Shown in pieces: positions 1 to 64,000 of a stretch of 64,000 bases of DNA. Made by a program: the position numbers and the translations under genes. The stretch spans positions 372,001 to 436,000 of the forward strand of contig NZ_JARRIB010000001.1 of assembly GCF_041647995.1 (NCBI RefSeq), given 5' to 3'. Position 1 is the stretch's first letter; each line of letters opens with the position of its first letter. The stretch is from Pyrococcus kukulkanii (GTDB lineage Archaea; Methanobacteriota_B; Thermococci; Thermococcales; Thermococcaceae). Below the pieces are notes generated by a model. That model was not told the DNA's origin. It was given only the letters and a program-made list of their open reading frames with translations, and did no database searches.

Positions 1-2
1 CC

Positions 3-167
3 CTATCCGGGACGGGAAAACTTATGCTTATTTACACCAAAATGAAGGAAAAGGAAAGATGGTTATTCTATGAACTTCTCTATTTTTTCTACAGGAAATT
101 TAAGGTTTCACTTTTTCTTATATTTGGTACCTTATTTTCCCAAAATATGGGAAAAAATGAAAAATGA
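3..167 (+). other. Possible 3' end of a gene entering from the left edge
   Basis: One plus-strand frame is open from base 3 to a TGA at 165-167 (54 codons) and may be the tail of a gene that starts outside the window. The residues are rich in Phe, Tyr and Lys (for example ELLYFFYRKF) and match no family I know. The inverted repeat at 135-155 lies inside it, which argues that at least the end is regulatory rather than coding. Confidence 0.2.
135..155. promoter_or_regulatory. Perfect inverted repeat upstream of the GNAT gene
   Basis: TTTTCCC and GGGAAAA are separated by seven A/T bases, 52 nt before the ATG at 207. The symmetry and AT-rich centre resemble an operator for a dimeric regulator of the downstream acetyltransferase-MFS pair. 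No TATA box is clearly placed relative to it, so the role is inference. Confidence 0.35.
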
Positions 168-206
168 TTTAATGCATCAGGACACACCTATTCGGAGGTG
201 AGGCTC

Positions 207-1220
207 ATGAAGATATTCCAAGTGACCAGAGAAAATCTCTCAGATTTTCAGGATCTCTACGTTGAATTCTTCCGCGAGCTCCGGGGAAAGCAGGGATGGG
301 GCTTTAATGAGGGGGAGTTAAAGAGGGAGGCGAAAGAATACTTCGAGAGGGGAGACCTAATATTCATAGCGTACAAGGACGAACCTGCTGGATTTATAAG
401 GTTATCTTCCAGAGAAGGCTGCTACTGGATTGAAGAGCTCTTCGTAAAGCCAAAATTCCGAGGACAAGGGATAGGAAAGGCATTAGTGAAACGAGCTGAG
501 GAAGAAGTTAAAAAGCACGATGACGCACTTTACCTCTACGTCCTCCCCCAGGATAAAGATGCCATTGCGTTTTGGAAAAAGATGGGATATAGGATAGTGA
601 ACACGATAGAATTAATGAAAGATCTCAGCGATGAAAAAGTTCCTCTCAGGACAATAGAGATCCTGGGGGAGGAGTTCAAGATATTCAAGTGGAACAGGGA
701 GAAGTATACAAGGGAAGAACTTGAATTCCTAGATTTACTAGAGGATTTCTACTCCAAGGGAGGAACCAAGGAAGAGTTTATATCAATCGTCAGCAGGGGC
801 TTAAAGGAGTGGCTCTATGGATTAGAGGAGTGCGAAAGAGTACTTAAGGAATTTGATACACCAATAACTCCAAGGGAGCTATGGCTTTATTTAAATGCCG
901 AGACCATTGAAAAAGATAGGTACACCCCTAAGGAGATACTCTCAAACCGATATCTCCTTCTTCATGAAATTGAGGAGATAAAGTGTCTAAAGGAGAGGGG
1001 ACTAAAGATTAGTAGGGAGGTAATAATTAATAACCCATGGATAGTATATGAATGCCATTTAAAAGCTATGGAAGCCGAACTGAAGGTGGCTAATGAAGAG
1101 TGGAGGAAAAAGAGACTTAAAGACCTAGGAAAATATCTTAAACAGCCTCTTCCTAAGGATTTGAAAGAGAAAATTGAAGGACTAATAAACAAATATAAAG
1201 CTTATAAACCGGATGTATGA
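207..1220 (+). CDS. GNAT N-acetyltransferase with a helical C-terminal extension
   Basis: The first ~140 residues form a GNAT fold. The acetyl-CoA pyrophosphate loop is visible as RGQGIGKALV, followed by the usual DAIAFWKKMGY strand-helix segment of motif B. About 195 further residues, charged and helical, follow without a domain I can name, so the 337-aa protein is twice the length of a simple GNAT enzyme. Substrate is unknown. I place the start at ATG 207 because GGAGGTG at 195-200 is then well spaced; GTG 198 overlaps that site and would add three residues. The stop overlaps the MFS gene by 8 nt, so the two are probably cotranscribed. Confidence 0.85.
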   Translation: MKIFQVTRENLSDFQDLYVEFFRELRGKQGWGFNEGELKREAKEYFERGDLIFIAYKDEPAGFIRLSSREGCYWIEELFVKPKFRGQGIGKALVKRAEEEVKKHDDALYLYVLPQDKDAIAFWKKMGYRIVNTIELMKDLSDEKVPLRTIEILGEEFKIFKWNREKYTREELEFLDLLEDFYSKGGTKEEFISIVSRGLKEWLYGLEECERVLKEFDTPITPRELWLYLNAETIEKDRYTPKEILSNRYLLLHEIEEIKCLKERGLKISREVIINNPWIVYECHLKAMEAELKVANEEWRKKRLKDLGKYLKQPLPKDLKEKIEGLINKYKAYKPDV

Positions 1221-2400
1221 AAAAGCCTTCACAATGCGCTGGAGTGAAATACCCAAGGGTGCTAAGGCGTACATGATATATCATGCACTCATAGAGCCCC
1301 AATTGATCGCTTGGCTACTCCTTCCCCTCTACATGATGCTCACGGGCTACAGCGTTCTCGACGTTGGAGTGCTCTTCACTCTGGTCAACGTAGCCCTAAT
1401 CCCAGCGACGTACATCATAGGCCGGGCATTCAATAGGTGGGACATCAAGAAAGGATTAATGGTGATAGATGCCCTCGATGGGATAGCTTACATATTTTAC
1501 GGCCTAGCCCAAGGAGCTTATGCTTCAATAATGCTCTTCCTCGGCAGGCTAATAGAAAAAGTGTCAACTATCCTATACCCACTTTACAGGGCGTACGAGC
1601 AGATAATATATCCGGAAGATAAATATGAGGAAATATTCGCGTGGCACCTGAGGATACCGGAAATCAGCAGGTTAATCTCCTATCCAATCCTGGGTTACAT
1701 CTTTGGATACGTATTCTTTAAGCCTGAATACTATCGAATGGCCTTCATGATCTTCGGCCTACTTTCAATCCCAACGATCCTCTACATCCATCTCTTCCTG
1801 CCCTCAGTAGGAAGGGAGGAGAGAATACAGCCGGAAGGATTTAAGTTCAGGGTTGGGGAGTTTAAGCTACTATTGCTTTTTGAAGCCCTGTTTACCCTAT
1901 CTTGGGCCCTTGCCCCCACCTTTGTCTTGATAAACTACGTTGTCTTCACGTTACACAAGACAATCTTTGAGGTTACCCTGATAGAGTGTGCGAACAGCAT
2001 AGCAATGATCCTGGGGACTTACCTTAGTGAGAAGTTCCCAAAGGAAAGGGGTTTCATTGCAATGTCCCTGGGCATGTTCATCTCAGCCCTGTACGCACTC
2101 ATAATGGCCCTATCCCCTCCCTTCTGGCTTGCCATCGTTGCTTACATGCTCGAGGCCTTGGGGAGCGCGATATGGTTCCCATTCTACAGGGCATGGAAGT
2201 TCTCCCTAATCCCAAAGGATAGAGTAAGTGAGTTCCATGCTGCAATTTCGAGCTACAACCGAATTATCTCCCTGTTTGCACCTCTCATAGCTGGGGGACT
2301 AGCCACAATACATCCAACCCTTCCTTATGGCGTAAGTTTAATTACCTTCGTAGTCATGGCGATCCTCTTCCTTATACTCAGAGTGGCTCGAACTCGTTGA
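1213..2400 (+). CDS. Major facilitator superfamily transporter
   Basis: This 395-aa protein has about 10-12 hydrophobic segments and the overall spacing of an MFS permease, with a long cytoplasmic-like stretch near residues 195-215 between the two halves. It should be a plasma membrane secondary transporter; the sequence does not show whether it imports or exports, nor its substrate. Start codon choice is between ATG 1213, which overlaps the upstream gene, and ATG 1234. The 8-nt overlap with the GNAT gene suggests translational coupling and possibly a shared job, such as modifying and exporting a small molecule. Its 3' end overlaps the convergent DUF835 gene by 23 nt. Confidence 0.85.
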   Translation: MYEKAFTMRWSEIPKGAKAYMIYHALIEPQLIAWLLLPLYMMLTGYSVLDVGVLFTLVNVALIPATYIIGRAFNRWDIKKGLMVIDALDGIAYIFYGLAQGAYASIMLFLGRLIEKVSTILYPLYRAYEQIIYPEDKYEEIFAWHLRIPEISRLISYPILGYIFGYVFFKPEYYRMAFMIFGLLSIPTILYIHLFLPSVGREERIQPEGFKFRVGEFKLLLLFEALFTLSWALAPTFVLINYVVFTLHKTIFEVTLIECANSIAMILGTYLSEKFPKERGFIAMSLGMFISALYALIMALSPPFWLAIVAYMLEALGSAIWFPFYRAWKFSLIPKDRVSEFHAAISSYNRIISLFAPLIAGGLATIHPTLPYGVSLITFVVMAILFLILRVARTR

Positions 2401-3142
2401 GGAGCAGGGTGTACTGCCTCGGCTCAAGGGCCTTCTCATCCACGGCCAAGACAAGTGCCGAATTAAGCATTAAGAGATGATCTTTGAGATTTACAAGGAA
2501 CTTGAACACGCTCGGGAATTCGTTGTATATCAACAGATACTCAAGGCAATCAATTATTATCACGGCATAGCTGTTTTCTTTTGCGAACCTTATAGCGTAT
2601 TCCTGGATCACATGTAACTTCGTCGGTGCAATACCTTCCTCAGAAGCTTGTGTTATCCATACAACTCTAACATTTTCTCCTAAATCTTTGTAAAAGTCTG
2701 GAGAACGAGTAAAAATGAGAATTGGGGCATTGAGTTCTTTTATCATGTTTATCAGATCAACGATTCTCGACCTTGCTCCCGAGATTATGTAGGCTCCTAT
2801 AAGCTTCTCCCCTCCGCCGTTCTCACTAGCTTTCTTTTGAGACTGAATAATGAAGAGGTACTCTTCTTCTAGGAACCTAACGTACCAAGTTACCATTATC
2901 ATCAAACCAAGGATCGCAAAGGAATATATGACATAGATCACTGATCCTATTTCTTCCCCTTTCGTTAGTTTCTCAAACATCTCCACAGCTCTCACGATAA
3001 CAGCTGATGTCAGAAAACCCGTAAGTCCAATTACAGCCTTCCTTGCCTTTCCAGAATACCTATTTATTCTTTGGATGAAAAACATGAGCAGATACAGTAG
3101 GGAAATAGTTATCATCAGTGAATATACTAAAGTTAGATCCAA
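2378..3142 (-). CDS. DUF835 family membrane protein
   Basis: The N-terminal ~100 residues contain hydrophobic segments (around 5-22, 33-52 and 70-92) that should anchor the protein in the membrane. A soluble C-terminal domain from about residue 115 carries DUF835 features: alternating strands and helices with PILIFTRSP, VRVVWITQ and YAVIIIDCLEYLLIYN. DUF835 proteins are common in Thermococcales and often sit beside signalling domains, but their activity is not established. The start is TTG at 3142, preceded by GGAGGTG nine bases upstream; no better ATG exists nearby. The gene is convergent with the MFS gene, and its last codons lie inside that gene. Confidence 0.75.
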   Translation of the reverse strand: MDLTLVYSLMITISLLYLLMFFIQRINRYSGKARKAVIGLTGFLTSAVIVRAVEMFEKLTKGEEIGSVIYVIYSFAILGLMIMVTWYVRFLEEEYLFIIQSQKKASENGGGEKLIGAYIISGARSRIVDLINMIKELNAPILIFTRSPDFYKDLGENVRVVWITQASEEGIAPTKLHVIQEYAIRFAKENSYAVIIIDCLEYLLIYNEFPSVFKFLVNLKDHLLMLNSALVLAVDEKALEPRQYTLLLNEFEPL

Positions 3143-3286
3143 AATGATTCACCTCCATAACTGGATGTAACTTAATTAACTATGGCCTTACTTTGTTGTC
3201 CAATAATATGCAATGCTTTAATATTTTTCTATTCTATTTCGTAACAATTTGTGAGAAAAATCTTAGAGAAGGCTTGGAAAGGAAAG

Positions 3287-3619
3287 TTAAGATATTCGAC
3301 CTTTTTCCTTTCTTATCGAATATGTGAGACCATACGCAGGCCAGAGGCCTGGGGGTTGTGAGTAATGATGGATATTTCTTAAAACTTTCTCGGCCTCCTT
3401 TTTGGTTCTCGCCTTAACAAGCAACTTTCCTGGTTTTAGAATTATATCAGCACGTGGAAGGTGAACTATCAAATCACTCCCCTTTATCTCAGGCTTAGCC
3501 CTCATTAAAAGAGATCTTAACTCTTTATAAGCATCTTCGGTTATTTCCTGCTCAAGAATCTGCTCGTGGTTCTTCTTAAACAATTTTGTCCAAAAACTAT
3601 TAGATTCTTCCTCCTCCAT
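3287..3619 (-). CDS. Hypothetical protein, 110 aa
   Basis: I do not recognise this small soluble protein. It begins with an acidic MEEEES stretch and a lysine-rich LFKK patch. Its central part has an alternating strand pattern (SDLIVHLPRADIILKPGKL, then KEAEKVLRNIHH), which may be a small alpha/beta or KH-like fold. It ends in a Pro- and Tyr-rich segment. It stands alone between the DUF835 gene and the synthetase gene on the same strand, 144 nt from the former and about 97 nt from the latter. Coding is supported by normal codon use and a plausible ATG, but no clear ribosome site was found. Confidence 0.6.
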   Translation of the reverse strand: MEEEESNSFWTKLFKKNHEQILEQEITEDAYKELRSLLMRAKPEIKGSDLIVHLPRADIILKPGKLLVKARTKKEAEKVLRNIHHYSQPPGLWPAYGLTYSIRKEKGRIS

Positions 3620-3715
3620 CGGCGCTCTATACCTCCTTGCCAGTTTTCAATAGATTGTATGAGAACCTTTCTTTTAAGCTTTTCTCCAAGATAGGCAGAG
3701 AAATGATAAGAAAAG

Positions 3716-4414
3716 TCAAAGTATCATCCTGGCATCTACGGCAACTGCCGAATCCTCATATGCGAAGATTGGGTTTATGTCAATCTCCTTAATCTCGGGA
3801 AGCTCAAGAGCCAACTCGCCAACCTTAACGATTATGTCGGCCAATGCCTCGATATTAACGGGCTTCTCACCTCTTGCACCGGCGAGGATTGGATAAGCCT
3901 TGATCTCCCTGATCATGTCAAGTGCCTCATCCTTGCTGACGGGAGCGACCCTAAAGCTTACGTCCTTGAGGATCTCGACGAATATTCCACCAAGACCGAA
4001 CATGACCGCGGGTCCAAACTGGGGATCCCTGATCATTCCAACGATGACCTCCTTCCCAAGCGGAAGCATCCTGTAGATTATGACACCCCAGAGGTCAGCG
4101 TCTGGCTTGTAGTTCTTTGCATTTTGCATTATCGTTCTGAAGGCTTCCCTTGCTTCTTCATCGTTCTTTATGTTTATCTTAACACCGCCAGCGTCACTCT
4201 TATGGATTATCTGGGGGGAGACTATCTTCATGACAACGGGATATCCTATTTCCCTTGCAAATTGAACTGCTTCGTCTTCGTTCCTTGCTACCTTGAACTC
4301 AGGAACTGGAATTCCGTAAAGCTTGAGAATCTCCTTTGCTTCTGGCTCAACAAGTGGCCTGTTCTCAGCCTTTGCTTTCTCAATAATTTCCCTAGCCTTC
4401 GCGATCCTGTCCAT
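3716..4414 (-). CDS. ADP-forming acyl-CoA synthetase, beta subunit
   Basis: This is the separate ATP-grasp subunit of archaeal NDP-forming acetyl-CoA synthetase (ACD), which makes ATP from acyl-CoA, ADP and phosphate at the end of sugar and amino acid fermentation. Hallmarks include GYPVVMKIVSPQIIHKSDAGG, GVIIYRMLPLGKEVIVG, FGLGGIFVEILKDVSFR and the acidic metal-binding tail IDINPIFAY. The length (232 aa) fits the beta subunit. No alpha subunit is adjacent, unlike the 34.6-36.8 kb pair, so it must assemble with an alpha subunit encoded elsewhere, as known for Pyrococcus ACD isoenzymes. The ATG at 4414 follows a GGTGAT ribosome site. Confidence 0.95.
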   Translation of the reverse strand: MDRIAKAREIIEKAKAENRPLVEPEAKEILKLYGIPVPEFKVARNEDEAVQFAREIGYPVVMKIVSPQIIHKSDAGGVKINIKNDEEAREAFRTIMQNAKNYKPDADLWGVIIYRMLPLGKEVIVGMIRDPQFGPAVMFGLGGIFVEILKDVSFRVAPVSKDEALDMIREIKAYPILAGARGEKPVNIEALADIIVKVGELALELPEIKEIDINPIFAYEDSAVAVDARMIL

Positions 4415-4460
4415 TTAAATCACCCCTGTAATCTTGACGTTTACCAATATTTTCCAGTGG

Positions 4461-5387
4461 TTAAAAGTATTTCCATTCATTTTTGAACCACTCAAACGTC
4501 TCTTTTAGGCCCTCTTCTAAGCTATACTTGGGAGAAAATCCCAGCTTTCTCAGCTTGCTTATATCCGCAACGCTCCTCCTTATATCTCCAGGCCTCGGAG
4601 GTGCAAAGACTACTGAGGAGGATGCCCCACTGAGGTCTATTATCTTTAGGGCCAGCTCAAGCACGCTTGTCTCTTTACCTGTGGCAACGTTAAATACCTC
4701 TCCTTCAGCCCTCTTCTTTTTAGCAACCAGCAAGTTGGCTTCAACAACGTCTTTGACATAAATAAAGTCCCTAGTCTGCTTTCCATCACCAAAGATCGTT
4801 AGGGGCTCGTTCTTTATTGCATTTCTCATAAATATACTTATTACACCCGCATATGCGGAGCTTTGCCTTGGACCGTAGACGTTGAAGTACCTGAGGACAA
4901 CGGTAGGAACGCCGTATATTTCATAAAATACCCTACAGTAGTGTTCGCCTGCGAGCTTCGTCACGCCATATGGAGAGATTGGGGACGGTGCTTCACTCTC
5001 CTTAAGAGGGAGGTTAGGGTTATCCCCATAAACGGCAGCGGATGACGCAAATATCAGCTTCCCATTGCCTTCAGTAAGGGCCATCAGCACGTTTAACGTT
5101 CCAATAACATTCACTTCTTCAGTAAAAACGGGGTTCCTAACGCTCTCATCGACGCTTATTTGAGCTGCTTCATGAAATACATAGTCAGCTTCCCTCACTA
5201 TATCGGATATCGCTTCAAAGTCCCTTACATCGGCATTTATGAACTTCACGTTTTCCGGCACGTTTTCAAGTTTCCCGGAGTAGAGGTTGTCTATGACGAT
5301 GACATCATTGCCTTCTGCCAAAGCTTCTGCTATGTGCGAACCTATGAAGCCTGCTCCTCCCGTAACAACAATAAGCTTGTTTTTCAT
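4461..5387 (-). CDS. NAD-dependent nucleotide-sugar epimerase/dehydratase
   Basis: A 308-aa extended short-chain dehydrogenase. The Rossmann motif GGAGFIGSHIAEAL is at the N terminus, the Asp of VIVIDNLYSG should bind NAD ribose, and the catalytic Ser region (FASSAAVYGD) and YGVTKLAGE (YxxxK) are intact. The closest characterised types are UDP-glucose 4-epimerase (GalE) and dTDP-glucose 4,6-dehydratase-like enzymes; the short length and VYGPRQ motif favour an epimerase, but the sugar is not decided. It may supply activated sugars for glycosylation. It starts at ATG 5387, divergent from the HAD gene across only 47 nt, where an AT-rich box at about 5405-5414 could serve both directions. Confidence 0.9.
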   Translation of the reverse strand: MKNKLIVVTGGAGFIGSHIAEALAEGNDVIVIDNLYSGKLENVPENVKFINADVRDFEAISDIVREADYVFHEAAQISVDESVRNPVFTEEVNVIGTLNVLMALTEGNGKLIFASSAAVYGDNPNLPLKESEAPSPISPYGVTKLAGEHYCRVFYEIYGVPTVVLRYFNVYGPRQSSAYAGVISIFMRNAIKNEPLTIFGDGKQTRDFIYVKDVVEANLLVAKKKRAEGEVFNVATGKETSVLELALKIIDLSGASSSVVFAPPRPGDIRRSVADISKLRKLGFSPKYSLEEGLKETFEWFKNEWKYF

Positions 5388-5434
5388 GTAGAAGGATTTT
5401 AAGGAGTTTAAATAAAATGGTTTCGGGGAGAAGA

Positions 5435-6088
5435 ATGATCAAGGCTATAATTTTTGATGTCGATGAGACTCTTGTCTATTATGAAGGTTATTCACTAAAG
5501 GAGTGGTACGAGAAAGTTGCAATTCCGGCAATGAAGGAGCTTGGAGTTGTCATTAATTGGGAAACCTTTAGGAAGATGGCAAAAGGAGAGCTACCAAGGA
5601 GTTACGTTGAAAATTTTGGTATAGATCATGTGATGTTCTGGAAGGCCATGGACAGAGCGAACCGGCAATACAGAGAGAAACTGCTAAGGGAGGGAAGGAT
5701 ACATGTTTATCCCGATGTCGATGTCATCAAAAAGCTCAAGGCTAAGGGCATAAAGCTGGCTGCTGTTAGCAACGCATCCCAGGATAATACAGAGCTTGTT
5801 CTTAGGGCCTTTGGTCTCCTAAATTACTTCGATGTCGTTCTAGGCAAGGACTATTCCTATCTAGATGGTGTCAAGCCAAATCCTTACCTTATTGAAAAGG
5901 CTATGAACATCTTGAGAACCAAAAGAGAGGAAACTGTGCTCGTGGGAGACAGCGAACTCGATGTTAAGGCCGGAAAAAATGCTGGGATAAGAGTCGTCCA
6001 AATAGTAAGGGAGAAGAGGGTTGAGGGTGCTGATTATTATATAACGAGCCTCAATGAACTTCTTGATCTCATAGAGCGTGACTTCTGA
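5435..6088 (+). CDS. HAD-superfamily phosphohydrolase
   Basis: The nucleophile motif DVDETLVYY, the Ser of AAVSNAS (motif II), the Lys of DGVKPNP (motif III) and VGDSELDVKAGKNAG (motif IV) are all present, with a helical cap between motifs I and II. The enzyme should hydrolyse a phosphate monoester; related archaeal proteins are annotated as 2-haloalkanoic acid dehalogenase-like or glyceraldehyde-3-phosphate phosphatase-like, so the substrate is open. I prefer ATG 5435 (217 aa) over ATG 5417 because GGGGAG lies six bases before it and the protein then starts directly at the first strand. It overlaps the convergent small gene by 20 nt. Confidence 0.88.
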   Translation: MIKAIIFDVDETLVYYEGYSLKEWYEKVAIPAMKELGVVINWETFRKMAKGELPRSYVENFGIDHVMFWKAMDRANRQYREKLLREGRIHVYPDVDVIKKLKAKGIKLAAVSNASQDNTELVLRAFGLLNYFDVVLGKDYSYLDGVKPNPYLIEKAMNILRTKREETVLVGDSELDVKAGKNAGIRVVQIVREKRVEGADYYITSLNELLDLIERDF

Positions 6089-6335
6089 GGTTTGTCAGCT
6101 TGATAAGAGTTTTTACTACTTTTTCATCTCCAAACTCCCCCTCAGGATCCATATCTTCAAGCTTTCTCCGGAGAGCTTTGAGTTCATCAAGTATATCATG
6201 CAGTTCGAGAGACTTCTGCATGAACTCCCAAGATGTATAGGGGCTCTCAAAAATTCTAGCTTGATAAGCAACTATTGCCATCCTGACGTTAGCTTCAGCC
6301 TGATCAAGCAATTCAAGGACATCTTTAACCTTCAT
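6069..6335 (-). CDS. Hypothetical small helical protein, 88 aa
   Basis: The protein is almost wholly helical, with heptad-like Leu spacing (VLELLDQAEANVRMAIVAY and LHDILDELKALRRKLEDM) that suggests a coiled coil or helical bundle. I do not recognise a family. It is transcribed divergently from the ArsR-type regulator, with its ATG about 18 nt from an AT-rich box at 6353-6361 that may serve both genes. A position opposite a regulator with an operator-like palindrome between them often marks a regulated target, but that is inference. Confidence 0.6.
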   Translation of the reverse strand: MKVKDVLELLDQAEANVRMAIVAYQARIFESPYTSWEFMQKSLELHDILDELKALRRKLEDMDPEGEFGDEKVVKTLIKLTNLRSHAL

Positions 6336-6352
6336 ACTTGTAAATTTGGGAA

Positions 6353-6386
6353 AATATTTAAAATAGTTTTTCCTAACATTCTGTTA
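6353..6386. promoter_or_regulatory. Divergent promoter with an operator-like palindrome
   Basis: AAATATTTA at about 6353-6361 reads as a TATA box on both strands. It is followed at 6374-6386 by the palindrome TAACATTCTGTTA (5-bp arms, 3-bp centre). For the plus-strand regulator this places the palindrome over or just before the transcription start, where an archaeal repressor would block polymerase. Autoregulation by the downstream ArsR-like protein is the simplest reading. Confidence 0.5.
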
Positions 6387-6417
6387 GATAAAATAGAGTG
6401 AGCGAGAGGTGATGATT

Positions 6418-7023
6418 ATGAGTGAAGAGTTGGGAAAATTGCTTAATGTCCTAGGGAATGAGACTAGAAGGAGAATACTATTCCTGCTAACTAAGAGACC
6501 CTATTTCGTTAGCGAACTCAGCCAAGAACTTGGCGTTGGTCAAAAGGCCGTGCTTGAACATCTAAGAATACTGGAGGAGGCGGGCCTAGTTGAGAGTAGA
6601 ATCGAGAAGATACCCAGGGGAAGGCCCAGGAAATATTACATGATAAAGAAAGGACTGAGATTAGAAATACTACTAACTCCAACGCTCTTCGGTTCAGAAA
6701 TGTACGAGCCTAAGGACATAAGAAAAAGTCCAGAGTACGAACAGGCAAGAGAACTAATAAAGTCTCAAGAGCCCATTGACATTAAAATGAAAGAGCTCGC
6801 AGAGTTCCTACATGAGCTAGATGAGAGGATAAGGGAGATCATAGAGGAGAAGAGAGAGCTTGAGGAAGTAAAGATGTTAGTAGAAACGTACATCGAGAAC
6901 GTTATGAAAAGAATTTCAGAAGAGAACAGGACTATGATGGAGGAGATATTTAAAGAGATTGAGAGGGTATTACCTCCAGCGTACGCTCGGAGGATCAAGG
7001 AGAAGTTCATAGAAAACCTTTAA
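6418..7023 (+). CDS. ArsR-type winged-helix transcriptional regulator with coiled coil
   Basis: Residues ~1-75 form a winged helix: LGNETRRRILFLLTKRPYFVSELSQELG followed by the recognition helix QKAVLEHLRILEEAGLVES and a wing ending RGRPRKYYMI. Residues ~115-200 are strongly helical (KMKELAEFLHELDERIREI onwards) and probably dimerise. There are no Cys clusters to suggest metal or redox sensing. GAGAGGT at 6404-6410 best fits ATG 6418; GTG 6409 and ATG 6412 lie too close to it. Its own promoter carries the palindrome described above, so it probably controls itself and perhaps the divergent 88-aa gene. GAR1 follows after 27 nt. Confidence 0.9.
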   Translation: MSEELGKLLNVLGNETRRRILFLLTKRPYFVSELSQELGVGQKAVLEHLRILEEAGLVESRIEKIPRGRPRKYYMIKKGLRLEILLTPTLFGSEMYEPKDIRKSPEYEQARELIKSQEPIDIKMKELAEFLHELDERIREIIEEKRELEEVKMLVETYIENVMKRISEENRTMMEEIFKEIERVLPPAYARRIKEKFIENL

Positions 7024-7050
7024 ATGCCAAAGCTGTAGGTTGATGTTGAT

Positions 7051-7323
7051 ATGAAGAGGCTAGGAAAAGTTTCCCATTATGCAAAGCAGGGATTCCTGAT
7101 AGTGAGGACAAGCTGGGTGCCCTCACTCAATGATAAGGTTATTGACAAGAACTTGAGATTCGTTGGGATAGTTAAGGATGTTTTTGGGCCGATTAAAGCC
7201 CCATACGTAGCCATCAAGCCAAAAGTTAAAGATCCCGAAAAGTACGTTGGTGAGGTACTCTATATCGACACTAGGAAGAAGAGGAGAGAGAAGAAACAAA
7301 TGAGGAAAAAGAAAAAGTTCTGA
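7051..7323 (+). CDS. gar1: H/ACA RNP core protein GAR1
   Basis: This 90-aa protein matches archaeal Gar1: a six-stranded barrel core with LGKVSHYAKQGFLIVR, the conserved VGIVKDVFGPIKAPYVAIKP segment, and a Lys/Arg-rich tail (RKKRREKKQMRKKKKF). Gar1 binds the pseudouridine synthase Cbf5 and promotes substrate turnover in H/ACA guide RNPs. It is the only H/ACA protein gene in the window, and an H/ACA-type guide RNA lies about 1.3 kb downstream on the same strand. It starts at ATG 7051 shortly after the regulator gene, and a metallophosphoesterase follows 25 nt later. Confidence 0.95.
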   Translation: MKRLGKVSHYAKQGFLIVRTSWVPSLNDKVIDKNLRFVGIVKDVFGPIKAPYVAIKPKVKDPEKYVGEVLYIDTRKKRREKKQMRKKKKF

Positions 7324-7348
7324 ACTGTGATGAGAGGGGACCTCGCCG

Positions 7349-7843
7349 ATGTTGATAGGTGTGATTAGTGATACTCACTTCCCTAAGGCTTATTTTCCTG
7401 ACAAGATTAAGGACTTTTTTAAGAAAAAGGGTGTTAAGTATATAATCCACGCTGGAGATGTGCAGGATAAGGCTCTGATCGAGATGCTCGAAGAAATAGC
7501 CCCGGTGATAGCCGTAAAAGGAAATGCTGATTCTTTTAAACTACCAGAGGAAGAAGTCTTGAAGGTGTTCGACTGGAATATCTTAATCATTCATGGACAC
7601 CAATTTCTCTCATTAAGTTCTCAGAACTTAGTTTACAAAGCCCTTGAAGTAGGGGCAGATATTCTGATATTTGGACACACTCACAAGCCCTACTATAATG
7701 AATTTTCTTACATGAAGAAGAGGGTTACTCTCCTTAACCCGGGATCTCCTACCTTACCAAGGTTCAGCGAGCCAAGTTTTGCAATTCTCAACCTGAGTAA
7801 GGATGATGTAGATGTGAAGTTTTACAATGTTTGGACATTATAA
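7349..7843 (+). CDS. YfcE/MJ0936-type metallophosphoesterase
   Basis: The five metallophosphatase blocks are all visible: GVISDTHFP, IIHAGDVQ, VKGNAD, IIHGHQF and FGHTHKP. These ligate two metal ions, and the enzyme should cleave phosphodiesters; relatives such as MJ0936 and YfcE act on model phosphodiesters, with natural substrate unsettled. At 164 aa it has the minimal fold with no extra domain. GAGGGGACC lies just before ATG 7349. It may be cotranscribed with gar1. Its last six bases overlap the end of the convergent Cas4-like gene. Confidence 0.92.
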   Translation: MLIGVISDTHFPKAYFPDKIKDFFKKKGVKYIIHAGDVQDKALIEMLEEIAPVIAVKGNADSFKLPEEEVLKVFDWNILIIHGHQFLSLSSQNLVYKALEVGADILIFGHTHKPYYNEFSYMKKRVTLLNPGSPTLPRFSEPSFAILNLSKDDVDVKFYNVWTL

Positions 7844-8455
7844 GAACTCGTCAAGCTGATGAGAGAAGCATATATAATTGTAAGGACAGAACTTGCAGTG
7901 GGATCCTTTCGTTCCTGGAGGTACCTCATCCTCATCTAAGTAGAGTCTAATCTCATAGAAGAACTTCACCGTCTCCTTGAACAGTGTAGGATCATAAGGA
8001 ACCTCGAACATCTTGAAGTTCTTTCCATTTATCCTGGGGAAATTGTCGAAGTTAAGTCCGTTCACAATTTTAACTGGATCGTCGTGAAGCTTAAGATAGT
8101 AGAGGTAGCCATATTCAGCCTCACTCCACCTGAGATATACGTTTAATTGGGCGAGATGATACTCAAGGGGAAACCTTGGTAAGAAAGACTTTCCCTTTAT
8201 CTCGATGGGGAACTCTTTATAGGCATCCATTCTACCGTGGATTTCGAATCCCAACCTTGGAAACCTCAAGATAATCTCCTTCTCAAGTTCAAATCCAAAC
8301 CTCTCTTCAAGTACCTTTCCTAGAACCTCATGGGTTCTGACTCCTTTCTCAAGCCTTGGCTTGGCAATCTCGGGCCATCTCTCCGGAAATCCCTTTAGTC
8401 TGAACCAGACCCTCCGAGGACATATTAGAGCTTCACTGGCGTAGAATTCTATCAT
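7838..8455 (-). CDS. Cas4-like RecB-family nuclease, not next to a CRISPR locus
   Basis: The layout is that of Cas4/DUF83: an N-terminal Cys (ALICPRRVWF), nuclease core residues (HEVLG, the Asp of GRMDAYKEFPIEIKGKS with the E-x-K pair, and a QLNVY helix) and a C-terminal Cys cluster (HCKFCPYNYIC). These Cys would ligate an Fe-S cluster. Cas4 proteins trim DNA during CRISPR spacer capture, but no cas1/cas2 or repeat array is near, so this 205-aa protein is probably a solo Cas4 relative with a repair-type role. It starts at ATG 8455 after GGAGGGAGC, and a C/D box RNA on the same strand lies directly upstream, possibly in the same transcript. Confidence 0.85.
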   Translation of the reverse strand: MIEFYASEALICPRRVWFRLKGFPERWPEIAKPRLEKGVRTHEVLGKVLEERFGFELEKEIILRFPRLGFEIHGRMDAYKEFPIEIKGKSFLPRFPLEYHLAQLNVYLRWSEAEYGYLYYLKLHDDPVKIVNGLNFDNFPRINGKNFKMFEVPYDPTLFKETVKFFYEIRLYLDEDEVPPGTKGSHCKFCPYNYICFSHQLDEFL

Positions 8456-8471
8456 TGAGCTCCCTCCAAAG

Positions 8472-8529
8472 AGGCGTCAGCTAATACCGACATCATCACA
8501 GCTCAGGCTGGGCAAGGCTCGTCATCCGC
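8472..8529 (-). ncRNA. C/D box sRNA candidate (2'-O-methylation guide)
   Basis: Read on the minus strand, the segment has the four boxes of an archaeal C/D sRNA in order and spacing: a C-like box GATGACG (about 8521-8527), a 12-nt guide GCCTTGCCCAGC, D' box CTGA (8503-8506), C' box TGATGAT (about 8493-8499), an 11-nt guide GTCGGTATTAG and D box CTGA (8477-8480). Both guides have the ~12-nt length typical of hyperthermophiles. Methylation should fall on the target base paired five positions upstream of each D box; I did not identify targets. A TATA-like element at 8549-8560 is correctly placed upstream. Confidence 0.75.
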
Positions 8530-8548
8530 CAAGGATTACTACCGTAAG

Positions 8549-8568
8549 GGTTTTTAAGAACTTTATTG
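8549..8568. promoter_or_regulatory. Bidirectional TATA-like element between two guide RNAs
   Basis: GGTTTTTAAGAA at 8549-8560 reads CTTAAAAACC on the other strand. It lies about 25 nt from the start of the C/D box RNA on the minus side and about 25 nt from ~8580 on the plus side, where the H/ACA RNA should begin. CTTTATT at 8561-8567 is an alternative box for the plus strand. Confidence 0.4.
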
Positions 8569-8579
8569 AATAACCCACT

Positions 8580-8738
8580 GCCGACAGCGAGGGTACAATT
8601 CCCTCGCAAGGGCTCGGTCCACCCGCCCCCGCAAGGTTTCGGGTTCGATGAGCGGGGTGTGCTCACGCCGAGCCCACAGGGCCGGTGCATCCGCCCGCGG
8701 GATCAATGACCGCTGGGTCTCTGTTGCCGGCCCACAGC
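8580..8738 (+). ncRNA. Tandem H/ACA guide RNA candidate (pseudouridylation)
   Basis: Two hairpins, each ending in ACA, follow each other. Hairpin 1: lower stem GGGCTCGG (8610-8617) with CCGAGCCC (8668-8675), upper stem CCCCGC (8627-8632) with GCGGGG (8652-8657), K-turn-like TTCGATGA, ACA at 8676-8678. Hairpin 2: GGGCCGG (8679-8685) with CCGGCCC (8727-8733), upper stem GCGG/CCGC capped by the K-loop-like GATCAATGA, ACA at 8734-8736. Each has unpaired pockets on both sides of the internal loop, the antisense elements. A third perfect stem, GCGAGGG/CCCTCGC (8587-8607), precedes them without an ACA. High GC content in an AT-rich genome is the usual sign of structured RNA here. Confidence 0.85.
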
Positions 8739-8783
8739 AAAAATTTAATATTCTCTTTTCGAATAATAACCGGAGGTTATTGC

Positions 8784-9344
8784 ATGGTGATAATACCCAG
8801 ACCAATAGATCCCAGGGATATCAAGAAGATTAGGAAAGAGCTAGGCATAACCCAAGAAGAGCTGGCAAGAAAGGCTGGGGTAACCCAGGCGTACATAGCA
8901 AAGCTTGAAGCAGGGAAAGTTGATCCAAGGCTTTCAACATTTAATAGAATCCTTAGAGCCCTCATTGAATGTCAGAAAGCAAAGGTAACGGCAAAGAGGA
9001 TAATGTCATCTCCAATAATCTACGTCACGCCAAGGGATAAAGTGGAGAAAGTCGTAAAGCTAATGAAGAAGTACAATATCTCCCAAGTTCCCGTTATAGA
9101 TGGTGACAAGGTTATAGGATCAGTTACAGAAAGAGTCCTCGTTAGAAAAAGCCTTGAAGAAGAAGACATATACTCCAAAAGCGTCGAAGAAATTATGGAG
9201 GGGCCATTTCCTCTTGTAGCGGAGGACGAGGATTTAGAGGTAATTAAATACCTCCTAGAGGAGCACCCTGCGGTAATAGTGCAGGGAAAGAATGGAAGAC
9301 CAATAGGAATAATTACGCGCTCGGACATATTTAGGCTGGGCTAA
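8784..9344 (+). CDS. HTH (XRE-type) regulator with two CBS domains
   Basis: Residues ~10-65 form an XRE/Cro-type helix-turn-helix (IRKELGITQEELARKAGVTQAYIAKLEAG). Two CBS motifs follow, starting at KRIMSSPIIYVTP and VEEIMEGPFPLVA. CBS pairs (Bateman modules) bind adenine nucleotides or related ligands, so the protein probably changes DNA binding with energy or nucleotide status. GGAGGT at 8772-8777 fixes the start at ATG 8784 (186 aa); the longer frame would run into the H/ACA RNA. It is the gene just upstream of the proline dehydrogenase operon, separated by 74 nt, and might regulate it. Confidence 0.92.
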   Translation: MVIIPRPIDPRDIKKIRKELGITQEELARKAGVTQAYIAKLEAGKVDPRLSTFNRILRALIECQKAKVTAKRIMSSPIIYVTPRDKVEKVVKLMKKYNISQVPVIDGDKVIGSVTERVLVRKSLEEEDIYSKSVEEIMEGPFPLVAEDEDLEVIKYLLEEHPAVIVQGKNGRPIGIITRSDIFRLG

Positions 9345-9418
9345 CCTTAGGTGCACAACCTTTCTATCAAAAAATTTTCATAAGTTTCTCGTGAAATATT
9401 TTAATTAGGTGAAGCATT

Positions 9419-10846
9419 GTGAGAATAAAAGAACATCCTATTCTCAGCTTCAAACGTGGAAGAGAGATCACGATATACTATAAGGGACAACCGATAAAGG
9501 CCTATGAAGGGGAAACTATAGCAGCGGCACTTCATGCCGCTGGCATAAAAACTCTCAACTATTCTAGGGTGAAGAAAAGGCCAAGGGGTCTATTCTGTGC
9601 GATAGGCAAATGTTCCTCATGTCTAATGACCGTGAATGGAATTCCAAACGTGAGAACTTGCATAACCCTTGTTGAAGATGGCATGAGAATAGAGGAAAAC
9701 AGGCCAGTATTACCCAAGGATATGGGATATGAAGGAGACGGAAAGGCAAAGAAAGTTCAAGCTGATATCATCGTAATAGGTGGGGGACCCGCAGGTTTAA
9801 TGGCGGCAATAAATGCTCACGATGCAGGAGCTAAAGTTGTCCTTATAGATGAGAACCCAATGTTAGGAGGACAACTTGTAAAGCAAACCCATAAGTTCTT
9901 TGGGAAGAGAGAGCAGTTTGCCGGTATTAGGGGTATAAAGATCGCGGAGATCCTCAAAGAAGAGATAAAAAAGAGAAACATTGAAGTATATCTGGAGACT
10001 TCAGCCGTTGGGATATTCCAAAATGGGGATGAAAAGCTCGTTGTTGGCGTTAGAAAGGAAAAGGAGCTCATTGAATTTTATGGAAAGGCCGTGATAGTCG
10101 CCACGGGGGCTATGGAAAAAACTATTCCCTTCGAGAACAATGATCTGCCTGGGATTTATGGAGCTGGTGCTATTCAAACGCTAATGAACACATACGGGAT
10201 AAAACCGGGAGAGAAAGCTCTAATAGTCGGAGCTGGAAACGTAGGGCTAATTTTAGCCTACCAGCTCATACAGGCAGGGGTAGAGGTCAAGGCAATAGTT
10301 GAAGCGATGCCCAGGATTGGAGGATACTTCGTGCACGCTGCAAAGGTTAGAAGACTTGGAGTACCGATTTTAACTAGGCACACAATTCTAAGAGCCGAAG
10401 GAAGAGAGAGTGTTGAGAAGGCAGTTGTTGCAGAGATCGATGAGAAATGGCAACCAATCCCAGGAACAGAAAAAGAGTTTGATGTCGATCTAATTGCGAT
10501 CGCAGTTGGTTTAAGACCCAGCATAGAGTTGTTACAACAAGCTGGATGCCAGATAAAGTACGTTAGAGAGCTTGGAGGGCACGTAGCCGTTAGAGATGAA
10601 TGGATGGAAACGACGGTCAGGGGAATATTCGTTGCAGGAGACACTGCAGGCATAGAAGAGGCCACTACCGCAATGCTCGAAGGAAAGATAGCCGGGATTG
10701 CAGCGGCATTAAGGCTTGGAATAGCAGATAAAAGTTGGATTAAGGAGATTGAGAAAGCCCAAAAAGATCTCGAGGAATTCCGCTCCGGTCCGTTTGGAAG
10801 GCACGTTGTTGAGGGTATTAAAAAGCTTCTGGAGGCATTGCAATGA
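9419..10846 (+). CDS. pdhA: Dye-linked L-proline dehydrogenase complex, alpha subunit
   Basis: A 475-aa flavoprotein like the sarcosine oxidase alpha family. The N-terminal ~100 residues resemble a 2Fe-2S ferredoxin-like domain, with CAIGKCSSCLMTVNG and a later Cys (VRTC). An FAD-binding Rossmann motif IIVIGGGPAGLMAAINAHDAG follows at ~119, a second GxGxxG (LIVGAGNVGLILAY) for NAD(P)H, and the FAD-closing motif GIFVAGDTAG. In Thermococcales complexes this subunit has NADH dehydrogenase-type activity. Gene order alpha, F, X, beta matches the pdhA-pdhF-pdhX-pdhB operon described for Thermococcus profundus. The start is GTG 9419 after AGGTG. The four genes overlap end to start. Confidence 0.93.
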   Translation: MRIKEHPILSFKRGREITIYYKGQPIKAYEGETIAAALHAAGIKTLNYSRVKKRPRGLFCAIGKCSSCLMTVNGIPNVRTCITLVEDGMRIEENRPVLPKDMGYEGDGKAKKVQADIIVIGGGPAGLMAAINAHDAGAKVVLIDENPMLGGQLVKQTHKFFGKREQFAGIRGIKIAEILKEEIKKRNIEVYLETSAVGIFQNGDEKLVVGVRKEKELIEFYGKAVIVATGAMEKTIPFENNDLPGIYGAGAIQTLMNTYGIKPGEKALIVGAGNVGLILAYQLIQAGVEVKAIVEAMPRIGGYFVHAAKVRRLGVPILTRHTILRAEGRESVEKAVVAEIDEKWQPIPGTEKEFDVDLIAIAVGLRPSIELLQQAGCQIKYVRELGGHVAVRDEWMETTVRGIFVAGDTAGIEEATTAMLEGKIAGIAAALRLGIADKSWIKEIEKAQKDLEEFRSGPFGRHVVEGIKKLLEALQ

Positions 10847-11349
10847 GCGAGATCCCAAATTATTTAAGGTTCGGTTATATAACTCCCGAAGAGCTATTCT
10901 CAATAATCCCAAAGCCAAGCGAAGAGAGGCTCAGGAAAAGGCCTGTTGCCGTTCCAGAGTGTCCCCAACAGATCCCCTGCACCCCGTGCAAGGAGATATG
11001 CCCAACTAATGCTGTAATAATGGAGCACCCAAACGATATCCCCAAAGTAGACTATGAAAAGTGCATAGGTTGCTCACTCTGCGTCCAAGTCTGTCCTGGG
11101 CTCGCGTTCTTCATGATCCACTACGTAGGAGACAAGGCAAGGATAACGATGCCTCATGAACTCCTGCCACTTCCAAAGCCCGGCGAAGAGGTAGTTCTGC
11201 TAAACAGGGTTGGAGAGGAAGTTGGAAGGGGAAAGGTAGTTTCAGTTGTTCCTAGGGAGAAGACGAGAGGTGATACTCCCATAATAACAGTTGAAGTGCC
11301 CATAGAGCTTGCCTGGGAGGTTAGGGCTGTTAAGGTGGTGAGAGAATGA
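10843..11349 (+). CDS. pdhF: Proline dehydrogenase complex, ferredoxin-like subunit
   Basis: This 168-aa subunit should carry electrons between the two flavin subunits. Cys residues are arranged as CPQQIPCTPCKEICP and CIGCSLCVQVCPG, enough for one or two 4Fe-4S clusters, although the first set is irregular for a classic ferredoxin. The C-terminal half is a small beta-rich domain (GEEVVLLNRVGEEVGRGKVV) with no cluster. ATG overlaps the pdhA stop by 4 nt, indicating translational coupling; its own stop overlaps pdhX the same way. Confidence 0.88.
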   Translation: MSEIPNYLRFGYITPEELFSIIPKPSEERLRKRPVAVPECPQQIPCTPCKEICPTNAVIMEHPNDIPKVDYEKCIGCSLCVQVCPGLAFFMIHYVGDKARITMPHELLPLPKPGEEVVLLNRVGEEVGRGKVVSVVPREKTRGDTPIITVEVPIELAWEVRAVKVVRE

Positions 11350-11606
11350 GGATAGTGTGTAGGTGTAACGATGTGACAGTTGAGGAAATTGAAAGGCTTA
11401 TAGATGAGGGGGTTACGGATCTTGAGGAGCTCAGGAGACTCCTGAGAATAGGCATGGGGCCGTGTCAGGGTAGAACATGTATTCCAATAGTTATCTCAAT
11501 CCTTGCTAAAAAAACCGGAAAAAAACCAGAAGAAATACAGCCACCTAACGCGAGATTTCCAGTTAGGCCCGTGAAGATTGAGGCCCTCACGGAGGGGGGC
11601 AAATGA
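11346..11606 (+). CDS. pdhX: Proline dehydrogenase complex, BFD-like 2Fe-2S subunit
   Basis: An 86-aa protein of the BFD-like type. Four Cys residues (VCRCNDV and GPCQGRTC) have the C-x-C...C-x4-C spacing that binds a 2Fe-2S cluster in bacterioferritin-associated ferredoxin and in NirB and NifU relatives. In larger homologues the same module is fused to the alpha subunit, which supports its placement in this complex. It overlaps pdhF and pdhB by 4 nt each. Confidence 0.88.
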   Translation: MRIVCRCNDVTVEEIERLIDEGVTDLEELRRLLRIGMGPCQGRTCIPIVISILAKKTGKKPEEIQPPNARFPVRPVKIEALTEGGK

Positions 11607-12730
11607 TTGGGATAATTGGGGGAGGTATCATAGGGGTCGCCACTGCCTATGAGCTTGCAAAACTTGGCGAGGAAGTTGTCGTGTTCGAGAAGAGGTACTT
11701 TGGCTCAGGCTCAACCTTTAGATGTGCAAGTGGAATCAGGGCCCAGTTCACTGATGAAGCCAATATAAAGCTGATGAAATACTCGATAGAGAGATGGAAG
11801 CAACTAAGCGATGAATTAGGACATAACATAATGTTCCAACAGACCGGCTACCTATTCTTGGCTACTAGCGAGGAGGAAGTTGAAGCATTTAAGAACAACA
11901 TAAAGCTACAGAACAAATTTGGCGTGCCTACAAAGCTAATAACCCCAGAAGAAGCCAAAGAAATAGTCCCACCCCTAAATGCGGATGCATTCCTCGCGGG
12001 AGCATGGAATCCTGAGGATGGCAAGGCAAGCCCGTTTCACACTCTCTACGCATACAAAAAGGCAGGAGAAAAGCTTGGAGTTAAGTTCTACGAGTACACA
12101 AAGGTCATTGACATAGAGGAAGGATGGAGAATAAAAACAACTAGAGGAGAATTCAAGGTGGATATTATAGTGAACGCAACGAACGCATGGGCAAAGGAAA
12201 TTAACGCAATGATAGGGAAGGACGTTGTTCCCATAAAACCCTTCAAGCATCAGTTAGTGAAAACCGAACCAATAGAAAGGGGTCAGATAGAACCCCTTGT
12301 TTGTCCCCCAGCATGGAACGACAGTTATGTAATTCAGGATGGAGAGGACGGAGGAGTTATATGCGGAACGGCCTTAGAGTACGAATCTTCGCCAGACGAT
12401 GTATCGCCAACCTATGAGTTCGCTAAGGAGGTTCTAAAGTGGGCAGTTAAGATAGTCCCAGCTCTAAGGCACGTCCATGTTGTAAGGCAGTGGGCAGGAC
12501 ACTATGCTAGAACCCCGGACAACAACCCCGCTATCGGAGAATTAACTGAGAACTTTTATGTGGCGATTGGATTCTCGGGACACGGATTCATGATGGCTCC
12601 GGCGGTTGCTCAAGCACTAGCTGAGAGGATAGTAAAGGGAAGAACAAAAGTGCCGTTAGACTGGGAATGGTTCGACCCATGGAGGTTTGAGAGGGGAGAG
12701 CTTAGGAGCTCAGCCTTCCAGATAGGTTAG
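11603..12730 (+). CDS. pdhB: Proline dehydrogenase complex, beta (catalytic) subunit
   Basis: A 375-aa FAD enzyme of the DAO (D-amino-acid oxidase/sarcosine oxidase beta) family. The dinucleotide motif GIIGGGIIGVATAYELAKLG begins at residue 2, and VVVFEKRYFGSGST and the C-terminal GFSGHGFMMAPAVAQALAE segment are typical. In the characterised complexes this subunit oxidises L-proline to pyrroline-5-carboxylate; other secondary amino acids cannot be excluded by sequence. It closes the operon and overlaps the convergent DUF106 gene by 4 nt. Confidence 0.93.
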   Translation: MIGIIGGGIIGVATAYELAKLGEEVVVFEKRYFGSGSTFRCASGIRAQFTDEANIKLMKYSIERWKQLSDELGHNIMFQQTGYLFLATSEEEVEAFKNNIKLQNKFGVPTKLITPEEAKEIVPPLNADAFLAGAWNPEDGKASPFHTLYAYKKAGEKLGVKFYEYTKVIDIEEGWRIKTTRGEFKVDIIVNATNAWAKEINAMIGKDVVPIKPFKHQLVKTEPIERGQIEPLVCPPAWNDSYVIQDGEDGGVICGTALEYESSPDDVSPTYEFAKEVLKWAVKIVPALRHVHVVRQWAGHYARTPDNNPAIGELTENFYVAIGFSGHGFMMAPAVAQALAERIVKGRTKVPLDWEWFDPWRFERGELRSSAFQIG

Positions 12731-13254
12731 TCCATATCTAATATTTTTCTCAACACTGAACCAACCACGTAACTTGTAAGGAAGTACCAGCCGAAGTACC
12801 CGAGTTCGTCAGGTTTTAGTGCTGAGTGGTACATCTTGTGGAATATATCAAACAGAAAGAAGTTGAATGGATACTTAACTATCGCGACCTCCGTATACCA
12901 CCTCCTCAACCAACCCCAGAACACTATGACTATTGGCCAACTTATAAGCATTGGCTTAAAGAAAGCATCTTTCATTAATTCATTTTGTAACCTCAATAGT
13001 TCCAACTGTTTTTGCTGAACTTTCCTCAATTTTTTCTCATCTCCGGATTCTCTAGCCTTTTGAAACTCTTCCTGAATTTCCTTCGCCATTTTTTGTAATC
13101 TTTTCATTTTCTCCCGATCAACGAATACGTAATTCAAAAAGACAAAGAATGCCCCAAGGATAACACCCGATAACGTAACTACCCACATTGGATGAGCCGA
13201 TCTCAAGAGCGGGCCAAATAGCTCGTCCAAAGCTATGTAAATTCCCTCAAGCAT
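12727..13254 (-). CDS. DUF106/EMC3-TMCO1 family membrane insertase-like protein
   Basis: A 175-aa protein with three predicted membrane segments (around residues 22-42, 98-118 and 150-170) and a charged coiled coil after the first ([21 protein letters not shown]). This is the layout of archaeal DUF106, a member of the YidC/Get1/EMC3/TMCO1 group implicated in inserting membrane proteins. Its position at the distal end of the secY-adk segment is typical for archaea and supports a secretion role. It starts at ATG 13254, overlapping the adk stop by 8 nt. Confidence 0.9.
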
Positions 13255-13837
13255 ATTCCTTCACCGCCAGATCAAGTATTTTAACAAGCTCATTAACTGC
13301 TTCTTCAAGCCCCTTATCTTCGTGGTTTTCAATAATCTTTATCAGGGCATTTGAATGCATCGCATAGGCTATTGCAGCAGCCCTATTTAAATCTTGGTGT
13401 CTCTGGATTTGCTCCTCAGTTTCCACATCCCTGTCTCTTTTCAAGTCCCTCAACCTCCTTCCCAAGATCTCCGCCGGAGTTGCCTCAATTATCACAATGA
13501 AGTTTGGGTTAAGTGTTCTTATTACATCGTAGGGGAGACCCAAGAGGTACCCATGGGGAGTTTTTATCGTCGCATGGGTATCTATTAGAATGGGCTCCTT
13601 CTTAGCCATCTTAGCTATCTTCTCGGCAACTTTCTTTTGTAGCTCCCTCTGAACAGAAAGAGGTAGTTTTCTCATTTCATCCCTATGCTTTACGAGGCCA
13701 GCCTTGACGGCTTCTTCAAACATCAAATCACCAAAATTAACGAGCCTAAACTTGGCCCTCGTCCTCTGGAGTGCAAGCCTAGTGATCGTGCTCTTACCCA
13801 CCCCAGGGATCCCAGTTATTATGACGACGAATGACAT
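13247..13837 (-). CDS. adkA: Archaeal adenylate kinase
   Basis: The P-loop [16 protein letters not shown] starts at residue 8 and the 196-aa length matches the archaeal trimeric AdkA family rather than the bacterial long/short-lid enzyme. It interconverts ATP plus AMP with two ADP in the cytoplasm. [20 protein letters not shown] provides the Arg-rich lid. It lies between secY and the DUF106 gene, as is common in archaeal spc-type clusters, with 60 nt to secY. Confidence 0.95.
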
Positions 13838-13897
13838 TTAGCACCCCCAAGGTAGGAAGCAGAAGAGTGTTTAAAATTATTTTGGGGAAAGGGGAGG

Positions 13898-15304
13898 TCA
13901 GGAAGCAAAGAACTTTCTGAGCGCTGGGAACATTTCACTAATCTGCTCTCTGGCTATCTCCTCATAGAATCTATAGATGATACCAACGGTAAGGAGTATT
14001 CCGGTTCCAGTTCCTAAGGCACCAAGGAAGTCTGCTAGCACTGCTATTAATGCTACAGTTAGTGAGCCCCAGAACGTCACGTAAGGTATGTACTTTTGCA
14101 GTACCCTCTCGAGGGTTCTTGGGTCTCTTCTAAATCCTGGGATCTGGAGACCTGCCCTTTGCAACTGCCTTGCAATTGACCTCGCATCAAGACCCGTAAG
14201 TTCAACCCATAGGAACCCAAATAGTAGGCTGAAAGCTACGGTCATTAGCAGGTACACGAGCGCCCTCACGGGATGGTCTATAACTGTGAATATGTTCCTT
14301 GGAGGTATTACGTAGAGAACAAAGCCACTTATTGGATTTCCAGTATTTGGATCAAATGTTCCAAGCCATGGATGTCCATACCTATATAGCAACCTAGCCC
14401 AAAGCTGTATATTAGCATAGAGAGCAAATGTAAGGATTATCGGTATGTTACTGACGTACAGGAATCTTATCGGGTATCTTCCCCTAATCGTTACTCCCCT
14501 GTACCCTAAAGGTATCTCAACGCGCATGCTCTCGAAGTACACGACCACGAGGAAGACGATTATCGTAGCTATAACTGCGAGCATATCCGGTGCGGTTCCA
14601 CCTCTATAGATGGCCCCCCAGAGATCTCCCTTCAGTATGTGCTGAATGAAGTACGGGATGGCTCCAACGATAGCTGGCTTACCAGTTAGGGGATCTATTA
14701 TGTTAGGATCTGTCAATGGATTAAGGCTCCTCGTGAGTATCCTCTGTGAAACTCCAGCTGCTATGAATAAGCTTATACCGCTCCCAATACCCCACTTACT
14801 CACGAGTTCATCTAAGACTATCAATATTATACCGCCCATTGCAAGCTGGAGTATCATGAGCACCGCTATAGCATGAGTGACATCTATCCCGACCCTCCCG
14901 AAGGCTCCACCGAGCACCCAAATGGTCGCCTCAAAGAAGCACATGAATACTGAGAATACCCTCTGAAGTGCTTGGTAGAACCTCCTATCCTCAGGATTTG
15001 CAAGGTCAAGCTTTATTATTTCAGAACCAACTAACAGTTGAAGAATTATACCGGCGGTAACTATAGGTCCTATTCCCAAGGTCAAAAGAGAGCCATTTCT
15101 ACCGGCGAGAACAACTCTAAGGAACTGGAAGTAATCCTGTATCTGCTTTGGAATTCCATAAACGGGGATTTCAGCCAGAACATAGTACAGTATTAACGCA
15201 AGCCCCGTCCACATAAACTTCTCCTTTAATGGAACGTGTCTCTTTGGTCTTTCAACTTCTGGAAACCATTTCTCCAAGGCATAAATAACCTCCCTAGCCC
15301 CCAT
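13898..15304 (-). CDS. secY: Preprotein translocase subunit SecY
   Basis: A 468-aa protein with ten membrane segments forming the protein-conducting channel. Visible SecY features include the plug/TM2 region ([11 protein letters not shown]), [12 protein letters not shown] in TM5, the long cytoplasmic loop RGGTAPDM and [18 protein letters not shown] carrying conserved Arg residues, and [23 protein letters not shown] between TM8 and TM9. It works with SecE and SecG/Sec61-beta, which are not in this window. It is encoded 49 nt after L15, so ribosomal proteins and the translocon are made together. Confidence 0.97.
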
Positions 15305-15353
15305 GGTTCAACACCATTGCCCTTTTATGGAAATCATGCAAAAAATAAAGGGT

Positions 15354-15797
15354 TTAAACGAGAACGGCCTCTCCCCCTGCAGCCTTAATTTTCTCCTCGG
15401 CCTTGGGGGAGAAGGCCTTTGCCTTTATAATGAGAGGTCTGGTGAGCTTACCAGTACCCAGCACTTTGTCAGCAAACTGGGTGGTATCGACGACTATTTT
15501 ACCTTCTTCCTCGTAAGCTATGCCCATCTGCATTAGCTCATCCAGGTGCTCATCGATGAACTTAAGGTTCACAATCCTAACTTCCCTCTGAACTTCGGGA
15601 GGTCTTGAAAAGCCCCTCTTCCCCAGGTGATCTGGAGCGTACTTGATCGTCCAGGTCCACTTGCTCTTGTTCCTCTTACCAGTACCGGCCATTCCTCTAC
15701 CACCCTTGCTTCCACCGCCCCTGTGCTTCTTCTTGCATCCCCATCCGTGAGTGTGACTGCCCCTCAGCTTCCTAACCTTCTTCCTCCTCCTAATCAT
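15354..15797 (-). CDS. rpl15p: 50S ribosomal protein L15 (uL15)
   Basis: The Gly/Arg/Lys-rich N terminus ([32 protein letters not shown]) threads into 23S rRNA and identifies uL15; the C-terminal globular half ends with the [20 protein letters not shown] signature. I start at ATG 15797 (147 aa), just after GAGGTGGGCG; nine codons of open frame upstream overlap L30 and lack a site. Confidence 0.96.
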
Positions 15798-15807
15798 CTC
15801 GCCCACC

Positions 15808-16275
15808 TCAGAGCATCCTCTCAATGAGGTCGTTTATCTTCTCGCCCCTGTAGCCAAGAGCTCCTCCTTCCTTAAAGGAGCGCTTCTTGCTCCCCCTGAA
15901 GCCTCCCCTTGGTGGGTGAAGCCTGAAGACGGGCTTAAGGTTGGGAAGATCCTTAAGGCTCATCTCACCGTTAACTACCTTCTGTGCGAACTCCTCTATT
16001 GTCATGCCAAGCTTCTCCTTGACGTATTCATCCGTTACTGGCTTGTTCCCAATTAGTCTGCCCCTCTTCTTGATCAGCTTTGCAAGAGTTTCAGCATTTA
16101 TCTCGCCCCACGTTATGTAGTCCTTAGCCTTCTGGAGCATGCCAAGGTAGCTTGGCGTGTCATCGACGATGACACAGTGGTTAACCCTGTGGAGGCGAAG
16201 CATTGCGAGAGTATCTCTAACTGGCCTCTTAACGTTAACCCTACCCCTGATCCTTATTACTGCAAGCTTTGCCAT
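15808..16275 (-). CDS. rpl30p: 50S ribosomal protein L30 (uL30)
   Basis: At 155 aa this is the long archaeal/eukaryal form of L30 (bacterial L30 is ~60 aa). The core [30 protein letters not shown] is followed by an extension with [20 protein letters not shown], a basic RNA-contacting region. It binds 23S rRNA on the large subunit. Ten nt separate it from L15. Confidence 0.96.
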
Positions 16276-16286
16276 CTCTGCTCACC

Positions 16287-16997
16287 TCACTCCAAGGTAA
16301 AGCTTGCGGGCATTGCCCTTCCAACGACTATTCCGTACCTCTCTATCATTTCGGGAGTTATGACGACCCTGTTCGTGTTGTAAAGGGCATTGAATACAGC
16401 CTTGGCGAAGTTAACTGTTGTTCTAGTCTCACCAAGGGTCTGAGACCACACGTCCTGAATGCCCGCGAGCCTCAGTATCTTCTTACCGACGTCACCTATA
16501 ACGAGACCGAGACCTCTTGGTCCTGGGATAAGCTTGACCCTAACGCTACCTTCTTTACCCTCGACGGTGAATGGCACTGAGTGAGGCCTCCTACACCTGC
16601 ACTCCCAAGAGCCACAGCCCCTCTTAATCTCAATTATGTTGAGCTTAGCGTAGTTTATAGCCTTCCTTATTGCAATTCCAACTTCCCTACCGTGGCCAAT
16701 TCCAAGGCCAACATAACCGTCCCTGTTTCCTACCGCAGCAAGAACCCTGAACCTGACCCTCCTACCGCTGTCCGTCATCCTAACCGTTAGAGCTATGTCA
16801 AGGATCTCCTGGTTCTCCCTTGCGTTTACTTCTGGAAGTAGCACATCAATTATCTCCGGCTCCTTTATTTGGTAACCCTTCCTGAATATCTCGTGAATGT
16901 CAGTTATCTGACCCTCTTTAACGAGCATTCCAAGCTTAGTCTTTGGCTCCCACTCATCCAAAACCCTCTTGGCGTACTCCTTCCACTCTTGGCTCAT
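16287..16997 (-). CDS. rps5p: 30S ribosomal protein S5 (uS5)
   Basis: The dsRNA-binding-like N-terminal domain is visible as [29 protein letters not shown] and the C-terminal domain as [26 protein letters not shown]. The protein sits near the mRNA entry and affects decoding accuracy. The 236-aa length includes the archaeal N-terminal extension. A Cys-rich [10 protein letters not shown] lies in the middle. It overlaps the L18 stop by 4 nt. Confidence 0.96.
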
Positions 16998-17605
16998 TCT
17001 CTCGCCCCCTCACCTTCAAACTTCTCAATAATTCTCGCCTTTACCTCTTCAAAGTGTTCGGGGAGCTTCTCAGGATCCAAACCCTTCTCAAGGTAACCGC
17101 CAAATTGCCTCCTAAACCTTTCCTCATCCTGCTCCTTGAGCATCTTAGCATAGTTAGCTATGTGCTCTCCCCTTATCCTGTAATCCTCAGGAAATATCTC
17201 TGGGCTGTGAGGAACGTTCAAACCTGCATCAACAGCCCCCTTAAGCACGGCGAATACTGAGCTTCCCCTGACGGGTGGGTGGAGACCTATGTCAAGTATT
17301 GCTTCTTCAATTCCGGCCTTCTTTGCTTTGTAACCTATAAGCAGGCCCAAAAGGTAGGCTGAGGGAGTGTTACCACAGTGACCCTTCCAGCCGAAGTCCC
17401 TTATTAGTTCCCTGGTGTGAGCTGAAACCAATGTTCTGTCTCCCTTGGGGTCGTAAACTATTATCTGGGCTATGTGATGGTTGAGACTCTTCCTAACGAC
17501 GAGCCTTGGCTTTCCAGATTTAAGTAGCTTGAGCCTCTTCCTATAGTTCGTCTTCCCCTCTCTCCTCCTCCTGAATGGGACCCTATACCTAGGACCGTGA
17601 GCCAT
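16994..17605 (-). CDS. rpl18p: 50S ribosomal protein L18 (uL18)
   Basis: This 5S rRNA-binding protein shows the basic N terminus [19 protein letters not shown] and the core [26 protein letters not shown]. At 203 aa it is the archaeal/eukaryal (eukaryotic L5-like) long form. I use ATG 17605; the frame extends three codons upstream to another ATG that overlaps the ribosome site. Confidence 0.96.
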
Positions 17606-17615
17606 TTCTCTCACC

Positions 17616-18068
17616 TCACTTCTTCAAAAGACCGTGCTCCTCAAGGAAGAGATACAACTGGTGCTTGCTCTTGAACTGTCCACCCTTAGCTCTTATGTAG
17701 AGCATCCTGTAGGTCTTCCTGTCTATCTTCTTCTGCTCCTTAAGCTTCCTGAGTTCCTTTCTGAGGGCCCTTATAGTCTTGATCCAGAGCTCCTTTTTGC
17801 CCATCCTTGCGGTCTTCTTACCCTTCCTGCTTCCTGGACCCCTGTGCCTTCCTTTCTTCTTCTGCTCGTGCCTTATCCTTGCCCTGTACCTGCTCTGACC
17901 CTTAACGGGCTTCTTCTTAATCACGCCCTCCTTAATGAGCCTCCTTATGTCCTCCCTAGTTATAGCCGAGGCAACATCATCAACTCTCTCGGGGTCAATC
18001 CATATCCTGTTCTCGCCACATTTCAACAGCTCAGCCGCAATTCTCCTCTGCATCTTGAGGGTGTTCAT
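17616..18068 (-). CDS. rpl19e: 50S ribosomal protein L19e (eL19)
   Basis: An archaeal/eukaryal-specific protein of 150 aa, mostly helical and very basic. [36 protein letters not shown] at the N terminus and [17 protein letters not shown] in the middle are diagnostic. It lies near the exit side of the large subunit. Its presence in the spc-type cluster is one of the clear signs that the genome is archaeal. Confidence 0.97.
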
Positions 18069-18077
18069 GTTACCACC

Positions 18078-18470
18078 TCACAATCTTGGATTTAGCACCT
18101 TAATTCCGAGTTCCTCGGCCCTCTTAAGGATCTCAATCCTCTTCTTCCTTCCAACGGTGTGAGCTATCCTTGCAGCTTGCCTCTTTGGATCAAGCTTTTC
18201 GAGCTCCTTAACATTGTGAACAAGGACTTCCTCGTAGCCACTTGGGTGCAGTCCCCTAACTAGCCTTGGAGAGCTCCATCCAATGCTTGGTGATCTTGGC
18301 TTGCCCTTGAGCTTGAGCCTCATCTTGCTATCTATACCCTTAGGCCTCCTCCACTTGGGATCATTCTTGAACTTGGGATACCTCCACCACTCCTGCCTGA
18401 GGAACTTGGGCTTCTTCCTCTTGAGCCTCGCCCTCACACGGAGGAGCCTCTTAAACTCCTTCTCGTCCAT
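18078..18470 (-). CDS. rpl32e: 50S ribosomal protein L32e (eL32)
   Basis: The 130-aa sequence has the eL32 signatures [23 protein letters not shown] and [21 protein letters not shown]. This protein has no counterpart in bacterial L32. It binds 23S rRNA domains on the solvent side. It is placed between L6 and L19e, the standard archaeal order. Confidence 0.97.
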
Positions 18471-18480
18471 TTATCTCACC

Positions 18481-19035
18481 TCAGAATGTTATGGGCTTTC
18501 CAGCCTTCTCAACGATGTATATACCGTCCTGGAATACTCTCCTATCCCACTTGGTAATTCTAGTCGCCTGTTCAATGTTTGCCGCGGTCTGACCAACTGC
18601 TTCTTTGTCAATACCTTCAACGATGATCTCCTGACCCTTAACCTTGACAGTAACACCAGGAAGTATCTTAGCCTTCCTGGGGGCCTTTTCACCGAGGAAG
18701 TTCTCGATTATAACTTCGTCACCCTGAACCTTGACGGTAATCGGGAAGTGGCTGTAAACTACCTTAAGCTTGTACGTGAAACCCTCGGTGACACCCTTGA
18801 TCATATTGTTTATGTGGGCCTTGAACGTCCTTACTATAGCTATGTCCTTTCTCCTTGGGAAGTCCTTGTAGATTACCACCTTACCGTCCTCGGTGAATAT
18901 CTGCACCCCTGGCCAGAAGAACCTCCTCTCAAGTTCTCCCTTGGGTCCTTTAACCTTTACAACGTTATCTTGAACCGTGACCTCAACACCCTCTGGTATT
19001 TCAATCTCTTCCCTAACCCACGCATCGACTGGCAT
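18481..19035 (-). CDS. rpl6p: 50S ribosomal protein L6 (uL6)
   Basis: The duplicated L6 fold is visible: [20 protein letters not shown] at the N terminus and [31 protein letters not shown] in the second half. The protein binds near the sarcin-ricin loop and factor-binding site. ATG 19035 (184 aa) follows GAGGTGAGAGG; an upstream codon three positions earlier overlaps that site. Confidence 0.96.
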
Positions 19036-19045
19036 TCCTCTCACC

Positions 19046-19438
19046 TCAGTAGACGTAAGCTATCAATCTCCCGCCAATTCCCTTCTCTATAGCCTCCTTA
19101 TGACTCATAACTCCCTGGGATGTAGAGACGATTAGTATTCCAAACTCGAATGCCGGGAGGAATCTCTTCTCCCACTTCTCGAACTCTGAAACTTTCACCG
19201 GGAACCTTGGCTTTATTGCACCAGCCTTGTTTATCCTGCCAAGGAGCTGAACCCTGTAAACTCCAGCCCTTCCATCGTCGATGAACTCGAACTCGCCGAT
19301 GTAACCGTACTTCTGCATGACCCTAAGTACCTCACCGATGAGCTTTGAGGCCGGCTTTATGTAGACCTCCCTCTTTCCGACCCTCTCGCTGTTGGTTATG
19401 TGGGAGAGAGCGTTTGCTAAGGGGTCAAGTAGCGTCAT
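19046..19438 (-). CDS. rps8p: 30S ribosomal protein S8 (uS8)
   Basis: A 130-aa primary 16S rRNA-binding protein. It opens with [21 protein letters not shown] and ends with the S8 signature [26 protein letters not shown]. The archaeal form carries a short insertion between the two domains. It is 10 nt upstream of L6. Confidence 0.97.
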
Positions 19439-19449
19439 CTTTTCTCACC

Positions 19450-19620
19450 TCACTCATACTTCCTGAAGCCAAGCTTTGGAGCTACCTCTCTAAAGCAGTG
19501 CCTGCAGAGCATTAGGCCATGAATCCTAATTATCGGCCCATATTGACCGCACCTAATACATCTTCTCGCTCCCTTTCCAAATTTCCTCGGCTTCCTCTTA
19601 TTATAGTCAGCCTTCGCCAT
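19450..19620 (-). CDS. rps14p: 30S ribosomal protein S14, zinc-binding type (uS14)
   Basis: A 56-aa protein between S8 and L5. The translation includes [20 protein letters not shown] and then HC, giving the two CxxC pairs of the zinc-binding (type Z) S14. It ends FRKYE followed by TGA. It assembles late into the 30S head. The ATG at 19620 lies 3 nt from the L5 stop. Confidence 0.97.
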
Positions 19621-19623
19621 GCA

Positions 19624-20184
19624 TCATCCCTCCACAATCTCAACTCCGAACTCTTCCATCATGTAAACCATACCCTCTTCCTTAGTAAGCTTGTGCCTTG
19701 TGGGTATCTTGGCCCTCTTTCTCTTCCTCCTTGCAACCCTAAATCCGGGCCTCTCAAGGGTTACACAAACATCCATACCAAAGATACCGATCTCTGGATC
19801 GTATTCAACCCCAGGGATGTTGATGTGCTCCTCAATACCAAAGCAGACGTTGCCGTGCTCATCAAAGCTTGAAGCTTTAAGCTTGTTGTCAACGGCCGCA
19901 AGAAGCCTCTTAAGCATCTCATAGGCCTTTGGTCCCCTCAGGGTTACTTTAACGGCTATCGGTTCTCCCCTTCTAATTCCGAAGTCCCTGTTAGTCTTCT
20001 TGGCCTTCCTCCTTATTGGCTTCTGACCAACCAGTTGCTCGAGCATTTTTTCGGCCTTTGTAAGCCTTTCACCGCTCTCTCCAACGCCTATGTTAATTGT
20101 GACCTTCGCGATCCTTGGCCTCCTCATTGGGTGAGCTTCCCAGTCGGCAAGTATCTCTTCCCTGTTTGGAATAGTGATTGCCAT
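19624..20184 (-). CDS. rpl5p: 50S ribosomal protein L5 (uL5)
   Basis: The 186-aa sequence shows the uL5 motif [35 protein letters not shown] and [25 protein letters not shown]. It binds 5S rRNA and the large-subunit central protuberance, contacting tRNA and the 30S subunit. In this cluster it lies between S4e and S14. Confidence 0.97.
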
Positions 20185-20194
20185 TTATACCACC

Positions 20195-20926
20195 TCACGG
20201 AAGGGAGATCTTCGGCTTGTCCCTGCCAACGACGAATGCATACTCCTTCAGGGTGTCGAAGAGCTCTCCCTCTTCATCTTCAATCGTGACTACGTCTGGC
20301 CAACCCATTGGGAACCTCTTTATATCAACTATCCTACCCTTCCTTGCAACGTTCTTACCCTGGGTAACGAAGACATAGGCACCCTTTTCGAATGGAAGGA
20401 CTTCAACGATTTCCCTCTCCGGAACCTTCATGAGAACAGTGTATGATGTGAAGTAATTGTCCTTCTCGCTAAGTGGAATTAAGTGGTTTGTTCCGTCGTG
20501 GAAGTTCAGCTGTACCTTAGCCCCCTTGACCATCCTCTTGTTCCTAATCCTCAGTGGCTTAATGTTCGCCTCTTCCTCACTTATTGGGTGGAGAATTAGC
20601 TTTCCAATCCTGTTTGGAAGAACCCTGTAGTGCTCACCGGTCTCTGGGATTGAGATCACATCCATGATCCCAACGGGGAACTTGTAGTCCTTCCTGACCC
20701 TGCCATCAACGAGGAACTTGCCCTCGTTGAGGATCTTTCTAGCCTCACGAGCTGTCTTGGCATAGCCAAGGTAGTCTCTAACTATGTACAACAGGGGAAT
20801 CGAAGTTCTCATATTGTGTGGTCCTGGCCTTGGCCTAACTGCCCACTTGTAGGCCTTCCTCTCTATATACCATGATGGAGGAGCAGCAAGCCTCTTAAGG
20901 TGCCTCTTCGGTCCTTTTCTCGCCAT
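20195..20926 (-). CDS. rps4e: 30S ribosomal protein S4e (eS4)
   Basis: A 243-aa archaeal/eukaryal protein not related to bacterial S4. The sequence begins [19 protein letters not shown], carries an S4-like RNA-binding region ([34 protein letters not shown]) and ends in a KOW-like segment ([20 protein letters not shown]). ATG 20926 overlaps the L24 stop by one base. Confidence 0.97.
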
Positions 20927-21291
20927 TATCCAGCCCTCCTCTCAATTATTTTCTTCCTCTTCTCATCGTCAAGGTTGAGCTCGATAATCATAACGTTCGA
21001 GGGGTGAATTGGGTAGAATACCTCGGTACCGTTGGTCTTCCTTAAGGTTGCACCCTCAACGTAAATCCTGTACCTCTTTAGGTCAACCTCGACAACTTTC
21101 CCCTCGTGCCCCTTGAAGTCTCCTCTCATTATCCTGACTTTGTCGCCCACCCTAACTGGAAGGTTCCTAATCTTGTACTTCTCCCTCAGCTCCCTGCTAA
21201 GGGGAGCTGACATCATCTTCTGCCTAAGGTGGAGAGGAGCGTTATACAGGAACTTTCTCTGCTTCCTGGGTTGCTTTGAATTTAACCTCAT
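20926..21291 (-). CDS. rpl24p: 50S ribosomal protein L24 (uL24)
   Basis: The KOW motif [22 protein letters not shown] identifies uL24, which starts large-subunit assembly and lies by the exit tunnel. I use ATG 21291 (121 aa, [14 protein letters not shown]); ATG 21294 and GTG 21300 are in frame, but the latter overlaps the GAGGTGA ribosome site. Confidence 0.95.
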
Positions 21292-21301
21292 CATGCTCAC
21301 C

Positions 21302-21727
21302 TCACACGATTATACTCGCAATGCTACCAATCCTAACCCATCTCTCAGCGGCTTCCCTAGCGACTGGACCTCTAATCTCGGTTCCCCTTGGAACTCCCTC
21401 AGGAGTTACAATTACTGCGGCGTTGTCCTCGAACTTAACCCTCATGCCATCGAGTCTCCTGTACTCCTTTCTTTGTCTGATTATTACAGCCCTAACTACC
21501 TGGTGCCTCATGTCGGGCCTTCCCTTCTTCACCGTTGCAACGACCATGTCGCCGACTCCAGCTGAAGCAAGCCTTCTCCTAGTTCCGTGGTACTCAACGA
21601 CACCGATTATCTGGATAACCTTAGCACCACTGTTGTCGGCGACTGTAAGGTAAGCGCCAATTGGAAGGGCCCTAGTTGGCCTTACCGGACTGACACCCCT
21701 AGTTGCACCAGCACCCTTCTTTGCCAT
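21302..21727 (-). CDS. rpl14p: 50S ribosomal protein L14 (uL14)
   Basis: The 141-aa sequence has the uL14 barrel motif [18 protein letters not shown] and [22 protein letters not shown]. It forms an intersubunit bridge. A Gly/Arg-rich N-terminal extension ([15 protein letters not shown]) is typical of archaeal forms. Confidence 0.97.
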
Positions 21728-21733
21728 CTATTG

Positions 21734-22075
21734 TCACCTCCTCTCCTCCGCCCTCTCTAACACTGCTACGACAACGAAGTGCTTCGTCTTGCTTAAGGGC
21801 CTCGTCTCAGCAATCAATACTCTGTCCCCAACCTTTGCGTTGATGCACGGTGGGTTATGAGCGTGAATCCTGCTCCTCCTCAGCTCATATCTCTCGTACT
21901 TCTTCAGGTAGTGGTAGTACTGTCTCTCAACGGTGACTGTTTTCCTCGGCTTGTCGCTAACCACGATGCCCTCGAATACCCTACCGTGAATCTTGAGGTG
22001 CCCGTGCCAGGGGCACTTGGGATCGTCACACTTCTCAGCGGGAGGTTGAACCCTCAAGCCTATATCTCTCATCAT
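21734..22075 (-). CDS. rps17p: 30S ribosomal protein S17 (uS17)
   Basis: OB-fold protein of 113 aa with [34 protein letters not shown]. The N-terminal [12 protein letters not shown] includes a Cys pair plus His that could hold metal in the archaeal form. ATG 22075 and the adjacent ATG 22072 are both possible; GAGGTGG just upstream fits the first. The start overlaps the Rpp29 stop. Confidence 0.95.
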
Positions 22076-22452
22076 TTTCTCCACCTCTTCTTCAATCTCA
22101 TCTCAGGTCTGCCCACCAATCTTTCCCCAGGTATTTTAATTTTTGTCCCATCCTCGGTCTCAAATTCAAATATGCAAACGTCCTTGGGAACTCTCCAAAC
22201 CTTCTCCCCCACTATCACGAGGGTGTTTCTCGTCTCATCGACGACGTAACCCTCAATTCCTACGAACCCAGGATGCGTAGAGCCCACTACCCTAACCTTG
22301 AGGCCTATGAGCTCATGCCAGATGATGTTCTTTCTGTTTACTCGACCTCTATGAGATCCTCGGAAAATCCAAGTTCTGCCAATAATTTCTTGATACGGTC
22401 CCTGTGATCTCCCTGAAGTTCTATCCTTCCGTTCTTTGCCGTTCCTCCGCAT
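22072..22452 (-). CDS. rnp1: RNase P protein component Rpp29/Pop4
   Basis: This 126-aa protein matches archaeal Rpp29, a protein cofactor of RNase P that pairs with Rpp21 in tRNA 5' maturation. Family features include a basic N terminus ([19 protein letters not shown]), the Sm-like core ([38 protein letters not shown]) and a basic C-terminal [12 protein letters not shown]. The first ~38 codons overlap the 3' end of the aIF1 gene in another frame by 115 nt. That N-terminal sequence resembles the experimentally studied Pyrococcus protein, so the long overlap is probably real. Confidence 0.92.
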
Positions 22453-22637
22453 GCCAGCTTCGCCTTCAGCTTCTTTGCAATTTCCTCAAGGTCGAACTCC
22501 TTCTCATCTATGCCCTCTATAATAGTCTTGATCTTTCCGTACCTTGCCCTCTCAGTGTACACTCGGATTCTCTGTTGCTCCTTAAGGACTTCCTTAAAGA
22601 GCATCTCATCCAGTGGGTTTACTATCCTCGGCACCAA
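22338..22637 (-). CDS. Translation initiation factor aIF1 (SUI1)
   Basis: A 99-aa SUI1-domain protein. [48 protein letters not shown] is split here for length: key pieces are [13 protein letters not shown] and [18 protein letters not shown], which bind the 30S P-site area and police start codon choice. The first codon appears to be TTG 22637, with GTG 22634 next. Its C-terminal third is overlapped in another frame by rnp1. Confidence 0.96.
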
Positions 22638-22646
22638 ACACCACCT

Positions 22647-22853
22647 TCACTTTTTGCGCATTTCCCTAAGTTTCTCCCTCTTTATGGTAAGGAGGCGGGC
22701 AATATCCCTTCTCAAATTCCTAATAACCATCGGGTTTTCAAGAGAGGTACCCATGGTGAGCATTCCCCTCTCCTTAGCGAGCTGAAGCCTTAACTCCCTA
22801 ATTTTAGCATCTATTTCCTCTATACTCATCTCCCTGATTTCACTGGGCTTCAC
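22647..22853 (-). CDS. rpl29p: 50S ribosomal protein L29 (uL29)
   Basis: A 68-aa two-helix hairpin protein at the exit tunnel rim, where it helps dock SRP. The motifs [21 protein letters not shown] and [21 protein letters not shown] are diagnostic. The start is GTG 22853, inside the last codons of S3 (14-nt overlap). Confidence 0.96.
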
Positions 22854-23472
22854 TCTCAGTCACCTCCTCCTCTACAGGCTTCTCGAGGATCTCGATTTCG
22901 TCCGGAAGCCTAGCATTTGGAGGCATTATTGCGACCTTGACGCCAATCACACCGAGCTTGAGCAATGCCTGAGCGTAGCCTTTGCTAACCAGAGTTTCAG
23001 CTGGATTTCCAACCTTTGCGAGGTAGCCCTGGTAGAACCTAACGCTCTTAGCTCTCTCGCCGGTGAGCTTTCCGCTGAGTCTTATCTCAACTCCTCTAGC
23101 CCCATTGTTCATTATCGCTCTCATTGCAGCGTAGGCAGCCCTCCTGAAGTGGATACCTCTTTCAAGTGCCTGAGCGAGCCTTACCGCCTGAACCTTAGCG
23201 TTGAGGTAGGGATTCTTGATTTCCTCGACTTCAATCTGTGGGTTCTCGAGGCCAAACTGGGTCTCAAGTATCCTAGTGAGTTGCCTTATTCTCCTTCCAC
23301 CCCTTCCAATGACGTAACCTGGATTTGCAGCGAATATTATCACCTTGGTTCCAAGGGGGGTCTTCTTTATATCAAGTCCCCCGTAACCTGCCCTTCTTAG
23401 TTCCTTCTCAAGGAATTCATCGATGAGCATTTCCTTAACGGCCTCGCGGATGAAGTACCTCTCAATTGCCAT
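22840..23472 (-). CDS. rps3p: 30S ribosomal protein S3 (uS3)
   Basis: The N-terminal KH domain carries the GxxG loop as [16 protein letters not shown], and the C-terminal domain includes [23 protein letters not shown]. The protein lines the mRNA entry channel. ATG 23472 ([12 protein letters not shown], 210 aa) follows GGAGGTGAG; ten upstream in-frame codons overlap L22 and are not used. Confidence 0.96.
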
Positions 23473-23476
23473 GAGC

Positions 23477-23944
23477 TCACCTCCTAATCTCTTCAACAAC
23501 AACCTCTATGTGGGTCGTCTGCTCGTTAAACGGTGTGGCCCTTCCAAAAGCCCTCGGATACCATCCCCTGAGCACGGGCCCCTTGTGAGCTGCTATGTGG
23601 ATTATCCTCAGCTTGTCAGGATCAAGACCCTTCTGCTCTGCGTTGTTCTTTGCGTTGAGGAGGATCTTCTTTATTGCCTTGGCGACCTTAACTGGATACC
23701 TTCCTGGGCCGAAGCCCTTTCCTGGCTTGTGACCCTGGCTGTCATTGTACCTCCTCAGCGGAACGGGCCTCTTTAGGGCAATCACCTCATCAAGGTACCT
23801 CAGGGCGTCGTTTAGCATCATTCCCCTGAGCTCCCTGCAGACTTCAACGGCAAGCTTTGGTGATATCCTAAGGTCTCTACCGCTTGCCCTCGCCATTCTC
23901 TCGGGGTCATAATTTTGGAAAGAGTAGCCAAAGCGCTTTGCCAT
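23477..23944 (-). CDS. rpl22p: 50S ribosomal protein L22 (uL22)
   Basis: A 155-aa protein lining the nascent peptide tunnel. The core helix region ([27 protein letters not shown]) and the extended beta-hairpin region with [25 protein letters not shown] identify uL22 of the archaeal/eukaryal L17e type. Confidence 0.97.
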
Positions 23945-23954
23945 TTAAACCACC

Positions 23955-24353
23955 TCACTTGACAGCAACGAACATTGATGACCTCGTAGCACCGATACCG
24001 GGTGCTCCGTGCTGTACCCTCTTCCTCGTTGGGGCGAACTCTCCAAGGTAATGCCCTATCATCTCTGGCTTGATCTCCACTGGAACGAACTCCTTACCGT
24101 TGTGGACGTAGATCGTCATCCCAACCATTTCTGGAAGGATTATCATGTCCCTGCAGTGCGTCCTTATGGGCTTGTTGTACTTACCCTTCTTGGCGAGCCT
24201 TATCTTCCTGAGGAGCTTCTTCTGCTCTGGAGTGAGACCTCTCTTCAGGCTTCTCCTTTGCCTTGCGGGAAGTAGCTTAGCTAACTCCTCAAGGGACATA
24301 TTCAACAACTGTTCGAGGGTATAACCGCGATACCTAAACTCCTTCCTCGCCAT
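23955..24353 (-). CDS. rps19p: 30S ribosomal protein S19 (uS19)
   Basis: The 132-aa sequence includes [32 protein letters not shown] and the end motif [19 protein letters not shown], in a head protein near the A site. An archaeal N-terminal extension of about 40 residues precedes the core. Confidence 0.97.
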
Positions 24354-24363
24354 TTACACCACC

Positions 24364-25083
24364 TCACTTCCTCCTACCAGTTCTCCTCGCAGCGATATGA
24401 CCAACCTTCCTTCCTGGAGGAGCCCTCCTTGAAGTCGTGGTTGGCTTACCTGGGTGGTGCTCCTTACCACCGAATGGGTGGTTGACTGCGTTCATCTTAA
24501 CACCTCTTGGTGTCGGCCAGAACTTATTCCTCGCCTTGTACTTGTAGTAGGCCTTGCCAGCCTTAACCAGGGGCTTCTCCAGCCTACCTCCCCCGGCAAC
24601 AACACCAATTGTTGCCCTACAGTTTGGATCAAACGCCTTGAGCTCACCGCTTGGAAGTTGAACTATAACCTTGTCCTTTTCCCTTGAAACCACGAGAGCA
24701 TAAGTTCCTCCAGCCCTCACGTACTTTCCGCCATCCCCAGGAACGCCCTCAATATTGTAAATGTAGGTTCCCTCAGGGATCTTTGAGAGCGGCAAAGTGT
24801 TGCCAATTGCAACCGGGGCCTCTGGGCCTATGTATACCTCCTGCCCAACGAGCAATCCCTCAGGAGCGATAATAAGCTTCTCCATTCCATTCTCGAACTT
24901 AACCCTTGCCACGGGTGCAGTCCTACCTGGGTCGTGCATTATCTCTTCAACGACTCCCCTAAGGGTCTTCTCTTGGGTGTAGTTCAGGGGGATATACTTT
25001 ACGGCACCCCTAAACCTGTGGGAAGGTGACTTGAAAGTGGGACTTCCTTTACCTCTCCTTTGCTGGATTAGACTCTTACCCAT
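24364..25083 (-). CDS. rpl2p: 50S ribosomal protein L2 (uL2)
   Basis: One of the proteins closest to the peptidyl transferase centre. The C-terminal motif [20 protein letters not shown] contains the conserved His implicated in 50S function, and the basic tail ends in RRTGRRK. The 239-aa length is the archaeal/eukaryal L8e form. Confidence 0.97.
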
Positions 25084-25094
25084 AACTCACCACC

Positions 25095-25355
25095 TCAGAA
25101 TAATCCTAACCTTGCGGCAACTTCACTCGCGCTGTATTCAGGCTTGAGCTTAACATACGCCTTCTTCTCACCCTTGGGTGTTATAAGGGTGTTCACCTTC
25201 TCAACTTTCACGTCAAATATCTCCTCAACAGCCCTCTTGATGTCCTGCTTTGTGGCCCTCCTGTCCACTATGAAGGTGAGCTTGTTCTCTTTCTCTATCA
25301 GTGAGATTGCCTTTTCCGTGACGACGGGCCTAATTATAACCTTGTACGGATCCAT
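25095..25355 (-). CDS. rpl23p: 50S ribosomal protein L23 (uL23)
   Basis: An 86-aa protein at the exit tunnel with the signature [48 protein letters not shown]; the [15 protein letters not shown] piece is the diagnostic helix. It forms the docking site for SRP and other exit factors. Confidence 0.97.
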
Positions 25356-25361
25356 ACCTCA

Positions 25362-26129
25362 TCACCCATATATCTCCCTAAGCCTCTCTATAGCACTAAC
25401 GGTCCAAACTGTCAACCTTCCAGGGTGAGTTCCAGGAGCTAGGTGCTCCACACCCAAGTTGTCAACGACCACAACATCTACTCCTGGGTGGTTCCTTGCC
25501 CCAAGGACTATTCCCTCGTTCTTCCCAACGACGATAAGCGGGCCCTTGGCCTTCTTGTACCTCCTGCCCCTCATCTTACCCTTACCAGCCCTTACTCCGC
25601 TCTTCTCCTTAGCCCTCTCGATGTCGTCCCAGATGCCAAGCTTCTTGAATATCTCCCTCGTCTCCCTTGTCTTCTGGATCTTCTGAAGGTCATCAACCAC
25701 TATAAGCGGGAGCTGGGGAACGTTATCGATGACGTGCCCTCTCGCCTTGACTATGTCATAATTGGCAGTCGCAGCTATGGCGCTCATTATCGCTAACCTT
25801 CTCTCCTTCTTGTTTATATCCTCCCAGATTATCTTCTCTACCTTTGGTGGGTGGGTCCTCCTTCCACCCCTAGCGAATGGAACGAATGCAGCATACCTCG
25901 GTGGGGTCTTGAGCCTCTCAACCCTCGCCATTCCGTGACCCTTTCCTATGTTCTCAGTGACCCTTCTCTTACCGGCCATTGGGTCTCTTCCCTGGGGCTG
26001 TATCCTATGGGTCCATGAAGCTATGACGGCCCTCCTTATGAGGTCGGGCCTAAATGGAGTGAAGAATACCCTAGGTAGCTCAATCTCATCAACGGGTTGA
26101 CCGTTAAGGTCGAAAACCTTAACCTTCAT
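25362..26129 (-). CDS. rpl4p: 50S ribosomal protein L4 (uL4)
   Basis: A 255-aa archaeal/eukaryal L4. The basic loop reaching into the tunnel is visible as [33 protein letters not shown], and the globular part includes [22 protein letters not shown]. It lies six nt before L23 in the order L3-L4-L23-L2. Confidence 0.97.
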
Positions 26130-26139
26130 TTATCTCACC

Positions 26140-27219
26140 TCACTGCTTTGACTCAACACTAACATAAGTGATTTGGGGCCTCTGAACAGGAGGCTTCTTC
26201 TTTGGAGGTCTTATAGCGGGCCTAACCCTAATTATCCTCTTTACGGGCCCAGGAACACTGCCGGCAATCATCATGAAGTCGCTCCTCACGATTCCATAGT
26301 GTGGGAAGCCACCCTTTGGGGTAATCTCAATCTCGTTCCCGTTCAAGTTGAGCTTACCATTCTCACCTATGGCAATCAACCTCTTGTTGAGTTCAGTCCT
26401 GTGGTGGAATCCTGTTTGTCCAGCCATTGGAACTGTCCACATTACCCTAGCTGGGTGCCACGGACCAATTGAACCTACCTTCCTCCTACCCTTGCTGTCC
26501 TTATGGGCCCTAAGCTTAATTCCCCACCTTTTAACTGGACCTTGGGTTCCCTTACCCTTTGTGACGGCGATTACATCGAGGAGCTCTCCCTCTTTGAGAA
26601 CCTCACTAACCCTAAGCTCCTTTCCGAGCCTCTCCTTTATGTAGTTGAACTTCTCCTCAACGCTAGTTCCACCAATGGCGTACTCCATAACCTCGGGCTT
26701 CTTCTTGAGCTTGATTATCCATGGCTGAGTGCTTACAAGGGCCCTAACCTCGACTATTTCTCCTTCCTTTATCATGTCCTCAAGCTGACCAAGCTTCTGC
26801 TCGAAGACTTCCTGGGTGTAGTTCTTTGGCAAGGTTGCGATCCTCCTCTCGAGGAGCTTGTAGAAGGTAACGTTCTTAGCCTTCTTGCTTGGGTAGTTGT
26901 CGAGCGGAAAGTCTGGAACTATTACCTCGGTTGCGGTTTCGAGGCCGAGGTAGCCCTGCCTGTAAGCCCTAATTCCAAAGATCCTTAAGGGTGGGGTTTC
27001 AACGATTGTTACTGGCACGAATATTTCCTTTCCATTGGTGAGTCCTGGCTCGTCATCGATCATTAATATATGCGTCATTCCAGCCTTGTATCCTGCAAAG
27101 CCAAGCATTCTAACCTCTGTCTCCTTGGGCCAACTCCTAATTCTTGGAACTATGCTCTTAGCCCTCTTTCTTGGGCTGAATCCAAGTGAACCCTTCCTTG
27201 GCCTGTGAACCTTACCCAT
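26140..27219 (-). CDS. rpl3p: 50S ribosomal protein L3 (uL3)
   Basis: A 359-aa protein near the peptidyl transferase centre. [20 protein letters not shown] at the N terminus, [37 protein letters not shown] and [11 protein letters not shown] are all uL3 landmarks. ATG 27219 follows GGAGGG; a TTG two codons upstream is in frame but less likely. It overlaps no neighbour and follows the SPOUT gene by 2 nt. Confidence 0.96.
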
Positions 27220-27221
27220 TC

Positions 27222-27998
27222 TCAATCCCTCCTCATGACATTAAATATCGCGAGAGTCGCAAACAACGCTTCCTCTGTTCTTACGGTTTTTGTCTTTTGA
27301 CCCGGAATTGTGTTCACGATTAGATCGAACTCGAAATCCTCATTATACTCATTCAATATCTCCATAATCCCCTTCCGGGGAGAGCCAAAGACTATACCAA
27401 CCTCGCCCTCGAGGGGCACTTCGGCATCTCTCACGTCGACACCCCTACGGGATGTCGCGATGACCACGTCAAGGTCAGCATTTTTAAGTGTTTTCGCCAA
27501 AGTTTTCCTACTCAGGTGAACCCTATACCCCCAGTAGTCTGGGGGCTCGGCAGGAACTACGCGGAGAGGTTTTACTGAAACTATTTTGAACGTTCCCCTG
27601 CCTTCCTCTGCAATTCCCTTTACGAGCGCTGGTCTGTCAAGTCCTATGTCAGCGAATAGCTTTTTCCCACGCCTAAATGCAAAGCCTTCCCTAATTTCTC
27701 CTATTCTAGGACTAGTCTTTGGCTTATGGCTCGGTATCTGGAGAGGGGGCATCACACCAGCGTACTTAAGCTCAGGCATCAATGGGAACAATCTTCTCCT
27801 GAGGTACTGGGGAGTCTCAGCGTACTCTAGCAGGAGTTTGATGAACTTACCGTCCCTCCCTCCGGCCCTGTAGATCCATATGTGTTCAACACCAAATATT
27901 GCGCATGCCCTAGCTACCTGACCTACCTTGTAAGCCTTGAGTTTCGGGTCATTTGTTTCCTCCAAGAGTGAATCTGGAATGAATATGTGCCACGCCAT
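27222..27998 (-). CDS. SPOUT-class RNA methyltransferase family protein (COG2106)
   Basis: This 258-aa protein starts [15 protein letters not shown] and contains the interrupted SPOUT fold of the COG2106 family (MTH1-like): [26 protein letters not shown] at the N terminus and the knot region [16 protein letters not shown] and [22 protein letters not shown] near the C terminus. An OB-like insert lies between. Family members bind S-adenosylmethionine and are thought to modify rRNA or tRNA; the target is not established here. It is the first gene of the ribosomal protein run, and its TATA box is the best candidate promoter for the whole run. Confidence 0.9.
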
Positions 27999-28051
27999 TT
28001 CTGCCCTCCAAGGCTTTCTCTTATTCTGAAAGCTGTGGTGGTGTTTTAATA

Positions 28052-28063
28052 CTTAATTTAAAA
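28052..28063 (-). promoter_or_regulatory. TATA box at the head of the ribosomal protein cluster
   Basis: On the minus strand TTTTAAATTAAG lies about 55 nt upstream of the ATG at 27998. Transcription should start near 28030, leaving a leader of about 30 nt. No other strong TATA box was seen between the genes from 27998 down to secY, where gaps are a few bases, so it may drive most of the cluster. Confidence 0.5.
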
Positions 28064-28138
28064 GACTTTCGAAGGTTTCCACCCTTGTGGAATAAAATTT
28101 TATGAAAAATTTTTGCAAAGCAATAAGGTAGAAGAGAA

Positions 28139-28987
28139 TTAGCCTTTTGGCTTGACAAGAACCTTTATTAGGTCGAAATCTCTTATAAGTCCAACTAATT
28201 CTCCCTCTCCCCTTATCACTGGGAGCTGTTCTATATGATATTTGGCCATCTTCCTAGCTACATCATATACCGTCATATGAGGTGTAGCAATTATGACGTC
28301 CTTGGTCATTATCTCTTCAACGGGCTTGTTTGGGAGTTGCAGTTCAAACTTTTCAAAGAGTAACGTTGGGTGGCTCTCCAGCATCCACTCTTCCTCGCTT
28401 GAGGCAGCGAGTTCAGTAGACTTCATTATCCTTACTATCTCACTATCTTTCAGCAAATCCGTTTCATCGACAATCCCAATGAGCTCACCATTATCATCGA
28501 CAACTGGAAGCGCCATTGCGTTTGACAATAGCAGAGCCTTCAATGCTGCCTTAAGGGGTGTCCCCTTCCAAACTATGCTCACATGCCTCTGATAATAGGG
28601 CTCGATTTCGGTCTCCCTATACTTCTCAGTCTTTGCTAAATACCTCCTTATTATGTCACCCACCGTTAGAATGCCAACGGGTCTTTTCTCCTCATCGACG
28701 ACTATTACCCTTCTGTAGTCATGCTCCAACATCAACTTCGCGGCCTTCTTTAGATCGTCATTTTCTTTTACAGTGGGAACATCTCTCTTAACAAGCATTG
28801 CTAGTTGCTCCTCATCTGGATTTGTAAGTACGCGCTTTATGCTAATTATTCCGACGAGCTTGTCCTCCTTGTTAACCACTGGAAAGCTCCTGACTTTGTA
28901 CTTCTTAAAAAGCTCAATTGCATAGTTCCTCGTGGCGGGTAAGGTTATCGTCACTGGATTCTTTGTCATTATTGTTTTAACTTTCAT
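28139..28987 (-). CDS. Protein with four CBS domains
   Basis: Four CBS motifs form two Bateman modules: VKTIMTKNPVTITLP (~1-55), the second from about residue 66 with the RRVIVVDEEKRPVGILTVGDIIRR strand, a third from IVWKGTPLKAALKALLLSN (~135-185) and VEEIMTKDVIIATPHMTVYDV (~222-280). There is no enzymatic or DNA-binding domain in the 282 aa, so it should act as an adenosine-nucleotide sensor that binds a partner. It is a single gene, transcribed in the same direction as sepF across a 68-nt gap. Confidence 0.9.
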   Translation of the reverse strand: MKVKTIMTKNPVTITLPATRNYAIELFKKYKVRSFPVVNKEDKLVGIISIKRVLTNPDEEQLAMLVKRDVPTVKENDDLKKAAKLMLEHDYRRVIVVDEEKRPVGILTVGDIIRRYLAKTEKYRETEIEPYYQRHVSIVWKGTPLKAALKALLLSNAMALPVVDDNGELIGIVDETDLLKDSEIVRIMKSTELAASSEEEWMLESHPTLLFEKFELQLPNKPVEEIMTKDVIIATPHMTVYDVARKMAKYHIEQLPVIRGEGELVGLIRDFDLIKVLVKPKG

Positions 28988-29055
28988 GCAACACCACCAA
29001 ATAGCATAGCCCCATTCCCCTGTATTTAAATCTTATTGAAATAAGGGAAAATATA

Positions 29056-29463
29056 TCATTCTTTGACTATTTTTATGTCTTGAGGGGTGACGAGAATCTT
29101 TGGAGGATCCTTACAAACCATGGCAATGTCCCAACCAAAAGTACTTGCACTCATCTTAATTTGTTCAGCAACTTTCTCGAGTATGTCAGGCTTCGATATC
29201 AGAGGGGATAAATCCACTATCACAATGTTTCCTGCCGTAACTTCGTCAGAAACAACTTTAAGGTCATTGTACGTTGCAATTTTTATTCTCTTTACGTAAA
29301 TAACCTTAGGCTTTATTATTTCTTTGACTATAGCGTCCTCCTCCACTGGAACAAGCTCCACGTCGGATTTCTTCTCTGTAACCTTTTCCCTTATTGAAGT
29401 GAGCGACTTTGTTTTTTCCTGAACTTCCGGTTTTTTGAGCTTATCAAAGAGACCCACTTTCAT
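29056..29463 (-). CDS. sepF: SepF-like cell division protein (DUF552)
   Basis: A 135-aa protein. The N terminus MKVGLFDKLKK is an amphipathic helix like the membrane-targeting sequence of SepF. A ~50-residue charged linker follows, then the SepF core VIYVKRIKIATYNDLKVVSDEVTAGNIVIVDLSPL. Archaeal SepF anchors FtsZ to the membrane at the division site. I prefer ATG 29463, which makes the membrane helix start at residue 1, although GAGGTG abuts it; GTG 29466 and TTG 29493 are in-frame alternatives. The upstream gene is the HD phosphohydrolase, 71 nt away, on the same strand. Confidence 0.85.
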   Translation of the reverse strand: MKVGLFDKLKKPEVQEKTKSLTSIREKVTEKKSDVELVPVEEDAIVKEIIKPKVIYVKRIKIATYNDLKVVSDEVTAGNIVIVDLSPLISKPDILEKVAEQIKMSASTFGWDIAMVCKDPPKILVTPQDIKIVKE

Positions 29464-29533
29464 CACCTCGTCATGCTCATAATAAATTACCAAGCTTCTT
29501 TCTCCAAAACTCCTTATAACATTTTCCGCAATG

Positions 29534-30784
29534 TCAATAAAATATAACGTCTCTCCAAATATCCCTTACCTTTTCTACCAATTCCTTCGGGGTGGCAATT
29601 ATTAGCACCCACCTAGGAGTCTGCCTCCTCTTTATTGCAGAAGCAAGAGGAGTTACCTTAGCTATCGGTTCAATTGTCCCGTCTTTAAGAACAACATTTA
29701 CTTCTACCTGCTTTAATCGAGGTTCGCTTAATATCAGCTCCGGAATTGAAAGTTCTAAAATTACCTCCCCATCTCTCGCTCCAATTTTATCTGCGAGCTC
29801 CAACTCCTTTTCCCGTCTCTTCTTGGAGCTTCTATAAAGGGATGTTAGAGCCCTTTTTTCCTCAGGTGTTAAATCTTCCGGGCTTATCACAACAGCAGCT
29901 TTGAATAATTTTCTTTGTCTTATTCTCCTAACTATATCACCGGGGTATCCTCCCAAATCCTCAAGTTCAACTAGGAGCCTATCATCTGTCATCTTCCAAA
30001 ACTCTTCTAGGTCTCCCTCGTCCAAGGCATGCTCAACAGCCCTTATCAGCATCCCTTCAGCTATTTTGACTGTTCTGTGGAAATATACCCTAGAATACAT
30101 CAATGATCGAGCAACTAACATGCCCTCAACGGCTTCAATTCCCTTCTCATCAATAACAAGTTCATCTCCAATTACTTTCATGACTGTAAGTAGCCTCTCC
30201 AGGTCAATAATACCGTGAGCTACCCCTGTGTAATGGGCATCCCTACTTAGGTAATCAAGCTGATCTACATCTATATCCCCATGAATTATCATTCTCAAGT
30301 ACTTCCGCTTATAAACTCCAGCTATTAGATCACCAATCTCTTTAGGCCTAAAACCAAGCTCTTCGAGGATTTCGGGGATCTCATTCGAGCTTTCACATAT
30401 TTCGATTTTACCCTCAACAATCCCCCTACTAACGTCCATATGATCATGGAATTCAAGTCTTTCTCTGTATATTCTCTCGAGTGTGTGGCTAAATGGACCA
30501 TGACCAACATCATGTAATAACGCGGCCAGCTGGATCAACATAGCTTCATCCCCTGGTAACCCAAGTTCTTGAGATAGTCTCCTAGCTAGGTACCAAGTCC
30601 CTAGGGAGTGTTCAAACCTAGTATGATTCGCCCCAGGATAAACTAAATTCGCTAACCCAAGTTGCTTTATCCCTCTAAGTCTTTGAAATTCTGGAGTCTC
30701 AACAAGTCTCATTATCTCTTCAGGGATTTTCATGCTTCCATGCACAGGGTCATGAATAATCTTTCCGTCCAATTTGCCTCCCAT
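29534..30784 (-). CDS. HD-domain phosphohydrolase (COG1078, dGTPase-like)
   Basis: The metal-binding HD set is intact: HTRFEHSLGTWYLARRL, LAALLHDVGHGPFSHTLE and DVDQLDYLSRDAHYTG. These mark the COG1078 branch related to SAMHD1 and bacterial dGTP triphosphohydrolases; the expected reaction is hydrolysis of dNTP or a related phosphate ester. The start is ATG 30784 (MGGKLDGKIIHDPVHGSM, 416 aa), because the open frame further upstream is hydrophobic nonsense opposite another gene. The TATA-like sequence ~25 nt away implies a nearly leaderless mRNA. It is divergent from the 150-aa gene across 37 nt. Confidence 0.92.
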   Translation of the reverse strand: MGGKLDGKIIHDPVHGSMKIPEEIMRLVETPEFQRLRGIKQLGLANLVYPGANHTRFEHSLGTWYLARRLSQELGLPGDEAMLIQLAALLHDVGHGPFSHTLERIYRERLEFHDHMDVSRGIVEGKIEICESSNEIPEILEELGFRPKEIGDLIAGVYKRKYLRMIIHGDIDVDQLDYLSRDAHYTGVAHGIIDLERLLTVMKVIGDELVIDEKGIEAVEGMLVARSLMYSRVYFHRTVKIAEGMLIRAVEHALDEGDLEEFWKMTDDRLLVELEDLGGYPGDIVRRIRQRKLFKAAVVISPEDLTPEEKRALTSLYRSSKKRREKELELADKIGARDGEVILELSIPELILSEPRLKQVEVNVVLKDGTIEPIAKVTPLASAIKRRQTPRWVLIIATPKELVEKVRDIWRDVIFY

Positions 30785-30821
30785 AAAAAGGGTTAACAGT
30801 AACACTATTAACTTTTGCCTG

Positions 30822-31274
30822 ATGACAACCATAAGAGAAATCCTAAATTTAGAAAAGGGACTTGTAATAATATCAGGAAACCCAAAGTGGTTACTTAAAT
30901 TGTTCATAGATAAATTTGCAGAAAAAGGAATAGTGGCAATAGAGAGGCTACCAGTGACACCAAAATTTCCAAACAAAGTCATTATAGGAGATGTTTTTTC
31001 AGTCAATACGAAGTATGCAGTCCTTTTTAACGTAATTACAGACCAGAGGTACCGCATCATAAGGAAAGTTCTGGAAAGAGCTCAAGGATCCGTAGTCGTA
31101 GATTACGAAGAAAAATATATGTTACCTCGAATCCTCAAATCAGAAATTGGCAAAAAGTCAGCCTACATCATAACGTACAAAATGGAAACTGTTGGATTTG
31201 AAAAATTGAGAATAATTAAGTTAGAGGATGGGAAAATAGTTAGTCAAAATAGTTACATCAGAAAGAGGTTATAA
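30822..31274 (+). CDS. Hypothetical protein, 150 aa, nucleotide-binding-like fold
   Basis: I do not recognise a characterised family. The sequence alternates strands and helices (KGLVIISGNPKWLLKLFIDKFAEKG, NKVIIGDVFSVNTKYAVLFNVI, RIIRKVLERAQGSVVVDY), which looks like a RecA/P-loop-derived fold, but there is no Walker A motif. It may therefore be an inactive ATPase-like protein as seen in several Thermococcales small proteins. ATG 30822 is chosen because it begins the conserved-looking first helix; ATG 30774 upstream would overlap the divergent HD gene's start. Confidence 0.65.
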   Translation: MTTIREILNLEKGLVIISGNPKWLLKLFIDKFAEKGIVAIERLPVTPKFPNKVIIGDVFSVNTKYAVLFNVITDQRYRIIRKVLERAQGSVVVDYEEKYMLPRILKSEIGKKSAYIITYKMETVGFEKLRIIKLEDGKIVSQNSYIRKRL

Positions 31275-31406
31275 TCAAATCTCTTAAAATTGTAACTTTT
31301 CGAAGTGGCAATAAGCCGAATAAGGCAGATGAGATAACGCCATTGAATTAATTCATTAATCATACATAGCAAACATGGCGGATAAATTCCGAGAGGGCCT
31401 TAAATC

Positions 31407-31422
31407 CGAAAAGTTTATATAT
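31407..31422 (+). promoter_or_regulatory. Strong TATA/BRE promoter of the histone gene
   Basis: CCGAAAAGTTTATATA fits the consensus archaeal BRE-TATA arrangement closely. Transcription should begin near 31443, giving a 40-nt leader that contains AGGAGGTG at 31471-31478. A near-perfect box fits a very highly expressed gene. Confidence 0.7.
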
Positions 31423-31484
31423 CTCTATTTTCAAAAAACAAAATGCAGATCCCCCACAAATAAATGAATTAGGAGGTGTGGATG

Positions 31485-31688
31485 ATGGGAGAGTTACCAA
31501 TTGCCCCAGTTGACAGGCTTATAAGAAAGGCAGGTGCCGAGAGAGTTAGCGAGGAGGCAGCAAAGATCCTCGCCGAGTACCTTGAGGAGTACGCAATTGA
31601 GGTTTCAAAGAAGGCTGTCGAGTTTGCAAGGCACGCTGGAAGAAAGACCGTTAAGGCTGAGGATATCAAGCTTGCTATCAAGAGCTGA
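31485..31688 (+). CDS. Archaeal histone (HMf family)
   Basis: The 67-aa protein is a minimal histone fold: helix 1 [16 protein letters not shown], the long central helix [30 protein letters not shown], and [15 protein letters not shown] for helix 3. It dimerises and wraps DNA. It carries no tails. ATG 31485 is set by the ribosome site AGGAGGTG, six bases upstream. T-rich stretches after the stop (31692-31715) may terminate transcription before mptA. Confidence 0.97.
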
Positions 31689-31755
31689 GGCTCTTTCTCG
31701 GCTTCTTTACTTTTGACCATTACATTTTAAAGCAAACTTTCTCTTCTGCAATCTG

Positions 31756-32565
31756 GTGGGGATCTTGTACGTGGAAACTCAAGAAGAAGAGCCCGAAATA
31801 AAGCTTCCCCTTCCCAGGGTCGGAATTACAAACCTGAAGACAGTTGCAAAGATCAACTGGAGGGGAAGGGTCTACACATTCATCCCAACGTTTGAGGTTA
31901 CAATAGACCTCACAGAGAGAAAAAAAGGTATTCACATGAGCAGGCTTATTGAGAGCATAACGGAAGCATTAAGTGAGGCTGTTGAGGAAGAGGTAAAAAA
32001 AATACACACATCCCTAGAAGATCTTGGGTTAGCAGTTATTAGGAGGATTGAAAAGAAACACCACCACCAGAGAGCAGAAGTCTGGATTAAGACTACCTTA
32101 ATACTGGAAAAAGAAACCCCCACAAGCAAAAAAGTCAGTTACGAACCGTATGATGTTGAGGTTGGGATTATAAAAGAAAAAGGAAACATCCAAAAAGTTC
32201 TCAAAGTTAAAGTCATCGGAAATACTGCATGTCCTCATGCGATGGCAAACAACCAAGGAAGAACACACATACAGAGGGCAATAGGAGAGCTTGAAATTAG
32301 GACTAACTTCGAAGAGGAAATACCACTTGAAGACATGATAGAGGTGGTCGAGAGTTCGTTTAGTTCCCCAACATATACATTACTGAAGACTTCAGATGAA
32401 AATGCCGTTGTTAGAAGGATGTACGAGAATCCAAAGTTCGTTGAAGACGTGGCAAGAGAGATCCTTGCCAAAGCAAGGGAGAAGTTCAAAGGTAGAATTC
32501 ATGTAAGAGTCATCAGCAACGAGAGTATCCATAAACACGATGTTATAGCTGAAGCGTGGGCATAA
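31756..32565 (+). CDS. mptA: GTP cyclohydrolase MptA (GTP cyclohydrolase IV)
   Basis: A 269-aa enzyme of the COG1469 (FolE2/MptA) family. It catalyses the first step from GTP to 7,8-dihydroneopterin 2',3'-cyclic phosphate in archaeal (methano/tetrahydro)pterin and related folate-like synthesis. Landmarks include [21 protein letters not shown], the active site Cys/His strand [21 protein letters not shown] and the C-terminal [18 protein letters not shown]. The start is uncertain: GTG 31756 would be leaderless relative to a TATA box at ~31725, while TTG 31765 and GTG 31771 sit after GGTGGGG. The end overlaps the convergent amzA by 23 nt. Confidence 0.93.
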
Positions 32566-33154
32566 ACTTCTCTTTTAATTTTCTTAAGCATCCAGAACAA
32601 AAGGTTGGTGCCCTCAAATCCCAATCCCTTAAATCTTCAGGAGGATTCATCACACAGTCATTCTTGCAGTGTGAAAGTCCATATAGATGACCCAGTTCAT
32701 GAAGCACACCTTTAAACACTCTCTCCACGAACAAATCTCTATTATCTGTATGAAACGGCTTAATTGCCAACGCAAGAACATGATAGTTAGCAATTGAGAT
32801 CTGCAAGCCAAGATACTTCTTATATAAGTCGAAATATTCTCTCCTAGAACCAATGGGGTACGTTGTAAGACCAAATATCTTCGTTATACTATCGTCATTC
32901 ACATCATTCCTCATCTCAACTAGCCTGCCATAGAGAGCCTCAACCACAGCTTCAAAAGAGTACATTTTAACTATCCCATTCTCAGTTTTCACTTGCACTA
33001 AGGTTCCTGGGGGCAATCTTATATGTCCGCCATAAACCGGAACCACTGGCAACTCGATATCTCGAAGGTAGAACTTAACCTTATCATATACCTCGAAAAA
33101 CAACCACTTGTACTCCTCTCCCCCCATATAAACGAAGGCAACTAAGTCAGGCAT
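32543..33154 (-). CDS. amzA: Archaemetzincin metalloprotease
   Basis: The zinc motif is [11 protein letters not shown] followed by the Cys-rich stretch [31 protein letters not shown] (CMN...CxxC), the defining arrangement of archaemetzincins (HExxHxxGxxH plus four Cys binding a second zinc). The 203-aa protein has no signal peptide, so it should be a cytoplasmic peptidase. Its substrate is unknown. ATG 33154 is divergent from the DUF998 gene, whose TATA box lies at about 33177-33186. Confidence 0.95.
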
Positions 33155-33207
33155 CAGGCCGACTTACTAAACAAGGATATATAAAAGTTATTTTCGAAAA
33201 CTATGTC

Positions 33208-33684
33208 ATGAACGCAAAAAAGATCCTCCCTATAATCCTTGCGATATATTTCACAATAGGGCTAATAATTGTAATTAACCAAAACCCTTGGTTTTCCTTC
33301 ACGAAAAATGCATTAAGCGACATGGGATCTCTTAAAAATCCAAAGAGCTGGATATTTAATCTGTACATAATAGGGCTTGGAACTTTAGGCCTAATAACTG
33401 CCAAGGCATTGAAAAGAGATGTGCTTAAAATAGCGATGCTTACGCTTATCCTTGTAGGAGTGTTTCCGGAGGAAAAACCACTCCATGCCCCTTCAGCCGT
33501 TCTAACTTACCTGCTATCCTTCTTAGACATGACACTTTACGGAAAAATTTGGAGAGTTATCGGCCCAGGAACTTTTATCCTAATGATAGCCCTTATAAAG
33601 ATGAGAATTGGACTGGCGATCCCGGAAGTTATTGGAGCTATGGCAATAATCGCCTACATGATATACCTGGGGTGGAGAGAATGA
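33208..33684 (+). CDS. DUF998-type membrane protein
   Basis: A 158-aa protein with about five hydrophobic segments and the DUF998 features NPWFSFTKNALSDMGSLKNP and VGVFPEEKPLHAPSAVLTYL. The function of DUF998 is unknown. A strong TATA box (GGATATATAAAAG, ~33175-33187) stands 21-31 nt upstream. The stop overlaps the PP-loop gene start (ATGA). Confidence 0.8.
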   Translation: MNAKKILPIILAIYFTIGLIIVINQNPWFSFTKNALSDMGSLKNPKSWIFNLYIIGLGTLGLITAKALKRDVLKIAMLTLILVGVFPEEKPLHAPSAVLTYLLSFLDMTLYGKIWRVIGPGTFILMIALIKMRIGLAIPEVIGAMAIIAYMIYLGWRE

Positions 33685-34286
33685 AAGTCGTTGCACTATT
33701 AAGCTCAGGGATAGATTCGCCCGTTGCAATCCACTTAATAGCGAGCAAGGGTGTTGAAGTTTATCCTCTCCACTTTAGGCAGGATGAGATAAAGGAGGAT
33801 AAAGTGAGGAGGCTTGTGGAGAGGTTAAGAGAGATACATAGAGATCTAGTGAAGGAGCCCCTGATAGTGGATGCCTTCGAAGTTCAAGCCCCAGTTTTTG
33901 AGAAGCTAAGGGAGATTGGAAAAGCAAAATGGACATGCGTATTTTGCAAGTACACTATGTACATAGTGGCAACCGAGTACGCAAAGAAAATTGGGGCAGA
34001 TGCCATCGTAACTGGTGACTCTCTTGGTCAAGTAGCTTCACAAACACTTGACAATCTAATGGTCATAAGCACAGCAACAGACCTTCCAGTATTAAGGCCC
34101 CTCATAGCGCTGGACAAGGAAGAGATCGTTAGGATTGCAAAGGATATAGGGACCTTTGAGATAAGCATAGAAGAAGAGCCCTCCTGCCCCTTCGTTCCGA
34201 AGTTTCCGATAGTTAGGGCAGGTCTTGGACAGTTTAAAAAGATACTTGAGGAGGTAAAAGATAAAATCCCCAGGGATGTTATATGA
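33681..34286 (+). CDS. ThiI-like PP-loop ATPase domain protein
   Basis: The PP-loop is LLSSGIDSPVAIHLIASKG. The rest matches the C-terminal adenylation part of ThiI, the 4-thiouridine tRNA synthetase: TCVFCKYTMYIVATEYAKK, VTGDSLGQVASQTLDNL and EPSCPFVPKFP. The CVFC and CPF Cys residues could take part in sulfur transfer. At 201 aa it lacks the N-terminal THUMP and ferredoxin-like domains. It is probably a tRNA thiolation enzyme or a related sulfur-inserting protein. ATG 33681 overlaps the DUF998 stop, and its own stop overlaps the following small membrane protein, giving a three-gene operon. Confidence 0.88.
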   Translation: MKVVALLSSGIDSPVAIHLIASKGVEVYPLHFRQDEIKEDKVRRLVERLREIHRDLVKEPLIVDAFEVQAPVFEKLREIGKAKWTCVFCKYTMYIVATEYAKKIGADAIVTGDSLGQVASQTLDNLMVISTATDLPVLRPLIALDKEEIVRIAKDIGTFEISIEEEPSCPFVPKFPIVRAGLGQFKKILEEVKDKIPRDVI

Positions 34287-34585
34287 AGCATCTGCAACTG
34301 GCAAGCTATTTACTAGCTTTAAACGCGATCCTAATTTTAGTTTTATATCAAGGCTCAATTTTATACCAAATATTTGGGGTATTTAGTCTCTTATTGGCTG
34401 TTGGGGTAAGAAATGAAATTAAGATCGCAATAAAAGTTGCCCTCATTTATGCAGTATTTGAATTTCTCTTTGCCCTATTGTTCCTCATAGCTGGGAACTT
34501 GCTATCCGCAATAGATGCAGGGATAAGCTTACTGATAGTTCATGACATATTTGGATATATACAAGAAAAATATGGAAAGAGTTAA
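34283..34585 (+). CDS. Hypothetical small membrane protein, 100 aa
   Basis: Three predicted membrane segments (about residues 7-25, 28-45 and 55-90) and little soluble sequence. I do not recognise a family. The ATG overlaps the PP-loop gene stop by 4 nt, so it is translationally coupled to that gene, and DUF998-PP-loop-this gene form one operon. Confidence 0.7.
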   Translation: MKHLQLASYLLALNAILILVLYQGSILYQIFGVFSLLLAVGVRNEIKIAIKVALIYAVFEFLFALLFLIAGNLLSAIDAGISLLIVHDIFGYIQEKYGKS

Positions 34586-34612
34586 GCGCATTTTTCCTCC
34601 TTATACTTGGGC

Positions 34613-35338
34613 TCAAGCTTCTTTTCCTTTGTCTTTTAGGATTATCCTTGCATCAACTATTACTGCACCTTCTCCCTTATTGTACACGAAAACAGGGTTT
34701 AGATCCATCTCCTTTATGTAGTCCCTAAGATCATCAACTAGTTGAGAAACCTTGAGCAACATATCTACTATAGCATCTATGTCAGCTGGCTCTTCTCCTC
34801 TTGCCCCAGCTAGAATTGGGTATGCCTTTATCTCCCTTATCATTTTCCTTGCATCTTTTTCGGTTATTGGAACCAGCCTGAATGTCACGTCCTTAAGGAT
34901 CTCAACGAATATTCCACCGAGACCGAACATTATTGCGTGGCCAAACTGGGGATCTTCAGTAACTCCGATGATTACCTCCCTTCCCGGTTTGAGCATTGGA
35001 GCGATGAGAACTCCAAGGATCTCAGCGTTAGGGTTGTACCTCTTGGCGTTCTCGTGAATTTCCTCCCACTTCTTCTTGAGCTCCTCCTCGTTCTTTATAT
35101 TAAGCATTACAACCTTGGCATCACTCTTGTGAAGTATCTGGGGGGACATAAGCTTCATTGCCACTGGATAGCCAATCTCCTTGGCATACTTGAGGGCCTC
35201 ATCAAGGGTCTTTGCAAGCTTCTCCTCGGGCACGGGCAGACCGTAAGCCTTTAAAACCTGCTTTGCTTCGTACTCAACCATGGCCGTTCTGCCCTGCTTC
35301 AACACTTCTTTAATAACCTTAACGGCCTCCTCCTTCAT
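34613..35338 (-). CDS. ADP-forming acyl-CoA synthetase, beta subunit (paired)
   Basis: An ATP-grasp subunit of 241 aa. GYPVAMKLMSPQILHKSDAK, GVLIAPMLKPGREVIIGVTEDPQFG and FGLGGIFVEILKDVTFR match the other beta subunit at 3716-4414 closely, but the two differ along most of their length, so they are distinct isoenzyme partners. It ends with IKEMDLNPVFVY. The gene overlaps the alpha subunit gene by 4 nt (ATGA), implying one complex from one mRNA. Confidence 0.95.
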   Translation of the reverse strand: MKEEAVKVIKEVLKQGRTAMVEYEAKQVLKAYGLPVPEEKLAKTLDEALKYAKEIGYPVAMKLMSPQILHKSDAKVVMLNIKNEEELKKKWEEIHENAKRYNPNAEILGVLIAPMLKPGREVIIGVTEDPQFGHAIMFGLGGIFVEILKDVTFRLVPITEKDARKMIREIKAYPILAGARGEEPADIDAIVDMLLKVSQLVDDLRDYIKEMDLNPVFVYNKGEGAVIVDARIILKDKGKEA

Positions 35339-36756
35339 TCTTCATTCCCCCTAAGATATTTGGCATATCTAACCAATCCAGCCAAAGCCCTAACACCCCT
35401 CTCAGGGGTTGGATAAACGGGAACACCCTTCTCCTCAAGCATTCTAGCGTATTTGTCCGTCTTATAACCTCCCATTGCGACGGCGACTATTGGCTTCTCA
35501 CTCTTCTTTGCATAATCAGCTATAATATTTATGACTTCCTCCTCATCTAACAGGGGAACTTGGAACAGGACAATTACGAGGATAGCATCAACGTTTGGAT
35601 CCTTAGTGAAGGCTTCAAGGGCAAGCCTGTACCTTTCTACGTCAGTATCACCAACAACATCAGTAGGATTTCCAACGACTGCATGGGGTGGGAACCTTTC
35701 CCTCAAGAACTTTATTGTTTCTTCGCTTAGTTCAGCAAGCTTAAGGCCGAACTTAGCTACGGCATCACTCGCCATAACTCCAGCTCCACCGCCATCAGTT
35801 ATTATTCCTATCCTGTCCCCCTTGGGTAGCTTGCACTTTGCAAATGCCTTAGCTAGATCGAACATGTGCTCAAAGTCTTCAGCCCTAATTATCCCAGTCT
35901 GCTTGAATACTGCATCGTAGATTACATCCTGGCCTGCAAGCGAGCCCGTGTGGGATGATGCCGCCTTAGCTCCATACTCAGTCCTTCCGCTCTTTAATGC
36001 TATTATTGGCTTTATTTTTGTAACCTTCCTGGCAACCTCCATAAACTTTCTTCCATCCTTAACACCCTCAATGTAGAATGTCATCACCTTTATCTGATCA
36101 TCGTGGGCAAAGTACTCCATCAGATCGGCATCATCGACGTCGATCTTGTTTCCATAACTAACCATCTTGCCAATTCCAATGCCTGCCATTGCTGCCCAAT
36201 CAAGCATAGCAGCGGCAAAGGCTCCGCTCTGGCTTATGAATGCTATCGGCCCACTCTGTGGTCTGTCCATTTTCTCCTCCGGGAGGAAGACCGTGTCAAC
36301 ACCCGTGTCCGGAACGTAGACACCGACACAGTTTGGCCCAATGACCCTTATTCCATGAGCCCTAGCTATCTCCAGTATCTCCCTCTCCATCTTCTTTCCT
36401 TCTTCGCCAAGCTCACCAAATCCACCAGTAATTATAATCACAGCCTTAATTCCTTTCTCTGCTATCTTCTTCATGGTTCCTGGGACGGCAGGAGCTGGAA
36501 TTGCAATTACGGCAAGGTCAGTATCATCGGGCAACTCAGAAACGTCATGATAAACCTTGTAGCCCTCAATCTCATCAAGCTTTGGATTAACGGGATAAAT
36601 ATTGCCTTTAAAGATGCCCTTCTCCTTGTTCCTCTTGAAGTTCTCGAAAATGACATTTCCAACCTTCCCCTTCTTGTTGGTAGCTCCAATTATTGCAACG
36701 GCTCTTGGTTCAAAGAATGGTTTTAACTGCCCCTTAATGTCCCCTCCATTCATCAT
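35335..36756 (-). CDS. ADP-forming acyl-CoA synthetase, alpha subunit
   Basis: A 473-aa subunit with the CoA-binding domain first (AVAIIGATNKKGKVGNVIFENF) and then succinyl-CoA ligase-like domains. The phosphorylated His lies in KAASSHTGSLAGQDVIYDAVFKQTG. It forms an acyl-CoA:ADP ligase with the downstream beta subunit and yields ATP from acyl-CoA. GGGTGAT precedes ATG 36756; ATG 36753 and GTG 36762 are in-frame alternatives. The long AT-rich gap to pyrG holds both promoters. Confidence 0.95.
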   Translation of the reverse strand: MMNGGDIKGQLKPFFEPRAVAIIGATNKKGKVGNVIFENFKRNKEKGIFKGNIYPVNPKLDEIEGYKVYHDVSELPDDTDLAVIAIPAPAVPGTMKKIAEKGIKAVIIITGGFGELGEEGKKMEREILEIARAHGIRVIGPNCVGVYVPDTGVDTVFLPEEKMDRPQSGPIAFISQSGAFAAAMLDWAAMAGIGIGKMVSYGNKIDVDDADLMEYFAHDDQIKVMTFYIEGVKDGRKFMEVARKVTKIKPIIALKSGRTEYGAKAASSHTGSLAGQDVIYDAVFKQTGIIRAEDFEHMFDLAKAFAKCKLPKGDRIGIITDGGGAGVMASDAVAKFGLKLAELSEETIKFLRERFPPHAVVGNPTDVVGDTDVERYRLALEAFTKDPNVDAILVIVLFQVPLLDEEEVINIIADYAKKSEKPIVAVAMGGYKTDKYARMLEEKGVPVYPTPERGVRALAGLVRYAKYLRGNEE

Positions 36757-36854
36757 TATCACCCTTAAAATCGCTTTTCTCTTGGAATTTCCGCTAATAT
36801 TTGATGATTTTCACTTAAAAGTTTTATGAAGGTAAAATCATCAAAGGAACGAAA

Positions 36855-36865
36855 GGTTTTAAATC
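36855..36865 (+). promoter_or_regulatory. TATA box of the CTP synthase gene
   Basis: GGTTTTAAATC lies 21-31 nt before the pyrG ATG at 36886. The spacing implies a leaderless or nearly leaderless transcript, and no ribosome site is present before this ATG. It supports 36886 over the longer in-frame start at 36826. Confidence 0.55.
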
Positions 36866-36885
36866 GACCCTACCAGCCCTCAATT

Positions 36886-38487
36886 ATGACGAAGTTCATC
36901 TTCGTAACAGGTGGAGTAGTAAGCGGTCTTGGAAAAGGAATCACGAGCGCTTCAATAGGACTTCTAATGAAGGCGAGAGGGTACAAAACGACAAACATTA
37001 AGATAGACCCGTACCTCAATTATGACGCAGGTACAATGAATCCCTATCAGCATGGAGAGGTTTTCGTCCTTGATGATGGAGGCGAAGTTGATCTGGACTT
37101 GGGGAACTATGAGAGGTTTCTTGACACTAGCTTGACATTTGACCATAATATAACAACTGGAAAAGTCTACTCCACCGTCATAGAGAAGGAGAGAAAAGGG
37201 GAATACCTTGGAGCTACGGTCCAAGTTATCCCTCACATAACAGATGAAATTAAAAGAAGGATACGAGAGATAGCTAAGGACTACGATATCGTCGTCGTTG
37301 AAATAGGAGGAACAGTTGGGGATATAGAGAGCATGCCATTTCTAGAGGCAGCGAGACAGATGCAACTCGAGGAGGGAAGAGAGAACGTTGCATTTGTTCA
37401 CGTCACCTACGTCCCGAAGCTCAAGGTCGTTGGAGAGCAGAAGACGAAGCCAACCCAGCACAGCGTGAAGGAACTAAGGAGCTTAGGAATTCAACCTGAC
37501 GCAATAGTCGCAAGGAGTGAAGATCCCCTTGAAGAATCAGCGAGGAAAAAAATAAGCCTATTCACGAATGTTCCTGAAGAAGCTGTGGTAAGTGCTTATG
37601 ACGTTGAGGACACCTATGAAGTTCCCCTACTCCTTGAGAGAGAGGGACTAGGGAAATACCTAACCAAGAGGCTCGGCCTTGAGGATAGGGAGCCTAACTT
37701 AAAGGAATGGGAGAAGATGGTAGCCAAGTACAAGGCTCTCCAAGATACCGTTGAGATAGCTATTGTAGGTAAGTACGTAAAGCTTACGGACTCATATTTG
37801 AGCATAAAGGAAGCCCTAAAGCATGCAAGCGTGAGCAATGAAGTTAAGGTGAAGATAAAGTGGATTGAGGCTGAGGACATAGAGGAGCACGGAACAAAGC
37901 TACTGGAGGGGGTTGACGGGATAATAGTCCCAGGAGGGTTTGGAGCGAGGGGTTCAGAGGGCAAGATAATGACCATTAAGTACGCAAGGGAAAATGACAT
38001 TCCCTTCCTAGGTATATGCTTTGGGTTCCAGCTTACCGTTGTTGAATTCGCAAGGAATGTCCTGGGGATGAAGGGAGCTCACTCAACCGAGATAGATCCA
38101 CAGACACCCTATCCGGTGGTTGATCTAATGCCCGAACAGAGGAACCTAGACAGGCTCGGAGGAACAATGAGGTTAGGAGCTTACCCAGTGAAGATAAAGA
38201 AGGGAACCCTAGCATACAGCCTGTACAGGAAAGAACTCGTTTACGAAAGGCACAGGCACCGCTGGGAGGTTAATCCAGACTACATTGAAGCCTTTGAGAA
38301 GGCTGGATTGGTGTTCAGCGGAATAGCAGGGGATGATGAGAGGAGGATGGAGATACTGGAGTTGCCAGATAAGAGGTACTTCATAGCCACTCAGTTCCAC
38401 CCGGAGTTTAAGTCGAGACCTATGAAGCCCGCTCCAGTATTCCACGGGTTGGTAAGGGCCGCAAAAGAGTACAAGCAGGAGAAATGA
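36886..38487 (+). CDS. pyrG: CTP synthase
   Basis: A 533-aa amidoligase making CTP from UTP, ATP and glutamine. The synthase domain begins [23 protein letters not shown] with its P-loop. The glutaminase domain has the nucleophile Cys in [18 protein letters not shown] and the His/Glu pair in [14 protein letters not shown]. All catalytic features are intact. The stop overlaps the next gene by 4 nt. Confidence 0.98.
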
Positions 38488-38918
38488 TACTCACGAATCA
38501 CGCAAAGGAGAGAATAGCTAAAAGGTTAGTGAAGAAGAGAAAGCTGGATAGGATTTATTCTGCCCTCTTTTCTTTCCTAAAAGATGCCGTGAGGGTTGAG
38601 GTTGAAGGCACGGTAATCTTTACGGACGGCAAGAAAACGCTGGTTGCCACGAAGCTTAATGGCGAGCTTCTTGATTTAAAGGAAATTGTCAAGAGGGCTA
38701 GGAACATTGAAGATACTTATGAGTGCGTGTTCTGGGACAAAAAGCTTGTAAAGATAACGAAACCCAGGAAATTTCTCTGCGAAATACCTCCAGGAAAGTA
38801 CTACTTTTACATGAACAGGGAAAAGAAGTCGATGTACATAGGCACCCAGGAACCATTACTTGCCTTAACGTTCAGGCCGGCAAAAAGATGGGAGAGAGCA
38901 TTATTTTACTTCACTTGA
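38484..38918 (+). CDS. Hypothetical protein coupled to pyrG, 144 aa
   Basis: I do not recognise a family. The protein opens with [20 protein letters not shown], a helix resembling the start of some toxin-like or BrnT-type proteins (TxHAxxRxxxR), and then strands with [15 protein letters not shown] and [21 protein letters not shown]. Translation is coupled to pyrG through a 4-nt overlap, suggesting a link to nucleotide or nucleic acid metabolism. It ends 13 nt inside the convergent scpA. Confidence 0.65.
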
Positions 38919-39565
38919 ATAGGTATTACAAAAATTTCTCCAAAGGGCTCTTCCTGCACCATCTCCACTTTACCCATATTCTCAAGGAACAAGAGGTAAA
39001 GGAAAGTTCTAGCTATAATTTTAGGATCGACATCAAACACTAGATCCCAGAACCTTATCGGCTTCCCAGTTTCCCTGTATAATTCCTTAACGATCTCGTA
39101 AAGCCTGTTCACGTGCTTCTCTATGTCAACTCTAAAGTCATCAACTACGAAGATTTCTTCCTCTATCTCCACTTTCTTCTTTTTCCTGGGCTTCCTCCTC
39201 TCTGCTTCCTCAAGGGCATCCATTAAAGCCTCAATCAGATCGTCAAGGGTGTAATAGCGTTCAACCCTCCTCAGCGGAGGAACTAGGGGATCAACTTCAA
39301 CTCTTATCTTCTCTTCCTCCTTTTCCTCTTCTTTCTTCTCGTCTTCTCGAAGTAAAGCCTCGCTCTTCATTCTAACTAGAATTGCTGCGGCTAAAATGGC
39401 TCTAGCAGAAATTCTGAGGTCGAGCTCCTGCATCTGCCTAAGCATCTTTATGTACTTCTCAGTTAGATCAACTATGTCAATGTTCCATGGATCTACCTTA
39501 CCCATCCTCACGAGCTGTAAGAGAATGTCGACGGGAGTTACCTCGGGCTCAAACCTAGATTCCAT
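38906..39565 (-). CDS. scpA: Segregation and condensation protein ScpA (kleisin)
   Basis: A 219-aa kleisin. The N-terminal domain that binds the SMC neck is [36 protein letters not shown], the middle is charged and flexible ([19 protein letters not shown]), and the C-terminal winged helix ends [15 protein letters not shown]. With SMC it makes the condensin ring that organises the chromosome. It is the last gene of the operon smc-HEPN-MNT-scpA, abutting the MNT gene. No scpB is visible. Confidence 0.93.
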
Positions 39566-39979
39566 TCAAACCACCCTGATCCAAGCATTATTTATGCGCT
39601 TGTATCTCCCCTTTAGAGCCCTAAGATTCCCAAAGAATTCCTTTGAATATTTATCATCCCCCACGTATATTACCTCCCCATGTTCAGAAAGTTCGAGGAG
39701 GACTAAATGACCTTTTGCAAACATTTTCTCAACTTCCTCTGGCGTATAAGCCTTTGGATCTATTACCGTCTCGGTCTCATTTAGGAGGTACAACAGTTTC
39801 AACCTTTCATCAAAGTCCTCGGGGAGACCTCTCGCCACTATGAATAGGTCAACGTCACTACCTAACCCATAGGTTCCCTTAGCAAATGATCCAAAAATTA
39901 CAGCGAGCAGGATATCAATACCGTGTTTTTTAAGCGTTTCAATGTACTTCCTTATATCGCTCATTATTCTGTCTTCCAT
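39566..39979 (-). CDS. MNT-type nucleotidyltransferase (putative antitoxin)
   Basis: The minimal nucleotidyltransferase motif is GSFAKGTYGLGSDVDLFIV, giving the GS...SDxD metal-binding site. At 137 aa it has only this domain plus a short tail. In HEPN-MNT modules the MNT protein acts as antitoxin, often by adding AMP to its HEPN partner, which matches the next gene upstream. Its start (ATG 39979) overlaps the HEPN stop by 16 nt. An alternative ATG at 39964 would shorten it by five residues. Confidence 0.88.
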   Translation of the reverse strand: MEDRIMSDIRKYIETLKKHGIDILLAVIFGSFAKGTYGLGSDVDLFIVARGLPEDFDERLKLLYLLNETETVIDPKAYTPEEVEKMFAKGHLVLLELSEHGEVIYVGDDKYSKEFFGNLRALKGRYKRINNAWIRVV

Positions 39980-40374
39980 TTCGCAACCTCCATAACGAAT
40001 TTTAGTATTGCCTCAGCAAAATTTATTGCTTCTTCGGCATCTCTCTTGTCATAGAACTCGTATGGGGCACCCTCAACATGAGCATCTGGATACCTCGCCG
40101 GAATGTAGAATCTATCAAGAACCCTAGCGATTCTAAGGATCTCTTGAGGAACTTCGATACCTTGAGATACAAGGATCGAAAGGAGTTTTGCGGTAGAGTG
40201 ACCATAAGCAGGAATACCTAAGCCGATTAACAGTCCCTTAACCGCAAATTTTGCCGCCTGCTGAGCCTTGAAGCAGGCCCATGAATAGAATCCGCTCTCA
40301 GCATCAGCCCGAGCACTCCTAAGTGTATATTCCACCTGCCTGATCCACCTTTCAAATTCCTCCCTCTCAAACAT
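39964..40374 (-). CDS. HEPN-domain protein (putative RNase toxin)
   Basis: A 136-aa, all-helical HEPN protein with the characteristic helix ESGFYSWACFKAQQAAKFAVKGLLI and a late RYPDAH, matching the R-x4-H motif used by HEPN ribonucleases. Paired with the MNT gene just downstream it forms a type VII-like toxin-antitoxin module. ATG 40374 overlaps the smc stop by 8 nt. It is thus embedded between smc and scpA, an unusual position for a toxin gene. Confidence 0.85.
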   Translation of the reverse strand: MFEREEFERWIRQVEYTLRSARADAESGFYSWACFKAQQAAKFAVKGLLIGLGIPAYGHSTAKLLSILVSQGIEVPQEILRIARVLDRFYIPARYPDAHVEGAPYEFYDKRDAEEAINFAEAILKFVMEVAKWKTE

Positions 40375-43300
40375 TCTGCTTCCTCCTTATCTCCTCAAGT
40401 ATCCTCATTGCCTTCTCGAGGCTTAGCGAAACTACCTTGCTAACGCCGTCCCTCATCGAAACTCCTATTATCTTGTCCGCATTGGCCATCATGACATCCC
40501 TAAGGGTTATCACTATGAATTGGCTCTCCTTTGAGGACTCCTTGATTAAGTCCGCGACCCTCTTCACGTTGGCATCATCCAAGTGGGCATCTATCTCGTC
40601 GAAGAGGTAGAACGGAGCAGGCTTGAACTTCTGAATTGCAAAGACAAACGCTAAGGCTGTTAAAGCCTTCTCCCCACCGCTCATTGCCTCTATCCTCTTC
40701 ACGTCTTTACCAGCTGGCTTTGCCTCTATTTCGAGCCCTCCCGAGAACGGATCCTCTGGGTTCTCCAGAATTAGTCTAGCGCTTCCCCCAGGGGACAGCT
40801 TAGCGAAAAGCTCGGAGAAGTTCTTGGCTATCGCTTCAAAAGTCTTCATGAAGACGTTCTTCTTCTCCTTCTCTATCTCGTTAATGAACTCTATTATGCT
40901 CTCCTTCTCAGCCTCGAGCTTCTCCCTCTTGCTCTTCAGCTCAAGGTACCTCCTTTCCACTACCTCAAAGTCCTCTATGGCCTTCATGTTCACGGGCTCT
41001 AGTGACCTTATCTCCTCCTCCATCTCCTCTATTTCCTTCTTCAAGGCCTCGAGGTCAAGGGGGATCTCCTTTATCGACTTAATGATTTCCTTGTCGAAGT
41101 GCTTTAGCTGTGACCTCTTCTCCTCGAGCACCGACCTGAGCTGAACATCCCTGACCCTCAGGGTGTTTGCTTCTATTCTGAGTTCTTGGATCCTCTTAGA
41201 GAGCTCCTCTTTCTCCTTCCTTAATGAAGAAATTTCTCCCTCTAGGTTCTTCCTGCTCTCTTTGGCCCTCTCTATCTTAGAGTAAACTTCTTTTTCCTCT
41301 TCCCTAAGTGATTCGAGTTCCTTAGTCAGCCCCTTGAGGGCCTCTTCATTCTCCTTTATGTTGGCCTTGAGGGCGTTTATCTTGTTGACCAAACCCTCAA
41401 TTTCCTCCTCTAATGAAGCCTTCCTGGGGAGTAACTCCTCGTTGAGCCTTGACTCAAAAGCCTCGAGCTTACTCTCTACCCTGCTGAGCTCTTCCCTGAG
41501 CTTCGCTATCTCCCCCTCTATCAGCCTTATCTTCTCGCTGAGTTCCCTAGCCTCGGGATTTTCAAGGGCCTTCTTCAGCTTGTCTCTCTTCTTTTCAAGC
41601 CTCTCTATCCTGCCCCTGAGCTTTGCCAGTTCTCCCCTCTTAGCATGAATTGTCTCTTCTATTTTCTTTATTTTGTCCTCTGAATCCTTAATTTCCCCTT
41701 CTATCGCTTTTTTCTCTGCCAAAAGCCTATCAAGATCTTTCCTCGTTATCTCTATTTCCTTTTCAATATCGCTGATCTTTATCCTGAGCTCAAAGCCTTG
41801 ATTCTCTAAAGCCTTAAGCTCAACTTTAAGAGAATTAAGCTCAGCCTCGAGGGCTTCCTTCTTGGCCTTTAGAGATTCCACTTCCTCCTTAAGCTTCCTC
41901 GTATCTACAGCCAAACCCCTCAGCTTGTAGTGACCTCCAGTTATAGCTCCGCTCTTCTCATAGAGCTCTCCCTCCAAGGTCACCATCCTGACCTTTCCGA
42001 TGTGGGCCCTTGCCTCCTCCATTGAGGACACTATGACCGTATCGCCCAGGGCGAACCTGACCGCATTGTCTATCCTGGGGTCGTATTCGATTACATCCGT
42101 AACTGGAATACCGACAGAATCATTTAGCGTCCTTGGCTTTATCTTGTTCAAGGGGAGAAAGGTTAGCCTCCCAAGCCTGTTCTCCTTCAGAAACTTAATA
42201 GCCTTCTCGGCAACGAGCTCATCTTTAACGACTACGTTGTCCGCCCTATTGCCGAGGGCAACCTCAATCGCAATCAAATACTTGTCATCCTTAACCCTTA
42301 TTAACTCAGCTAGAGTTCCGTAAATCCCAGGAATGCCCGAGTTCTTTAGGGCATCTATTGCCCTATTCCCTCTAATCTCACCCTGAGCCTCGGCTTTTAT
42401 GAGTTCTTTTTCGAGGGAGTCGAGCTTAGATTTTACATTTTCTAATTCTCTCCCTTTCTTCTCAATTTCATCCTCAACCTTTCTCCTGCGAGAGGAGATA
42501 GAGGCTAGCTTGCCTTCCAGCTCGCTGAGCTGAGCCTTCTTCTCCTCAAGTAAAGAATTGAGCTCCTTAACCTTATCATTAATGCCAGGTAGCCTCGCCT
42601 TTAGAACGAGAATTTGAGACTGCAACTTTTCCTTTTCGCTCTCAAGCCTTCTTATCTCAGCTTCCCCTTCGTAGAGCTCCTTTTTAGCATTCTCAAGTTC
42701 CCTAACCACTGAATCAAACTCCTCTCTCGCAACGGCGAAAGTCCTGTCTATCTCTCCCAGCCTAACTACCAAAAGGTTTCTTTCCTCTTCCTTTGCCTTT
42801 ATTTCCTCTATTAGGGAATCCTTCCTCTTAGACCACCTGTTTATTGCACCCTTGGTTTTCTCTATCTCGCTGAGAATCTTTTTCAGTTCATCTTTGGCTC
42901 TTATCAGCCTCACTTGGGCTTCGTCAAGCCCCTTCTTTCCAACCTCAATGTTCCTCTTAGCAAGCTCTATCTTAGAGTTTATCTCCCCAATCTTCCTTGT
43001 TATCTTAAGGGCCTCCTCGCCACTCTCCCTTTCAAGCTCCTCCTCTATCTTCCTCAGCTCATTTTCCTTCTCGACGATAAGCCTAGCTATCTCCTCTATC
43101 CTCCTCTCTAGCGCTTTGATCTCTTCCTCTATCTTACTCCTTCTCGCTTCATTGGAAGACAACTCCTCCTCAAGCCTCTTTATCTCGCCGAGGAGCAGGG
43201 AAATCCTGGCTTTCTCTACCCTCTCCTTCAAATCAAGGTACCTCAGGGCATCGTTCCTCTCCTTCTCAAGCTTGTCAAGCTGCTTCTTTACCTCTCTTAT

Positions 43301-43888
43301 AAGAAGGTCAACCCTCGCAAGGTTTTCTTCAGCCTGCTTTAGCTCTTGAAGGGCTTTTTCCTTCTTAGCATCGTACTCCGCTATGCCCGAAACGTCGTCA
43401 ATTATCAGCCTCCTTTCAGTGGGGCTCATCTTGATGAACTTCGTTATGTCTCCCTGGAGAACTATATTGTAACCCTCGGGGGATATCATTGCAGCGCTCA
43501 AGAGATCTAAAATTTCACTTCTTGTGGCCCTCTTTCCGTTCAGCCAGTACGTGCTCCTTCCATCTGGGTAAACTCTCCTCTTAATCACGACTTCATCCTC
43601 ATCTATTGGAAACCCCCTATCCTCGTTGTTGAAGTATATTGCCACTTCGGCGTACTTAGCTGGAGGCTCGCTTTTGGTTCCTGCGAATATTAAGTCACTA
43701 ATTCTCGTCGCCCTCATGGCCTTGGCAGAGAGTCCGCCAAGGACAAAGAGTATTGCATCTCCAATGTTGCTCTTCCCGGAACCATTCGCTCCAACTATTG
43801 CAGTGAAACCCTTTGAGAAGGGAATAACAACCTTTTTATTCCCATAAGATTTGAACCCCTTGAGCTCGAGCTTCTCTATGTAGGGCAT
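40367..43888 (-). CDS. smc: Chromosome segregation ATPase SMC
   Basis: A 1173-aa SMC protein. The N-terminal head has ANGSGKSNIGDAILFVLGG (Walker A), then a long coiled coil, a hinge in the middle (IDALKNSGIPGIYGTLAELI to SMEEARAHIGKVRMVTLEG, about residues 508-660), a returning coiled coil, and the C-terminal head with the signature AMSGGEKALTALAFVFAIQ and Walker B PFYLFDEIDAHLDD. It dimerises at the hinge and compacts DNA with ScpA. It is the first gene of a four-gene operon. Confidence 0.98.
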   Translation of the reverse strand: MPYIEKLELKGFKSYGNKKVVIPFSKGFTAIVGANGSGKSNIGDAILFVLGGLSAKAMRATRISDLIFAGTKSEPPAKYAEVAIYFNNEDRGFPIDEDEVVIKRRVYPDGRSTYWLNGKRATRSEILDLLSAAMISPEGYNIVLQGDITKFIKMSPTERRLIIDDVSGIAEYDAKKEKALQELKQAEENLARVDLLIREVKKQLDKLEKERNDALRYLDLKERVEKARISLLLGEIKRLEEELSSNEARRSKIEEEIKALERRIEEIARLIVEKENELRKIEEELERESGEEALKITRKIGEINSKIELAKRNIEVGKKGLDEAQVRLIRAKDELKKILSEIEKTKGAINRWSKRKDSLIEEIKAKEEERNLLVVRLGEIDRTFAVAREEFDSVVRELENAKKELYEGEAEIRRLESEKEKLQSQILVLKARLPGINDKVKELNSLLEEKKAQLSELEGKLASISSRRRKVEDEIEKKGRELENVKSKLDSLEKELIKAEAQGEIRGNRAIDALKNSGIPGIYGTLAELIRVKDDKYLIAIEVALGNRADNVVVKDELVAEKAIKFLKENRLGRLTFLPLNKIKPRTLNDSVGIPVTDVIEYDPRIDNAVRFALGDTVIVSSMEEARAHIGKVRMVTLEGELYEKSGAITGGHYKLRGLAVDTRKLKEEVESLKAKKEALEAELNSLKVELKALENQGFELRIKISDIEKEIEITRKDLDRLLAEKKAIEGEIKDSEDKIKKIEETIHAKRGELAKLRGRIERLEKKRDKLKKALENPEARELSEKIRLIEGEIAKLREELSRVESKLEAFESRLNEELLPRKASLEEEIEGLVNKINALKANIKENEEALKGLTKELESLREEEKEVYSKIERAKESRKNLEGEISSLRKEKEELSKRIQELRIEANTLRVRDVQLRSVLEEKRSQLKHFDKEIIKSIKEIPLDLEALKKEIEEMEEEIRSLEPVNMKAIEDFEVVERRYLELKSKREKLEAEKESIIEFINEIEKEKKNVFMKTFEAIAKNFSELFAKLSPGGSARLILENPEDPFSGGLEIEAKPAGKDVKRIEAMSGGEKALTALAFVFAIQKFKPAPFYLFDEIDAHLDDANVKRVADLIKESSKESQFIVITLRDVMMANADKIIGVSMRDGVSKVVSLSLEKAMRILEEIRRKQNV

Positions 43889-43959
43889 TATTTAACACCT
43901 ATCAAACTAAGCCGAAAAATTGGTATATATAGCTTCCTCCATCCTCAAAGGGTGGTAAA

Positions 43960-44289
43960 ATGTACAAGGGGCTGACGATAATATTCGGCTTTCTATTCTT
44001 GGGGGAGCTGATAGAAAATGCTGGGGTGCCGATACCAGGAAGCGTCCTTGGAATGCTACTACTGACCCTTGCATTAATCACGGGAGTTGTCAAGCTTGAA
44101 GATGTCGAGAGAGAGGGCGAATTCCTCGTTAGGAACATGAGCATTATGTTCATTCCTCCCGGGGTTGGGGTAATACTCTACCTAGATCTCCTTAAGGAGA
44201 ATTTAGTGGCAATTGGAGTTGCCCTAGTTCTGAGCTTTCTCATTACACTATTCGTGACTGCAAAGACCGTGGAGGTGCTCAGGAGATGA
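43960..44289 (+). CDS. CidA/LrgA family membrane protein
   Basis: A 109-aa, four-helix membrane protein with GVPIPGSVLGMLLLTLALITGVV and VRNMSIMFIPPGVGVILYLDLL, both typical of CidA/LrgA. In bacteria these holin-like proteins act with CidB/LrgB; more recent work links the pair to pyruvate or murein hydrolase control. Archaeal function is not known. The stop overlaps the CidB-like gene by 4 nt. Confidence 0.9.
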   Translation: MYKGLTIIFGFLFLGELIENAGVPIPGSVLGMLLLTLALITGVVKLEDVEREGEFLVRNMSIMFIPPGVGVILYLDLLKENLVAIGVALVLSFLITLFVTAKTVEVLRR

Positions 44290-44960
44290 ACGTTTTTGGA
44301 GTATTCTTAACGCTCTTCCTGTACACGGTCTTTTCCTGGGTGTACGCAAAGAAGAGGACTCCAGCTTTAAATCCAGTCCTTCTATCGATAGTCACGATAG
44401 CAGTTATTCTCAAAGTTATGGGTATTGAGTACAATGAATACATGGAATCAGCAAAATTCCTGAGCTTCCTCCTGGGACCGGCGGTTGTGAGCTTGGCAGT
44501 TCCACTCTACAAACAGTTGGCCATAATCAAGGAATACAAGAAGGAAATTGCGATAGGAGTTATAGTGGGAGGAAGTACGGCGATACTTTCAGCGATCTAC
44601 ATGCTGAAGGCCTTCCATGCCCCTGAAATCCTCCAGAGAAGCTTCGCACCGAAGAGCGTTACAACTGCAATAGCTATGGGCGTGAGCGAGAAGATCGGAG
44701 GGATTCCTTCCTTAACGGCAGTTCTGGTTATACTAACCGGTGTCCTGGGGAACGCTCTAGCTCCGGAACTCCTGAATATGTTCAGGGTTAGGGACAGGGT
44801 TGCGAGGGGATTAGCGACGGGGGTTTCTTCCCACGGATTAGGAACCGCAAGGATAATAACTGAAGACGAGCTCGCTGGAGCTGTTAGTGGGCTGGGAATG
44901 GCCTTAAATGGTGTTTACACGGCATTTATCCTTCCGGCAATCATAAACTTCCTCGTTTAA
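44286..44960 (+). CDS. CidB/LrgB family membrane protein
   Basis: A 224-aa protein with about six to seven membrane segments. FLLGPAVVSLAVPLYKQL, SFAPKSVTTAIAMGVSEKIGG and GVSSHGLGTARIITEDE are LrgB signatures. It is coupled to the CidA-like gene, so both should form one membrane system. Its last codons overlap the 3' end of the decayed ATPase gene on the other strand. Confidence 0.92.
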   Translation: MNVFGVFLTLFLYTVFSWVYAKKRTPALNPVLLSIVTIAVILKVMGIEYNEYMESAKFLSFLLGPAVVSLAVPLYKQLAIIKEYKKEIAIGVIVGGSTAILSAIYMLKAFHAPEILQRSFAPKSVTTAIAMGVSEKIGGIPSLTAVLVILTGVLGNALAPELLNMFRVRDRVARGLATGVSSHGLGTARIITEDELAGAVSGLGMALNGVYTAFILPAIINFLV

Positions 44961-45850
44961 GTGCGTACTCAAGAACCGGATCGCTGATCTTGTATTCAAT
45001 GTTCCTCCTATAACAATTTTTTCGAGGAATTTACCCTCACTTCTCTCAAGCTTCCCCTAAATCTCAACCCATGTCCTTTTCCCTTGGCTAGCTATTCCTA
45101 GCAAATTCATTAAACTCAGTAATGACAACTTTGCTTGCTTGAGACAAAGACATCTCAAGGATTTTTCAGAAGCACCATGGGTTTTTGCGAGGGAAACCAA
45201 AGTGAACTAGCCCCCCAGGGATTCCGTCCAGAGCATCCACAGCCTTTTTCGAAGATCTCATATTCAACAGCAGGGCCAAGCTAAGGGAAGCTAACCTTAA
45301 AATTCAATACCCCCGTTACTGGTAAATTAGGAAACTTCGACCTCATAAAAGAACCTGCCATAGAGAGAGCTTTTGGATCATCAACCCAGGAAATCATAGA
45401 GTAAGCCAATCTTGTAAGGTACTTTCCGACGGAACCTCTCGCACCCTGTGCCTCATCTAGAACCACAACGAATCCTTCGTCGTGAAGTTTTAGGAGGATA
45501 TCTTCAAGGGCACTCGTACTTCTTCAGGAGATTGTTATCCAAAATCCAAACTTGAAAATATCAACTTTCCCAATTGATGTAAGGGCACACTTCAATATGT
45601 TGCTCCTTTCAAGGGCCTCGTTAATCACCGTTTGGAACCTAACAACAAGTCTCTCTTGGAAAGGGTTGATCTCCCTAAGATGAAGTTTCTTCGGCCTCAT
45701 TAGGGATGTTTTCCAAACCCTCCTTCCTTTACTACTATAATGGGAGCGTTTTTCTCTACCAAGTTAATTAACTCTCCCAATTCCTGCTATCTATGTAGAG
45801 ATCCTCTCCTTGGGTTTTGGGCCTTGGATCGAAGTACAAATCTTGTAGTA
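44957..45850 (-). pseudogene. Decayed archaeal AAA ATPase (COG1672/ATPase_2 family)
   Basis: Minus-strand fragments in several frames line up in the order of this common Thermococcales ATPase: YFDPRPKTQGEDLYIDSRN (~45790-45840) is the N-terminal signature; LVEKNAPIIVV (~45745-45780) follows it; MVLDEAQGARGS and KYLTRLAYS (45400-45466) give Walker B and the following helix; DALDGIPGGLVHFG (~45190-45250) and IEYKISDPVLEYALK (~44957-45003) end it. Frameshifts and stops separate them, and the P-loop region is lost. The gene is dead. Intact relatives have unknown function but occur in many variable copies. Confidence 0.85.
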
Positions 45851-45896
45851 TACTATCAGGGCGATAGGTTAATAGGACAACAGGGAAGCAACCTAT

Positions 45897-46487
45897 ATGG
45901 ATCTCAGGATACTAATACTCCTCATAGTGGCATTCATCCCCTCAAGGATACCAGGAACGTTTAACGAGTGGATCGCATATTTAGGGTTCTTCTACCTTCT
46001 AATCCCCCTGATCCTATTCAGGAAAGAGCTTAAAGACGTTGGATTTAAACTTCCAAAAAGCTGGAGGAGCACACTGGTTCTATTAGGAGTCGCCGTAATA
46101 ATGAGTTTCCTAGGGCTCCTTGATGAAAGTATGAGAAGTTACTACCCCAGGTTCCCCTACTCAGGAGTTTATAGTTTCATCTTAGGGGAGCTCAAGATGG
46201 GGGTAGTTATGTTTCTACATGAGGCATTCTTTAGGGGCTTTCTCCTCTTCCCCCTTGCAAAGAAAAATAAATGGCTAGGTATTCTAGGCCAAACAATTCC
46301 TTATACCATTCTGCACGTTGGAAAACCTCCAATAGAGATCCCATACTCCTTCTTTGCTGGGATAGTATTTGCAATAATAGATCTAAGAGAAGAGAGCTTC
46401 CTACCGAGTTTTGTAGTTCACTGGCTTGGTTCAGCATTCTTTGATGTCCTTTGCATCTTAGCTTCCCAACATAGTATTTTAGGATAA
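45897..46487 (+). CDS. CPBP-family intramembrane protease-like protein
   Basis: A 196-aa protein with about five membrane segments. The CPBP (CAAX protease/Abi) motifs are VVMFLHEAFFRGFLLFPL, YTILHVGKPP and VVHWLGSAFFDVL. Usual motif 1 is EExxxR; here it reads HEAFFR, so the first catalytic Glu is replaced by His, which may mean altered or lost activity. Bacterial relatives process prenylated proteins or give self-immunity to bacteriocins. It sits between decayed genes; its ATG is GGATAG-distant and lacks a clear ribosome site. Confidence 0.7.
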   Translation: MDLRILILLIVAFIPSRIPGTFNEWIAYLGFFYLLIPLILFRKELKDVGFKLPKSWRSTLVLLGVAVIMSFLGLLDESMRSYYPRFPYSGVYSFILGELKMGVVMFLHEAFFRGFLLFPLAKKNKWLGILGQTIPYTILHVGKPPIEIPYSFFAGIVFAIIDLREESFLPSFVVHWLGSAFFDVLCILASQHSILG

Positions 46488-47194
46488 GAAGAGGATAACA
46501 ATCGAATTATTATAGGGAATTTCTCTAGTCTAGTCTCCTTTACATTTGATAAATATCCTGGCTTAGATAATTATCAGCTCAATAATCCAATTATGGAAGT
46601 TACTAGAGGAAAAGATTCAGCGTGAAACAACCCTTATAAATCCAATGGTCTTAAGTGAAAGCCATGTTTCTAATCACTTCCTCTTAGGGAAGAGAATAGC
46701 CTTAAAGCACTTTAACCGTTCCTTAAAGGAGTCCATTTCGCGAATATGCTCATCCATAGGTTCAAGAATTAGTAAGACTCGCACAATTCGGCTCGTAGCG
46801 AAGTCGCAAGCTTGGGACAAAGGAGGGGATGAGGAAGATTAAGTTTTTGAAAGATGCGCTAGGAACATTCACATTCATCTTCGACGAAATTGACAAAATG
46901 AAACGCTCCGCACAGAATAGGGGAGATTCTATAAATCCCCTTATCTACAGAATACCCACTTAAACGGACCTACTGACAAGAGTGACACCACATTTGCCCA
47001 TTGGATTTAACATCTTCATGCCGCCTCGAGTACTTCACGAACACTGTTAAGCCAGGCGAAGATACTCAAGGATCACGTGAACAAGACCTTCAAACCAGAC
47101 ACTGTGAATCCGATCCTCATTAAGAGATCAAACTACCAGTGACCACCAAGAGGGTCGCAGATTTCTTTTAAAAATCTCGCTGTTAGGTTATTAA
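46488..47194 (+). other. Degenerate stretch without an intact gene
   Basis: No credible open gene lies here. Plus-strand fragments such as RKIKFLKDALGTFTFIFDEI (from ~46830) and ELVRLAQFGS (~46768) look like broken coding sequence, the first resembling a Walker B segment. Stops interrupt every frame. I could not identify the parent gene. Confidence 0.4.
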
Positions 47195-48955
47195 TCATTT
47201 GAGCTCAATTAATGCTTGTCCTGTGTCGACGGCATCACCTTCCTTCACGAGGATCCTCTTCACAACACCATCCATGGGAGAAGGAATCTCATTCTCCATC
47301 TTCATTGCCTCTAAGATTAGAAGCCCTTGGCCTACCCTTACCCTATCACCTTCTCTAACGAGGATTTTCAAGACTTTCCCAGGCATTGGAGCAGTGACAA
47401 CATTAGCACCAGCGACCGCTTGTGGTTTTGGGGTTTCAATTGGCAGAGATGACCTTGGAACTTGAACACTTGGAACGGCCCGAGGCAACATTTGTGGCTG
47501 AGCATACCTGGAGGGCACCAACCTCTCAAACTCAACCCCCTCAACCCAAACCTTGTATTCCCTCCCGTTTATGTAGATCCTTATCATCTTGCCCCTTGGC
47601 TTCTCCTCAACCGGCTTCAATTTACCCTGCTTCCTAAGCTCAAAGAATTCTAAAGCCACTTGTGGGAACAAGCAGTAAGTTACAACATCCTCCTCCCTCT
47701 CTAAATATCCTTTCTCCTCAAGCTCTCTCCTCGCTTTATCAAGCATCGGTTCAAGCAAGTCAGCTGGTCTCACGGTTATCGGTTCCTCATCACCAAGGAT
47801 AAGCTTCTTCACCTCCTCCTTTATCGGAGCTGGGGGCCTCCCATACAACCCCTTCACGTAGTCCTTAGTCTCCTTAGTCACTCGCTTGTACCTTCCAAAG
47901 AGGACGTTCAAGACTGCTTGTACTCCAACTATTTGGGATGTTGGCGTAACTAGGGGTGGATATCCAAGATCCTCCCTGACCCTCGGAATTTCTTCAAGAA
48001 CTTCATCAAGTTTGTCCAAGGCCTTAAGCTCGCTCAACTGTTTTATTAAGTTTGAGTACATTCCACCGGGAATCTGGTGAATTAGAACATTTGGATCTCC
48101 TTGTATAGCTTTTTTGCTTAGTAGATGATCATACTTCCTCTCCAGGAGATCTGCCAAGTACTTGGAAATCTCATGGATTAATTTCATGTCGAGTTTTGGC
48201 CTCTTTGCTTCTGGAATTGCATAGTACATTGTCTGAACTGCAGGTTGCGCCGTCCCACCGGCTAATGGGTGGATTGAAGTGTCTATATAATCCACTCCAG
48301 CCTCAATTGCTTTTAAATATGTGGCTACTGCCAGACCACTCGTTGCGTGAGTGTGGAAGTTGACCTTAATCCCATAGCGCTCTTTAATCTCTTTAACGAG
48401 GTTGTAAGCGGTTTGAGGGTCTGCAAGCCCAGCCATGTCTTTAATCGTTATGTAATCAACGTCAAGGTTAATAAGCTCGTCAACCTTACTCATGTAATAC
48501 TTTAGGGTGAATATGGGACCAGTGGTATAGCATATACACCCCTGAACCTCAGCACCTACTTCCTTTGCTTTTTTGATAGAAGTCTTCATGTTCCTAACAT
48601 CATTAAGGGCATCAAAAACTCTGAAAATGTCAATTCCATTTTTATAAGCGAGCTCTACAAATTTTTCAACAACATCATCCGGATAATGCCTGTAACCAAC
48701 AATATTCTGACCTCTCAATAACATTTGGAGTTTTGTTTTCTTTATATGCTCTCTTAAGAGCCTCAGCCTTTCCCATGGATCTTCTCTTAGGAACCTTAGT
48801 AAAGCATCAAAAGTTGCTCCACCCCAAACCTCCATAGAGTAAAAGCCGGCTTTGTCCATTTTCTCCGCAATTGGAAGCATATCTTTCGTGCTCATTCTTG
48901 TAGCTATAAGGGACTGATGAGCATCCCTAAACGTGGTGTCGATAATTTCAACCAT
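47195..48955 (-). CDS. Biotin-dependent carboxyltransferase subunit (PycB/OadA type)
   Basis: The HMGL-like carboxyltransferase domain begins VEIIDTTFRDAHQSLIATRM and contains the metal-binding HTHATSG and the biotin-cofactor Lys environment YITIKDMAGLADP. A conserved PYC/OADA domain follows, and the last ~75 residues are a biotinyl domain with the lysine motif EAMKMEN. In archaea this 586-aa architecture serves pyruvate carboxylase (with a PycA biotin carboxylase) or sodium-pumping oxaloacetate decarboxylase; no partner gene is near, so I cannot choose. GTTTTAAAC ~25 nt before the start is a plausible TATA box. Confidence 0.92.
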   Translation of the reverse strand: MVEIIDTTFRDAHQSLIATRMSTKDMLPIAEKMDKAGFYSMEVWGGATFDALLRFLREDPWERLRLLREHIKKTKLQMLLRGQNIVGYRHYPDDVVEKFVELAYKNGIDIFRVFDALNDVRNMKTSIKKAKEVGAEVQGCICYTTGPIFTLKYYMSKVDELINLDVDYITIKDMAGLADPQTAYNLVKEIKERYGIKVNFHTHATSGLAVATYLKAIEAGVDYIDTSIHPLAGGTAQPAVQTMYYAIPEAKRPKLDMKLIHEISKYLADLLERKYDHLLSKKAIQGDPNVLIHQIPGGMYSNLIKQLSELKALDKLDEVLEEIPRVREDLGYPPLVTPTSQIVGVQAVLNVLFGRYKRVTKETKDYVKGLYGRPPAPIKEEVKKLILGDEEPITVRPADLLEPMLDKARRELEEKGYLEREEDVVTYCLFPQVALEFFELRKQGKLKPVEEKPRGKMIRIYINGREYKVWVEGVEFERLVPSRYAQPQMLPRAVPSVQVPRSSLPIETPKPQAVAGANVVTAPMPGKVLKILVREGDRVRVGQGLLILEAMKMENEIPSPMDGVVKRILVKEGDAVDTGQALIELK

Positions 48956-49297
48956 TTTAACCCCTGATTCAAATTTATCTAAGATAGTTTAAAACTCATC
49001 CCCCAATTTCCTCCTCCAACGAATTAACATTTGTTCTGCATAGCTAAGCTAAAACAATAACAAAATTGAACCAGGAACCATTGACTCTACCTCCCATCTA
49101 TGATGAGTATCCATCTGTTAGGAACTACTTTTAGACCCCCATCACATCTTCGGACAGTTCACGTTCGAACTTAAAACCCACGTCTAAACCTAAAACTGCT
49201 TCCCAATTTTCCCTACTTTAGTGCCCAATATAAAAAGCTGTTAATAGGAGGATAATATCCTCTCAGAAGCCATAAGAGAAATCATCAAGGAGTGCAC
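48956..49297. other. Intergenic gap of 342 bases
   Basis: The promoter of the PycB-like gene (TATA-like GTTTTAAAC near 48985-48995 on the minus strand) occupies one end. The rest shows no recognisable open frame, RNA or repeat. Confidence 0.4.
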
Positions 49298-50173
49298 TTA
49301 GCTAGAGTTCCTCTTTTTTATTTCTTCCAACCTGTTAACGAGTTTCTCTATTATTCCTTCAAATGCCTTGGCCGCCGGAGTGTCGCCGTAGAGGACTATC
49401 GGAATTCCTGCGTCACTTGCCTCTCTCGCCTTCAAGTCTATTGGAACCTCACCTAAGAACTCAACGCCCTCCTTTTCGGCCAGCTTTCTCCCCCCACCCC
49501 TGCCAAAGATATCAATCTCGTTTCCACAGTGTGGGCATATGAGGTAGCTCATATTCTCAATAACGGCAATGTAGGGGATCTCCATCTTCTTCATGAAGTT
49601 AACGGCCTTGCCCGTATCGAGTAAAGCGACTTCTTGTGGTGTTGTGACAATAATTGCTGCATCGAGATTTATACTCTGGACGACGGTTAGGATTTCATCA
49701 CCCGTCCCCGGAGGGAAGTCCACCACAAAGAAATCAAGCTCACCCCACTTGACATCTCCTAAAAGCTGCCAGATAGCCTTTGTAACGAGAGGACCGCGCC
49801 AGATTATAGGCTGATCCTCGCCGACCATGAATCCCAACGTCATCACCTTTATTGGTACCGTTTTGCCTCCGAAGTCTGTTTCAGGTGGAATCATCTCAAA
49901 GCGCCCGTCCTCCATCCTCTCGGCCAAAACATCAACTCCTTCCAGACCCATCATCTTGGCAACATTGGGTCCATGAATGTCTGCATCTAAGAGACCAACC
50001 CGAAAGCCCCTCTTCGCGAGGGCAGTTGCGAGGTTGACCGCAACCGTGCTTTTTCCGACGCCTCCTTTGCCGCTAAGGACAGCTACCTTGTATTTCCAAT
50101 GTGACTCCTTAGCTTTAATATTCTCTTTTATACTCTGGAGGGCTTTAAGTGCCTCTTCCCTGTTAGCCTCCAT
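49298..50173 (-). CDS. Mrp/Nbp35-type P-loop ATPase (Fe-S cluster carrier)
   Basis: A 291-aa protein with the deviant Walker A motif LSGKGGVGKSTVAVNLATAL, the switch DADIHGPNVAKMMG and DFPPGTGDEILTVVQS, and a C-terminal CPHCGNEIDIFG pair of Cys that holds a bridging 4Fe-4S cluster in ApbC/Nbp35. It should deliver Fe-S clusters to apoproteins in the cytoplasm. ATG 50173 follows GTGGTGTTCC. An AT-rich promoter at ~50220 and the opposite palindrome at 50275 share the upstream gap. Confidence 0.93.
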   Translation of the reverse strand: MEANREEALKALQSIKENIKAKESHWKYKVAVLSGKGGVGKSTVAVNLATALAKRGFRVGLLDADIHGPNVAKMMGLEGVDVLAERMEDGRFEMIPPETDFGGKTVPIKVMTLGFMVGEDQPIIWRGPLVTKAIWQLLGDVKWGELDFFVVDFPPGTGDEILTVVQSINLDAAIIVTTPQEVALLDTGKAVNFMKKMEIPYIAVIENMSYLICPHCGNEIDIFGRGGGRKLAEKEGVEFLGEVPIDLKAREASDAGIPIVLYGDTPAAKAFEGIIEKLVNRLEEIKKRNSS

Positions 50174-51039
50174 GGAACACCACCGAAATACGCTCTTCTG
50201 TGTCCGCGATAAATTTTTCGGCTTTTAAACTGTTGGTTATACTCAAAACTGTCCAACAAGCTTTTTAATATTTTTGTGCATATGCACAATCAATGATGGT
50301 CACGCTAAAAGGTGGAATAAAAAGGGGAAACCTCGACAGGGACAGGTGATTTATCAGAGGCTAGTGAGGGGCTCCATGGCCTGGAGGGAATTCCTTCAGC
50401 TACCTGCCACCATAGCGGAAACCAGGATGGATCTACGGAAGGACTACTGTAACTACCCTCTACCTTAACTCTCTTTCCAACCCAGGTCTCATATAAGCAG
50501 AGACCGCAGAGTCCCCAATCTCACCCGATAAAGCGTTAAAGCGCCAAAGCCCTTCCCCTTTAGTAGGTGCTGAAGTTCGGGAGTACATATGATACAGCAT
50601 CGCCCCAAACCAGAAGAGGAAAGTCCACTCGAATGAACAGGCTCTACACTTTCATAGGGGGGAACACGGAAATCCTGTATGATATCAGGAAAAGAAAAGA
50701 GCCGAGTCTATTCAATCCAGCTGTTCTTCTTTGAGAAATCCGCCAGTGGTCAGTGGTTAGGCATCTAACAAGCCTCATAGCTGAGAGAATCCTGTACAAC
50801 CGCTATCCACACCTGTTTATCCTCTAGAGGAGTTGCCACTCAGCCCATAAAGAGGGCAACGACTACGTCCTCTTTCTCACCTTTCCGCTCACTATATCAA
50901 CCCAAGACTGATAAGTACAAGTGAGTTCATCGTTACGCTCCCGGAGAGAACCTTCATTCTCGAAAAGGAGGCTTTAACATTCCGTTTTTAACATTCAGTT
51001 CAAAAAAGGCCTTTAAGTTCTTCCTTAGCACTATCCTTG
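50174..51039. other. Gap of 866 bases with degenerate coding traces
   Basis: A plus-strand TATA-like CTTTTTAATATTT at ~50260-50272 precedes a palindrome and then ATG codons that stop within 20 residues. Fragments such as LVRGSMAWREFLQLPATIAE (~50360-50420) and MNRLYTFIGGNTEILYDIRK (~50633-50692) look like broken genes, with stops between. I recognise neither. The promoter-plus-operator look implies a once-expressed gene divergent from the Mrp-type ATPase. Confidence 0.35.
50275..50288. promoter_or_regulatory. Perfect 14-bp palindrome next to a TATA box
   Basis: TGTGCATATGCACA follows an AT-rich TATA-like run by three bases and should straddle the transcription start of the plus strand. Perfect symmetry is typical of an operator. 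The gene it would regulate has decayed. Confidence 0.4.
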
Positions 51040-51312
51040 ATGCTCATCAAGGGAAAAATCGTAGGAAAAAAGGGTGTCGCCCACTTTGAAGTCCAAAAGG
51101 ACAAGAAAGGAATGATGCTTAAGGTGGAGCTCCCCGAAGGGGAACCCCTCAATTACTTTGTTAACTGTCCCTGTCTCGAACCCCTAGAACTCGTTGGCCT
51201 CTTCCTGCCAACCTTTGAGGAGCACCTTGGTGAGATAGAAGGAGTTTTCGTTGAGGAAATTGAGGAGAAGAAGTCTGTCTTTGGAAAGGTTAGGGAGTTA
51301 CTAAGAGGCTAG
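51040..51312 (+). CDS. Hypothetical protein, 90 aa
   Basis: A small soluble protein, unrecognised. Its mainly beta first half (GKIVGKKGVAHFEVQKDKKG, then MLKVELPEGE) is followed by NCPCLEPLELVGLFLP and an acidic, helical C terminus (EHLGEIEGVFVEEIEE). The CPC pair could bind metal or a disulfide. TTTAAG at ~51011 lies 25 nt before ATG 51040, so the mRNA is probably leaderless. It stands isolated among non-coding stretches. Confidence 0.6.
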   Translation: MLIKGKIVGKKGVAHFEVQKDKKGMMLKVELPEGEPLNYFVNCPCLEPLELVGLFLPTFEEHLGEIEGVFVEEIEEKKSVFGKVRELLRG

Positions 51313-51872
51313 GAGGAGGAAGAGTAGCTTATTTCTTTCCTGCTGGCGTTGATGATTCCATAAACTCCGTCTCGAATGACCTCTACGCCAAGCTCATTAT
51401 TTTTCAGATGGCTTATTGATATCTTCTTCACAAATCCCTACCTGTCTCAGGATGCTTTTTTAGTGTCCCAATGGTGACCTCCTCATGATTGGGAACAATA
51501 ACAGTCCTCTTTCCACCATTCTCAACTTTATGTGACTTCCCCCTCTACTTAACAACTTAAACCCAAACTTCACGACAAGAATTTTTGTGTTGAGAAGGAA
51601 GTCACACCTCTCTCTGTAGTAATAGACCTAAACAAAAGTGTTGTTACTAGATTTTTACCGTTGAGCAATGAAAAGATAGCAGAGAAAGGAAAACATATGA
51701 GTGCTGGTTTTGAGCACTATCTTATTTAGTAGGTATATTCAGTGACATTTCACAGCGATTTCCATACCAACTTAAGAGTGTAAATTAGGTTCCAGAAAAA
51801 ATAAAGCCTTCTAGCTCTTTAACTAGGCACTGCTTGCTCTATTTTTGCTTACCAATCTCCGGCTGGCATGTT
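51313..51872. other. Gap of 560 bases containing the HicA relic
   Basis: Apart from the HicA fragment, a minus-strand stretch at about 51315-51420 reads ELGVEVIRDGVYGIINASRK and may be another broken small gene. The remainder up to the ABC ATPase shows no feature I can name. Confidence 0.35.
51428..51590 (-). pseudogene. Decayed HicA-type toxin
   Basis: On the minus strand LVVKFGFKLLSRGGSHIKLRM is followed, after a frameshift near 51512-51520, by KRTVIVPNHEEVTIGTLKK. Together these give the HicA order: hydrophobic helix, G-S-H with the catalytic His, and the V-V-P-x-H strand leading to a final helix. The frameshift separates the two conserved halves, so no complete toxin can be made. I see no HicB partner nearby. 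Confidence 0.75.
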
Positions 51873-52988
51873 TCAGAATATTGCTCTTTGTGTAGTTTTA
51901 TCGAAGATGTGGATTTTCTTTATGTCGAAAATTACGTCAACCTCCTGGTTTTCCTTAACAAAACTCTCAGCGGGGAATTTTCCAACGAAGGAAACACCAC
52001 CAGCCCTTAAATGGACGATCTTTTCACCACCAAGGTTTTCTACAATGTCCACCTTGGCATGAATTATGTTCTCCTGGGTTTTAACTTGGGTAGATGTGGC
52101 CTCGTAAATATCCTCTGGTCTAATGCCTAAAAGTACATCCTTATCAATCAAACCAACGTCCCTCAACAATTCGAATTGATCTGGAAGGAGTTTAAGTTTG
52201 AATTCTCCAAAGTCCACGAATCCATCCTCTGTAATTGTGACATTAAAGAAGTTCATTGGAGGACTACCAATGAAGCCTGCAACGAAGACGTTGGCAGGCT
52301 TGTTATAAACCTCATCCGGCGAACCAACCTGCTGAAGAACACCAGCATTAATCACTGCAATCCTATCCCCCATCGTCATTGCCTCGACCTGATCATGAGT
52401 AACGTAAATTGTTGTCACACCAAGTTGCCTTTGCAATTTCTTAAGCTCAGCACGCATCTTAACCCTAAGTTTTGCATCAAGATTACTCAACGGCTCATCC
52501 ATGAGGAAGACCTGAGGTCTTCTTATTATAGCCCTTCCCAAGGCCACACGTTGCCTCTGACCACCACTCAGCTCCCTAGGCTTCCTCTTAAGCAAATCTG
52601 TCAAACCAAGCAACTCCGCAACCTCTCTAACTCTTTGATCTATTTCTTGTTTCGGCACCTTCCTAATTTTCAACGGAAAGGCAATATTATCATAAACACT
52701 CATATGTGGATATAGTGCATAACTCTGAAAAACCATCGCAACATCCCTGTCCTTCGGAGGAACAAAAACACCTCCTTCAGGATCCGCCACCAATCTATCA
52801 CCAATATATATCCGACCCCTCGTTGGCTCTTCCAAACCAGCGATCATTCTCAAAGTCGTTGTCTTTCCACAACCCGAAGGACCAAGTAAGACCATGAATT
52901 CTCCATCCTTAATTTTAAGGTTGAGGTTTTTCACGACTTCAAAGTTCCCAAATATTTTCCAGACACCCTCTAGCCTGACACTAGCCAT
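51873..52988 (-). CDS. MalK-like sugar ABC transporter ATPase
   Basis: A 371-aa ATPase with Walker A (LLGPSGCGKTTTLRMIAGLEEPT), Q-loop, signature ELSGGQRQRVALGRAI, Walker B VFLMDEPLSNLDAKLR and the C-terminal OB-type regulatory domain typical of the MalK/UgpC group (IGSPPMNFFNVTI, LGIRPEDIYEA). Its own sequence is intact. ATG 52988 follows GAGGTGAC. It energises the sugar transporter encoded upstream, which is damaged, but MalK-like proteins can serve several permeases. Confidence 0.95.
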   Translation of the reverse strand: MASVRLEGVWKIFGNFEVVKNLNLKIKDGEFMVLLGPSGCGKTTTLRMIAGLEEPTRGRIYIGDRLVADPEGGVFVPPKDRDVAMVFQSYALYPHMSVYDNIAFPLKIRKVPKQEIDQRVREVAELLGLTDLLKRKPRELSGGQRQRVALGRAIIRRPQVFLMDEPLSNLDAKLRVKMRAELKKLQRQLGVTTIYVTHDQVEAMTMGDRIAVINAGVLQQVGSPDEVYNKPANVFVAGFIGSPPMNFFNVTITEDGFVDFGEFKLKLLPDQFELLRDVGLIDKDVLLGIRPEDIYEATSTQVKTQENIIHAKVDIVENLGGEKIVHLRAGGVSFVGKFPAESFVKENQEVDVIFDIKKIHIFDKTTQRAIF

Positions 52989-53006
52989 ATAAGTCACCTC
53001 CAAACT

Positions 53007-53837
53007 TTATTCTTTTAAAGCTCCTGTTGTGTATCCTCTTATCAGGTATTTTCCCAGAGCTATCATTATGAAAAGTGTCGGGAGAGCCACAATGAGGGCT
53101 CCTGCCATTTGGATATTCCAATTTGCTACAAAACTCCCCTTGAGGTTTGCAAGTTTAACGGTTGCTGGCATCGCTTCTTCTCCTCTTGTAAGCACTACTC
53201 CAAAGAGATAATCGTTCCAGATGTTTACAAACTGGTAAATTGCTGTAACTACAAATGCGGGCTTTGAAATAGGTAGCACAACGCTTGTGTATATCTTGAG
53301 GGGGTTTGCACCATCCACTTTTGCAGCTTCTACAAGTTCATCCGGAATTTCGTAGTAATAGTTAGTGAACAGCAGTGTCGTTATTGGAATTCCATATGCT
53401 GTGTGAGTCAGAATTAACCCTGGGATTGTGTTATACAGCCCGAGACTTGATATTATCCTGACTAAAGGAATTAAAATTGCTTGATATGGAATGAATATTC
53501 CAAATGTTATCAGTACTAATAGCTTCTTTGATGTTGTGCTCCTTATGAGCTTTGCTAGTGCAAATCCTGCCAGTGAACCAAGAACTGTCGAGAATATCGT
53601 TGCAAAGACAGTAAATGCCAAGCTATTTATTATGGGACGTTTCAGCTCAGAGAAAGCTATTCTATAAGCCTCAAAATGCGGAGGAAATACTGGAGTTACA
53701 GGAGTTGTTAATGCAACCTGCTCTGTACTCTTTGTTGAAGTAGTTATGGCACTCCATATTGGGAGGAGATATACAAAGGCCAGGAATATGAGGAGCAGAT
53801 ACATAATTAACCTTGAGAATGAAACTTTTTTCTTCAT
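53007..53837 (-). CDS. Sugar ABC transporter permease, MalG-like
   Basis: A 276-aa integral membrane protein with six predicted segments and the EAA loop EIPDELVEAAKVDGANPLKIYTSVVLPISKPA, which docks to the ATPase. It belongs to the CUT1 (carbohydrate) family and would pair with the MalF-like protein. It is intact, but the MalF-like gene just upstream is frameshifted, so the heterodimer should not form. Confidence 0.93.
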   Translation of the reverse strand: MKKKVSFSRLIMYLLLIFLAFVYLLPIWSAITTSTKSTEQVALTTPVTPVFPPHFEAYRIAFSELKRPIINSLAFTVFATIFSTVLGSLAGFALAKLIRSTTSKKLLVLITFGIFIPYQAILIPLVRIISSLGLYNTIPGLILTHTAYGIPITTLLFTNYYYEIPDELVEAAKVDGANPLKIYTSVVLPISKPAFVVTAIYQFVNIWNDYLFGVVLTRGEEAMPATVKLANLKGSFVANWNIQMAGALIVALPTLFIMIALGKYLIRGYTTGALKE

Positions 53838-54747
53838 TTTTTCTCACCTCTGTAACTCCAGTAGAGATATGGCAACACAACGGCTAAAGCCATTAGGAGC
53901 AGAATTGTGGCTATTGCAGCTCCATAGGAGAACTTTGTCTTTGCAAATGTTTCAACGTACATCTGAACTGCCAAGATATATGTTGACGTTCCTGGCCCCC
54001 CTCTGCTGAGGATCCAGATAAAGTCGAACGCTTTGAGTGAAAATACCATTAGAACGACAAAGGCACTGAGGGTTGGTTTAACAAGCTGTGGGATTACAAC
54101 ACATCTGTAAAGTTGCCATGCATTAGCTCCATCAACCATTGCAGCTTCATAATGATCGGTTGGTATCGATCTAATCCCAGCAAGATAAATTATCCATTGT
54201 ATATCCCGAAAACTGCCAGATTAACGCGATTATAACACAGTACATTGCAATTTTTGGATCAGTTATCCAGTCACTTTTAAGAAAACCAAGATGAAGTTTT
54301 TCAAACAATGTGTTTAAAACACCATCTGAAGGGGAATACATCCAAGCCCAGAGTGTAGCAGTAACTAAAAACGAGAGGGCAAATGGAAGGGCATAAATAG
54401 TCCTAAATGCTCCTTCAAACCTAATTTTTCTATCTTAGGAGTATTGCGAGGAACAAACCTATTAAAATCGCGCCAGGAACGAACAGGAGGATCAGAAGTA
54501 AGTTATTTTTAAGTGAAATCCAGAAAACAGGATCTTGAAGTAATTGTTTGTATTGGTACAATCCAACAAACTTGTAAGAAGGAGTTAGGCCCCTCCAATT
54601 AGTAAATGAGATGTATATGTTCCATCCAATTGCAACATAAACAAAAATTCCCACCAAGATCAGTGCAGGAGCTAAAAATAAAAGAATATAAGGAAGATCC
54701 GGAGACCTTCTCACCTTTGTCTCCCCCCATTTTAACCAAGATCCCAC
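53834..54747 (-). pseudogene. MalF-like sugar permease broken by two frameshifts
   Basis: The reading frame starts at GTG 54747 (GSWLKWGETKVRRSPDLPYI) and runs to AILLR, where one extra base in the CTAAGATAG area (about 54433-54437) ends it. The next piece resumes as DRKIRFEGAFRTIYALPFAL and ends near 54191-54198 after LIWQFSGYTM. The last piece resumes as IYLAGIRSIPTDHYEAAMVDGANAWQLYR and continues to the stop. The three pieces together make a full MalF-type permease with its EAA loop. Each shift was read directly from the sequence. Confidence 0.88.
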
Positions 54748-55925
54748 TCTTTGATCTTGTTCGGAATGAGATCCTTCTTCATAGCACTTATTATCTTACT
54801 CGCTGCCGCATTAATATCTTTGGTTGTTGCAAGCTCAGAGATAATGTCGTTGAGGTCAGCTGCAAACGCCTCTGGTACTGCACTTCCGTGGGCGATGCTT
54901 GGGAACAGCTTTGTTGACTTAGACCTTAGTTCTTTCATAAATGCCTTCTGGATTGGATCGTATGGGTCAGATGGCGCATCCATCCTTGGGGGTATTGAAC
55001 CTTTTATCGGGTTGAAGGTGTTCTGAGCTTCGACTGTTCCGATGAAGCTTAACCACTTTTTGGCAGCATCTGGATGGGCAGCCTGAGCTGGAAGCACGAA
55101 AGTGTCTATAACTAGGTCGTAGGTATTCGCGGGGATAATTATAGCTCCATAGTCAACGTTTGGTTGCCATCCATTTGCCTTGAAGTAACCATTTGCCCAA
55201 TCCCCCATAAGGGTCATTGCAGCTTCTCCCTTGTAAACCATGGCACACGCCTCGTCCCAAGTCTTCGCGGCGTGATCAGGGTTGGAGTACTCCACATACT
55301 TCACGAAGTACTCAAGGACTTTTCTAAGTGTTGGATCATTGTCACTTATCTCTCCATTGATAAATTTCTCATAGTAGTCAATTCCCCCAACTGCAACAAG
55401 AAGAACCTCAAACACTTGAGTTGCCGGCCACTTATTTCTATCGCCAAGAGCGAAAGGAGTCACACCCTCCTGCTTAAGCTTCTCGGCAACAGCAAAGAGG
55501 TCATCAATAGTTTTAATGCTCGATGGGTCAATCCCATATTGGTCAAAAATTTTCTTATTGTACCATATGACGTTCGCTCTGTGGACATTTATAGGAACAG
55601 CATAGTAGTGTCCATTAAAGATTACCATTTGCTCTATAACATCAGGATAGTTCTTCTTCATGTCCTCTGTCCAGATATCATCAATTGGGGAAAGCTGGTT
55701 GGCTTGAATATAGGGGGCCATCTCATACCCCGCGTGGGCTTGGAATGTGTCAGGAGGCTTTCCTGCAAGCATTAGTGATTGGAGAATCATCTTCAGATTT
55801 ACTCCACCACCACTTACGGGATTTGCTTTTACTTCAATGTTAGGATATTTCTCTTGGAATTTCTTAGCCACTGCATCAAAGGCCTCTTTTTCACCTCTTC
55901 TTCGGCCGGTGTCAGGGCTTTTTCT
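54732..55925 (-). pseudogene. Sugar-binding lipoprotein of the ABC transporter, 5' end damaged
   Basis: From ~55871 the frame encodes ~379 aa of a CUT1 solute-binding protein: FQAHAGYEMAPYIQANQLSP, YAVPINVHRANVIWYNKKIF, MTLMGDWANGYFKANG and TFNPIKGSIPPRMDAPS. These stretches resemble glucose/mannose-binding proteins rather than the maltose/trehalose ones. Just upstream, IVWLVYDG is in one frame and EAFDAVAKKF in another, with a shift near 55890, and no signal peptide or lipobox precedes them. The mature domain remains but cannot be exported. Confidence 0.8.
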
Positions 55926-56430
55926 CCATCATACACCAGCCACACGATCTTTCAATTTAATGGCGGAATTCAACGGAAATAGTTCTCACTAATAAAGGTT
56001 TGAGACTGAAATATAAAGGTTAAGGTTTTTATGGATGATTAATATTACCAAGGTGAGGGGAGATGGCGTATAAGAGTCTTAGAGTGCAGGTGCTAATGCA
56101 GGCCTTCTAAAATTATCTGATGCTCCTCTGAATAACATTGACGACCCTTGCACTGTAACTCTTTGCGAGAGCCCAGATTTCTTCGTGAATATCTTTAGTC
56201 TAAACTTACTTCTTTTGCTTTCTTCCTCTGCAATTAGCCTGAGAAATTCTTCGAGCTCTATAATTGTCGTTAGGTTTTATTAAGGTTAGACCTAACGAAA
56301 GCTCACTTTCGTTAAACTCCCACGAGTCCATGAAAGTTAAGGAGACTCTTGGGGGTGATTGACACTGACTTAGTTTAAGACGACTGAACTGCCACCATAT
56401 TTTATTATTTGACGCAATTCATTTTCGAGT
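55926..56430. other. Gap of about 500 bases with no identifiable gene
   Basis: Both strands are full of stops. One minus-strand AT-rich area near 56020-56050 could have been a promoter of the sugar transporter operon. TTAGGTTTTATTAAGG and TTAGACCTAACG near 56270-56302 include a short inverted repeat (GTTAGG/CCTAAC), which may be a regulatory relic. Confidence 0.3.
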
Positions 56431-56439
56431 GGGAATAGT

Positions 56440-56490
56440 GAAAACTAAGGAGCTTGATTCCCTCCCTGCCCTAAAGGGTGAGGCCTTCAT
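56440..56490 (-). mobile_element. Relic of an IS200/IS605 tnpB 3' end
   Basis: On the minus strand the frame reads KASPFRAGRESSS, the typical C-terminal tail of TnpB in which the codons for P-F-R-A-G form the hairpin CCCTTTAGGG with following GGGAGG. This is where the element's omega-RNA and right end lie. No TnpB body remains; the HXXEE gene ends just upstream at 56487. Confidence 0.6.
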
Positions 56491-57089
56491 GTTACCTTTG
56501 CCTTCATAAACTTCAATCCCCAAACCATCAGCGCGCCTTGAATCGCCAGAGCGACGAGAAAGCCAATGATATGTGCACCCAGCGACAACGGATGACTGGT
56601 GGCAAAGTAGTAAACTGTGTAAGCGCCAACGGGTATGTTAAGCAGTGCACTCGCCACGAGGCCCGGGTTGTAGCCATGCTTGAAGAACATGCCCACATGC
56701 GAGAGGGCATTCAGGATCGAGAAATAGGCCGTCCATATTCCGATTGAAATATCAACGAGACTTGCGAGGACAGCCGAGAGCGGGAATCCAATGAAGATTA
56801 TTGGAACGTTAATCCAAAGGGCGTGTGTTTTTGTAAGTGGCCAGTCCCCCTGCTTTGAGCCCAGAACCTTTTTGTTGAAGAACTCCACGAAGCCACCAGG
56901 GTAAATGTACTCCTCGAACTGGTGCACCCAGTAGACCGGTGTCTGCAGCCAGATTAGGAAGAGGGGGAAGTTCTCCTTGAAGACGAACAAAACCAGCAGA
57001 ACAGTTACATACACGGCAAGAAAGGGCGTTGAAACTGGCCAGTACTCCTCAAGCCACGATATTATCGAACATTTTTTCATGAACTTCAC
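56487..57089 (-). CDS. HXXEE-domain membrane protein
   Basis: A ~200-aa protein with about five membrane segments and the HXXEE motif as VHQFEEYIYPGGF in the first half, plus a His-containing SHVGMFFKHGYNPGLVAS later. HXXEE proteins are unexplained but the conserved His/Glu set suggests metal-dependent membrane enzymes. GTG 57089 is chosen because AGGTGG lies six bases before it; TTG 57110 and ATG 57080 are in frame. It is flanked by oppositely oriented TnpB tails, which suggests it was carried or exposed by IS605-like insertions. Confidence 0.7.
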   Translation of the reverse strand: MKFMKKCSIISWLEEYWPVSTPFLAVYVTVLLVLFVFKENFPLFLIWLQTPVYWVHQFEEYIYPGGFVEFFNKKVLGSKQGDWPLTKTHALWINVPIIFIGFPLSAVLASLVDISIGIWTAYFSILNALSHVGMFFKHGYNPGLVASALLNIPVGAYTVYYFATSHPLSLGAHIIGFLVALAIQGALMVWGLKFMKAKVT

Positions 57090-57375
57090 GACAACCACCT
57101 GCTTGAGCAATGTTATTCGTAGAGCGTGACCCCCCCATTTTTATTAGGAGGGCTTTCAGGGAAATGGCAACCTCACACCCTCAAACACGCTTAAACATCA
57201 TATTCCAGGATCACTACACCACCAAAACTACCTCACAGAGCTATATAAAAATTACGGGAACCAAAAGATGCCAAATGCTCCGATTTATCCCAATCAAGAA
57301 ATTTCCCAGAAGGATAACATTGAGAGATAACACCAAACCCTAAATCTACCTACCACCAATTGTCACCACCTTTGT
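57090..57375. other. Gap upstream of the HXXEE gene
   Basis: No reliable open frame is present. A minus-strand TATATAGCTC near 57240 and the ATGATGTTTAAGCGTG start near 57185-57200 could be remains of a left end or a promoter, but I cannot show either. Confidence 0.3.
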
Positions 57376-57420
57376 GGGCTGGGAGCCTCACCCTTTAGGG
57401 GGAGGAAAGCCCGCTATATT
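57376..57420 (+). mobile_element. Second relic of a tnpB 3' end, opposite orientation
   Basis: On the plus strand GASPFRGRKAR is encoded over the same hairpin CCTCACCCTTTAGGGG. GCCTCACCCTTTAGGG here (57385-57400) is identical, inverted, to 56469-56484, a 16-base match. The two relics therefore face each other across the HXXEE gene. Confidence 0.55.
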
Positions 57421-57449
57421 CAATTTTTATTCCTCCTGAGGGCCTCTAA

Positions 57450-57548
57450 CCGTGCCCGATGACGCCAACCTGCCCGACGACCACGGGCGACCCTGCGGAG
57501 CTATGGGAACCCCCGCAAAGGGGAGGAGGTCAGTGGAATCTCTATAGT
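57450..57548 (+). mobile_element. IS605-type right-end-like GC-rich segment
   Basis: A GC-rich, hairpin-prone stretch with ACCACGGGCGACCCTGCGG and then CCCCCGCAAAGGGG followed by AGGAGGTCAGT. This pattern resembles the scaffold part of IS605-family right ends (omega-RNA). It ends sharply where the sequence returns to AT-rich, broken coding DNA. Identity is by pattern only. Confidence 0.45.
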
Positions 57549-57795
57549 CGCATAAGCATCTCCTGTTCCACCAATGTCAAACTTTTCTCCAACACTTGCA
57601 TATGTTATTGCATACCCATATCCTATTGCCTCAATTCAGGTGGAAACTTTTTGAGAACTACCTAAATATGCCTCGTTTCTATTTGTATGAAATAAACCAT
57701 TATGATTTAACTCTCGACTCACCATATTCTGCTCTATTCCAAGATATACAACAGTTCCTCCACCGCTCCCTGGGTCAATATTAAACCGAAATTAT
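57549..57795 (-). pseudogene. Fragment of a decayed secreted-type protein gene
   Basis: The minus strand encodes IDPGSGGGTVVYLGIEQN in one frame and AIGYGYAITYASVGEKFDIG in another, with a stop between. Gly-rich, beta-type sequence suggests an extracellular protein. The fragment ends exactly where the IS605-like segment begins, consistent with interruption by the insertion. The parent family was not recognised. Confidence 0.4.
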
Positions 57796-57922
57796 TTATT
57801 AAGACTCCCCGGTTTACTTTAAGACTATCCTAAGTAATATCTTACTTATATTCTACACAAAAATCTCTTACAAGCCCAAAAATAAAAAGAAGCAAAGACT
57901 AGGATATAGTGTTAGTTGTGCT

Positions 57923-59248
57923 CTAACGTAGCATCCCCTCAAGCTTCTCCACGAAGGCTATACTCCTCTTGACATCAGCAAAGTACTCCTTGGCCTTCTC
58001 AACGTGCTCTCTCTCCACTCTCTTGCCTCCTGCTATGATGCTTGCCGGGGCCAGTAGCTGAACTGCGTATCTTAGGCTAGTCTTCTCACCGAGCTCCGCA
58101 AGGTACTCTAGGGCTTCCTCGCTAAGCTCTATCCCCTCCTCCTTGGCCCTTATCTTCACGATTTCCCTTATCTCCTCCCTCTTGTAGGGTTCAGTGTTTA
58201 TTATTAACAGCCTGTCAAGCATGTCCAGCGGAATTCCGTGAGGGGCCTCGATATCAGTTCCCCTTATCTTCGTCATTCCCCTGTTGGTTGCTAGGATTAA
58301 AATTGGAGCAAGCTCGTTCTCCATTGCTCTAGCCAAGAATGAGAATGCTTCGATGTCGAGCATGTGACACTCATCTATGAAGAGCACCCCAGGGACTAAA
58401 GTCGCTTTGCCCTCTTCTATCCACTGCTTAACGGTTTGATCAACCCTCTCCCTGATCTCATCGTTTATCTCCATTCCTCCACCAAAGAGAAGGCTGAATA
58501 TACCTCCAGCCCTCGCATTCACGACGTCAAGGTCATGAAGGGTTACCGTGTACGTGAACTCCTTTACTTTGAGAACTGGACCTGATGGAAGCTCCACCTT
58601 CTTCCTGAAGAATAGTCCCTCCTCTTCTTTTGTTGTTCCAACTCTTGAAACCCTTCCCGTCTCGGCATCTATCTGTATTACATCACCCTCTTCAATTCCA
58701 AGCTCGAGCAACTGATAGGCAATTTCCCTGCCAGCTCTTAGTGTTTTCTCATCGTCCTTTGTCTTTAAAGTTATCTTAACGCTCTCTGGAACCTCTATGT
58801 AGGGATTGAAGGGGTGCCTCGTTCTCTTAATCTCTATCCTCTCGACCATTCCCTCGTAAACCTTCCTCTCCTCACTAATTCTAACACCAATGGCCCTCCT
58901 TAGGGCCTGCTTCAGGAATTCAGTCTTCTTGACTTCGGCAGAATAAATTTCGCTACCACTTATTTGAACGAAGGGAACGTCTTCACCAAGTTCCTTGGCT
59001 ATACCCATTGCTATCGCAGTCTTACCGCTCCCCGTTGGTCCAACAAGCAGAATACCCTTGCCAGCAAGTTTGCCCTGTTTTATCAACTTAACAGCAATTC
59101 CAGCAGCTTCCCTAGCTTTAACTTGACCGACCATCCCGTCTCCAATGAATTTTGCCTTGCCGTTCTCATCCAATCCCAGGCCTTTTATGTGGGAGTGCAT
59201 TCCAACTCTCTCAAACTTGACTGTTGGGAGCTCCTCTATAACTGGCAT
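57923..59248 (-). CDS. TIP49/Rvb-type AAA+ ATPase
   Basis: A 441-aa homologue of eukaryotic RuvBL1/RuvBL2. Walker A is LLVGPTGSGKTAIAMGIAKE, Walker B is PGVLFIDECHMLDIEAFSFL and sensor I is ILATNRGMTKIRGTD. The DII insertion (about residues 125-225, with an OB-like strand set IELPSGPVLKVKEFTYTVTL) is intact. It probably forms hexamers that remodel protein or RNP complexes; archaeal clients are not known. ATG 59248 follows GGTGGTGA. The upstream neighbour is the decayed trmO. Confidence 0.93.
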   Translation of the reverse strand: MPVIEELPTVKFERVGMHSHIKGLGLDENGKAKFIGDGMVGQVKAREAAGIAVKLIKQGKLAGKGILLVGPTGSGKTAIAMGIAKELGEDVPFVQISGSEIYSAEVKKTEFLKQALRRAIGVRISEERKVYEGMVERIEIKRTRHPFNPYIEVPESVKITLKTKDDEKTLRAGREIAYQLLELGIEEGDVIQIDAETGRVSRVGTTKEEEGLFFRKKVELPSGPVLKVKEFTYTVTLHDLDVVNARAGGIFSLLFGGGMEINDEIRERVDQTVKQWIEEGKATLVPGVLFIDECHMLDIEAFSFLARAMENELAPILILATNRGMTKIRGTDIEAPHGIPLDMLDRLLIINTEPYKREEIREIVKIRAKEEGIELSEEALEYLAELGEKTSLRYAVQLLAPASIIAGGKRVEREHVEKAKEYFADVKRSIAFVEKLEGMLR

Positions 59249-59289
59249 TTCACCACCTCCAGCAGTTTTTCTTCCAATAGGTAATTAAA

Positions 59290-59801
59290 ATAGTGTTTTA
59301 AAAACTTAGCCCCTGAAAAGCGGCCATCATCCCTAGTGTGAAGGAACTTGTGAACGTTCTTTTCAGGCCATCCTATCCTTTCACCTTTCTAATATCGAAT
59401 TCAAGAACATATGATTTTTATATCAAGGAGAGGAGTTCCATCAACTATATCAATGTCTTTAACGTGCAGGACATTTTCCTCTATACTCAGGAGCCTCACT
59501 ATGGAAATGCCTATGGGATTAGGTCTGCTTGGGGCCCTAGTAGCAAAAACTCCATGATACTCATCGTGCATGTACGGCTTTACAATACAAGTAGGGAGTC
59601 CAGTTTTGCCAAGTGAAAGTGATAAATCAAGATTATGTGAGAAAAGCCGTTAATATTTTTCAGGCCCTCAGCGTACTCAGGGAATACTATAACCTCACCT
59701 CTAGTCCTTTTAGCCGCAGAAGGCTGAATAGAAATGCCTTTCGATTCCTTAAAGGGCGTTCTAATTATCCCAATTGATTTATAATACCTAATCTTCATCA
59801 T
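59290..59801 (-). pseudogene. TrmO (TsaA) tRNA m6t6A37 methyltransferase, multiply frameshifted
   Basis: The first 222 nt read normally (YKSIGIIRTPFKESKGISIQ, FSHIILIYHFHL), then the frame is lost near 59608-59622. Coding resumes in another frame with TGLPTCIVKPYMHDEYHGVF, ATRAPSRPNPIGISIVRL and HVKDIDIVDGTPLLDIK, shifts near 59424 to SYVLEFDIRKVKG, then again near 59385 to IGWPEKNVHKFLHTRDDGRF. ATRAPSRPNPIG is the TrmO signature. TrmO methylates t6A37 in some tRNA-Thr. Three frame changes indicate true decay. The ATG overlaps the hmgA stop by 4 nt. Confidence 0.85.
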
Positions 59802-61024
59802 CTCCCCAACATCTTGTGAGCCCTTGCAAGGTGTTTGGCTGCTATAGCCGCAAGTAGAGATAGCTCCCCTGCAAGAACTGCACCCGCAACTATTTCAGCA
59901 AACTTCTTAGCATTTACCCCAGGAGGATCCCCTCCACCAGCGACACCCATTATCTCAAGGGCTTCTCTCTGAGTAGGAACCCTAGTTCCCCCTCCAACGG
60001 TTCCTATTTCAAGGCTCGGCATCGTTATGCTTATGTATAGATCACCTTCTGGAGTTACTTCCGCTATGGTTATCCCGTGAGAGCCCTCGGTGATCTGAGC
60101 CTCATCCTGCCCAGTGGCTAGGAATATCGCCCCAACTATGTTGCCGAAGTGGGCGTTGAAGCCATAGCTACCAGCTTGAGCAGAGCCAACAAGGTTCTTC
60201 AGGTAGTTTACCTCCGCGATTAGTTCTGGAGTAGTCTTCAGCTTCCTCTTAACTATCTCCCTGGGGACTACAGCTTCGACAACGACTGTTTTCCCCCTGC
60301 CGAGGATGAAGTTCACGGCGTTAGGCTTTTTGTCCACGCAGAGGTTTCCCGATAGTGCCAAGTACCTTACATCGGGGAAGTGCTCCTCGATAACCTTCAT
60401 TATCTCCTCGCTCGCTATTGTGACCATGTTCATTCCCATTGCATCTCCAGTCTCAAATTCAAACCTAAGATAGAGGTTCCTGCCCACTATGAAGGGCTTA
60501 ACACCCCTAAGCTTTCCGTGTCTCGTGACTTTACTTACCGCCTTCTCCTGCAGGTACTCAAGGTTCTCCTGAACCCACTGTGCAACTTCCCTCGCCCTTC
60601 TAGCATTAGGACACTTTATTAGTGGTGCTCTCGTCATCTTGTCATCCAACAGAGTAGTAACGACTCCACCTGCCTCGGTTAAGGCTGAGCAGCCCCTGTT
60701 CACCGAAGCGACTAAGGCTCCTTCCGTGGTGGCCAGAGGAATGTAGAACTCTCCCTTAGCGTACTCTCCATTTATCTTTAAGGGCCCAGCGACTCCCATT
60801 GGTATCTGAACCACGCCGATCATGTTCTCTATATTCCTCCCGATGAGCTGGTTAGGATCTATGCTGTAGTGGCCTATGTGCTCGAGCTTTATTCCAAGCT
60901 TCCTCTCCAAAGCCTTCCTCCTTATCTCGGTTGCAAGCCTCTTATCCCCATTAACATAGTTCTCTACTTGATGAAACTTAATCTCACCCTTCGCAACTTT
61001 CTCTATAATCTCCTCAACGTTCAT
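59798..61024 (-). CDS. hmgA: HMG-CoA reductase (class I)
   Basis: A 408-aa NADPH-dependent enzyme making mevalonate for archaeal isoprenoid lipids. Landmarks are ENMIGVVQIPMGVAGPL, the catalytic Glu in PLATTEGALVASVNRG, DAMGMNMVT with the dinucleotide site, the Asp/Lys regions VDKKPNAVNFILGRGKTVV and ATGQDEAQITEGSHG, and the C-terminal catalytic His (AAIAAKHLARAHKM). ATG 61024 follows GGGGTGAT; nine codons of open frame further upstream are not needed. The MinD-like gene ends 4 nt before it. Confidence 0.97.
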   Translation of the reverse strand: MNVEEIIEKVAKGEIKFHQVENYVNGDKRLATEIRRKALERKLGIKLEHIGHYSIDPNQLIGRNIENMIGVVQIPMGVAGPLKINGEYAKGEFYIPLATTEGALVASVNRGCSALTEAGGVVTTLLDDKMTRAPLIKCPNARRAREVAQWVQENLEYLQEKAVSKVTRHGKLRGVKPFIVGRNLYLRFEFETGDAMGMNMVTIASEEIMKVIEEHFPDVRYLALSGNLCVDKKPNAVNFILGRGKTVVVEAVVPREIVKRKLKTTPELIAEVNYLKNLVGSAQAGSYGFNAHFGNIVGAIFLATGQDEAQITEGSHGITIAEVTPEGDLYISITMPSLEIGTVGGGTRVPTQREALEIMGVAGGGDPPGVNAKKFAEIVAGAVLAGELSLLAAIAAKHLARAHKMLGR

Positions 61025-61028
61025 ATCA

Positions 61029-61787
61029 TCACCCCTGCGCAGAAGAGCCAAAAATCCACTCTTCGGTTAGCTGGCCCGCCTCTTTAAAAGCTACCGCGGC
61101 ATCGCTGTGGGGTCTATATACTAGAACGGGTATTCCAGCATTCACAGATTCAGGAACGGCATCATCAAAAGGGATAACTCCAATGACAGGAACACCTATA
61201 TCACTCTCTATAACCTCAACTATCTTATCGATGACATCCGCTGCCTCCCTAACCTTGTTTATAACAACTCCCACTTCAAGCCTAAATCTATCACCCAATG
61301 CCTTGAGCTTCAAAACCTCATTTTCAACCATCGTCTCAAAGGAGTATATTGGAGACCTTTCAATCTCAACAACTATTATCTGATAATCGAAAACCTCAAA
61401 CGCAGGAAGGGTATCGAAAGGAACTCCAGTTGGCGAATCCACAAATATGAGGGGGTACTTGTACTTAAGATTCTCAATTATATCCTTCAATCTCTGACCG
61501 GAGATCCCCAGAACATCTTCAAGCCTTGAACTCCCGGGCATCACATAAACTCCAGTTTCCTTATGTCGATATATAGCCCATTCAGGATCCATATTGGGGT
61601 CTTTAACGACCGAATGAAGCGTGTACTTCACATTATCTAGGGCAAAGTGAAGACCAAGATTTGGGAGGTAAAGATCCCCATCTATAGCAAGAACTCTATA
61701 ATCGGCTTGGGCAAAGTATGTACTTAAGTTTGCAGTCGTTGTAGTTTTTCCAGCTCCACCCCTTCCCGTAACAACGATCACTGCCAT
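61029..61787 (-). CDS. MinD/ParA-type P-loop ATPase
   Basis: A 252-aa protein with deviant Walker A VVTGRGGAGKTTTTANLSTYF and the DGDLYLPNLG and FVDSPTGVPF motifs. The usual signature K (KGGxGKT) is replaced by R (GRGGAGKT). It lacks a clear membrane-targeting C-terminal helix. It might act in placement of cellular structures or as a chaperone-like ATPase. It is directly upstream of hmgA, 4 nt apart, so the two should be cotranscribed. ATG 61787 follows GGGGCGG; the open frame extends nine codons upstream without a site. Confidence 0.85.
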   Translation of the reverse strand: MAVIVVTGRGGAGKTTTTANLSTYFAQADYRVLAIDGDLYLPNLGLHFALDNVKYTLHSVVKDPNMDPEWAIYRHKETGVYVMPGSSRLEDVLGISGQRLKDIIENLKYKYPLIFVDSPTGVPFDTLPAFEVFDYQIIVVEIERSPIYSFETMVENEVLKLKALGDRFRLEVGVVINKVREAADVIDKIVEVIESDIGVPVIGVIPFDDAVPESVNAGIPVLVYRPHSDAAVAFKEAGQLTEEWIFGSSAQG

Positions 61788-61970
61788 ATTTGTCCGCCCC
61801 TGGGGGTTTAACAAGAGACAAATTAGTCTTCAAACGAAGAAGATATAAGGTTTTTGCTAAGGGGTTGAATTTCCTTCAATACACTGCTCCACTCCCTTGT
61901 GGGGATGTAATAAGGTTTTTAAATTCAATGTAACTTTAACCGTTTAGACAAAAATGATAATGGGATTGAA

Positions 61971-63362
61971 ATGAGCGAGATAAGAAGGAGACTATGGAGG
62001 CTAGCATGGCCCGCAATAACTGGGAATATCAGCCAAACCCTTCTCAACCTAGTTGATACAATGATAGTCGGCCACGTTAGTGCAATTGCTCTCGGTGCCG
62101 TTGGCCTGGGGGGAACGGTTAGTTGGTTTATGTTTCCAATAATGATGGCCGTATCCACAGGAACCCTAGCGGTAGTTGCGAGGAGGGTTGGAGAAGGAAA
62201 TTATGAAGAGGCATCGAAGGTCGCGGAACAGAGCATGTACATAGCGTTCATCCTAGGAATTCCCGTAATGCTTTTTGGGATATTCTTCGGGGATGACATA
62301 CTCAGGATAATGGGTGCCAAAGGAGAAGTCCTCGAAATAGCATATGCCTACCTTAAAGTGCTCTTTCTGTTTTATCCAATTAGATTCGTTGGCTTTGCAT
62401 TCTTTTCCTCTCTGAGGGGGGCCGGGGATACGAAAACGCCAATGCTACTAAATATATTGATGAATGTCATAAACGCCATCCTTGATTATCTCCTGGTGTT
62501 TGGAAAGCTAGGCTTCCCCAGGATGGGCCCAGTGGGAGCCGCCTGGGCATCAGGAATAGGAATCACGATCGCATTTCTCGTTGGCCTGTATCTATTTATA
62601 GCTCATAAGCTCGTTTTAAAGCCTGTACTGGAGTTGAGGATAAGGTGGGACATAGTAGAGAAGATCCTCAGAATAGGAACACCGACAATGCTGGAAAGAG
62701 GCCTTTTTAGCTTTTATAACTTCCTATATATGAGCATAGTTACTAGGTTCGGAAAGATAGCCCTTTCAGCTCACCAAATAGGATTAAGAGTGGAGAGCAT
62801 AGCGTACATGCCAGCTTTTGGTTTCAGCATAGCAACATCTGCCCTAGTAGGACAGAGCTTGGGTGCGAAAAAACCCGAACAGGCTGAGAGGGTTGTTAAA
62901 GAAGCATTGGTTATGACAACAACCTTCATGAGCGTCATGGCCCTTATACTCACTGTATTCCCAAGGTACCTTGTCGTGCCATTCCTTTCAAGCTCAGATC
63001 CAAATTATGAAGTCGTTAAGAATCTCGCTTCGATATACCTGATAATAGTTGGGATAAGCGAAATTCCACTCGGGGTAACGTTCGTTCTAAGCGGTGCCCT
63101 AAGGGGAGCAGGAGACACTAAAAGCCCCCTCTATGTCACTGCAATCAGCAAGTTACTCTTCAGGATAATTCCATCCTACCTGCTAGGATTTGGATTCGAG
63201 ATTCCAAGCTTTACTATTTGGAAGTTAACTTTCCCTGGATTTACCTTCAAGGGGTTAGGTGTAATAGCGGCATGGGTAGGGATGAGCCTTGAGACGTTTA
63301 TAACCGCAGGGCTCTTCTGGCTAGTGTTCAGAAAAGGCAAGTGGAAGCACATTAAGATTTAG
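61971..63362 (+). CDS. MATE-family multidrug/metabolite exporter
   Basis: A 463-aa protein with about 12 membrane helices in two similar halves. LAWPAITGNISQTLLNLVDTMIVGHV and FFSSLRGAGDTKTPMLLNILMNVINAILDYLLVFG are MATE/DinF signatures, and a second FVLSGALRGAGDTKSPLYV lies in the C-terminal half. It should export small cationic or aromatic compounds using an ion gradient. It is divergent from the MinD-like gene across a 183-nt gap with AT-rich boxes on both sides, and overlaps the convergent HTH gene by 11 nt. Confidence 0.92.
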   Translation: MSEIRRRLWRLAWPAITGNISQTLLNLVDTMIVGHVSAIALGAVGLGGTVSWFMFPIMMAVSTGTLAVVARRVGEGNYEEASKVAEQSMYIAFILGIPVMLFGIFFGDDILRIMGAKGEVLEIAYAYLKVLFLFYPIRFVGFAFFSSLRGAGDTKTPMLLNILMNVINAILDYLLVFGKLGFPRMGPVGAAWASGIGITIAFLVGLYLFIAHKLVLKPVLELRIRWDIVEKILRIGTPTMLERGLFSFYNFLYMSIVTRFGKIALSAHQIGLRVESIAYMPAFGFSIATSALVGQSLGAKKPEQAERVVKEALVMTTTFMSVMALILTVFPRYLVVPFLSSSDPNYEVVKNLASIYLIIVGISEIPLGVTFVLSGALRGAGDTKSPLYVTAISKLLFRIIPSYLLGFGFEIPSFTIWKLTFPGFTFKGLGVIAAWVGMSLETFITAGLFWLVFRKGKWKHIKI

Positions 63363-64000
63363 ACTTCAGCTCCTTTATTATTTCGAAGAGCTCGTCAACA
63401 TCCCTAACATCTTCTAACACCCTCTTAGGTATGACAGGAATCCTGCTTATGACTTCAGCCCGAGCATTCTCAAGAACGAACATGCCCTCGCTCTCTATGA
63501 ACTCGGTTATCTGACTCACCAGCTTAGCTCTCTTCAGCGTCGCACTTGTCTTCTTCTCATCTATGCCAGTAAGCAACTTTATCTCCTCATCTTCCTCCTC
63601 TCCCACTGCATTAAATGGAGCTCTCTTGATCTTAATGACATCCATTCCAAGCTTGTGTAGCTCCTCAAATACTTCTTTCTCGAGCTTGCTCTCAGGTTTC
63701 GAGCCTAAGGATACATCCTCAAGCTTTGCCCTTAAGATATCTACTGGCTTAACCAAAGGCTCGTCAAAAATCTCCTCCAGCCTAAGGGCCACTTCAAGGC
63801 TTACGACAGCTTCACCTTTTTCGTACCTCTGCAAGCTCTTCCTTGAGACGCCAACATAAGTAGCGAGCTCCGCAAGGGTATATCCATGCTCCTCCCTAAG
63901 CTTTCTCAACTTTTCCCCATCAATCTTGACGTAAAAACCTCCTCTCTCGGCCATTATAAGAGGGGGCTCTCCCTCCGCGAACAGAGAGTAGAGGGTTCCT
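63352..64000 (-). CDS. HTH-type transcriptional regulator, 5' part beyond the window
   Basis: The visible C-terminal ~200 residues hold an XRE-type helix-turn-helix (EHGYTLAELATYVGVSRKSLQRYEKGEAVVSLEVA) and an acidic tail with LEKEVFEELHKLGMDVIKIK. The codons upstream of the ATG at 63954 continue open and read TLYSLFAEGEPPLIMAERGG, a continuous match to longer archaeal regulators (~310 aa). I therefore treat the ATG as internal and the gene as cut by the right edge. Confidence 0.85.
   Translation of the reverse strand, partial: GTLYSLFAEGEPPLIMAERGGFYVKIDGEKLRKLREEHGYTLAELATYVGVSRKSLQRYEKGEAVVSLEVALRLEEIFDEPLVKPVDILRAKLEDVSLGSKPESKLEKEVFEELHKLGMDVIKIKRAPFNAVGEEEDEEIKLLTGIDEKKTSATLKRAKLVSQITEFIESEGMFVLENARAEVISRIPVIPKRVLEDVRDVDELFEIIKELKSKS

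Follow-up and report, generated by a model that had tools for sequence, protein, structure and literature searches.

A TnpB element of the IS200/605-like type as a probable solo guide-RNA copy, with HgcC as its likely omega RNA, in Pyrococcus kukulkanii

According to the published descriptions of ISDra2, the omega RNA of this element is 116 nt long, overlaps the 3′ end of tnpB and contains a pseudoknot in which positions −6 to −2 pair with positions −102 to −106 (PMC10097598); the conversion of tnpB mRNA into omega RNA, furthermore, is reported to be carried out by TnpB itself (PMC10278001). In Pyrococcus abyssi four repeated small RNAs (sRkB, sRkC, sRk48 and sRk52) have been described as similar to orphan OrfB genes, and three of the four are said to bind L7Ae through a K-turn (PMC3124441). 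As to HgcC, some copies of the RNA in T. kodakarensis are described as sense transcripts that arise inside transposase genes, and the transcriptome account for P. furiosus places HgcC antisense to a transposase gene (PMC4247193). No paper naming both HgcC and TnpB was found in a search confined mostly to literature outside subscription, and among the matches listed none identifies HgcC as an omega RNA or reports an omega RNA in divergent orientation.

The stretch of DNA analysed here, hereafter the window, comprises 64,000 nucleotides of P. kukulkanii and contains at 57367–57533 (+) a complete, non-autonomous, tnpB-less element of 167 bp. We consider it probable, at roughly 0.6, that a TnpB element of the IS200/605-like type is represented here by a solo guide-RNA copy and that the HgcC RNA it carries is most likely an omega RNA. 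The boundaries of the element are taken from the empty sites of other copies, and the segment 57362–57534 aligns as one block to other genomic copies. Along the plus strand one encounters the tetranucleotide TCAC (57363–57366), a TAM-like target left of the insertion, recognised from the empty-site alignments and left ends of other copies; a left-end hairpin that holds a 16-mer (57385–57407) and corresponds to a region overlapping the reversed tnpB 3′ end in the intact relative; a TATA-like stretch (57414–57421), a putative promoter read from the sequence, which precedes the HgcC 5′ end by ~23 nt; the HgcC or omega-RNA-like scaffold (57438–57533), identified with Rfam model RF00062 and ending at the right end GGAGGAGGTCAG; and, downstream of the right end, the flank that, judged from the element boundary, would occupy the guide position (57534–57553). 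The initial annotation had seen a further right-end segment at 57450–57548; the segment is real, but it forms, with the right-hand 16-mer, a single element, of which it is the distal end. Its suggestion of remnant omega-RNA scaffolds holds for this side, where a guide-RNA-like scaffold, matched by RF00062 below gathering, is still present.

The element apparently landed, as far as the letters tell, within the 3′-terminal part of a gene that is unrelated to it and is a neighbour of the gene of an HXXEE protein. The remnant of the gene apparently interrupted near its 3′ end occupies approximately 57340–57900 (−), and the flanks, when rejoined, read GDAYATIEIPVTIGGR up to a stop codon; the window copy has another stop upstream of this stretch. 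In genome G010, which belongs to the same species, this gene is frame-shifted at the junction, and an 82-residue fragment read from it gave no Pfam match. The empty site of the window element itself was not found in the seven other-species genomes of the genus, all seven of which match the right flank of the window only from about 57917 or 57930 on; because the match in these relatives starts only there, the rejoined reading frame weakly supports an insertion into the gene.

The same genome contains six other tnpB-less copies (L002–L007, L007 being more diverged), a single copy with an intact tnpB (L011), whose element block is interrupted by ~1.1 kb, and shorter pieces of the element (L010 and two more). 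The TnpB of L011 has 379 codons and matches PF07282, the TNB zinc domain, with 87.0 bits (E 9.6e-25) and PF01385 with 25.2 bits, below the cut-off of 30.5. With some variants, the elements begin directly after TCAC with CWCCTTTGTGGGC and close with GGGGAGGAGGTCAG. Subterminal hairpins are present at both ends of L011, and the last hairpin of the right end is shortened in the solo copies of this genome, the window's included, and in those of G007 and G010.

Six insertion sites were searched for empty counterparts in the genus and five could be aligned with element-free relatives. At L002, L003 and L011 the relative G007 has a clean empty site that reads flank-TCAC-flank, so that TCAC is part of the target, and the element is inserted between this tetranucleotide and the following flank base; the empty sites of G005 agree at L002 and L011 and show TTAC at L003. 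The empty site of L006 is consistent, with the four bases CCAT, the alignment of L004 with the relative G005 yields no clear boundary, and L005 lies next to a tRNA gene, where the search outside its own genome returned tRNA-region matches only. Insertion 3′ of a short target without duplication of the target is, accordingly, clean at three of the five aligned empty sites and consistent at one. When 22 left ends were gathered without requiring TCAC (two pairs of rows representing the same insertion in two genomes), an exact TCAC was found directly before the end in 17 and shifted by one base in two more (L104 and L112); three remain without it even allowing for the shift, namely L007 (ACGC), L103 (ACAT) and L132 (CCAC). 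The flanks on the right, guide side share no motif by eye among the first bases after the right end, and only one orientation therefore fits with a target on the left. In the solo copy L005 the region just upstream of HgcC is almost the same as in L011. Mini-elements of ~45–50 bp, in which the left-end hairpin passes directly into the right-end GGAGGAGGTCAG, were also seen: one in G075 (L097, ~1505–1553), which follows TCAC, and two others at L040 (G000:C3:96.6 kb, G000 being the genome of the window) and L077 (2157–2192, in G017).

In the intact copy L011 the HgcC RNA is located upstream of tnpB and on the opposite strand. This divergent layout was found, among the matches listed for 94 genomes of the family, in at least six elements, that is in all six unbroken members of the clade that were found: L011 itself, one each in G085, G073 and G024, and two copies in G089. 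The HgcC of five of them scores above the gathering threshold and that of G024 just under it (49.2 bits), the gap between the matched parts of HgcC and tnpB being 46–90 bp. The six TnpB proteins form one clade with support 99/96, the bootstrap not being fully settled, and a putative D-E-D triad and a zinc ribbon are kept in the alignment of all six; the D-E-D triad of RuvC consists of the catalytic residues. A broken seventh relative, in G008, has kept its left end, and its locus gives no HgcC match.

A different layout prevails at 19 of the 29 loci L158–L186 (among the matches listed), where HgcC lies in sense at the tnpB 3′ end; the other ten are made up of four divergent loci, already counted among the six, five loci without TnpB and one with a short fragment only. 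A very long branch separates the TnpB clades of the two layouts, so that the RNA end which they share could stem from shared transposon ends and not from a shared partner. In the sense-layout TnpBs inspected (L164, L167, L169, L175, L177, L183 and L014) the usual RuvC-II glutamate is absent, VGYPK standing in its place, and a conserved E is found in EAFTS, a pattern that presumably resembles that of TnpBs with a rearranged active site. The representative of this clade among the four TnpB genes L011–L014 examined in the P. kukulkanii genome, L014, is devoid of its N-terminal part. Repeated intergenic units that start near TTTTTCTTTYGAAAGCCTCGCCC at L036, L038, L039 and L042 of the same genome, some of which follow TTAC-like bases, probably represent left ends of elements with the sense layout. 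Two weaker TnpB matches (L015 and L016) are also present in this genome, as are two IS607-type elements (L012 and L013), each with open serine-recombinase-like and TnpB frames; no HgcC match was obtained at the L012 and L013 loci.

The RNA of the window element matches the whole RF00062 model at 57438–57542 (+); with 41.8 bits (E 1.1e-7) it does not reach the gathering score, which is 50. The genome yields 17 matches to this model, seven of which are above gathering, and the scores rise from 61.1 bits for the counterpart in G010 to 111.3 for L011 and to as much as 122 for intact relatives. The window copy is decaying: two bases of stem 1 have been lost, a loss common to the G010 counterpart, and one pair of the next stem is broken in the window copy alone. 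Its minimum free energy is not unusual (z −0.92), that of L011 corresponding to z −2.07.

A pseudoknot is possible between the loop of stem 1 (CTRRCC), which in L011 is placed at about −103 to −98, and the terminal GGUCAG. With G-U pairs allowed and the best register taken within 12 bases, all six pairs can form in 15 of 21 sequences and five of the six in the remaining six sequences; five form in the window copy. In this helix 95.2% of the cells are paired and no double-sided (compensatory) changes occur, whereas the stem at columns 47–51/56–60 displays double-sided changes at four of its five pairs. Taken together, the two helices have 95.8% of their cells paired and exceed 500 of 500 shuffles in covariation score, in cells paired and in cells with double changes, 498 of 500 in pair types and 463 of 500 in the number of pairs with double changes. 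The sense-layout RNAs, readable at 15 of 18 loci, present no full six-pair match in the stem-1 loop, only the four-base GRCC. When loci were scanned against all of Rfam, three of three sense-layout loci and two further HgcC loci gave matches to sot0042 (RF02656) below gathering.

The empty sites, the possible pseudoknot and the presence of HgcC in sense at the 3′ ends of other tnpB genes suggest that HgcC is an omega RNA and that tnpB is flipped with respect to the transposon ends. Indeed, the HgcC scaffold ends at the right end, the adjoining flank is in the guide position and the target motif is at the opposite, left end. The intact element would thus consist, in this order, of the TCAC target, the left-end hairpin, the reversed tnpB, a short divergent promoter region, then HgcC with the right end, and lastly the flank; the 3′ end of HgcC would coincide with the right end, and the neighbouring chromosome would supply the guide. 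If HgcC marks the right end, the tnpB of the divergent clade points from the right to the left end, and this polarity would explain why a TnpB tail is read from the strand opposite to the left-end 16-mer. A deletion of tnpB would generate a small element that keeps both ends, the putative promoter and the guide RNA; each solo copy could then take a new guide at its landing site, and the TnpB of the single intact copy L011 could be directed in trans to the corresponding empty site. Transcription of the window copy, loading onto TnpB, cleavage and the route of transposition are what we infer from this arrangement. The wider proposal, namely an archaeal TnpB clade with a flipped nuclease gene, in which HgcC is a separate divergent omega-RNA gene and, once uncoupled from tnpB, gave rise to solo guide-RNA elements that spread nuclease-free, with a new guide at each landing site and one TnpB acting in trans, is a tentative one, to which we give somewhat less than an even chance.

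The HgcC of the divergent elements might instead serve as guide for the TnpB of the sense-layout clade, or regulate tnpB as an antisense RNA. The two clades do share RNA 3′ ends in spite of the distance between their proteins, HgcC does lie on the strand opposite tnpB, and the HgcC of P. furiosus, which is known here by its description, has been called antisense to a transposase gene (PMC4247193). On the other hand, in none of the six members does HgcC extend into the matched coding region of tnpB, upstream of which it starts at the distances given above, and the divergent pairing is kept in every unbroken member found; as regards a guide for another TnpB, the truncated L014 is the only sense-layout protein among L011–L014, L015 and L016 being unclassified. 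We regard this alternative as unlikely. Still less likely is that the divergent TnpB relies on a conventional sense omega RNA produced from its own 3′ end, HgcC being a left-over. This would correspond to the layout published for ISDra2 and would agree with the existence of hairpins at both ends of the element, but no Rfam sense omega RNA was matched at the tnpB 3′ end of L011, L129 or L131, the TCAC target is on that very side, the one that the guide would need to occupy, and the solo copies keep ~50 nt of that end and nearly all of HgcC.

The Y1 (HUH) transposase TnpA (PF01797) has no match in the genome of the window, and the element, which carries none either, is for this reason designated IS200/605-like and non-autonomous and not a full IS200/IS605 member; movement in this genome today thus has no resident Y1 transposase to account for it. 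Several solo elements nevertheless occupy different sites in this genome, so that the mover is gone or acted in trans. A Y1 match is found in 25 of the 94 family genomes. Among the 13 genomes that possess the element or one of its ends, nine are without a match (G000, G007, G010, G024, G073, G085, G088, G089 and G093, the assemblies of G010, G085 and G088 being only 61–77% complete) and four have one (G008, where it contains stops, G075, G083 and G087); none of the five genomes with an unbroken divergent element has a match. The Y1 transposase is thereby ruled out as a constant partner of the element, and its presence in some relatives makes a transposase acting in trans possible there.

The element had first come to attention through a 16-mer, CCCTAAAGGGTGAGGC, and the 16 identical bases reported at 56469–56484 (+) and, inverted, at 57385–57400 (−) were found again as an exact match. 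In a scan of the whole genome (2.05 Mb) the exact sequence occurs only in these two copies, seven further copies appear when one mismatch is allowed, and a reversed control gives none. Since its copies represent a genome-wide repeat family, the pair does not constitute a private bracket around the HXXEE gene. Both window copies have the A variant GCCTCACCC, with a G in all seven other near copies; the shared variant may be a coincidence or the result of an exchange between the two. The S-P-F-R frame attributed to a TnpB tail is open at both copies, but the tnpB tail of L011 is encoded in the frame of the opposite strand, which reads KQAFLPALKGEASSPQRR followed by the stop. The hairpin is nearly palindromic, and its other strand reads LPALKGEA in the left and LPLKGEA in the right copy. 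A reading of the right copy as a TnpB tail in sense is rejected, since the tnpB frame is on the other strand.

To the left of the HXXEE gene, 56458–56489 (−) appears from local alignments to be a decayed IS200/605-type end hairpin. It scores 34–44 over 22–32 bases against ten end hairpins and mini-elements, which had been picked for holding the 16-mer core and include the window's own end, the maxima of 300 shuffles being 18–24. Similarity to the right end of L011 is weak (score 24 against a shuffle maximum of 20), and the alignments fit several end hairpins without singling out one end type or element class. The left 16-mer belongs to an independent, decayed end fragment of 32 bases, the first three of which (TGA, 56487–56489) are the present stop codon of the HXXEE gene.

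The HXXEE membrane protein gene itself (56487–57110, −) is independent of the elements. The domain assigned to it earlier is confirmed by PF13787 (47.3 bits, cut-off 25), and relatives exist in 14 of the 94 family genomes, 11 with 82–100% identity (its own genome included) and three with 36–38%. At the loci of other species no similarity to the window extends beyond the gene and the flanks differ, so that none of them offers the identical flanks free of IS605-like ends that the initial annotation had named as its refutation; only one of the ten further genes with 82–100% identity, that of G010, has the arrangement of the window. The orthologue in G073 is three codons longer (PGE), the window frame ending at the TGA.

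It had been proposed that either two TnpB elements lost their bodies on the two sides of this gene or the gene was mobilised as cargo. TnpB-type (IS200/605-like) ends are indeed present on both sides, but on the right they are the two ends of a single complete element without tnpB. Mobilisation could be read from the order of features on the minus strand (element, HXXEE, end relic), from the patchy occurrence of the gene in differing neighbourhoods and from a single end motif that follows the HXXEE gene after about 30 bp in G017, which holds one of the nine orthologues of other species. It is rejected, as very improbable, on two main grounds: the right element is complete and has its own target, and no paired ends were found at the nine other-species orthologues within flanks of up to 1.5 kb (less at contig ends); the left relic, furthermore, is truncated and of no clear type. 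The two element ends and the unrelated HXXEE gene are an accidental neighbourhood. That both 16-mers are chance matches has next to no probability, for although two or more window matches also arise in 17 of 100 shuffles if up to three mismatches to CCCTAAAGGGTGAGGC are allowed, the two copies are exactly identical, nine genomic copies lie within one mismatch against none for the reversed control, and similarity extends around each copy, chance having already been refuted for the right one.

The interest of the locus resides in the element family, a TnpB clade with a divergent HgcC and solo guide-RNA copies. Were the proposed reading true, a divergent promoter for the RNA would uncouple the supply of guide from expression of the nuclease, a separate divergent RNA gene would explain the tnpB-less solo copies, and a function would be suggested for the long-orphan HgcC RNA. 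Compared with HgcC as defined by RF00062, the window RNA corresponds to the model over its whole length with a score below gathering. In its resemblance to the TnpB–omega RNA system of ISDra2, as far as the latter is described, the family has a scaffold of 112 nt (L011) against 116 nt that ends at the right end, a possible 3′-end pseudoknot in the matching place and a target motif upstream of the target; unlike in ISDra2, tnpB runs in the opposite direction and HgcC begins upstream of the gene. To the P. abyssi sRk RNAs, likened here by their description, the family is similar in consisting of repeated small RNAs tied to OrfB genes, and it differs from them in that those match the sense strand of OrfB 3′ ends (PMC3124441). 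With regard, finally, to the sense overlapping transcripts or haloarchaeal omega RNAs (sot0042), a weak overlap (24.9–42 bits, gathering 88) exists at HgcC loci that have the sense layout or lack tnpB and at none of the divergent loci scanned (L011, L129, L131 and L178).
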